Shown: positions 1 through 35,496 of the stretch, one piece after another | Layout: every line of letters starts with the position of its first letter | How positions within the stretch are numbered: the first letter of the stretch is position 1 | Source of the DNA: Nitriliruptoraceae bacterium | GTDB lineage: Bacteria; Actinomycetota; Nitriliruptoria; Nitriliruptorales; Nitriliruptoraceae | Direction of reading: 5' to 3' | Length of the DNA stretch: 35,496 bases | Assembly (NCBI GenBank): GCA_007136095.1 | Contig: SLHP01000120.1 | Coordinates: forward strand, 1-35,496 | Position numbers and translations under genes: made by a program | The notes under the pieces: model-generated | The model's database searches: none | What the model was told of the DNA's origin: nothing | Seen by the model: only the letters and a program-made list of their open reading frames with translations

Positions 1-1
1 A

Positions 2-571
2 GCGGTCGCGGCCGGCAACGTCGAGACCAGCTCACGCATCGCCGACGTCCTGCTCGGTGCCCTGGCACCCGCCAACCCGCAGCGGATCCCCGCCGCGTCG
101 CAGGGCACGATGAACAACATCCTCATCGGCTCGGAACACGCCGCCTACTACGAGACCGTCGCCGGCGGCCAGGGCGCACGTCCCACCCGGGACGGTCAGT
201 CGGGCATCCAGACCGGCATGACCAACACGCGCAACACGCCGATCGAGTCGCTGGAGGCGCACTACGCGTTCAAGGTCCGGCGCACGACCCTGTGGGACAG
301 CGGGGGCGACGGCCGCTACCGCGGCGGTGACGGGATCGAACGCGAACTCGAGTTCCTGGAGCCGGCGGTCGTCTCGCTGATCGGTGAGCGGCGGCGCACC
401 CACCCCTGGGGGCTGCAGGGCGGCGGCGAGGGCGCGTGCGGCGAGGACTGGTACCGACCTCGAGGTGGCACGCGCGAGCGCCTGCCGGGCAAGGTCACCT
501 TCGAGGTGAACCCCGGCGACCGCCTGCTGGTGCGCACGCCCGGTGGCGGTGGCTGGGGCTCCGCCCGCTGA
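2..571 (+). CDS. Hydantoinase B / oxoprolinase B-family protein, C-terminal part (5' end outside window)
   Basis: The frame is open from base 2 and ends in TGA at 569-571, so only the last 189 residues are present. The first visible residues, AVAAGNVETSSRI, followed by IPAASQGTMNN and a Gly-rich C-terminus (TPGGGGWG), are characteristic of the HyuB family, the ATP-dependent hydantoinase / 5-oxoprolinase / acetone carboxylase alpha-like subunit. The family acts in the cytoplasm with a HyuA partner, which would be expected upstream but lies outside the window. The substrate (hydantoin, N-methylhydantoin or 5-oxoproline) cannot be told from this fragment. The gene is followed by 148 bases before metY and shows no functional link with it. 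Confidence 0.85.
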   Translation, partial: AVAAGNVETSSRIADVLLGALAPANPQRIPAASQGTMNNILIGSEHAAYYETVAGGQGARPTRDGQSGIQTGMTNTRNTPIESLEAHYAFKVRRTTLWDSGGDGRYRGGDGIERELEFLEPAVVSLIGERRRTHPWGLQGGGEGACGEDWYRPRGGTRERLPGKVTFEVNPGDRLLVRTPGGGGWGSAR

Positions 572-719
572 GGACCTTGGGGGTTCGCACGGTTCCCACT
601 ATCGTCGCGCGGACCGGCCCGGTGCGCTTCGTAGGTTCGAACGATCCGCGGGACGCGCGGAGGGGCAGCTATGCCCGTATCCGCGACCCGAACCCGACCC
701 CGCCAGTAGGAGACCAACC
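572..719. other. Intergenic region upstream of metY
   Basis: This gap separates the HyuB-like gene from metY. The metY ribosome-binding site AGGAG lies at 708-712. I looked for a SAM-type riboswitch, which would be natural upstream of methionine genes, and could not recognise the conserved core of SAM-I/IV or SAM-II. No clear promoter was recognised. Confidence 0.4.
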
Positions 720-2033
720 GTGAGCGAACCATCCACCGCCTGGTCCTTCGAGACCCGCCAGATCCACGCGGGCGCCGCCTCCGACCCGACCACCGGAGCG
801 CGGGCGACACCGATCTACCAGACCACCTCCTATGACCTCGGCAGCACCGAACGCGCCGCGAACCTGTTCGGTCTGGCGGAGTTCGGGAACATCTACACGC
901 GGATCATGAACCCGACCACCGACGTCGTCGAGCAGCGGGTCGCGTCGCTCGAGGGCGGGGTCGCCGCGCTGGCCGTCGCCTCCGGGCAGGCCGCTGAGAC
1001 GCTCGTGATCCTCAACCTCGCGGAGACCGGTTCCCACATCGTGTCGTCCGCCTCGCTGTACGGCGGGACCTACAACCTCTTCAAGTACACCCTGCCCAAG
1101 ATGGGTATCGAGGTGACGTTCGTCGAGGATCCCGACAACATCGACGCGTGGAACGCCGCCGTTCAGCCCAACACCAAGGCCTTCTACGCGGAGTCGATCG
1201 GCAACCCGAAGATCGACGTGCTGGACATCCAGGCGGTCGCCGACGCGGCGCACGCCAACGAGGTCCCGCTGATCGTCGACAACACGATCGCCACTCCCTA
1301 CCTGATCCGTCCGCTCGAGCACGGGGCCGACTTCGTCGTGCACTCGATGACCAAGTTCCTGGGGGGACACGGCACCGCGATCGGCGGGGTCGTGGTCGAT
1401 GGTGGTCGGTTCGACTTCGGCGCACACGCCGACCGCTACCCCGGGCTGACCACACCCGACCCGTCCTACCACGGGCTCAACTACTGGGAGGCACTCGGCA
1501 ACGAGGGCGCCGCGTTCGCGATCAAGCTGCGGGTGCAGCTGCTGCGCGACCTCGGCCCCGCCATCTCCCCCCACAACTCGTTCCTGATCATCCAGGGCAT
1601 CGAGACCCTGAGCATGCGCATGGACCGGCACGTCGCCAACGCGCAGGCGCTCGCGGAGTGGCTGGAGGCACGCGACGAGGTCGAGAAGGTCTGGTACGCC
1701 GGCCTGCCGTCGAGCCCGTGGCACGCCAACGCCCAGAAGTACGCACCCAAGGGTCCCGGGGCGATCGTGTCGTTCGAGCTCCGCGACGGCGTCGAGGCCG
1801 GCCAGCGCTTCGTCGACGGCGTCGAGCTGTTCACCCACCTCGCCAACATCGGCGACGTCCGCAGCCTCATCATCCACCCGGCGTCCACGACCCACTCGCA
1901 GCTCACCCCCGAACAGCAGCTGACGGCGGGCGTGACGCCCGGCCTGGTGCGGCTGTCGGTCGGGCTCGAGAGCGTCGAGGACCTCACGGCGGACCTCGAG
2001 GCGGGCTTCCGCGCCGCCAAGGACGCCGCATGA
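720..2033 (+). CDS. metY: O-acetyl-L-homoserine sulfhydrylase (Cys/Met metabolism PLP enzyme)
   Basis: A 437-residue PLP enzyme of the gamma family, predicted to form homocysteine from O-acetylhomoserine and sulfide. The Schiff-base lysine lies in [11 protein letters not shown], and family motifs include [24 protein letters not shown] and VDNTIATP. Its length matches MetY (about 430) rather than cystathionine gamma-synthase (about 380-400). The GTG at 720 is chosen because AGGAG at 708-712 sits 7 bases upstream and translation then opens with [17 protein letters not shown], which fits the family start; the open frame extends further upstream without homology-like sequence. metX follows after 28 bases, so the pair would make homocysteine by direct sulfhydrylation in two steps. 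Confidence 0.95.
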
Positions 2034-2061
2034 CCCCCGCTGGCTGCACGATCCTGGCTTC

Positions 2062-3204
2062 GTGAGCGACCTTCCCTCGACGATCGGCGCCTGGCGGGAC
2101 GGAGATCCCGTCGGGCGTCGTCGTTTCGTCGACATCGGCACCATCCCGCTGGAACGGGGTGGTGAGGTGCCGGATGTCCGCATCGCCTACGAGACCTGGG
2201 GCGAGCTGGCGCCGGACGGCAGCAACGCGATCCTCATCCTGCATGCGCTGACCGGCGACAGCCACGTGGTCGGCGAGGTCGAGCCGGGTCACCCCACCCC
2301 GGGCTGGTGGCCCGGACTGATCGGGCCGGGCTGCCCGATCGACACCGACCGGTGGTTCGTCGTCGCGCCGAACGTGCTCGGCGGGTGCCAGGGCTCGACC
2401 GGACCGGCGTCCCCGTCGCCGGACGGCACCCCCTGGGCGTCCCGGTTCCCGCAGCTGACGATCCGCGACCAGGTCCTCGCGGAACAGCGCGTCACGGACC
2501 ACCTCGGCATCGATGCCTGGGCGGCCGTCATCGGTGGGTCGATGGGCGCGATGCGGGTCCTCGAGTGGGCGGTGATGTTCCCCGACCGGGTCCGCGGGAT
2601 CGCGCCGCTGGCCGTGTCGGCGACCGCGACCGCCGATCAGGTCGCGATCCAGTCGATCCAGCTCCTCGCCATCCGCTCCGACCCGGCCTGGCAGGGTGGC
2701 GACTACCTCCTCGACCCGGACGGCAGCGCACCTGCACAGGGCCTCGGCATCGCGCGGAGGTTGGCGCACTGGAGCTACCGCAGCGAGGAGGAGTTCAACA
2801 TCCGCTTCGGTCGTCGCCCCCAGGGCGACGAGGACCCGCTGGCGGGCGGACGGTTCGAGGTGGAGTCCTACCTCGACCACCACGGCACCAAACTCGTGTC
2901 GCGGTTCGATGCGGCCAGCTACGTGCTGCTCACCCAGTCGATGAACAGCCACGACGTCGGCCGGGACCGCGGTGGGGTCGTCGAGGCACTGCGGGACGTC
3001 CGTGCCCACGTCGTGGTCGCGGGTGTGGACAGCGACCGGCTCTACCCGCTGTCCGAACAGCACAAGTTGGCCCACCTGCTGCGGGTCCGTGGAGACCGTG
3101 CGACGGTGATCCGCTCACCCCACGGGCACGATGGGTTCCTGATCGAGGTCCGTCAGGTCTCCCAGATCATCGGCGACCTGCTCGAGCGGGTGACGGCCCA
3201 CTGA
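2062..3204 (+). CDS. metX: Homoserine O-acetyltransferase (alpha/beta hydrolase fold)
   Basis: A 380-residue alpha/beta-hydrolase-fold acyltransferase that activates homoserine with acetyl-CoA for MetY. The nucleophile elbow GGSMGAMRVLEW holds the catalytic serine. The likely acid is in DSDRLYPLSEQ and the histidine in GHDGFLIE near the C-terminus, completing the triad. ALTGDSHV and PGWWPGLIGPG are typical MetX blocks. The GTG at 2062 has no obvious Shine-Dalgarno sequence, but it lies only 28 bases after metY and no better in-frame start is visible. Acetyl rather than succinyl use is inferred from family and from the MetY partner. The downstream gene is convergent. Confidence 0.95.
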   Translation: MSDLPSTIGAWRDGDPVGRRRFVDIGTIPLERGGEVPDVRIAYETWGELAPDGSNAILILHALTGDSHVVGEVEPGHPTPGWWPGLIGPGCPIDTDRWFVVAPNVLGGCQGSTGPASPSPDGTPWASRFPQLTIRDQVLAEQRVTDHLGIDAWAAVIGGSMGAMRVLEWAVMFPDRVRGIAPLAVSATATADQVAIQSIQLLAIRSDPAWQGGDYLLDPDGSAPAQGLGIARRLAHWSYRSEEEFNIRFGRRPQGDEDPLAGGRFEVESYLDHHGTKLVSRFDAASYVLLTQSMNSHDVGRDRGGVVEALRDVRAHVVVAGVDSDRLYPLSEQHKLAHLLRVRGDRATVIRSPHGHDGFLIEVRQVSQIIGDLLERVTAH

Positions 3205-3272
3205 ACCGAGGCAGTGCGGCCCGGATGCGGCCTGCATCTCGACGCGACCACCGCCAACACCGTGGCTCGGTA

Positions 3273-4145
3273 TCACCGCAGGAGTGCCGTGCGGATCCGA
3301 TCCAGACGGTTGGGCGGCACGCTGTCCAACGGTGGCACACACCAGCGCTCATCCAGCAGGCCCTCCAACTGCAGGGCCGCCTTGATCGCCGCCGGGAGGG
3401 AGCGCCCCGAACCGCGCAGACCGTCCTCACAGGCCACGAGCGACGCGTGGAGACTGGTCGCCGCGGCGTCATCACCGTCCTGCACGCTCTTCACCAGTTC
3501 GACGACCTGCGCAGCCCGGAGGTTGGCGATCCCCGACACGACGCCCGTGACGCCCGCACGCAGCGCATCCAGCAGGGTCCGGGTGTCCGCCGCCAGCACC
3601 GCGAACCCGGGCGCCGCCGCCGCGAGGAACGCCTGCCGTTGGTCCGCTTCCGTCCCGAGGTCCACGACCCCGAGGATGCGGTCATGGGCGGCCAGACGCG
3701 TCAGCGCCTCGGCCGCCACCAGGCAGGTCGTGGTGCGCGGCTCATGCGCGAGCAACGTCGGGACCCCCGCCCGGTCAGCGACCTCGAGGTGGAGCGCGGC
3801 CAGCTCCTCCCCGGACAGGGGCACCGCACCCGGGGCGAGCACGACCACGGCGTCCGCACCCGCGCTGGCAACCCGTGCGACGTCGGCGTGCAGCTCATCG
3901 AGGGTCGCCCCTGAGGCCCCGACCAGGACCGGCCCGCCCGTCTCCTTCGCGGCGATCGTCACGGCACGCCGGTCAGCCGGTGCCAGCAACGGTCCTTCCC
4001 CGACCGGCCCCGCCACCAGGACGCCGGCCGCTCCGGCATCCGTGACGTTGCGGATCAGCCGATCGAGTCCGGCGAGATCCAGCTCGCCCGGGGACAGCAT
4101 CGGCGTGACGAGCGGGACGATGCAGCCGGTTGGTAGAACGGTCAT
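3273..4145 (-). CDS. DapA/NanA-superfamily protein lacking the catalytic lysine (probable pseudoenzyme)
   Basis: A 290-residue protein with the layout of dihydrodipicolinate synthase / N-acetylneuraminate lyase TIM barrels: an N-terminal IVPLVTP strand, AGPVGEGPLL where the family has GTTGE, and a C-terminal GVTGVVSGIANL block. Three catalytic positions are altered. The Schiff-base lysine of the usual GIK motif is Val161 (ILGVVDLG), the YN.P.R tyrosine region reads LAHEPRTT, and the Thr-Thr pair reads Pro-Val. It therefore probably does not catalyse the class I aldolase reaction; a regulatory or binding role is possible. The ATG at 4145 is preferred over a GTG at 4187 because a GAGGCG-like site precedes it and homology begins immediately. 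It is convergent with metX. Confidence 0.75.
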   Translation of the reverse strand: MTVLPTGCIVPLVTPMLSPGELDLAGLDRLIRNVTDAGAAGVLVAGPVGEGPLLAPADRRAVTIAAKETGGPVLVGASGATLDELHADVARVASAGADAVVVLAPGAVPLSGEELAALHLEVADRAGVPTLLAHEPRTTTCLVAAEALTRLAAHDRILGVVDLGTEADQRQAFLAAAAPGFAVLAADTRTLLDALRAGVTGVVSGIANLRAAQVVELVKSVQDGDDAAATSLHASLVACEDGLRGSGRSLPAAIKAALQLEGLLDERWCVPPLDSVPPNRLDRIRTALLR

Positions 4146-4252
4146 GGGACGCCTCGGAACGGGGACCACCACGGTAGACGGCCTCACCTAGGCTTCGTGG
4201 CCGGGCCACCTCCTGGCGCGACCACTTCACACGAACGAGGATGAGGGAGCCC

Positions 4253-5020
4253 GTGACCACGACCTACCAGATCGGCAGTCGGCTCTTCGAAGCGGGTTTC
4301 CGTGCACTGGCGATCGACCTCCGATCGATCGGGCACGAGAACATCCCCACCAGCGGTCCCGCGGTCATCGCCAGCAACCACATCGGCTACCTGGATTTCG
4401 CGTTCGTGGCGCTGGCCCCACCACGACCCCGACGAGAGGTCCGGTTCCTGGCGCGCAAGGAGTTCTTCGACCAGCCCGTCACCGGCCACCTGCTCCGCAA
4501 GATGGGCCAGATCCCGGTGGATGTCCACGGCGATGCCATGGCCGCGGCTTCTCAGGCTGGCGCCGCGTTGGCCGCCGGTGAACTCGTGGGGCTGCACCCG
4601 GAGGGAACGATCAGTCCATCGTTCGTGCCACGACGAGCCAAGAGCGGCGCCGTCCGTCTGGCCGATGCCGCCGGCGCTCCGATCATCCCCACCGCGGTCT
4701 GGGGCAGTCAACGCCTCCTGACCAAGTGGCGCCCCGCCCGGCCACCTCGCCACATCACCGTCATGGTGCGCTACGGCGAGCCGTTCTTCCCGACGGCCCG
4801 CACCGGTATGGCCCGGACCCGGGAGATGATGGAGCGGATCGAGGAGTTGCTCGCCGAGAACCAGGCGAGCTACCCGCAACGCCCCGGTCCACCCCCGGAC
4901 GACTGGTGGGTCCCCGCGCACCTCGGAGGATCGGCCATGACACCAGAGGAGGCGGAGGCCCGGTTGGACGAGCAGACCGCCGAGCGTCGCGAGAAGCGCC
5001 GAGGAACGCCGACGGTCTGA
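4253..5020 (+). CDS. plsC: 1-acyl-sn-glycerol-3-phosphate acyltransferase family protein
   Basis: A lysophospholipid acyltransferase (PlsC / AGPAT) of about 255 residues, predicted to transfer an acyl group to lysophosphatidate at the inner membrane face. The catalytic NHX4D motif appears as NHIGYLD and the glycerol-phosphate-binding motif as HPEGTISPS; APIIPTAVWGSQ is the later conserved block. GTG at 4253 is preceded by GAGGGAG at 4243-4249; an alternative ATG at 4241 has its purine run directly abutting it, so the start is uncertain by four codons. The C-terminus is charged (RLDEQTAERREKRRG). It stands alone, with a hairpin about 75 bases downstream. Its acyl acceptor could differ from lysophosphatidate. 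Confidence 0.85.
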   Translation: MTTTYQIGSRLFEAGFRALAIDLRSIGHENIPTSGPAVIASNHIGYLDFAFVALAPPRPRREVRFLARKEFFDQPVTGHLLRKMGQIPVDVHGDAMAAASQAGAALAAGELVGLHPEGTISPSFVPRRAKSGAVRLADAAGAPIIPTAVWGSQRLLTKWRPARPPRHITVMVRYGEPFFPTARTGMARTREMMERIEELLAENQASYPQRPGPPPDDWWVPAHLGGSAMTPEEAEARLDEQTAERREKRRGTPTV

Positions 5021-5095
5021 CGGGAACGCCGTTCGACCGGCCGTCGAGGGCCCGGTGACGCCGCAGCCGCCACACAGCACCGTCCCCCGGAACGT

Positions 5096-5134
5096 CTGAG
5101 GCCCCGGAGCACGGGGGATGCGCCGGAGCCTCAG
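5096..5134 (+). terminator. Probable terminator hairpin after plsC
   Basis: Bases 5096-5107 and 5123-5134 form a 12-bp stem with one mismatch and a 15-base loop. There is no T-tract, which is common for terminators in GC-rich actinobacteria. It lies about 75 bases after the plsC stop. Confidence 0.5.
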
Positions 5135-5385
5135 ATCCACGGCGGTTTCCCGCCGGGCACCCTCGTCAGCGCCGGAACCCGGCGCGAGGTGACGGAGCCT
5201 GCGAAAGTGTGCGATAACCGCACTCGATGGTCCGGACGGACGCCACCTCGGTCGCGATGGCTGCCACAGGGGGGTCGGGCTGTGGACAGGGGTGTGTGTA
5301 TGTGGATGACTACACCGGTGTTCTTCCACAGTTGTATCGACAGGTGTGGAACTGCGCTCCGACCCCGTTGCCCGACGATGCACAA

Positions 5386-5424
5386 CGCCCGGTGCCGGAC
5401 TCGTCCTGAGGCCGGCACCGGGCG
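5386..5424 (-). terminator. Terminator hairpin downstream of the small coiled-coil gene
   Basis: Bases 5386-5398 and 5412-5424 pair perfectly over 13 bp (core CCCGGTGCCGG / CCGGCACCGGG) around a 13-base loop. It starts 32 bases past the stop of the leftward small gene. It lacks a T-tract and could act in both directions. Confidence 0.65.
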
Positions 5425-5455
5425 GTCCGGTGTGCGTGGTGGCTCAACAAGCCCG

Positions 5456-5719
5456 CTAGATCGAGCGGGGCTCCTCCCAGAGAGCTTCGTCGAGCTCCTG
5501 GTCGCGCTTCTTCTTCAGCACCACCGCGGCGGCGGCACCGGCACCGGCGAGCAGCAGGGCGACCAGACCCTTCTTGCTGTTCTTGTCCTGCTCGGTCAAC
5601 TCGTCGATCTTGTCCGAGGTCGTGGACTGCAGTTCCTTGCCCTTCTTCTCGGCCTTCTTGCGCAGCTGGTCGGTCTTCTTCTCCAGCTTCGAGACCTTCT
5701 TCGACAGGCGCTTGGCCAT
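5456..5719 (-). CDS. Small protein with charged coiled coil and one membrane segment
   Basis: An 87-residue protein of unknown function. Residues 1 to about 45 are a Lys/Glu-rich, probably coiled-coil helix (MAKRLSKKVSKLEKK onward, including KIDELTEQDK). They are followed by one hydrophobic Ala/Leu-rich stretch (GLVALLLAGAGAAAAVVL), a KKKR stop-transfer patch and an acidic tail ending EEPRSI. The predicted topology is a single-pass membrane protein. ATG at 5719 is chosen over longer upstream readings because GAGGAG sits 6 bases ahead and the upstream sequence looks noncoding. The gene stands alone, diverges from the GH13 gene and ends before a strong hairpin. It resembles small YtxH-like envelope proteins only in general layout. 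Confidence 0.75.
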   Translation of the reverse strand: MAKRLSKKVSKLEKKTDQLRKKAEKKGKELQSTTSDKIDELTEQDKNSKKGLVALLLAGAGAAAAVVLKKKRDQELDEALWEEPRSI

Positions 5720-5894
5720 GGGGGGCTCCTCAGCAGTTGGTAACAAGCTCGGGATGATGCTAGCGGTCGAGCCGTCATCGCAACCCCGTCGGACGGCCGG
5801 GGTGCCCGCTTGCGCACCGGATGGGCCACGCTCGCGGTGGTCCCCGACCCTCTGCTGCCGTAGCCTCCTGGATCCGTCCGAAGGGGTCATGGCG

Positions 5895-7655
5895 ATGCAG
5901 ACCGACACCACCACCGCCTGGTGGCGTCGTGCGGTCGTCTACCAGGTCTACCCGCGCAGCTTCGCGGACCGGACCGGCGACGGGACCGGCGACCTCCGCG
6001 GCATCATCGATCGCCTGGACCACCTCGAGGAGCTCGGGGTCGACGCCATGTGGCTCGGGCCGGTCTATCGCTCCCCGCAGGCCGACAACGGCTACGACGT
6101 CGCCGACTACCTCGATGTCGATCCGACCTTCGGGACGCTGGCCGATCTCGACGATCTGATCGCCGCGCTGCACGCCCGTGGGATGCGGTTCATCCTCGAC
6201 GTCGTCCTCAACCACACCTCGGACCGCCACCCCTGGTTCGAGGCATCCCGGTCGTCACGCACCGATCCGAAACGCGACTGGTACTGGTGGCGTCCGGCGC
6301 GGGACGGCCACGAACCGGGCACCCCAGGTGCCGAACCGAACAACTGGCCGGCGGCGTTCTCCGGGCCGGCCTGGTCGTACGACCCCGGCACCGGCGAGTA
6401 CTACCTGCAGCTGTTCTCTCCGGCCCAGCCCGACCTCAACTGGGAGAACCCACAGGTCCGTGCGGCGCTGCACGACATCCTGCGCTTCTGGGTGGACCGT
6501 GGCGTCGACGGCTTCCGGATGGACGTCATCAACTTCATCTCCAAGGACCCGTCCCTGCCCGACATCGTCGAGGAGCCGGGCAGCGGGCTCACCCGAGGCG
6601 CCCCCTACATCGACGGCCCAAGGGTCCACGAGTTCATCGCCGAGCTTCGTGACGAGGTCCTCGGTGACCGACGGGACATCGTGCTCATCGGCGAGATGCC
6701 CCTGACCACCGTCGACGAGGCGCGGCGCTACACCGATCCCGCCAACGGCGAGGTCGACATGCTCGTGCACTTCGACCACATGGTCCTTGACCACGGACCC
6801 GGAGGGAAGTGGGATCCGCAGCCGCTGGACCTCCTCGACCTGAAACGCGCGCTCGGGCGCTGGCAGGACGGCCTGGCCGAGCGCGGCTGGAACACCCTGT
6901 ACCTGTCGAGCCACGACCAACCCCGCCACCTGTCCCGCTTCCAGCCGGCACCGGACGACCGGGCGGTCGCGGCGAAGGCGATCGCGACGATGCTGCACCT
7001 CCAACGCGGCACCCCGTTCGTCTACCAGGGTGAGGAGCTCGGGCTCACCAACGCCCCGATCGACACCGCCGACGATCTGCTCGACATCGAATCCCACAAC
7101 CACTACCTCGAGGCAGTGGCGTCCGGCGAGGATCCAGACCGCGTGCTGGCACGGATCAGGCCGTTGGCGAGGGACACCTCACGCACCCCGATGCCCTGGG
7201 ACGATGGCCCGAACGGCGGCTTCACGACCGGCGTGCCCTGGGCCCCGATCGCGCCTGAGCACCTGGCGGTCAACGCCGCAGCACAGCGGCAGGACCCGGT
7301 GTCGGTGTTCCACCACTACCGACGCCTCATCGAGCTGCGACACGCCGAGCCAGCTGTCGTCCACGGCGAGCAGACCATGCTCCTGGCCGAGCATCCCCGT
7401 GTGTACGCCGCCACGCGACACCTCGATGACACGACCCTGGTGATCGTCGCCAACCCCGGTCCCGACAGCGACCGTGTCGAGCTCCCACCGGTCGTCGTCG
7501 GGGCGGACCCGTCAACGGCGGAGGTCCTGCTTGCCACGGGGCACGACCCCGCGGGTCTCCAGCAGCGGGCGGCGCAGTGGGCGCGAAACGGTGGATCGAT
7601 CCCACTCGCTGCATGGGATGCGCTCGTGCTCCGCCACCGCAGGCCGGCCCCCTGA
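5895..7655 (+). CDS. GH13-family alpha-glucosidase (oligo-1,6-glucosidase/trehalose-hydrolase type)
   Basis: A glycoside hydrolase family 13 enzyme of 586 residues, expected to hydrolyse or transfer alpha-glucosyl units from maltose- or isomaltose-type substrates in the cytoplasm (no signal peptide). The opening WWRRAVVYQVYPRSFADRTGDGTGDL is described here by its YQVYPRSF core. Conserved regions are DVVLNHTS (near residue 101), DGFRMDVINF with the nucleophile Asp (near 204), LIGEM with the acid/base Glu (near 263), and SSHDQPR (near 338). Region IV usually reads NHDQPR, so Asn is replaced by Ser. QPDLNWENP is typical of alpha-glucosidases. ATG at 5895 is preferred because AAGGGG at 5881-5886 is 8 bases upstream; ATG 5889 would be only 2 away. 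Confidence 0.9.
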   Translation: MQTDTTTAWWRRAVVYQVYPRSFADRTGDGTGDLRGIIDRLDHLEELGVDAMWLGPVYRSPQADNGYDVADYLDVDPTFGTLADLDDLIAALHARGMRFILDVVLNHTSDRHPWFEASRSSRTDPKRDWYWWRPARDGHEPGTPGAEPNNWPAAFSGPAWSYDPGTGEYYLQLFSPAQPDLNWENPQVRAALHDILRFWVDRGVDGFRMDVINFISKDPSLPDIVEEPGSGLTRGAPYIDGPRVHEFIAELRDEVLGDRRDIVLIGEMPLTTVDEARRYTDPANGEVDMLVHFDHMVLDHGPGGKWDPQPLDLLDLKRALGRWQDGLAERGWNTLYLSSHDQPRHLSRFQPAPDDRAVAAKAIATMLHLQRGTPFVYQGEELGLTNAPIDTADDLLDIESHNHYLEAVASGEDPDRVLARIRPLARDTSRTPMPWDDGPNGGFTTGVPWAPIAPEHLAVNAAAQRQDPVSVFHHYRRLIELRHAEPAVVHGEQTMLLAEHPRVYAATRHLDDTTLVIVANPGPDSDRVELPPVVVGADPSTAEVLLATGHDPAGLQQRAAQWARNGGSIPLAAWDALVLRHRRPAP

Positions 7656-7662
7656 CGCGGAC

Positions 7663-7682
7663 GCCGGCGGCAACCCCGCCGG
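7663..7682. terminator. Small GC hairpin between convergent genes
   Basis: CCGGCGG at 7664-7670 pairs with CCGCCGG at 7676-7682 around a 5-base loop in the 36-base gap between the GH13 gene and the convergent CNNM/CBS gene. It is a plausible bidirectional terminator but short and without a T-tract. Confidence 0.35.
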
Positions 7683-7691
7683 GGCGGAGAT

Positions 7692-8750
7692 CTACCGGGT
7701 CCAGTTGCGGGTGCGCTGACGGGCGCGTGCCCTGGCGTAGCCGCGGAGGTCCGGACGCCGGTCGGTCTCGTCGACGATCGGACCCGTGAGCACCTCGAGC
7801 ACGTCCTCGAGCGTCACGACGCCCATCGTCCCACCGTGTTCGTCGATCACCGGGGCCAGGTGCTGCCGCCCGTGCCGGAACTGCTGGAGCAGATCGTCGG
7901 CACGGGCCACCCAGGGAACAGCCTCGACCGATCGGGCGTGATCACCGACGGTTGCTTTCGAGCCCTCGAGCAACGCGGTCAGCAGGTCGTGTTTGAGCGC
8001 GACACCGATCACCTGATCCAGGTCACCGTCCGCCACCAGGATGCGGGAGTGCTCAGAGGAGATGATGTCATCACGGACCGCCTCGATCGGCTGGTCCGCC
8101 GGCAGCCAGGTGACCGCGGTCCGGGGTGTCATGAGATCGCGGGCCAGCCGGTCGTTGAGCTGGAAGACACGGTGGACCATCTCCATCTCGTCGGCCTCGA
8201 TGACGCCTTCGGACCGGCCGATGCCCGCGAGCAGGCGGATCTGCTCCTCGTTGGTCGAGGGGCCGCGATCACCGCGGGTCAGCGGTCGGGTCAACAGCTC
8301 GAACACCATCACCACCGGAGTGAGCAACCATGTCAGACCTCGCATCGGCAGCGCGGTCAACAGCGCAACGCGCTCCGCATGACGTTCAGCGAACGTCTTC
8401 GGCAGGATCTCGCCGAACAGGATGACCAGGAACGTCAGGACCCCGGACACGACCCCGACCCAACCGACACCGAACGCGGCGGCGGCCACGCGCCCGACGG
8501 CGATACTCCCGACGATGTTGAAGATGTTGTTCATGACCACGACCGCCGCGATGGGTCGGGCGATGTGCTCCTTGATCGCCAGCAGGGCCCGCGACTGTCG
8601 GCCGCCTCCGTCGGCCAGTTGTCGGACGCGCACGGACGGAACCGACAGCAGTGCCGTCTCGGTCCCGGCACACAGTCCCGACCCGATCAGCACGATGAGC
8701 ACCGTGCCGATGAGCGGTCCCAGCAGGCCTGGTTCAACCACGTCGACCAC
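7692..8750 (-). CDS. CNNM-domain/CBS-pair membrane protein (CorC/MpfA-like)
   Basis: A 352-residue integral membrane protein with an N-terminal CNNM (DUF21) domain of several hydrophobic helices in residues 1 to about 150 (with MNNIFNIVGSI and GEILPKTFAERHAE). A tandem CBS pair follows (DLMTPRTAVTWLP and TMGVVTLEDVLEVLTGPI). This family includes Mg2+/Co2+ efflux-linked proteins such as MpfA and the older hemolysin-C annotations; Mg2+ export is inferred from family. The common C-terminal CorC_HlyC domain is absent; the protein ends shortly after the CBS pair in an Arg-rich tail (ARARARQRTRNWTR). The start is GTG at 8750 with a weak AGAGGA far upstream, so a few codons of uncertainty remain. 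Confidence 0.85.
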   Translation of the reverse strand: MVDVVEPGLLGPLIGTVLIVLIGSGLCAGTETALLSVPSVRVRQLADGGGRQSRALLAIKEHIARPIAAVVVMNNIFNIVGSIAVGRVAAAAFGVGWVGVVSGVLTFLVILFGEILPKTFAERHAERVALLTALPMRGLTWLLTPVVMVFELLTRPLTRGDRGPSTNEEQIRLLAGIGRSEGVIEADEMEMVHRVFQLNDRLARDLMTPRTAVTWLPADQPIEAVRDDIISSEHSRILVADGDLDQVIGVALKHDLLTALLEGSKATVGDHARSVEAVPWVARADDLLQQFRHGRQHLAPVIDEHGGTMGVVTLEDVLEVLTGPIVDETDRRPDLRGYARARARQRTRNWTR

Positions 8751-8838
8751 CTCGTCCGGTCATCCTCTGGCTGTCGGACATGTCCGGAGCAGCTCGTCAG
8801 GGTCGAGCGGGCGACGATCTGATCCCACGACGAGCGTA

Positions 8839-8862
8839 GGGCGGGTCCGGAAGGACCCGCCC
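8839..8862 (-). terminator. Terminator hairpin after tRNA-Ile
   Basis: Bases 8839-8848 and 8853-8862 (GGGCGGGTCC / GGACCCGCCC) form a perfect 10-bp stem with loop GGAA, 20 bases past the tRNA 3' end on the minus strand. It separates the tRNA from the downstream CNNM gene. Confidence 0.75.
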
Positions 8863-8882
8863 GACGTCGTAGAGATCTGCCG

Positions 8883-8957
<75 letters not shown>

Positions 8958-8964
8958 ATGACGA

Positions 8965-9067
8965 CGGTCGAACGACCGCGGCCGGGGAAGGTTAGCGACC
9001 ACACCGGGGGCTGGCGAACCGCGCCCGAACGGGCCCGTTGGACCCGACACGCCACGTCGAGGACGTG
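8965..9067 (-). terminator. Hairpins between the DUF3566 gene and tRNA-Ile
   Basis: Three short perfect hairpins lie in the 124-base gap: CACGTC-gag-GACGTG (9053-9067), GCCC-GAAC-GGGC (9023-9034) and CGGTCG-aa-CGACCG (8965-8978). The first, 15 bases past the DUF3566 stop, is the best terminator candidate. The last lies 7 bases upstream of the tRNA and may mark processing. Confidence 0.45.
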
Positions 9068-9081
9068 CGTGCGGAACAACG

Positions 9082-9693
9082 TCACCGGTTGCCGAACAGG
9101 TCCTCGTCGGTCGCTTGTCTCGGTGCCGTCCGGGAGGTGCTGGTCGAGGCATCCGAGGAGAGGTCCCTGGTCGGTGCGGCCACACGCTGTGCCGGCTGCC
9201 TCGCCGGCGTCTGCGATCCGGTGCGTTCCGTCGCCACCGGCGCAGCCGGTGGCCCCGTCGAGGCTGGGGGCTCACGGGACGCGACCGGCTGGTGGCCCGC
9301 GGTTGCCACCGTCCGGGGAGCGGCTCCGGTGGACGCGGACGACGCCGGCAGACTGTCATCCACGATGGTCAGCCCGATGCCACCGGTCAGATCCGCGATC
9401 AGGTTGTACAGGAAGGCGAGGAAGACGAGGATCGCGGTCTGCACCACGACCCACAGCAACCCGAGCAGGATCATCGACCGGAACAGGTTCGGAGCGCTGA
9501 TACCGCACTCCGTGAAGCCGACGTCGGTCGCGATCCCACAGATCTGGTCGATCAGCTGCAGGCGGTCGATGATGAACCAGACCACGCCCAACAGCATGAG
9601 GAAGATCGCCAGGAAGACGATGTTCGCGATGAAGCCGAACTTCAGCATCGACCAGGGGTCGATGCGTTTCACGGCCATTCGACGTCGTGCCAC
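9082..9693 (-). CDS. DUF3566 transmembrane protein with C-terminal disordered tail
   Basis: A 203-residue membrane protein. Residues about 6-108 form the DUF3566 domain: KRIDPWSMLKFGF, a first membrane helix (IVFLAIFLMLLGVVWFI), a soluble stretch (QLIDQICGIATDVG), a second helix (LLGLLWVVVQTAILVFLAFL) and LIADLTGGIGLTI. The remainder is a low-complexity Ser/Thr/Ala/Pro/Arg tail. In well-known actinobacterial relatives the disordered part precedes the domain; here it follows. GTG at 9693 is preceded by GAGGAG 9 bases upstream; an ATG at 9678 is an alternative. The function is unknown, but conserved linkage to gyrA and tRNA-Ile makes it a core actinobacterial gene. It is 89 bases downstream of the lipoprotein gene. 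Confidence 0.85.
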   Translation of the reverse strand: MARRRMAVKRIDPWSMLKFGFIANIVFLAIFLMLLGVVWFIIDRLQLIDQICGIATDVGFTECGISAPNLFRSMILLGLLWVVVQTAILVFLAFLYNLIADLTGGIGLTIVDDSLPASSASTGAAPRTVATAGHQPVASREPPASTGPPAAPVATERTGSQTPARQPAQRVAAPTRDLSSDASTSTSRTAPRQATDEDLFGNR

Positions 9694-9782
9694 GGACTCT
9701 GGCTCCTCGGTGAGCTACGGATGCTACCCGGCCCTGGCCCGACTCCCGAGTGGCCGCCCCCGGAGGCTGCCGGGCACGGACC

Positions 9783-10220
9783 TCACCGCCCGCTGTCCTG
9801 CATCGAACCCTCGAGCGGTCCGTCCGCGTCGAACAGCACGCAGACGACCTCGCGGTCACCCTCCGACCAGGACCCCTCCGTTGGCACGAGCCACGTCGCG
9901 AACAGCTCCGAGGTGGCGTAGGGCTCCGACACGTACGGCTCGAAGGCATCGAGGCACGTGTCCTGCGCCCGGTTGAGCACGGCCTCGTCGCCGGGGTGGT
10001 CGCCGTCCTCGAGTTCCACGACCGCGTACACCTCGTTGTCGTGTGGTTCCTCACAATCGACGAGCGGCACGTCAGAGATCTCGTCCACGGCGCCGTCCGG
10101 ATCGTCGAAGCAGTCACCGGGGGCGACCGAGAAGACGTTGCCGGGAGACGAGCACCCCAGAACGAGGACTGCGGCGGCGCTGCCCGCGACCCGCATCCCT
10201 GTCTGCCGCCACGTCGACAT
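9783..10220 (-). CDS. Septum_form-domain-like secreted lipoprotein
   Basis: A 145-residue predicted lipoprotein. A short basic N-region, a hydrophobic segment and the lipobox LVLGC put the lipidated cysteine at residue 23. The mature part contains VAPGDCFDD, VPLVDCEEPHDNEVYAV and a later CLDAFEPYV, matching the Cys-containing layout of the Septum_form domain found in actinobacterial envelope proteins. Four or more cysteines in the exported part suggest disulfides. The start ATG overlaps the gyrA stop by one base (TGATG), implying translational coupling with gyrA. A role in septation is only suggested by the domain name; it could be a general envelope lipoprotein. Confidence 0.75.
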   Translation of the reverse strand: MSTWRQTGMRVAGSAAAVLVLGCSSPGNVFSVAPGDCFDDPDGAVDEISDVPLVDCEEPHDNEVYAVVELEDGDHPGDEAVLNRAQDTCLDAFEPYVSEPYATSELFATWLVPTEGSWSEGDREVVCVLFDADGPLEGSMQDSGR

Positions 10221-12943
10221 CAGTCACGCTCGTCCGGATCGTCAGTTTCGCCCGGGTCGGCCGCGTCGGCGGTGTCGGTCACGACAGACTCGTCGGCCGC
10301 ATCGACGGCTTCCCCGTCGCCAGCTTCCGCGGATGCACCTTCCGCTTCCGCCGGGAGCTCGCGGGGAGCGACCGGGACCTCGCCGTCTCCGTCCAGGACC
10401 TCATCCTCCTCGACGACCAGGGCGACACCCGTGACGTTCGCATCCTTGCCGGTGCGCATCAGGGCCACGCCCTGCGTCGCGCGGCCGAGCGGGTTGACGT
10501 TCGCGATCGGGATGCGGATCAACGTGCCCGTATCGGTGACGAGCAGGATCTCCGCCTCGTAGGGCACCACGAGCGCGCCGGCCAGCCGACCACGCTCCTC
10601 GGTCAGCTTGGCGGTGATCAGGCCACGACCGCCGCGGTTCTGCGCCCGGTAGCGCGCGAGCGGCGTCCGCTTGCCGTACCCCCGTTCGGTGACCACCAGC
10701 AGGTAGGTGCCGTCATCGACGTCCTCGTGCGGAACCGGTGCCATCGCCAGCAACTCGTCACCGTCGTCGAGCTTCTGGCCGCGGACGCCCGCGGCGGTCC
10801 GGCCCATCGCCCGCGCATCGTTCTCATCGAAACGGATCGACAGACCCCCGCGCGAGACCAGCATCAGGTCGCGGGTCCCATCGGTGACCGCGACGCCGAT
10901 CAGCTCATCGCCCTCGCGCAGGTCGATGGCGATCAGGACCGACCGCGGGGAGTCGAAGGCGTCGAGCCGGGTGCGTTTGACCGTTCCCTGCCGCGTCGCG
11001 AACACCAGGAACCGGTCGTCGGTGAACGCGTCCAGGGCCAGGATCGCGGCGACGGTCTCGTCGGCTTCCAACGCCAGGCCGGGCACGTTGGCGACGTACA
11101 CCCCCTTCGACGAGCGGGACTTCTCCGGGACCTGGTAGGCCTTGATGCGGTAGACACGACCCTGGTTGGTGAACACCAGCAGATGGTCGTGCGTCGAACA
11201 GGTCAGGAGGACCGACACGATGTCGTCCTCCTTCATGTCGGTTCCACGCACGCCACGGCCGCCACGGTTCTGGGTCCGGAACGCGTCGATCGGCGTGCGC
11301 TTGACGTAGCCGGCACGGGTGAGGGTGACCACGATGTCCTCGACCTCGATGAGGTCCTCGACGGTCATCGCGCCGTCGTCCGGGATGATCCGCGACCGCC
11401 GGTCGTCCGCGAAGCGGTCGCGGATCTCGGTCATCTCCTCCTTGATGATCTGACGGACCCGCGCGGGGTCGTCCAGGATCGCGCGGAGCTCGGCGATCAG
11501 GGTCTGGAGTTCGTCGTACTCGTCCTGGATGCGCTGCCGCTCGAGCGCCGCCAGGCGACGCAGCTGCATGTCGAGGATCGCCTGCGCCTGGATCTCGGAC
11601 AGCTCGAACCGCGTCATCAGCTCACCCTTGGCGACGTCCGCGGACGCGCTACCTCGGATCAGTTCGATGATCTCGTCGATGTGGTCGAGCGCGATCAGCA
11701 GGCCCTGGAGGACGTGGGCACGATCTTCGGCCTTGCGCAGCCGGTACTGGGTCCGCCGGGTGATGACGGTGACCTGATGGGCGATGTAGTGGGTCAGCGC
11801 CTGATCGAGCGTCAGGGTCCGCGGGATCCCGTCGACGAGTGCCAGCAGGTTGACCCCGAAGGTGTCCTGCAGCTGGGTGTGCTTGAACAGCTGGTTGAGC
11901 ACGACCTGCGCGTTGGCGTCGCGCTTGAGGTCGATGACCACCCGCATGCCCTCACGTGAGGATTCGTCGCGGAGGTCCGCGATGCCGGTGATCACCTTGG
12001 TGTTGACCAACAGCGCGATCTTCTGCAGCAGGCTGGCCTTGTTGACCATGTAGGGGATCTCGGTGACCACGATGCGTTCACGGTCGCGTCCCTTGGCCGG
12101 CTCCTCGACCGTGCAGACGGCCCGAACCTTGATGGAGCCCTTGCCGGTCGTGTAGGCGTCGTAGGCGCCCTGGTTGCCGAGGATCAGTCCACCGGTCGGG
12201 AAGTCCGGGGCGGGGACGTGCCTCATCAGATCCACCGCGGTCAGCGACGGGTCATCGATCAGCGCGATGGTCGCGTCGATCAGTTCGCCGAGGTTGTGCG
12301 GTGGGATGTTGGTCGCCATCCCGACGGCGATGCCCGTCGCACCGTTGGCGAGCAGGTTCGGGAACCGCGACGGCAGGACCAGCGGTTCCTCCTCGTAGCC
12401 GTCGTAGTTCGGGACGAAGTCGACGGTCTCCTCATCGATGCCGCGCAACAGCTCCATCGACAACCGCGACAACCGCGACTCGGTGTAGCGCATGGCCGCA
12501 GGAGGGTCGCCGTCCACCGAGCCGAAGTTGCCGTGCCCGTCGATGAGTTCGTAGCGGATCGAGAAGTCCTGGCCCATGCGCACCAGTGCGTCATAGATCG
12601 CGGAGTCACCGTGCGGGTGGTACTTCTTCATCACGTCGCCGACCGCGGATGCGCACTTGCGGTACGGGCGGTCGGGACGCAGCCCGGTCTCGTCCATCGA
12701 GAACAGGATGCGGCGGTGCACCGGCTTGAGACCGTCCCGGACGTCGGGCAGCGCGCGTCCGACGATCACCGACATCGCGTAGTCGAGGTATGACGCGCGC
12801 ATCTCGTCTTCGATGACGACGGGTTCCACGCGAGCCGCCAGCACGTTGCCCGTCTCGTCCAACGGGGTGCCGTCTTCGGTCCGGGCGATCGGGTCGCCGG
12901 GGGTCGGCTCGGGCGAACCGGGGGGTGGGGTCACATCGGACAC
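10220..12943 (-). CDS. gyrA: DNA gyrase subunit A
   Basis: A 907-residue type IIA topoisomerase breakage-reunion subunit that with GyrB introduces negative supercoils. The catalytic tyrosine lies in AAMRYTE. The quinolone-determining region reads [17 protein letters not shown], keeping the Ser and Asp typical of quinolone-sensitive enzymes. GyrA-box-like QNRGGRG occurs at the start of the C-terminal domain (near residue 558), with a second copy near 768. This identifies gyrase rather than Topo IV ParC. An acidic low-complexity tail of about 50 residues follows the pinwheel ([19 protein letters not shown]). The N-terminus has a Pro-rich extension before [23 protein letters not shown] at 12943 has GGAG 6 bases upstream. 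It lies one base after the preceding small membrane gene. Confidence 0.98.
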
Positions 12944-12944
12944 G

Positions 12945-13268
12945 TCAGGCTCCGGGGGTGTCGTCGGGCCGCTGGTCGTGCTCGTCAGCGGTATCGCTCA
13001 GGTCACCGGGCGGATCACCATCGCGGTGAGCACGGTCCGGCGCGGCGAGGTCGGCGGTTGGATCAGCGAGGTGGGCGTTCGGGTCGGTGGGGTGGAACGT
13101 CTCCGCGCGGCGGCCGGCGGCGATGAGCAACAGGCCAGCGAGGCATCCCAGGACGAGACCGGTGATGATCGAGCCGACGGGAGGGAACCCGAGGAACCCA
13201 CCGAGGCCACCGATCGTCCCCGCGACGATGACGGCGGCGAGCAGGGCCGCGCGCTTGGTCCGGTCCAC
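12945..13268 (-). CDS. Small two-helix membrane protein between gyrB and gyrA
   Basis: A 107-residue protein of unknown function. Residues about 5-50 hold two hydrophobic helices ([21 protein letters not shown] and [21 protein letters not shown]) and the rest is a hydrophilic Asp/Pro/His-rich tail. GTG at 13268 is chosen because AGGAG lies 7 bases upstream and it starts one base after the previous stop. A longer reading from GTG 13307 would overlap the upstream gene by 38 bases. The stop lies one base before the gyrA start, so expression is probably coupled to gyrA. The Gly-rich helix pair resembles small glycine-zipper-type membrane proteins, but I recognise no family. Confidence 0.75.
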
Positions 13269-13269
13269 C

Positions 13270-13545
13270 TCAGTGCTCCTGGTCGATGTCGTCGGGTCGG
13301 TGGTCACTTGGTTCGGTCGTGTCGTGGTCCGTGGCGTCGGGGTCGGGACCGGGGTCGTTGCGGAGTCGACGCCTGGCGGCGATCGCGAGCAGGAGCAGCA
13401 GGCCGGGGATGCCGGCCGCGGCAGCGATGAGCAGGATCTGCGAGGTCGCGGCCGGATCGGCCTGCACCAACTCGGGCGCGCTCAGCACGATCAACCCGAT
13501 GAGCACCACCAGGCCGGCTACCAACCACAGCAGACTGCGCCGCAT
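13270..13545 (-). CDS. Small two-helix membrane protein immediately after gyrB
   Basis: A 91-residue protein of unknown function. MRRSLLWLVAGLVVLIGLIV forms the first hydrophobic helix, a short polar loop (APELVQADPAATSQ) follows, then a second helix (ILLIAAAAGIPGLLLLLAIA), an RRRLRN positive patch and an acidic tail rich in Asp and His. ATG at 13545 lies one base after the gyrB stop, which defines the start; a longer open frame reads back into gyrB and is rejected. It resembles the next gene in layout (two helices plus a hydrophilic tail), so the two may be old duplicates or partners. Confidence 0.75.
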   Translation of the reverse strand: MRRSLLWLVAGLVVLIGLIVLSAPELVQADPAATSQILLIAAAAGIPGLLLLLAIAARRRLRNDPGPDPDATDHDTTEPSDHRPDDIDQEH

Positions 13546-13546
13546 C

Positions 13547-15715
<2,169 letters not shown>

Positions 15716-15852
15716 TCAGCGCGGGGAGACGCGGGCGACCGGGCAACCTCGAGCCTACCAGTTGGTGGCTCGCCCTCCATGCTCCTGAGACGCCCTGTGG
15801 ACGGTCCGACACCCATCCTGGTACCCAGGTATCCCCCGCGTTCCCGATCGGT

Positions 15853-15885
15853 TCCAGCGGCATTCGCGCGATCTGTGCCGCTGGA
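15853..15885 (-). terminator. Probable terminator downstream of the Fpg/Nei gene
   Basis: TCCAGCGGCA at 15853-15862 pairs perfectly with TGCCGCTGGA at 15876-15885 around a 13-base loop; with a one-base bulge the stem extends further. It lies 13 bases after the stop of the leftward glycosylase gene and upstream of gyrB. The remaining bases to 15680 hold the gyrB leader, with no promoter I can name. Confidence 0.6.
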
Positions 15886-15897
15886 CCGGAGCCGTCC

Positions 15898-16887
15898 TCA
15901 ACCGCGGTCCTCGAGCTCCTCGATCGTCCGCGGACGGTCGTCCTTCAGCAGCCGGGACATGCTGCGATCGGCCAGGACCGCACCTCCGGTCTGACACCGT
16001 GGGCAGTAGTTGACCTCGTTCTCCGCGTACCGGATGCGTTGCACCTCGGTGCCACACACCGGGCACGGCTGCTGGAAGCGCCCGTGGACGGCGAACCCCT
16101 CGCGGAACGCGGTCACCTTCTCCGGGAAGCCGTACCCGGTGGTTTCCCGGAGCCGCGCGATCCAGGTGCCGAGGACCTGCTGCACCGCTGCGTGCAACCT
16201 CGCGATCTCCTTCGCGTCGAGGTTGCGGGTCCGACGCACCGGTGACAGTCCCGCCGCATGGAGGATCTCATCGCTGAAGGCGTTGCCGATCCCCGCGTAC
16301 CGGCGCTGATCGGTGAGCACGCGCTTGAGCGTGCGGTTCTCCAGGAGGAGCTGTTCCTCGAACGCCGCACGATCGGCCTCGAGCGGTTCGATCCCTCCCC
16401 GGTCGTGGTCCGCGAGCGCTGCGCGACCCCGGACCAGGTGCAACGACGCCCGCTTCTTGGTCCCGGCCTCGGTCACCACCAGGGTGCCACCGGGCGAACG
16501 ACCACCGTCCGGTGTGGTGAAGCCGAACGCCGCCAGGCCGATACGACCGGGCGGATCGGCGTCGGGTCCGAGCCAGCGCAGCCGCCCGGCGATCATCAGA
16601 TGCAGGATCACGTACCAGGGTCCATCATCGGACGGGACCGCGTCGTCGTCCGGCTGGGGCCCGTGGTCAGATCCCCCATCGGCTCCGCAGCCCGGTCGAA
16701 CCTCCCACACCAGTCGCTTGCCACATCGATGCAGCTCCGTGACCCGACGGCCCACCAGCCCATCGACCGGGGGGTCGTAGGTCCGCAGCAGGCTGATGCC
16801 GGCGATGCGGACCCGGGTGATCGTGGCCCCGACCATCCGGACGCGCATGGCTGCGAGGTAGTCCTCGAGATCGGGAAGCTCCGGCAT
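15898..16887 (-). CDS. Fpg/Nei-family DNA glycosylase/AP lyase
   Basis: A 329-residue base-excision-repair glycosylase. MPELPDLEDY gives the catalytic N-terminal proline and adjacent glutamate; the lysine in CGKRLVWEV and the helix-two-turn-helix region YAGIGNAFSDEILHAAG match the family. A C-terminal zinc finger has CPVC and CPRC pairs. The Arg normally five residues before the third cysteine (the Fpg oxoG-contact loop) is replaced (ENEVNYC), and the sequence continues QTGGAVLADRSMSRLLKDD. This is a variant subfamily, so oxidised-base specificity may differ from MutM. It is longer than the usual 270-290 residues because of an insert after EVRPG. The start ATG lies 13 bases after the tlpA-like stop, as the last gene of the recF operon. 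Confidence 0.85.
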   Translation of the reverse strand: MPELPDLEDYLAAMRVRMVGATITRVRIAGISLLRTYDPPVDGLVGRRVTELHRCGKRLVWEVRPGCGADGGSDHGPQPDDDAVPSDDGPWYVILHLMIAGRLRWLGPDADPPGRIGLAAFGFTTPDGGRSPGGTLVVTEAGTKKRASLHLVRGRAALADHDRGGIEPLEADRAAFEEQLLLENRTLKRVLTDQRRYAGIGNAFSDEILHAAGLSPVRRTRNLDAKEIARLHAAVQQVLGTWIARLRETTGYGFPEKVTAFREGFAVHGRFQQPCPVCGTEVQRIRYAENEVNYCPRCQTGGAVLADRSMSRLLKDDRPRTIEELEDRG

Positions 16888-16900
16888 GATGCTGCCCGGT

Positions 16901-17578
16901 TCAGCTCGCCGCGATCTGGGCGGCCACCTCGTCGAGCTGCTCCATCGGGATCAACCCGGAGGTCCGCCAGACCACCTCGCCGTCCGCATCCACCGCGACC
17001 CAGAACGGCGTCCCGGACAACCCGAAGGCTTCCGAGATGGACGAGGAGGCGTCGTCGACCATGACCGGCCCGGTGTAGCCGAAGCCGTCGAACCACTCGT
17101 CCGGCGGCCAGTTCGGACGCCCCTCATCGAGGAACGTGGACACGGCGACCAGATCGACCTCGTCGGGCAGGCGTCCGTCATCGAGCCAGGCAGTCAGGTC
17201 CGGCATCTCCCGGTCGCAGGCGGGGCACCAGGACGCCATGAACGTGATCAGTTGCGGCCCTGACGCCCCGCCGACCTCGCGGCCATCACCCGCGAAGCTC
17301 TCCCCCTCGACGATGGGAGCGACCATGCCGATCGCGGGATCGTTCGTTGGATCACCCTCGAAGAGCGGCAGTGGCTCACCGGTGACCTCGACGTCGCCCG
17401 CCACATCCGCGACCGTGATCCGCGACGAGGATTCGCCGACGGATGCCACGGCGATCCCCACCGCGAGCAGCACGACCGCCACACCGCCGACGATCAGCAG
17501 CAGTCGACGGCGCTTCTCCGCCGCACGACGGGCCTCAGCCCGCGGGTTCGGTCGCTTCTTCGGGGTGTTCGTCGACAC
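16901..17578 (-). CDS. Membrane-anchored TlpA/DsbE-like thioredoxin-fold protein
   Basis: A 225-residue extracytoplasmic thiol-disulfide protein. A basic N-terminus is followed by a membrane anchor at about residues 26-47 (LLLIVGGVAVVLLAVGIAVA) and a thioredoxin-fold domain. The active site is FMASWCPACDREMP, with cysteines at 118 and 121, and the cis-Pro motif is GTPFWVAVD. GTG at 17578 has AAGGAG 6 bases upstream, supporting a 44-base overlap with the preceding dsbB-like gene. Pairing with that oxidase suggests electron exchange at the membrane: either it is a DsbA-like substrate oxidant or a TlpA-type reductant. The sequence alone does not settle the direction. Confidence 0.88.
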   Translation of the reverse strand: MSTNTPKKRPNPRAEARRAAEKRRRLLLIVGGVAVVLLAVGIAVASVGESSSRITVADVAGDVEVTGEPLPLFEGDPTNDPAIGMVAPIVEGESFAGDGREVGGASGPQLITFMASWCPACDREMPDLTAWLDDGRLPDEVDLVAVSTFLDEGRPNWPPDEWFDGFGYTGPVMVDDASSSISEAFGLSGTPFWVAVDADGEVVWRTSGLIPMEQLDEVAAQIAAS

Positions 17579-18104
17579 GTCGGTCTCCTTCGGACGCCGG
17601 GGCGGCGCGTGCTGCGAGGGTCAGCGTCGCGATGGCTGCGAACGCGATGAGGGCCATGGTGGGCAGAGTGAGGAACCCGAACTCCTCCACCCACCTCACG
17701 GCGCAGGGAGCAGCCGGATCACAGACGCCACCCCCCAATGCGGGACGGCGCTCGATCACGATATGCCACACGGCGATGATGGCGCCGATCAGGCTGAGCG
17801 GTAGGGCCGTTCGCCACACCTGCCGATCCCGTCGCCAGGCGGCGACCCCGACGACGATGACCAGTGGGTACATCGCGATGCGCTGGTACCAGCACAGGGT
17901 GCAGGGGGTGTAGCCGGCCACCTCGCTGAGCACCAGGGAGCCAACGGTCGCGACCGCAGCGATCGACGTCGCCAGGGGCAGCGCGACGTCCCCGGAGAGC
18001 CACGTCGGAACCCGTCGGGTGGTGAGCGCGACCACCGTCCCGACCGTGATGAGGATCGCGAACAGGGCAAGGACCCCGAAGGTCCGCTCCGCGATGGCGA
18101 TCAT
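17535..18104 (-). CDS. DsbB/BdbC-type disulfide bond oxidoreductase
   Basis: A 189-residue four-helix membrane protein. The quinone-facing motif is YTPCTLCWYQR with Cys68 and Cys71; a second, external-loop pair is Cys128 and Cys134 (VCDPAAPCAVRW). This is the DsbB/BdbC arrangement, in which electrons from a DsbA-like partner pass to quinone. The gene starts with ATG overlapping the stop of the dciA-like gene (ATGA) and lacks its own Shine-Dalgarno, so translation is probably coupled. Many actinobacteria use VKOR for this job instead. The soluble C-terminal tail is acidic. Confidence 0.88.
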   Translation of the reverse strand: MIAIAERTFGVLALFAILITVGTVVALTTRRVPTWLSGDVALPLATSIAAVATVGSLVLSEVAGYTPCTLCWYQRIAMYPLVIVVGVAAWRRDRQVWRTALPLSLIGAIIAVWHIVIERRPALGGGVCDPAAPCAVRWVEEFGFLTLPTMALIAFAAIATLTLAARAAPASEGDRRVDEHPEEATEPAG

Positions 18105-18754
18105 GAGGGAGGATCTCTGGGGTCGTGGCTCGGCGGCGGGGTGGGTGATGCCTGCGGATCGGCGGCGGGCCCATCGGACAGGACATCGCCATGACCCTGC
18201 AGTTGCCCGACCACGACCGTGACCTCCTTGACCGTTCCACTGCCGAGGACGAGCTCTGCGCTGGCCCGCAGATGGGGCAGCATGTAGCGCAACTGCGTCG
18301 CCCAGACCTGGTTCTCCGCGCGAACCGTCAGTGTGCCACGCACCAGACGCACCGGTTCGCAGCGATCAGCGAGCTGTTCGCCCACGATCTCCACCCACCT
18401 CGAGGCGGCCGTGGCACCACGGAGCCGTTCATCCCACCCACGGCGTTGGATCAGGGCCTGCAGGGTCTCGCCGACGGCGGTGGGCGGTGCGAGACGGACC
18501 AGACCATCGGAGTCGTTGGCCGCGATGGTCCAGTCGTCGTCCTCGGGTGGTGAGGGATCGAAGCCGGAACGCTCCTGCTGCGCGCGACGTCGCTGCAGGT
18601 TGGCACGTTTGCGGGCGTAGATGCGCTCATCGCGATCCGCGGCAGCAGCCTTCCGATCCCGGGCGACAGCGTCACCACGGGCGGGTTCACGGACCGGCCG
18701 GCCGCCGGCCCGACCACCTCGGTGCCCGTCACCTCCTGCCCGTCCCCCGGTCAC
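18101..18754 (-). CDS. dciA: DUF721 / DciA-like replication-associated protein
   Basis: A 217-residue protein. The conserved DUF721 core spans about residues 90-190 (LQALIQRRGWDERLRGA, WVEIVGEQLADRCEPVRLVRGTL, LTVRAENQVWATQLRYML). The N-terminal 60 residues are Arg/Gly-rich and the C-terminus is Pro/Ser-rich, both probably disordered. DciA-family proteins help load or operate the replicative helicase DnaB in bacteria that lack DnaC-type loaders; that role is inferred from family and from the place directly after recF near the origin, the usual actinobacterial location. The GTG start overlaps the recF stop by 4 bases (GTGA), and the stop overlaps the dsbB-like start. Confidence 0.85.
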   Translation of the reverse strand: MTGGRAGGDGHRGGRAGGRPVREPARGDAVARDRKAAAADRDERIYARKRANLQRRRAQQERSGFDPSPPEDDDWTIAANDSDGLVRLAPPTAVGETLQALIQRRGWDERLRGATAASRWVEIVGEQLADRCEPVRLVRGTLTVRAENQVWATQLRYMLPHLRASAELVLGSGTVKEVTVVVGQLQGHGDVLSDGPAADPQASPTPPPSHDPRDPPS

Positions 18755-19968
18755 GATGCCACCGACCCATCGGTGGCTGCCGGTGGAGCACCCAGATCAC
18801 GTGGCCGGAGTCGGGTCCGACCGTCGAGCAGTTCGACGTCGATCTTCGCGCCCTCGAGGGGTACGTCCGCCTCGACCGCCGCGGTCACGAGCACCTGGTC
18901 GAAGCCGGCACAGGCGGCAGCCAGTCGTTGCCGACGGGTCGTGTCCAACTCGGCGAACACGTCATCGAGCAGCACGATCGGTCGGTCACCGACCTCGGCC
19001 AGCACCTCGTAGGTCGCCAACTTCAGGGCCAACGCAAGCGACCAGGCCTCACCGTGCGAGGAGTAGCCGCGGGCGGGGAGTTCCCCGATGGTCAGGTCCA
19101 GATCATCTCGGTGCGGTCCGACCAGCGTCAGGCCCCGGGCCGTCTCCTCACGCTGCCGGGCGGCGAACGTGCGCCGCATGGCCTGGGCGATCGGGGCGGT
19201 CTCCGGGACCATCGTCGATCCACCCGACGAAGCGGGATCCAGCCGACCATCGACGTCATCACCAGCCGAACACCGGTAGGTCAGACCGATCGGTTCCGGA
19301 CGATCAGCGAGGTCACGGTAGAAGCGGTCCACCGGTCCCGCGAGCGTTCGGATCGCGGCGATCCGTGCCGCGATGATCTGGGTGCCGTGGGTGATCAACT
19401 GCTCGGTCCAGACGTCCAGCGACGACATCGCCGCATCCCTGGAGGAACCGGTCAGCCCCCTGATCTGCTTGAGCAACTGGTTGCGTTGGCGCAGGGCCCG
19501 ATCGTGTTCCGACCGGGCCGCAGCGAACGCCGGGCGGCGCTGTGCGAGCACGTCGTCGAGGAAACGACGTCGCTCGCTCGGGTCGCCCCGGACGATCGCG
19601 ACATCCTCCGGTGCGAACAGCACGACCCGCAACACCCCGGCAGCCTGTGCCGCCCGTTGGACGTCCTGACCATCAACCCGGGTGCGGGTGCGCCGGCCGG
19701 TGCCGATCTCCAGGTCGAGCGTGCGGCGTCGGCCTTCATCGGTCACCACCTCGCACCGGATGATCCCGATCTCGGTCCCGAACCTGACGAGGGGCCCGTC
19801 ACCAGCGACCCGGTGCGACGACCCGGTGGCGGCGCGCTGCACCGCCTCGAGCAGGTTGGTCTTGCCCTGGGCGTTCTGGCCAACCAGGATCGTCACCCCG
19901 GGACCGAGGTCGACGGCCACCCGGTCGTAGGAGCGGATGTCGGCCAGTTCCAACCGCCGCAACCGCAT
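18751..19968 (-). CDS. recF: DNA replication and repair protein RecF
   Basis: A 405-residue ABC/SMC-like ATPase that helps load RecA at gaps together with RecO and RecR. Walker A is GQNAQGKTN (near residue 30), and Walker B with the D-loop is PIVLLDDVFAELD. MRLRRLELADIRSY is the typical RecF opening. ATG at 19968 is well supported. It is 43 bases downstream of dnaN and overlaps the dciA-like gene by 4 bases, the conserved dnaA-dnaN-recF order. It begins a compact run recF-dciA-dsbB-tlpA-fpg. Confidence 0.97.
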   Translation of the reverse strand: MRLRRLELADIRSYDRVAVDLGPGVTILVGQNAQGKTNLLEAVQRAATGSSHRVAGDGPLVRFGTEIGIIRCEVVTDEGRRRTLDLEIGTGRRTRTRVDGQDVQRAAQAAGVLRVVLFAPEDVAIVRGDPSERRRFLDDVLAQRRPAFAAARSEHDRALRQRNQLLKQIRGLTGSSRDAAMSSLDVWTEQLITHGTQIIAARIAAIRTLAGPVDRFYRDLADRPEPIGLTYRCSAGDDVDGRLDPASSGGSTMVPETAPIAQAMRRTFAARQREETARGLTLVGPHRDDLDLTIGELPARGYSSHGEAWSLALALKLATYEVLAEVGDRPIVLLDDVFAELDTTRRQRLAAACAGFDQVLVTAAVEADVPLEGAKIDVELLDGRTRLRPRDLGAPPAATDGSVAS

Positions 19969-20011
19969 GACATGCCTCGTCTGCCGCGCTGAGAACCGTG
20001 TGGGAACCCGC

Positions 20012-21124
20012 TCAGTTCACCCGCATCGGCATCAGCAGGTAGGTCAGGTCATCGACCTCACCGTCGGCGGAATGGGGGCGCAGCACCGCCGGCTTGAGGC
20101 CGTCGCGCAACTCGATGCGGATGTGCTCGGTCCCGTTCGCTTCGAGCCCGGCCAGCAGGAAGCCCGGGTTGAAGGAGATGGTCAGACCCTCGCCGTCGAT
20201 CTCGGCCGGGAGCGCCTCGGCCGCGTCGCCCATCTCCTGGTTGGAGGCCTGCAGGTCGACCGACCCATCCGCGAACGTGAGGCTCACGGGTGTGTTCGCC
20301 TGGCCCAGCGCAACGATCGAGACGCGTTGCAACGCCTCGATGAGGCCCGCACGTTCGACGACGACCGAGGTCTCGTGTCCGTCGGGGAGCAGTGCCCGGT
20401 AGTTGGGGAACGAGCCTTCGATCAGCTTGGTCGTCAGCCGGCGGTCGCCGAACAGGAACGACACCTGCCCATCCTCGAGCACGATCGTGACCGACCCGCC
20501 GACCTCGGATGCTGCCTTGGCAGCTTCCTGGAGCGACCGTGCCGGCACGAGCGCCGTGCCATCGACCGCTTCCTCCCACGTCAGGGATCGGACCGCGAGC
20601 CGATAGCTGTCGGTTGCTGCGGCGGTGAGTTGCCCCTCGGCGGCTTCCAGGTGGACACCGGTCAGGACCGGACGCCCTTCGTCGCTGGCGGCTGCGCGAG
20701 CGACCTGGGACACCAGACGGGCGAACGCGTCGGCCTTGACCCGTCCCTGCGGTGCGTCCTCGGTCGGACCGGCGAGCGTCGGGAAATCCTCGGCCTGCAT
20801 CCCCCGGACGTGGAAGGTCGCACGGCCACAGGTCAACTCGACCCGGTCCGCGTCCGCAGAGAGCGTCACGGGTGCATCCGGGAAGCGGGCGACCAGTTGC
20901 GACAGCAGTCGACCCGGCAGCAGGACCCGTCCCGGTTGATCGATCTGCACGGGGATCGAGATCTCCGCCGCGACCTCCAGGTCCGTCGCACGGCAGATCA
21001 GCTTGCCGTCCTGCGCTTCGAGCAGGATCCCGGACAGCGCTGGCAACGTCACCCGAGCACCCACGGTCCGGGTGGCCCAGGAGACCGCTTCAGCGAACTC
21101 CGCACGTTCAGCACGCAACTTCAC
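20012..21124 (-). CDS. dnaN: DNA polymerase III beta subunit (sliding clamp)
   Basis: A 370-residue processivity clamp. The three-domain beta-clamp layout is visible: MKLRAERAEFAEAVSWATR at the start, LEGSFPNYRALLP-like text in the middle (IEGSFPNYRALLPDG), and a C-terminus ending TYLLMPMRVN. GTG at 21124 has AAGGAG 7 bases upstream. It lies 376 bases after dnaA, and the gap between them contains DnaA-box-like words, so dnaN may be subject to DnaA control. Confidence 0.98.
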   Translation of the reverse strand: MKLRAERAEFAEAVSWATRTVGARVTLPALSGILLEAQDGKLICRATDLEVAAEISIPVQIDQPGRVLLPGRLLSQLVARFPDAPVTLSADADRVELTCGRATFHVRGMQAEDFPTLAGPTEDAPQGRVKADAFARLVSQVARAAASDEGRPVLTGVHLEAAEGQLTAAATDSYRLAVRSLTWEEAVDGTALVPARSLQEAAKAASEVGGSVTIVLEDGQVSFLFGDRRLTTKLIEGSFPNYRALLPDGHETSVVVERAGLIEALQRVSIVALGQANTPVSLTFADGSVDLQASNQEMGDAAEALPAEIDGEGLTISFNPGFLLAGLEANGTEHIRIELRDGLKPAVLRPHSADGEVDDLTYLLMPMRVN

Positions 21125-21500
21125 GTCGTTGCTCCTTACGGTTGTCCCCAGTTGTGATGAAGAAAGGTCTTCTTTACAGGTATCTCGTCATCGTCATCGG
21201 GGCTGTGGAAACGGTGGACAAGTGCCGTTCGTGCAGGTCAGCGATGGTCGGGGGTGGTGGACACGTTGTGCGTCCATAGCGTAGTTGTCCCGAGCCGATC
21301 GAACGACACCCGTGTGCTTCCACGGTTCGTCGTGGTCGTCCACGGGTTACCCACGTTCCGTCCACCGGTGTCGGTGACCCGCTGGGCCCGGTGGCTCCAC
21401 CGATGGTGCAGGCGCGTCCACGGATGCGGACCGGTTGTGCAGGGGTTGTCCACCGCTGGTCCACCGGTTGGTCCACCGTCGGGTGGGTGCACGACGGTGG
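21125..21500. other. dnaA-dnaN intergenic region, candidate origin segment
   Basis: This 376-base gap holds no gene. It contains a relatively AT-rich stretch (about 21151-21200, including GATGAAGAAAGGTCTTC) that could unwind. It also has many DnaA-box-like words: TTGTCCCCA (21142-21150), GGTGGACAA (21213-21221, minus), TTGTCCACC (21446-21454) and two TGGTCCACC copies. GC-rich actinobacterial origins usually have such degenerate boxes between dnaA and dnaN. Confidence 0.6.
21446..21477 (+). promoter_or_regulatory. Phased DnaA-box-like array
   Basis: TTGTCCACC at 21446, TGGTCCACC at 21457 and TGGTCCACC at 21469 are regularly spaced by 11-12 bases, about one helical turn. The first differs from TTGTCCACA at one base. 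Confidence 0.5.
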
Positions 21501-23144
21501 TCACGGACGCCGCGCCCGGGTCTTGATGCGGTTGGTGAGCTCCTGGACCTGGTTGTAGATCGTGCGTCGTTCCTGCATCAGCCCGGCGATCTTGGACTTC
21601 GCGTGCATCACGGTGGTGTGGTCCCGCCCACCGAACGCCTTGCCGATGCGTGGCAGTGACAGCTCGGTGAGCTCCCGGGTGAGATACATCGCGATCTGAC
21701 GGGCGGTCACCAGTTGCCGGCTTCGCGACGGTGAGCAGAGGTCCTCGACGGTCAGGGAGAAGTACTCGGCGACCTCGTCCATGATGACCTGGACCGAGAC
21801 CTCCTGCTCCCGGTCGTCGGGGAACAGATCCTTGAGCACCGTCTCGGCCATCTGGCTGTCCGCTGCGGAACGCTGCAGGCTCGCGAACGCGGAGACACGG
21901 ATCAGCGCCCCCTCGAGTTCGCGGATATTCGACTGGACCTTGGAGGCGATCAGTTCCAGGACCTCGGGATCGACCCCCAACCGGTCGGTCTCACACTTCT
22001 TGCGCAGGATCGCGATCCGGGTCTCGAGGTCAGGAGGTTGGACGTCGGTCATCAGGCCCCACTCGAACCTGCTGCGCAGACGGTCCTCGAGCTGGGCGAT
22101 CTGCTTCGGGGGCCGGTCACTGGAGATGACGATCTGTTTCTCCGCGTTGTGCAACGCGTTGAACGTGTGGAAGAACTCCTCCTGGGTCCGTTCAGCGCGT
22201 TCGAGGAACTGGATGTCATCGATCAACAGCACGTCGACCTGTCGGTAGGTCTGCTGGAACGAGGTGATGCGGTCGTGGCGGATGCCGTTGATGAACTCGT
22301 TCGTGAACTGTTCGGTCGTGACGTACCTGACCGCCAGGCGCGGGTAGAGGCTGCGCACGTAGTGACCGATGGCGTGCAGGAGGTGGGTCTTGCCGAGGCC
22401 GGCTCCCCCGTAGATGAACAGGGGGTTGTAGGACTTGGCCGGAGCCTCGGCGACGGCAGTTGCAGCCGCGTGGGCGAAGCGGTTGGAGGACCCGATGACG
22501 AAATCGTCGAACATGTACTTCGGATTGAGTTGCGTATCGGTCGTTGCGTGCGTCTCCGGCCGGCGGGGTTGCGGCAGATCAACCGTTGGTCCAGACGGGC
22601 GGCCAGGTGCCTGCAGTTCGCGATCGTCGGTGTTGCTGTAGCGCGTCCAATCCTGCAGCCGGTCCGCGGGCTGGTCAGGGGGCGGTGCATCCGCAGGCTG
22701 ATCCGTCGGCTGCTCTGAGACGCGGGCCGCGGTCTGTCCGTTGGTGGCTGGCGCGGTCGGTCGAGGCTCCTGCTGCCCCGGATCGACGTCCGAGCGACGT
22801 CGACCGCTGCCCGGGGCGGAGCCGGTCGAGGGGTCGGATCGATCGGTGTGCTCTGAGCCCGGCGGGTCGAGCGGTTCCGGGCGGGGTTGCACCGTGATGA
22901 CCACGGTGAGTGGCCGACCGGCGGTGGCCGACAGAGCATCGCGGATGCGATCGCCGCAACGGGTGTCCAACCATTCACGTGCGAACGCATGGGGAGTCGC
23001 GAGCACGACGGTGTCATCGCTGAAGCCAACGGGCTGCGTGGCACGCAGCCACTGGCGCTGCGTGGGCGAACCCACGGTCGTCAGGACGCGTTCGAGGCTG
23101 GCGTGCCAGAGTTGTCCGAGGTCCAACGTCGCTGCTGCGGTCAC
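21501..23144 (-). CDS. dnaA: Chromosomal replication initiator protein DnaA
   Basis: A 547-residue initiator. Domain I is at the N-terminus ([21 protein letters not shown]). A long Pro/Asp-rich linker (domain II) runs to about residue 195. The AAA+ domain has Walker [16 protein letters not shown] (near residue 243) and Walker B LLIDDIQF. The DNA-binding domain carries the signature [33 protein letters not shown], cited here by its [11 protein letters not shown] core. GTG at 23144 has CAGGAG 5 bases upstream. The leader carries a perfect hairpin at 23176-23197 and DnaA-box-like words at 23252-23283, so autoregulation is likely. dnaN lies downstream and rpmH diverges. Confidence 0.98.
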
Positions 23145-23175
23145 ACGCGCTCCTGCCGTCTTCCACCTGTCCGGT

Positions 23176-23197
23176 GTCGGTGACGGTGGTCACCGAC
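23176..23197. promoter_or_regulatory. Perfect hairpin in the dnaA leader
   Basis: GTCGGTGAC (23176-23184) and GTCACCGAC (23189-23197) pair perfectly over 9 bp around GGTG, 31 bases before the dnaA start. It could be an attenuator, an operator for a dimeric regulator or a structural element of the origin. Confidence 0.5.
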
Positions 23198-23251
23198 CGA
23201 CGCTCACCCGTGCGGGGGGTGCAACGTTGGTATCGCTGCAGGTCAGCACCT

Positions 23252-23283
23252 GTTTCCACAGGTCCGTCCACAGGTGTGGACAG
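23252..23283. promoter_or_regulatory. Cluster of three DnaA-box-like sites
   Basis: GTTTCCACA (23252-23260), CCGTCCACA (23264-23272) and, on the minus strand, CTGTCCACA (23275-23283) are packed within 32 bases. The last two are head to head around two bases. Each shares the TCCACA core. Confidence 0.6.
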
Positions 23284-23345
23284 TGCAGCTATCCCGTCCG
23301 CTTGCACAGGGTCGAGGTCGCGGTGGGGAAGGTCCGTCGTCTACA

Positions 23346-23372
23346 TCGGGTGCGTCCGCGAGGTGCACCCGA
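23346..23372. other. Hairpin in the dnaA-rpmH gap
   Basis: TCGGGTGC (23346-23353) and GCACCCGA (23365-23372) pair over 8 bp around an 11-base loop. It lies between the box cluster and the perfect DnaA box. Confidence 0.4.
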
Positions 23373-23487
23373 CGCGTCATCGTTGCAGGGTCACCGGTGG
23401 TCGTTGCGTGCTCACCGTGTGTTCCTGGTCGACTTCCCGACGGACGATCGGGGACCGTACACCGCGGGGATACCGCGCCGCAAGAAC

Positions 23488-23496
23488 TTGTCCACA
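23488..23496 (+). promoter_or_regulatory. Perfect DnaA box TTGTCCACA
   Basis: It matches the actinobacterial DnaA-box consensus TTGTCCACA exactly and lies 188 bases before rpmH, where DnaA binding could serve origin function and rpmH/dnaA control. Confidence 0.75.
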
Positions 23497-23683
23497 ATGC
23501 GTCGGTGCGAGCCTCCGGTTGCCCGATACGCGAGCGTGACGGTACGCTCCCACCTTCCATTCGACCCGGTTCGGTCGCGGATCTGCAACCTCCTGACCCC
23601 GTGGTCACCATGATCCGTCTCGCGGTCACGGCGCCCCGCCCTGTCGCGTGTCCGCCGACCATCCACCAACGAGGGGCTTCGCC

Positions 23684-23818
23684 GTGAAGCGCACCTTCCA
23701 GCCCAACAAGCGCCGTCGCTCCAAGAAGCACGGCTTCCGATCCCGGATGCGGACCCGCTCGGGTCGTGCGATCGTGAACGGACGTCGCCGTCGCGGTCGG
23801 GCGAAGCTGTCGGCCTGA
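23684..23818 (+). CDS. rpmH: 50S ribosomal protein L34
   Basis: A 44-residue, extremely basic ribosomal protein. The sequence begins [20 protein letters not shown], and [18 protein letters not shown] completes the L34 signature. GTG at 23684 has GAGGGG 7 bases upstream. It is the first gene of the rightward rpmH-rnpA-yidD-yidC-jag run and diverges from dnaA across the candidate origin. Confidence 0.98.
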
Positions 23819-23822
23819 TCCG

Positions 23823-24170
23823 GTGACCAGCGGCACCGTTGCACGTCTACGGAACGGTCGCGACATCGCGACCGTCCTTCAGGGGCGCCACCAACGCGGT
23901 GGCCGCCTCCTGGGCGTGCATCGGGGCCCCGGCCTGTCGGATCATCCCGTACGGATCGCCGTCGTCGCGTCGCGTCGGGTCGGGGGCGCCGTGCAACGCA
24001 ACCGGGCCAAGCGACTGATCCGGGAAGCGGTCCAACGCATCGATTGGTGCCCCGAGGTCGATGTGGTCATCGTGGCCCGCCGCGCCTGCGCACACAGTGA
24101 CCTCGCGGCCGTGCAGTCGGAACTGGGCCGCCTGGCGGCCGAACTCGAGCTGTCGCGGGAGGGCCTGTGA
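23823..24170 (+). CDS. rnpA: Ribonuclease P protein component
   Basis: A 115-residue RNase P protein subunit that aids tRNA 5' maturation by the RNA subunit. The RNR signature is [18 protein letters not shown], and [14 protein letters not shown] precedes it. GTG at 23823 starts 4 bases after rpmH, the universal arrangement. The stop overlaps the yidD start by 4 bases (GTGA). Confidence 0.95.
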
Positions 24171-24439
24171 GGTTCTCTCCGACGGATCCTGAGGGATCGA
24201 CTGTTGAGCGGCGTCGGTCACCCGTGGCCCTGGTGCTCCTCGGCCTGATCGCGGTCTACCGGTGGACCGCTGCTGTGCGCGCTCCGCGCTGCCGGTTCTA
24301 CCCATCCTGTTCGTCGTACGCCGTCGAGGCCGTCACGCAGCACGGAGCGTTGCGTGGTGGTGGACTCGCCGCGCGACGGCTCGGCCGCTGTCATCCCTGG
24401 AACCCGGGGGGCGTCGATCACGTCCCCCCGAGGAAGTAG
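24167..24439 (+). CDS. yidD: Membrane protein insertion efficiency factor YidD
   Basis: A 90-residue YidD protein, peripheral or embedded at the inner membrane, assisting YidC-dependent insertion. The signature [19 protein letters not shown] and the C-terminal [15 protein letters not shown] are intact, with the conserved cysteines. A short hydrophobic N-terminal helix ([14 protein letters not shown]) is present. The N-terminus is about 15 residues longer than usual; GTG at 24167 is favoured by its 4-base overlap with rnpA. Confidence 0.95.
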
Positions 24440-24445
24440 TTCACG

Positions 24446-25702
24446 ATGATCGAACTCTGGCAGTCGATCCTCCGCGCGTTCGCGCAGGTCCTGACGTTCC
24501 TGCACGACATGCTGGTTCCGGTCTTCGGCGAGAACAGCTGGGGCTGGGCGATCGTCGCCCTGACCCTGATCGTGCGGGTGCTGCTGCTGCCCCTGGCGAT
24601 CAAGCAGACGCGTTCGATGCGGGCGATGCAGGCCATCCAACCGCAGATGAAGGCCCTGCAGAAGAAGTACAAGGTCGACCGGGAACTGATGAAGAAGGAC
24701 CCGGAGCAGTACAAGGCCAAGAAGGCCAAGCTCAACGAAGAGATGATGGCTCTCTACAAGGAAGAGGGAGCCAACCCGGCGGCCAGTTGTCTGCCACTGC
24801 TCGCCCAGGCTCCGATCTTCCTCGTGTTGTTCTGGACCCTGCGGGACTTCGATGAACTGAGCGGAGCCCCGTTCTACTTCATCACGCGGTTCGTCTCTGA
24901 GGACTCGGAGTTCACCGGGCTCGCGGCACTGGTCAACCAGGCCGGCTGGCCCGGCTGGCTGCTGATCGTGCTGATGTCCGGGACCATGTTCATCTCCCAG
25001 AAGCAGATGATGGCCCGCACCGCGGTCACGCAGGGCGACACTCCCAACCCGATGGCCCAACAGCAGAAGATCCTGCTGTACGTCATGCCCCTGTTCCTGG
25101 CGGTCATCTCCTTCCAGTTCCCGCTCGGGATCCTGCTGTACTGGGTCACGACCAACGCCTGGCAGGTCGTCCAACAGTGGATCATCCTGCGAGAGGTCAC
25201 CTCCGAGAAGGCCGCGGGCACCCTGCCGGACAAAGCGGGTGGCGCAGCCGCCGACGACGCCGACGCGGGGGACGCACCCCGTCGCTCCCCCGGTGCGTCC
25301 TCGGGCACCAAGCCGGTCAAGAAGGACCCCGACCCCAAAGAACCGAACAAGAGTTCGAGTGATGGTGGGAAGAAGGGTTCTGACGGCAAGAAGCAGGGTC
25401 CAGCGAAGCCGGCCAAGGGCAAGGCGTCGCCGAAGGACAGCTCCGCCAAGGACACGCCCGGCCGTTCGACCAAGGATGGACGATCGGACAGCAGTGGCTC
25501 GTCCTCGACGTCGAAGAAGGGCGATCGGAGCGGGAACGCCGATGGTCCTCCGAAGAGGTCGGAGAAGGGCCCGGCGTCGACCAACGGTTCCTCGTCCGGA
25601 GGTCGCGGATCCTCGAGTAACGGCGCCCGAGAAGGTGGGTCCGGCGCCCAGAAGCCCCGATCGGGCAAGCGTGATCACCTCCCCCGCCGTCCTCGTCGCT
25701 GA
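24446..25702 (+). CDS. yidC: Membrane protein insertase YidC
   Basis: A 418-residue insertase of the Gram-positive/actinobacterial type, without the large E. coli periplasmic domain. The conserved hydrophilic-groove arginine lies in TLIVRVLLLPLAIKQ. A charged cytoplasmic coiled hairpin (KKYKVDRELMKKDPEQYK) and ANPAASCLPLLAQAPIF follow, with later helices ending near LREVTSEKAA. Roughly the last 165 residues are a Lys/Ser/Gly-rich low-complexity tail, probably disordered and positively charged, which could contact the ribosome. ATG at 24446 has AGGAAG 9 bases upstream. jag follows after 11 bases. Confidence 0.96.
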   Translation: MIELWQSILRAFAQVLTFLHDMLVPVFGENSWGWAIVALTLIVRVLLLPLAIKQTRSMRAMQAIQPQMKALQKKYKVDRELMKKDPEQYKAKKAKLNEEMMALYKEEGANPAASCLPLLAQAPIFLVLFWTLRDFDELSGAPFYFITRFVSEDSEFTGLAALVNQAGWPGWLLIVLMSGTMFISQKQMMARTAVTQGDTPNPMAQQQKILLYVMPLFLAVISFQFPLGILLYWVTTNAWQVVQQWIILREVTSEKAAGTLPDKAGGAAADDADAGDAPRRSPGASSGTKPVKKDPDPKEPNKSSSDGGKKGSDGKKQGPAKPAKGKASPKDSSAKDTPGRSTKDGRSDSSGSSSTSKKGDRSGNADGPPKRSEKGPASTNGSSSGGRGSSSNGAREGGSGAQKPRSGKRDHLPRRPRR

Positions 25703-25713
25703 AAGGCACCCCC

Positions 25714-26439
25714 ATGACCCGTCGTACCCAGGCAACCGGCCCGAACCTGACTGAAGCGCTCCGCGCAGGGGTCGCAGATCTCGCCGGCTGTGACCTCGAG
25801 AAGGTCGAACTCAGCCTGCAGGCACCCGGGGTCGATGATCTCACGGGTTCGTTCACCCTCGAGCTGGATGTTTCCCCGCCGGCCGTCACGGAGGCCCCGG
25901 TAGAGGATGACGCGCCCGTCGCGCGGTCAGAGCGCGACGGGCGTGACGACCAGGAGGTCTCGTCGGACGAGGTCACGCCGGCAGAGCTCGACGAGGAAGC
26001 TGAGGCCGCAGCGGACTTCCTGGAGGGACTGCTGGATGCCCTCGACCTCCCGGGAGATCTGCGCATCCGCGTGAAGGACCAGCATGCCGAGGTGGAGATC
26101 GCGGAGGTCGGCAGTGGTGCGTTGATCGGTCGTCGGGGGCAGACCTTGGAAGCGATCCAGGAACTCGTCCGTTGTGCGATGCAGCGGCAGTTCGAACGGC
26201 GTTCACGCGTGCAGATCGACGTCGAGGGGTACCGCGCACGGCGGCTCGAGAAGCTGCTGGAGAAGGCCGAAGAGGCGATCGACGCCGCGCTCGAGACCGG
26301 TGAGTCGCAGCGGCTCGAACCGATGGACGTCTTCGAGCGCAAGGCGGTGCACCACCTGGTCGCCGAGACCGACGGTCTCATCAGCCGGAGCCAGGGCCGC
26401 GAGCCTGGTCGGCGCATCGTGATCGAGCGAGAAGACTGA
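25714..26439 (+). CDS. jag: KH-R3H RNA-binding protein (Jag/KhpB/EloR)
   Basis: A 241-residue cytoplasmic RNA-binding protein. It has an N-terminal region, an acidic linker (SSDEVTPAELDEEAEAAADF), a KH-II domain with GALIGRRGQTLEAIQ (near residues 132-146), and an R3H domain ending FERKAVHHLVAETDG...GREPGRRIVI. KhpB with KhpA acts as an RNA chaperone and influences cell elongation in Gram-positives; here the function is inferred from family and linkage to yidC. ATG at 25714 has AAAGG 8 bases upstream. A hairpin about 100 bases after the stop probably ends the operon. Confidence 0.94.
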   Translation: MTRRTQATGPNLTEALRAGVADLAGCDLEKVELSLQAPGVDDLTGSFTLELDVSPPAVTEAPVEDDAPVARSERDGRDDQEVSSDEVTPAELDEEAEAAADFLEGLLDALDLPGDLRIRVKDQHAEVEIAEVGSGALIGRRGQTLEAIQELVRCAMQRQFERRSRVQIDVEGYRARRLEKLLEKAEEAIDAALETGESQRLEPMDVFERKAVHHLVAETDGLISRSQGREPGRRIVIERED

Positions 26440-26484
26440 TCGGGTCACGACGACGGGCCGCGGCAGGTACCGGAGCCCGTCAGC

Positions 26485-26508
26485 GTCCGGTTCCACGTGG
26501 AACCGGAC
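26485..26508. other. parS site 1, inside a 24-bp perfect palindrome
   Basis: GTTCCACGTGGAAC at 26490-26503 is the ParB-binding palindrome. Its flanks are also symmetric, giving a perfect 24-bp palindrome at 26485-26508. It lies 50 bases after the jag stop. Confidence 0.85.
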
Positions 26509-26535
26509 GACGGGGCGATGGGTTCGATCCTGCGA

Positions 26536-26559
26536 GCGTTGGAGTCAGGGCTCCAACGC
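26536..26559 (+). terminator. Probable terminator of the rpmH-jag operon
   Basis: GCGTTGGAG (26536-26544) and CTCCAACGC (26551-26559) pair perfectly around the loop TCAGGG, 97 bases after the jag stop. There is no T-tract. Confidence 0.6.
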
Positions 26560-26887
26560 AAGGCCTGATGCCCGAAAACGCCGCACAGCGCGACCTGATG
26601 CGTTTCCGCTGTTCAGTACTCGTCGCTACCGTGTTCGGCCGGCCCACGGATTCGACGCGATCGCTCGACGCCCTTTGGGCTGACCGGTCGTGTTGCGTCG
26701 GAAGCCAGAGACCGTCGGTGAGCTAGCTCGTCCGGCTGCTGACCGCCCGGACAGGCTGACCGGGGTGGCACCGATGTGATCGGTCTCTGCGGGGTGCGCG
26801 ACGCCCGGGGCGGGGCATGCCACGGTCACCTCCCTGCAGCCCAAGGGTCACGCCGTCTCATCCTTCGGGCCGACTGGCGGTGAAGGA

Positions 26888-26906
26888 GGTCCTCGATCCG
26901 AGGACC
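26888..26906. other. Perfect short-loop hairpin
   Basis: GGTCCTCG (26888-26895) and CGAGGACC (26899-26906) pair over 8 bp with a 3-base loop, 33 bases before a perfect DnaA box. Confidence 0.45.
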
Positions 26907-26938
26907 AGGCGACGCGCGGGCGCAGGCGTATGCAAGGG

Positions 26939-26947
26939 TTATCCACA
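26939..26947 (+). promoter_or_regulatory. Perfect DnaA box TTATCCACA
   Basis: It is an exact match to the classical DnaA box. CGTGGATCGTGGACACC directly after it adds two partial boxes on the other strand. Confidence 0.7.
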
Positions 26948-27075
26948 GACCGTGGATCGTGGACACCCGCGTCACGGCGCTGGCATCGCGTCCCTGGCAC
27001 CGTGGCGACATCGTGCGCAGCGACCGTCGGTGCTCCTGGATAGGGCTTGGGGCCTGTGGCGGCCCTGGGCGGAGA

Positions 27076-27095
27076 TACGGCGATATAGTGCCGTA
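27076..27095. other. Hairpin with an AT-rich loop
   Basis: TACGGC (27076-27081) and GCCGTA (27090-27095) flank GATATAGT. The loop contains TATAGT, a -10-like hexamer, but no -35 partner was recognised. AGGAGG follows shortly but no start codon is suitably spaced. Confidence 0.35.
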
Positions 27096-27223
27096 GGAGG
27101 CCATCCGCGAGCGCGGTAGGACCGCGGGGACGGTACGGATCGCTCGGCGTCGGGCGCAGCGGGCAGACGGTCACCGGTAGATGGACCATGTCTGTGGTCG
27201 AGATCAGGGGAACGTGCCGTCGT

Positions 27224-27237
27224 GTTCCACGTGGAAC
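27224..27237. other. parS site 2
   Basis: An exact GTTCCACGTGGAAC palindrome, 20 bases before a perfect DnaA box. Confidence 0.85.
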
Positions 27238-27256
27238 CCTCGAGGTTCGCCGGGAG

Positions 27257-27265
27257 TTATCCACA
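27257..27265 (+). promoter_or_regulatory. Perfect DnaA box TTATCCACA with weak neighbours
   Basis: An exact DnaA box. CTATCCCCA on the minus strand (27273-27281) and CTTTCCACA (27301-27309) are two-mismatch neighbours within 55 bases. Confidence 0.7.
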
Positions 27266-27379
27266 GGCAACCTGGGGATAGCTTCCACTGTTTGGGGCGA
27301 CTTTCCACAAGGGGCAGGCAGTACCGCTGTCCGTGTGGTGCTCGCACGGCCATGCCCCCAGACCGCGCTGCACACCGAA

Positions 27380-27538
27380 GTGGCCGCGCCAGTAGGTGGC
27401 CCGGCTCGCGGTGCCCAGGCGGCGCCTCGCTGCGTTGCGCCTCGGTCACATGCCTTCCAGGCATGCTCCCTCGGCCCGCCTTGCGATGCATCCACCTGGA
27501 CGCCGCTCCCTGTTCGAGCCACTTAGTGGCGCGGCCAC
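27380..27538. repeat. 159-bp imperfect palindrome (large potential stem-loop or cruciform)
   Basis: The left arm 27380-27403 matches the reverse complement of the right arm 27515-27538 at 21 of 24 positions, with a perfect 12-bp outer core (GTGGCCGCGCCA / TGGCGCGGCCAC). A second block pairs 27408-27422 with 27492-27506 at 12 of 15. The centre is a perfect 6-bp hairpin CATGCC-TTCCA-GGCATG (27449-27465). All three share nearly the same centre (27457-27459). It lies between parS 2 and parS 3. Function unknown. Confidence 0.7.
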
Positions 27539-27730
27539 GAAGTGGCGCCGTCGCACGCAGGAACGTCGGGGTGTGCTTCGATCCGCAACTTCTTGTGATG
27601 GATCGGTCGGGGAGGCGAAAGTTAACGTCTCTGCCTCGGTCCAGTGCGCGGCGGACGGGCTCGATCCCGGGGGCGTTGCCGCCACCGAGGACCACACCTC
27701 GCGGCGGGTAGCCGCTTGTGCTCCCGGGTG

Positions 27731-27768
27731 TTGTGCCTCGTGAGGGCCGTTGTGCCTCGTGAGGACCG
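27731..27768. repeat. 19-bp tandem duplication
   Basis: TTGTGCCTCGTGAGGGCCG (27731-27749) is repeated at 27750-27768 with one change (GGG to GGA). Each unit contains CCTCGTGAGG, a small inverted repeat. It sits 10 bases before parS 3. Confidence 0.8.
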
Positions 27769-27778
27769 ATGCGCCACC

Positions 27779-27792
27779 GTTCCACGTGGAAC
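27779..27792. other. parS site 3
   Basis: An exact GTTCCACGTGGAAC palindrome, 82 bases from site 4. Both are followed by AT(C/G)CC. A 6-bp hairpin TCTGGA-AGCG-TCCAGA lies between them (27815-27830). Confidence 0.85.
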
Positions 27793-27860
27793 ATCCCAAG
27801 GGGCTGGCCCTGGATCTGGAAGCGTCCAGACAGGACGGCTCTGGCCCCGCCATGGTCCAC

Positions 27861-27874
27861 GTTCCACGTGGAAC
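27861..27874. other. parS site 4
   Basis: An exact GTTCCACGTGGAAC palindrome, preceded by GGTCCAC. Confidence 0.85.
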
Positions 27875-28336
27875 ATGCCGGCGGGTTCGCCATCTGTATC
27901 CTGATGAACCGTTCGTTCGCTCCAGGGCCACGGTCCTCGCGAGTAGGCGAGCGGGTGGGTGTCTCCCGGAGGGTCGGAGGGTGCCGGGTCGGTGGCCGGG
28001 GTGCAGTGAGCTCCTGGCGTACGATAGGGTCCCTGGCTCTGGATGTCGAGAGCCACCTAGACGATCGTTGGACGTCTGGTTGGGGTGTGGCGCGGTGCAA
28101 CGGGACCACCTTCCGCAGTTCGCGGGCTCGTGGTTCGACCGGGGTGATCAGACGGTCGCCGGACGCGTGTTGTGGAGACCGTGGGAACCGTGATCGGTTT
28201 CGGCTGGGGCAGGGACGGTCCGGCGACACTGACGTTGCTGAGGCCAGGCGGCGTGATAGTTGTGGACGCAATCGGTGGTTGACTCGCGATGCCTCGTTGC
28301 ATCGTCGCCACGGTCCAGTGCGTCGGTGGCTGATGT

Positions 28337-28354
28337 GTGTTCCACGTGGAACAC
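28337..28354. other. parS site 5, 18-bp perfect palindrome, just upstream of rsmG
   Basis: GTGTTCCACGTGGAACAC is perfectly symmetric, with core 28339-28352. It lies 34 bases before the rsmG start, so ParB occupancy or spreading could influence rsmG-parA-parB transcription. Confidence 0.85.
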
Positions 28355-28388
28355 CACGGGACGTGGACGGTGGGGCTAGGATGCCTTG

Positions 28389-29012
28389 ATGACCGCATCT
28401 GAGGCCGCAGGATCGTTGGAGGCAGCGCTGGACCAGTTCGCCGAGCTGGTCCGCTCGTCGCCGCACAACCTCGTCTCGTCGCGGGCGCGGGATGAACTCA
28501 AGGGGCGACACATCCCCGAATGTCTCGCATTCGCGGAGTTACTGCCCCGGACGGGTCGATTCCTCGATCTGGGGAGCGGGGGAGGCTTCCCGGGGATCGT
28601 CGTCGCCCTCCACGGACCGGAGCGCACGGTGCATCTCATGGATGCGACCCGCAAGAAGACGGCGTTCCTGCGCCACGCCGCGGCGACGCTCGGTATCGAC
28701 GTCGAGGTCCACACGGGCCGTGCCGAGGAACTCGGGCGTGGTGAACTCGGCAGGACGTTCGATGTGGTGACGGCCCGAGCCGTCGCCCCCTTGCGCATGC
28801 TCGTCGCCTGGGCCAGCCCGTTCCTCCGACCACGGGGTGACCTGTACGCGATCAAGGGTGAGCGCTGGCTGGCCGAACTGCAGGAGGCTGCCCCCAACCT
28901 CAAGCGGTGGGGACTGCAGGTGCACGCAACGCCAGCCAGTGATGCACGTCTCGGTCCAAGGTCGGGCAACCCGCACGCACCACGGGTTGTTATGCTCCGA
29001 CGGGCGTCATGA
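28389..29012 (+). CDS. rsmG: 16S rRNA (guanine-N7) methyltransferase RsmG (GidB)
   Basis: A 207-residue SAM-dependent methyltransferase that modifies G527 (E. coli numbering) of 16S rRNA. The SAM-binding loop is FLDLGSGGGFPGIVVAL, followed by VHLMDATRKKTAFLRHAA and TARAVAPLRMLVAWASPFL, all typical. ATG at 28389 has AGGA ending 7 bases upstream; a TTG three bases earlier is less likely. parA starts 55 bases after its stop, the conserved rsmG-parA-parB order. Confidence 0.95.
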   Translation: MTASEAAGSLEAALDQFAELVRSSPHNLVSSRARDELKGRHIPECLAFAELLPRTGRFLDLGSGGGFPGIVVALHGPERTVHLMDATRKKTAFLRHAAATLGIDVEVHTGRAEELGRGELGRTFDVVTARAVAPLRMLVAWASPFLRPRGDLYAIKGERWLAELQEAAPNLKRWGLQVHATPASDARLGPRSGNPHAPRVVMLRRAS

Positions 29013-29067
29013 GGTGTGGGTCCGGTGCCTGACCACCACGCCCCCTGCACATGCGGATGGAGACACC

Positions 29068-30108
29068 GTGAGCGATCTCAGCCGGGATGACCGGCTGCCG
29101 GCAGATGCTCCGGTTCACCGTGACCTCCAGGAGGCGGTATCGAACATACGTTCGAGTACCGATCCAGCCAGTGTCACGACCGACGATGTCGACGCCGCAC
29201 GTGCGACCGTCGTGTGTATCGCCAACCAGAAGGGCGGGGTCGGCAAGACCACGACCACCGTGTCGCTCGCGGCCGCCATCGCGGCGCTGGGAGCCCGTGT
29301 CCTCCTGGTTGATCTCGATCCCCAGGGCAACGCGACGACCGGCTTCGGGCTGCGGGCGGATGAGGACGACCCCAGCACCTACGGCGTGTTGGTCGACTCG
29401 CTGCCGATCGTCGAAGCCGCCGTGCCCAGTGGGATCGACGGCCTCGATGTCGTGCGCTCATCGCTCGACCTCGCCGGGGCCGAGGTCGAGCTCGTCCCCG
29501 CGTTCTCGCGTGAACTTCGGCTGCAGAAGGCGGTGGAGGCCGTCCGGTCGAGTTACGACGTCATCTTCGTGGATTGCCCGCCGTCGCTCGGCCTGCTGAC
29601 CATCAACGCCCTGGTCGCGGCCGATCAGATCATCGTGCCGATCCAGTGCGAGTACTACGCGTTGGAGGGGCTCGGCCAGCTCATGCGTACCGTGCAACTG
29701 GTAGGCGACAGCCTCAACCGCAAGCTCGAGCTCGGTGGTGTGGTCCTGACCATGTACGACGGGCGCACCAACCTGGCGCAGCAGGTGGTCGATGAGGTCC
29801 GCGCCTACTTCGGGAAGCGCGCCTACGCCACCGTCATCCCGCGCACCGTCCGTCTCTCCGAGGCGCCGAGCTTCGGGCAGCCCATCACGGTCTTCGACCC
29901 GCAGAGCCGCGGTTCAAGGGCCTATCAGCGGCTCGCGCGGGAGGTCGCCGAGCGGTTGGCCCTGCCCGTGGACATCCCGGCGGAGAACCCGCTGGACCGC
30001 CTGTTGTCGGGTGGTGATCCGCTCCCGGAGTACGAACCGACCGATCCGACGGCGCCGGTGGTGCCGCCGGATGCAGGTCTCCCCGTGGATGAGGAGGAGC
30101 ACACGTGA
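29068..30108 (+). CDS. parA: Chromosome partitioning ATPase ParA (Soj)
   Basis: A 346-residue deviant-Walker ATPase that moves ParB-parS complexes over the nucleoid. IANQKGGVGKTTTTV is the deviant Walker A (near residue 54), LLVDLDPQGNATTGFG is Walker A', and VIFVDCPPSLGLLTINAL is Walker B. An N-terminal extension of about 45 residues (DLSRDDRLPADAPVHRD) precedes the ATPase fold, and the C-terminus is acidic and Pro-rich. GTG at 29068 has GGAGA 5 bases upstream; the open frame continues into rsmG but that reading is rejected. The stop overlaps the parB start by 4 bases. Confidence 0.97.
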   Translation: MSDLSRDDRLPADAPVHRDLQEAVSNIRSSTDPASVTTDDVDAARATVVCIANQKGGVGKTTTTVSLAAAIAALGARVLLVDLDPQGNATTGFGLRADEDDPSTYGVLVDSLPIVEAAVPSGIDGLDVVRSSLDLAGAEVELVPAFSRELRLQKAVEAVRSSYDVIFVDCPPSLGLLTINALVAADQIIVPIQCEYYALEGLGQLMRTVQLVGDSLNRKLELGGVVLTMYDGRTNLAQQVVDEVRAYFGKRAYATVIPRTVRLSEAPSFGQPITVFDPQSRGSRAYQRLAREVAERLALPVDIPAENPLDRLLSGGDPLPEYEPTDPTAPVVPPDAGLPVDEEEHT

Positions 30109-31298
30109 CTCGTCGCAGCGGACTCGGTCGTGGGTTGGCCGCGCTGATCCCACCCAGCGATCCCAGCCGGGATCGAACGGATGATGAGCCGCCGGTCGAT
30201 CCTGCGGACGATGCCGCAGACGGCGATGCGGTGCCACCGGATCAGCCGCTGGACGGCAGCGACCAACCAGGTGACGACGCTGGCAGCGGTCACCATGATC
30301 CTTCAGCCGGAGGACCGCCTCCGCCTCCGCCTCCCGCTCCGTCGACGGTCGATCGACTGGCAGGGCAGGACGCGTCGGTCGGATATCCGACAGCCGATGT
30401 ACCGGCGGTGACATCCGCTGCACCCAGTGTCGCACCGCGTGCCACGTTGGCCGAGGTGTCCCCGTCGGACATCGTTCCGAACCCGCGCCAACCGCGCGAG
30501 GTGTTCGACGAGGAGGAGATCGAGGGCCTGGCCGTATCTCTGCTGGATGTGGGCGTCCTGCAGCCACTCGTGGTCCGGCCGCTCGACGGTGGTCGTTACG
30601 AACTGGTGGCCGGGGAACGGCGTCTGCGTGCCGCCAAGGTCGCCGGTCTCGAGCTGATCCCGGTCGTGGTCCGCCACACCGAGGATGCCGATCTGCTCAA
30701 GGAAGCGTTGGTCGAGAACATCCACCGGGTGCAGCTCAACCCGCTGGAGGAAGCCGCCGCCTACCAGCAACTGTTGGAGGAGTTCGGCTTCACGCAGGAG
30801 GAACTCGCCAGTCGCATCGGCAAGTCACGGCCTGCGATCAGCAACTCCTTGCGGCTGCTCAGCCTGCCGACGGGGGTGCAGCGCCGGGTGGCGGCCAACG
30901 TGCTGTCCGCCGGTCACGCCAAGGCGCTGCTGGCGCTCCCGGACCCGGTCGCGCAGGAGCGGCTGGCGGAACGGGTCGTCGCGGAAGGGCTGTCGGTCCG
31001 CGCGGTGGAGGAATTCGTGCGCGTGAAGTTGCTGGACGAGTCGGGTGCCGGTGGCGGAGCTTCCGGCTCCTCGTCGGGGGGTGGGAAGCGACGCGTCGTC
31101 GCTCCGGGGTTGATCGACCTGCAGGACGATCTGTCCGATGCCCTGGAGTCACGGGTGCGCATCACCATGGGCGCTCGACGCGGCAAGCTCACCATCGAGT
31201 TCGCGTCGGTCGATGACCTCGAGCGGATCGTCGGTGTCATCGCTGGCGGCCTGGAGTCAGGGAGCGGCTCGATCACGGTGCCCAGCGACGAGTTGTAG
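30105..31298 (+). CDS. parB: Chromosome partitioning protein ParB (CTPase)
   Basis: A 397-residue DNA-sliding CTPase that loads at parS. The N-terminal SGLGRGLAALIP motif contacts ParA and is followed by a roughly 100-residue Asp/Pro-rich linker. The CTP-binding region has NPRQPREVFDEEEI, AGERRLRAAKVAGLELIPVVVR and LVENIHRVQLNPLEEA. The parS-recognising helix-turn-helix is TQEELASRIGKSRPAISNSL (near residue 229), and a C-terminal dimerisation domain follows a Gly/Ser-rich spacer. GTG at 30105 overlaps parA and has GAGGAGGAG upstream. Its five parS sites lie 1.7 to 3.6 kb upstream in the jag-rsmG gap. Confidence 0.97.
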   Translation: MTRRSGLGRGLAALIPPSDPSRDRTDDEPPVDPADDAADGDAVPPDQPLDGSDQPGDDAGSGHHDPSAGGPPPPPPPAPSTVDRLAGQDASVGYPTADVPAVTSAAPSVAPRATLAEVSPSDIVPNPRQPREVFDEEEIEGLAVSLLDVGVLQPLVVRPLDGGRYELVAGERRLRAAKVAGLELIPVVVRHTEDADLLKEALVENIHRVQLNPLEEAAAYQQLLEEFGFTQEELASRIGKSRPAISNSLRLLSLPTGVQRRVAANVLSAGHAKALLALPDPVAQERLAERVVAEGLSVRAVEEFVRVKLLDESGAGGGASGSSSGGGKRRVVAPGLIDLQDDLSDALESRVRITMGARRGKLTIEFASVDDLERIVGVIAGGLESGSGSITVPSDEL

Positions 31299-31344
31299 GG
31301 CCCGCTGCACACGCCGTGCGGCCGGGCGGCAGCCCTCGGAGCGC

Positions 31345-31362
31345 GCCGGCACCGCGGCCGGC
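31345..31362. terminator. Possible terminator between convergent parB and rpiA
   Basis: GCCGGC (31345-31350) and GCCGGC (31357-31362) are mutually complementary around a 6-base loop in the 83-base convergent gap. The stem is short and GC-only, so confidence is low. Confidence 0.3.
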
Positions 31363-31381
31363 AGCGCGGCGTCCCGTCGTC

Positions 31382-32071
31382 TCAGCGATCCGGTTCGCCA
31401 ACCGTGGTCACCCGGGTCACCTCGCCGTTGTCGTCACCGAGCAGTGCGAGGTCGGCCAGGTCGATGAACAGCCCGGTCTCCACCACGCCGGGCAACAGCC
31501 CGATCGTGACGTCGATCACGGCGGGATCGTCCACCCCGCCGTCACAGCGGGCGTCGACGATCGCGTTGCCGTTGTCGGTCCGGTAGGCCGCGTCACCGCG
31601 CATGCGGACGCTCGCCTCGAACCCCAGTCCCTGCAGCGAACGTGTGACCGGGCCGACGGCGAACGGCACCACCTCGATCGGCAGGGCGAAGGTGTCGCAC
31701 AACCGGTCGACGAGCTTGTCGGCCGTCGCGATCACCACGAAGCGGTCGGACAGGGTGGCGACCACCTTCTCGCGGAGGAGCGCGCCGCCACCGCCTTTGG
31801 TCAACTGCAGGGCATGGTCGAGTTCATCTGCACCGTCGACACACAGGTCCAACCGCGCCACCCCGGCGGTGTCCAGCAATCCGATCCCGAGCTCGCGGCA
31901 CCGGGCCGCGGTGGCCTCAGAGGTCGGGACCCCTGCGACGTCCAGGCCCCGTGCCGCGAGGGCATCGAGGAAGTAGGCCACGGTCGATCCGGTCCCGAGC
32001 CCCAGCCGCATCCCGTCTTCGACGAGTTCCGCCGCGGCCTCGCCGGCTGCACGCTTCCCGACGTCGCTCAT
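31382..32071 (-). CDS. rpiA: Ribose-5-phosphate isomerase A
   Basis: A 229-residue enzyme interconverting ribose-5-phosphate and ribulose-5-phosphate in the pentose phosphate pathway. RpiA motifs are LGLGTGSTVAYFLDAL, GVPTSEAT, DLCVDGADELD with the catalytic Asp, and LTKGGGGALLREK with the conserved Lys and Glu. ATG at 32071 overlaps the stop of the HAD gene (ATGA), fixing the start; a 32-residue upstream extension in the same frame is coding sequence of the HAD gene and is rejected. It is the last gene of the aminotransferase-ddl-HAD-rpiA operon. Confidence 0.95.
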   Translation of the reverse strand: MSDVGKRAAGEAAAELVEDGMRLGLGTGSTVAYFLDALAARGLDVAGVPTSEATAARCRELGIGLLDTAGVARLDLCVDGADELDHALQLTKGGGGALLREKVVATLSDRFVVIATADKLVDRLCDTFALPIEVVPFAVGPVTRSLQGLGFEASVRMRGDAAYRTDNGNAIVDARCDGGVDDPAVIDVTIGLLPGVVETGLFIDLADLALLGDDNGEVTRVTTVGEPDR

Positions 32072-32856
32072 CCTCGCCACTCCGACAGCAGCAGCGGCAG
32101 TTCGCCCAGCCCGTCGAGCACCAGGTCGGGCTCGACGTCGTCGGGTAGCTCCTGCAGGTGTCCCCACGGTCCACGTCGCAGCCAGCAGGTGCGCATCCCG
32201 AACGCGGTCGCGGGAAGCACATCGTTGTCCACCCGGTCTCCGACGTAGAGCACGTCGGTCGGATCGTCGAGTTCCCCCGCGCGGAACAGGCCCGTGAAGA
32301 AGGCCTCGTCGGGCTTCCCGGCGCCGAGCTCCGCGGAGGTGATGATCAGTTCCTGGGGGAGATCGAGGGCGCGGAGCTGCTCCGTGCGGATCGCCGGTTG
32401 GTTGCCGGCGATGATGACCCGGAACCCGAGGTCGCGGAGTTCGGTGAGACAGGGCAGCACATCGGTGTAGAGATCCTCCTCGTGGAAGCCGCCGTACCGC
32501 CGCTCATGCTCGTCGAGGAAATCCTCCCAGTCGACGTTGGGCGCGATGTGCGGGAAGACGTCGAGGTGGTCGCCCCCCTGGGCGATGGCGGCGCCGAGCA
32601 CCGCGGCGAACGTCAGCGGGGAGACGCCCAACAGCCCGGACCAGATCGCCCACACCCGGCTCTCGTCGATCAGGACCTCGCCGATGTCGAAGACGACCAC
32701 CGACGGCGCGGGGCCGTCGGGATCGGGGAGTTCCCGGGTGTCGACCGCCACGTCGTCGAGGTCCTCGGCACCTTCGATGGCGTCGAGGTCGTCCTCGACC
32801 GGACCGGTCGACAGGTCGGTCCCTGGAGCCGGTGTGGTGCTCGGGACGTCGCTCAC
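32068..32856 (-). CDS. HAD-superfamily hydrolase
   Basis: A 262-residue haloacid-dehalogenase-like hydrolase. An acidic, Pro-rich N-terminal extension of about 50 residues precedes the core. Motif I is VVVFDIGEVLIDES (nucleophile Asp; the +2 position is Gly, as in the FDxGGV/YihX-like group), motif II is VIIAGNQPA, motif III is the lysine in ELGAGKPD, and motif IV is VLYVGDRVDND. It is probably a small-molecule phosphatase of unknown substrate; proximity to rpiA permits, but does not prove, a sugar phosphate. GTG at 32856 overlaps the ddl stop by 4 bases with AGGGGG 7 bases upstream. Confidence 0.85.
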   Translation of the reverse strand: MSDVPSTTPAPGTDLSTGPVEDDLDAIEGAEDLDDVAVDTRELPDPDGPAPSVVVFDIGEVLIDESRVWAIWSGLLGVSPLTFAAVLGAAIAQGGDHLDVFPHIAPNVDWEDFLDEHERRYGGFHEEDLYTDVLPCLTELRDLGFRVIIAGNQPAIRTEQLRALDLPQELIITSAELGAGKPDEAFFTGLFRAGELDDPTDVLYVGDRVDNDVLPATAFGMRTCWLRRGPWGHLQELPDDVEPDLVLDGLGELPLLLSEWRG

Positions 32857-33815
32857 CGGGAGTCCCCCTCGGGTGGCCGACCGGCACGATCGCACAGGGC
32901 GAGGTCGAGGACGCGCTCGCACAGTTCGCCGACATCCAGTCCCGCGGCTGCCGCCGCCATCGGGACCAGGGAGGTGCCGGTCATCCCCGGGCACGTGTCG
33001 ATCTCCAGGATCCACGGGGTGCCGGAGGCGTCCACGATCATGTCCGCGCGCGAGAGGTGCCGGGCGCCGATCGCCGTGTACGCGGTGACCGCGGCCTGTT
33101 CGCAGGCGGCGAGGACATCCGGATCGAGCCGGGCGGGGGCGTGGAACTCGGTCGCACCGGCCGTGTAGCGGGCCGCGAAGTCGTAGGCACCCTCCTTGGG
33201 CTGGATCTCGACCGCCGGCAGCGCCTGGCCGTCGAGCACCGTCACCGCGATCTCGGTCCCGGCCACGAACCGTTCGATCAGCACCACCTCGGCGTAGCTG
33301 AACGCGCCGACGATGGCCTGGGGGAGCGCGGTTGCATCCTGGATGATGCTGAGGCCCAGCGATGAGCCACCGGTTGCCGGCTTGACCACGAGCGGCGAGC
33401 CGAGTGAGTCCGCGATGCGGTCCACCGCGGCACTCGCACCCATCTCGCGGAAGGCCTGTTGGCTCAGGGTCACGCGGTCGGGCACGTGCAGCCCGTGGCG
33501 GCCGTAGAGGCCCTGGGCGATGGGCTTGTTCCACGCGATCGAGCTGGCCAGGACGTCCGGGCCGGTGTAGGGCAGCCCGATCAGCTCCAACAGGGACTGG
33601 ATCGTGCCGTCCTCGCCGGCGGAGCCGTGCAGCGCGAGGTAGGCGACGTCGAAGTGGTCCTCCTCGAGCGTGCGGATGAGGTTGGGATCCACGTCCACCC
33701 GGGTGACCTGGTGGCCCCGGTCGGACAGCGCGTCAGCGACGCGCCCACCGGACCGCAGGCTGACCTCCCGCTCCAGCGAGATACCACCACTGAGCACCGC
33801 GATCGAACCTGCCAC
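32853..33815 (-). CDS. ddl: D-alanine-D-alanine ligase (ATP-grasp)
   Basis: A 320-residue ATP-grasp ligase making D-Ala-D-Ala for peptidoglycan. Motifs include VLSGGISLEREVSLRSG with Glu15, ALHGSAGEDGTIQSLLE, VKPATGGSSLG, the omega-loop AYDFAARYTAG with the Tyr that goes with D-Ala-D-Ala rather than D-lactate, and RADMIVD. Two usually invariant positions vary: Lys to Arg in the AKY motif and Asn to Asp in the metal-binding NT.PGMT motif (EIDTCPGMT). GTG at 33815 has GGAAGG 7 bases upstream; the longer open frame upstream is rejected as Arg-rich shadow. A paralogue elsewhere may exist. Confidence 0.9.
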   Translation of the reverse strand: MAGSIAVLSGGISLEREVSLRSGGRVADALSDRGHQVTRVDVDPNLIRTLEEDHFDVAYLALHGSAGEDGTIQSLLELIGLPYTGPDVLASSIAWNKPIAQGLYGRHGLHVPDRVTLSQQAFREMGASAAVDRIADSLGSPLVVKPATGGSSLGLSIIQDATALPQAIVGAFSYAEVVLIERFVAGTEIAVTVLDGQALPAVEIQPKEGAYDFAARYTAGATEFHAPARLDPDVLAACEQAAVTAYTAIGARHLSRADMIVDASGTPWILEIDTCPGMTGTSLVPMAAAAAGLDVGELCERVLDLALCDRAGRPPEGDSR

Positions 33816-33885
33816 CGTCCTGCCTTCCGTCGTGTCGCTGCCGTCCGTGCCGTCCCCGCCCGCGCCGTGCAACCGCGGGCGGTCC

Positions 33886-35178
33886 TCATCCGCCGAGCCC
33901 CGATGCCTGGCCCGTGCGGCGCGCCCGGAGCTGTGGTGCGTCGTCGCCGTAGACGGCCGTGACCAGTTCGAGTTCCGCGTGCAGCAGCTCACCGAGTCGC
34001 TGCACGCCCTCGGCGATCCGTTCCACCTCGGGGTAGCTGAAACACAGACGCATCTGGTTCCCGCCACTGCCGTCCGCGTAGAAACCGCGACCGGGCACGT
34101 AGGCCACACGGTTGCTGATGGCCTTGGCCAGCAGGTCGGAGGTGTCGATGCCGCGTGGGACCGTCAGCCAGACGTAGAACGCCCCCACGGGGACGGTCCA
34201 GGTGACACCGTCGGGCATCTCGTCACCGAGGGCGCCGAGCATGGTGTCGGCTTTGTCGCGGTAGACCTCGCGGAAGCGCTTGATCTGCTCGCGCCACGGT
34301 TGGCTGGTGAGCCACCCCTCGACCACCATCTGGGTCAGGTTCGAGGGGCACAGATCGGCCGCCTCGCGCAGCAGCACGAGCTTGTCGCGGATCGGTCGTG
34401 GTGCGACGATCCACCCGGTGCGCACGCCCGGTGCGAACGTCTTCGACATCGTGCCGACGTAGATGACGCGCGACGGGACCAGCGAGCGGATCGAGGGCAG
34501 CGTGTCGCCGTTGAAGGTCAGCAGGCCGTAGGGATCGTCCTCGAGGATCAGCAGGTCGTGCTCGTCGGCGAGTTCGGCCAGCCGCAGGCGCCGTTCGATC
34601 GACATCGACACGCCGGCCGGGTTCTGGTGGTTGGGGATGACGTAGACGAACTTGGCGCGTCGGCCTTCGGCGGCCAGGGCGTGCAGGCGCTCCTCGAGCA
34701 GGTCGACCTGCAGGCCGTCGGCATCCATCGGCACGTGACGGATATCGGCCTGGTGGCTGGTCAACGCGCCGATCCCGCCGACGTAGGTCGGTCCTTCGGC
34801 GAGCACGATGTCACCGGGGTCGATGAAGCACTTCGCGATCAGTTCGAGCGCCTGCTGCCCGCCGACCGTGATGACCAGATCGTCGGCGTGGGCCGGCACA
34901 CCCTGGTGGTCCATGACCTCGACCAGGGCCCGTCGCAGTTCGGGGCGACCCTGTCCGCCGCCGTACTGCAGGGCGGTGGCTCCGGTCTCGCGGATCACTC
35001 GGGCCGCGACCGCTTCGACCGCCTCCATGTCCAACGCCGAGGTGGCGGGCATGCCCCCGGCGAACGACACGATCTCCGGGCGGGCGGCCACGGCGAACAG
35101 CGCCCGGATCTCCGAGGCACTCATGCCCTGGACCCGCTGCGCGTAGCGGGTCAGGTAGGGGTCGGTCTCGAGCCGCAC
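33886..35178 (-). CDS. PLP-dependent class I/II aminotransferase (LysN/2-aminoadipate type)
   Basis: A 430-residue fold-type I aminotransferase. SASEIRALFAVAARPEIVSFAGGMP is cited here by its ISFAGG-like start; ITVGGQQALELIAK, IPNHQNPAGVSMS, LILEDDPYGLL and the PLP lysine in GTMSKTFAPGVRTGW are typical of the 2-aminoadipate / LysN / MocR-domain group, which acts on various amino acids. The substrate cannot be assigned. GTG at 35178 has GGGAGG only 3 bases away; no better start is visible and it gives a natural N-terminus (RLETDPYLTRYAQRVQGM). The ddl gene starts 70 bases downstream, so it probably heads that operon. Confidence 0.88.
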   Translation of the reverse strand: MRLETDPYLTRYAQRVQGMSASEIRALFAVAARPEIVSFAGGMPATSALDMEAVEAVAARVIRETGATALQYGGGQGRPELRRALVEVMDHQGVPAHADDLVITVGGQQALELIAKCFIDPGDIVLAEGPTYVGGIGALTSHQADIRHVPMDADGLQVDLLEERLHALAAEGRRAKFVYVIPNHQNPAGVSMSIERRLRLAELADEHDLLILEDDPYGLLTFNGDTLPSIRSLVPSRVIYVGTMSKTFAPGVRTGWIVAPRPIRDKLVLLREAADLCPSNLTQMVVEGWLTSQPWREQIKRFREVYRDKADTMLGALGDEMPDGVTWTVPVGAFYVWLTVPRGIDTSDLLAKAISNRVAYVPGRGFYADGSGGNQMRLCFSYPEVERIAEGVQRLGELLHAELELVTAVYGDDAPQLRARRTGQASGLGG

Positions 35179-35272
35179 TGGCCTCCCGATCGTCCGGTTC
35201 CCACCCGGCCAGGGCGGTGTCGCCGGTAGCCTCGAGCGTAGCGACCACGTGACCCCGCACAGGAGAGCCGAG
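35179..35272. promoter_or_regulatory. Divergent intergenic region
   Basis: These 94 bases separate the leftward aminotransferase operon from the rightward membrane-protein gene and must hold both promoters. I could not name -10 or -35 boxes. AGGAG at 35261-35265 is the ribosome-binding site of the rightward gene. Confidence 0.4.
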
Positions 35273-35496
35273 GTGGCGACGATCGACGACGATGGGCAGG
35301 CCCTCGTGGAGGTGTCCGACGCAGACGAAGGCCGCGGGCCGCGCGGATGGGTGCGGATCGTGCTCGCGCTGGCCCTGGGGTTGCTCGCCGGTGCCGTCAT
35401 CGCCCTGCTCCTGCCGCGGGAGGACGGTCCACGCCGGGCGGCACCCGCCTCTGCGGAACCCGTGCCGGCGGCTGGCCCGGAGCCAGCGTCGGCGGG
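35273..35496 (+). CDS. Membrane-anchored protein, N-terminal fragment (3' end outside window)
   Basis: The frame opens with GTG at 35273, AGGAG 7 bases upstream, and stays open to the window end (74 codons). It has an acidic cytoplasmic N-terminus (MATIDDDGQALVEVSDADEG), an Arg-flanked membrane helix (WVRIVLALALGLLAGAVIALLL), then an Ala/Pro/Glu-rich extracellular stretch. No domain is visible in the part present, so no function can be assigned. It is not a shadow: it has a good ribosome-binding site, a clean signal-anchor and no competing gene. Confidence 0.7.
   Translation, partial: MATIDDDGQALVEVSDADEGRGPRGWVRIVLALALGLLAGAVIALLLPREDGPRRAAPASAEPVPAAGPEPASA

Follow-up and report, generated by a model that had tools for sequence, protein, structure and literature searches.

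The noncoding block between jag and rsmG (26440..28385) in this Nitriliruptoraceae genome is most probably the chromosome centromere and ParB loading zone, a reading to which we assign a probability of about 0.85 on the basis of sequence comparison. In this reading the block is a compact, gene-free parS array with its own rsmG–parA–parB genes nearby; it lacks coding signal, holds all parS sites found in the MAG, and its array is syntenic in relatives. As a centromere it is ordinary in kind, yet unusually compact and cleanly bounded.

The window, i.e. the whole stretch of 35,496 nucleotides that was analysed, is one whole contig (C69) of the MAG of an uncultured member of Nitriliruptoraceae; this MAG has 269 contigs and 3.06 Mb and is 92% complete. 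The gene order is recF–dnaN–dnaA on the minus strand, followed by rpmH–rnpA–yidC–jag, the block and rsmG–parA–parB. The block begins at the first base past the jag stop codon (26440) and ends at the start of rsmG, which is either TTG at 28386 or ATG at 28389. It is flanked by jag (khpB; 25714..26439, plus strand), which has R3H and KH domains, and by rsmG (gidB; 28389..29012, plus strand), which matches Pfam GidB. These are followed on the plus strand by parA (AAA_31), whose longest ORF spans 28837..30108, and by parB (30105..31298). The true start of parA is probably further in, because the ATPase domain starts at residue 124.

Five exact copies of the palindrome GTTCCACGTGGAAC lie in the block: parS 1 (26490..26503), parS 2 (27224..27237), parS 3 (27779..27792), parS 4 (27861..27874) and parS 5 (28339..28352). 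All five had been listed at these positions in a preliminary description of the sequence, and its account of a jag–rsmG gap of about 1.95 kb with five parS sites and two exact DnaA boxes is correct to the base. When up to two mismatches are allowed, shuffled sequences give 0.15 expected sites in the window against the five found, and the window has no further site at this threshold. Pattern searches of the 3.06-Mb MAG revealed no further copy of GTTCCACGTGGAAC with at most one mismatch, and the broader pattern GTTYCACGTGRAAC still gives a total of five; since the MAG is fragmented (269 contigs, 92% complete), extra copies of parS, or of the DnaA box TTATCCACA that was counted in the same way, could be missing from these numbers.

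The statement that the block holds no credible gene also stands. Pfam gave no match for the ten longest ORFs of the block, and GC content in its ORFs is flat across codon positions (0.59-0.72), whereas the genes flanking the block have 0.43-0.53 at codon position 2 and 0.76-0.85 at codon position 3. A hidden gene was rejected on the Pfam blank and the flat codon-position GC. For a known RNA, the comparison of the block with Rfam gave sub-threshold matches only and no family at threshold.

For comparison, the jag–rsmG gaps were cut from 40 relatives. The same-genus records are Nitriliruptoraceae by name (class Nitriliruptoria) and, from our reading of the isolate codes, presumably come from soda-lake sediment. 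Most gaps of the family and of its sister family measure 0.25–2.5 kb (one is 25 bp), and nearly all hold 1–6 parS. Some 25 genomes of the family have the array in synteny, as does the sister family. In the other families of Nitriliruptoria, most gaps are 20–130 bp long and the parS sites are found further downstream, around parA. Micromonosporaceae and other actinobacteria mostly have gaps of 20–300 bp with no parS, except for Dactylosporangium, where gaps of 1.7–4.7 kb contain two parS. Genome-wide searches within the family showed that nearly all parS of near-complete genomes fall in the jag–rsmG gap. For example, 6 of the 7 exact parS of a complete 5.6-Mb genome (G010) are in the gap, the seventh being about 3.7 kb past the rsmG start, and all three of a 4.0-Mb genome (G025) are there. 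Across the gaps compared, the parS array is thus seen as a conserved family feature. Some relatives have a small array of one or two parS, so five sites are not required. In our literature search, no paper was found that treats parS in combination with jag, rsmG and oriC.

The rest of the block is unconserved. In a masked comparison of all relatives' gaps with that of the window, no common sequence was found save a dispersed repeat of about 165 bp; only the parS sites, this repeat and two end positions of the array are kept. The end positions were evaluated on the 18 complete gaps with a length of 500 bp or more. On the rsmG side, 16 of the 18 have a parS that ends at most 90 bp from the start codon (3.8 expected, P≈5e-10), with this site standing 10–70 bp before rsmG. 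On the jag side a parS starts 45–65 bp after the stop codon in 6 of the 18 (0.95 expected, P≈2e-4); these P values are somewhat flattering, as the cut-offs were picked after the positions were known.

Both ends of the array in the window have further structure. Immediately 3' of jag there is a terminator-like hairpin (26452..26481, plus strand; fold z=-2.7), directly followed by parS 1, 50 bp past the jag stop. In relatives the parS on the jag side often directly adjoins the 3' foot of such a jag hairpin (L037, L039, L042, L043, L044 and L047). The hairpin is smaller in the window, and behind it stands parS 1, at the centre of a perfect palindrome of 26 bp (26484-26509) that folds as an 11-bp hairpin. 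At the other end, parS 5 is the promoter-proximal site upstream of rsmG–parA–parB, at the position kept in the 16 gaps. The motif TAGGAT (28377..28382, plus strand), 24 bp past parS 5 and 6 nt before the ATG at 28389, is a candidate -10 element for a leaderless rsmG transcript. In many relatives TAGnnT stands 6–10 nt upstream of the rsmG start codon, which is likely to mark a leaderless promoter of rsmG–parAB, and in several of them a parS is located at or just upstream of the expected -35. In P. aeruginosa, ParB represses genes behind a promoter-proximal parS (PMC7022226). At the present locus, parS 5 would probably let ParB damp the transcription of rsmG–parA–parB. Separately, we observed a decayed parS (GTTCCACGGGGAAC) in the gap of L040, about 85 bp before rsmG at the usual rsmG-proximal place; this gap is one of the two exceptions on the rsmG side.

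The ParB protein encoded beside the block retains the GERR motif, and at the Caulobacter-equivalent positions 173/179/184/201, hand-read from the alignment, it has R/S/S/G; the Noc lysines at 179 and 184 are missing. R173 and G201 are invariant in ParB, and the residues of Noc at these four positions are Q/K/K/R (PMC7383237). By these specificity residues, the window ParB is of the parS type and not a Noc. The array is about 5-7 kb from the dnaA–dnaN gap and adjoins rsmG–parA–parB. The earlier expectation of a parS cluster near oriC and beside parAB is therefore borne out, with true parS-type sites, a parS-type ParB and conservation in the family, and such a location points to a loading centre for ParB and probably for SMC. 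In the proposed mechanism, ParB would load at the five parS sites as CTP clamps and spread across the block and the flanking DNA, ParA would pull the ParB-loaded copies apart, and ParB would also recruit SMC.

Arrays of this kind are known from other bacteria. Pseudomonas aeruginosa has four oriC-proximal sites, parS1-4, and its ParB recognises the GTTCCAC half-site (PMC4368675, PMC7022226). Corynebacterium glutamicum resembles the window in having several perfect oriC-proximal parS in one cluster, nearly all of them intergenic, but its ten sites are spread across 35 kb, 73 kb from oriC (PMC7083940). In the window, by comparison, the five parS are within one 1.9-kb gene-free gap and the end sites are conserved in position. 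The parS1-4 cluster of P. aeruginosa is not known to be restricted to one noncoding gap. In a little-studied actinobacterial class, the centromere would thus be defined as a single gene-free gap with practically all chromosomal parS, which makes it a compact target for asking how few parS suffice and whether end-anchored parS control rsmG–parAB transcription. It is also a place to ask whether DnaA acts at a centromere outside Caulobacter, a part which is a lead only.

The origin itself is likely to be the dnaA–dnaN gap (21125..21500). A DnaA-box matrix trained on the relatives' gaps, with the window left out, detects 6 boxes in the 376 bp of this gap (16/kb; 0.2 expected). In the jag–rsmG gap it detects 2 in 1946 bp (1.8 expected), both being the TTATCCACA copies. 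Over the whole family, the dnaA–dnaN gap contains 150 GTCCAC against about 22 expected and 98 TCCACA against about 10 expected; TCCACA is likewise overrepresented between dnaA and rpmH, where 90 copies were counted. In the oriC region, the cumulative GC skew reaches a minimum at 20–21 kb, and a slightly lower minimum is found at about 11 kb. Since the dnaA–dnaN gap is dense in boxes and a skew minimum falls in this region, the jag–rsmG block is not an origin segment. An auxiliary origin in the block, which the preliminary description had considered, or an alternative one could draw on the two perfect boxes and two weak DnaA-like sites, CTATCCCCA (27273..27281, minus strand) and CTTTCCACA (27301..27309, plus strand). 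We regard it as very improbable, given the background box density, the skew minimum at 20-21 kb and the conserved oriC motifs still present in the dnaA–dnaN gap; the block also has no AT-rich unwinding element, its GC content being 0.65-0.71 in every 200-bp bin.

The two exact copies of TTATCCACA are where they had been reported, box 1 at 26939..26947 and box 2 at 27257..27265, both on the plus strand. Box 2 is indeed close to parS 2, with a spacing of 19 bp (27238-27256) rather than 20. These two copies are the only ones in the MAG, and the probability of both falling in the block if placed at random is about 4e-7 (for a MAG that is 92% complete); the number expected in the gap from shuffles is ~0.00. 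The MAG has 13 copies of the alternative box TTGTCCACA, which are spread across its contigs. With the only two TTATCCACA copies in the block and TTGTCCACA scattered, an accident of base composition is unlikely. TTATCCACA is rare in the whole family (0–7 per genome), and several relatives have one copy in the dnaA–rpmH or dnaA–dnaN gap. The window DnaA (21501..23144, minus strand; Pfam Bac_DnaA and Bac_DnaA_C) has a conserved box-binding domain, with a full domain IV that aligns with the domain-IV structures of E. coli and M. tuberculosis DnaA, which we take entries 1j1v and 3pvp to be. DnaA probably binds both boxes, given their agreement with the classical consensus and the conserved DNA-binding domain of the protein.

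On the other hand, the boxes are not kept in close relatives. No TTnTCCACA is found in the gap of same-genus L036 (complete, 4 parS), nor in that of same-genus L035 (1.72 kb to the contig end, 5 parS), and in the family as a whole the matrix finds about as many boxes in the jag–rsmG gap as chance would give. The preliminary description had named the absence of both boxes from close relatives with retained parS as refuting its reading, and within the genus this absence is what was observed. No fixed order of parS and DnaA boxes was found among the relatives' gaps. Most of the family lacks the boxes. The two TTATCCACA copies therefore appear as a lineage-specific addition outside the origin. They might be incidental, having arisen by drift in an unconstrained spacer, a reading to which we give somewhat less than even odds: the boxes are missing from the nearest relatives and the spacer diverges freely outside parS, but hardly any copy is expected in the gap, and chance is an improbable cause of the clustering seen in the genome.

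Genus g11, with reduced genomes of 1.1–1.7 Mb, also has DnaA boxes in the jag–rsmG gap of three species. The boxes of L057 (+,-,-) and L061 (+,-,-) have spacings of 14 and 20 bp, partly read by hand, and L059 has two boxes 20 bp apart; the DNA between the boxes differs among the three. A relocation of the origin into this gap in g11 was considered and rejected, because the dnaA–dnaN gap of g11, in which the matrix gives few matches, retains the conserved GCAGGTCAG and several GTCCACAG/TGTGG sites. The preliminary description had viewed the block as a compound centre where DnaA and ParB meet. The non-random placement of the boxes in the MAG agrees with this, but such a centre is not supported as a general feature, as L035 and L036 keep their parS without the boxes. 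In one form of this idea, DnaA at 26939 and 27257 would act on the ParB–parS complex, setting the timing of segregation in a Caulobacter-like manner, or would be displaced by spreading ParB. We consider it rather doubtful: the confinement of TTATCCACA to the block, the proximity of box 2 to parS 2, the independent phased boxes of g11 and the Caulobacter precedent speak for it, and the absence of the boxes from L036, L035 and most of the family and the near-chance matrix counts speak against it.

The precedent is that Caulobacter DnaA binds boxes in the parS region and makes segregation possible (Mera 2014, as summarised in the review PMC6399470), and that low-level DnaA can set off centromere movement without replication (PMC6399470, PMC6667618). 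Caulobacter crescentus is similar in that DnaA boxes and parS share one origin-proximal centromere, about 8 kb from ori there. It differs in that DnaA binding and its effect have been demonstrated, whereas the window is known from boxes alone, which are unconserved in the genus. At rctA/parS2 of Vibrio cholerae chromosome II, initiator and ParB sites also share one locus, but the initiator is RctB, not DnaA, and the chromosome is secondary. A lineage-specific role of DnaA is left room by the independent phased box cluster of g11 in the same gap. That DnaA would act directly at the parS centromere in some Nitriliruptoraceae, as a Caulobacter-like coupling with ParB that arose separately in Actinomycetota, once in the window species and once in g11, seems to us unlikely.

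Titration of DnaA had been mentioned as well. As a datA-like reservoir that is replicated early, the boxes would sequester DnaA soon after initiation, and two boxes of high-affinity type, 5-6 kb from oriC and rare elsewhere, would suit this role. Two boxes against six at oriC offer little capacity, TTGTCCACA is present in 13 dispersed copies and the two boxes are unconserved, and we judge this explanation quite improbable. The TTATCCACA pair merits a binding test and is not yet a mechanism.

The dispersed repeat inserted in the block (27378..27541) is MITE-like, and its termini GTGGCCGCGCCA...TGGCGCGGCCAC form an imperfect inverted repeat. Copies are also found at L035 10643-10927 and L040 10863-11039, and copies from genomes of the same genus, of the same family and of other families are 75-93% identical. 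In G001, contigs break off within the repeat, which suggests a high copy number. Just before parS 3, a tandem pair of almost identical 20-bp units (GTTGTGCCTCGTGAGGrCC) was spotted by eye at 27729-27770. Elsewhere in the window, three DnaA-like sites (CTGTCCACA, minus strand; TCATCCACA, minus strand; TCTTCCACA, plus strand) are within 50 bp at 5281-5330, about 250 bp upstream of a large plus-strand ORF at 5574.
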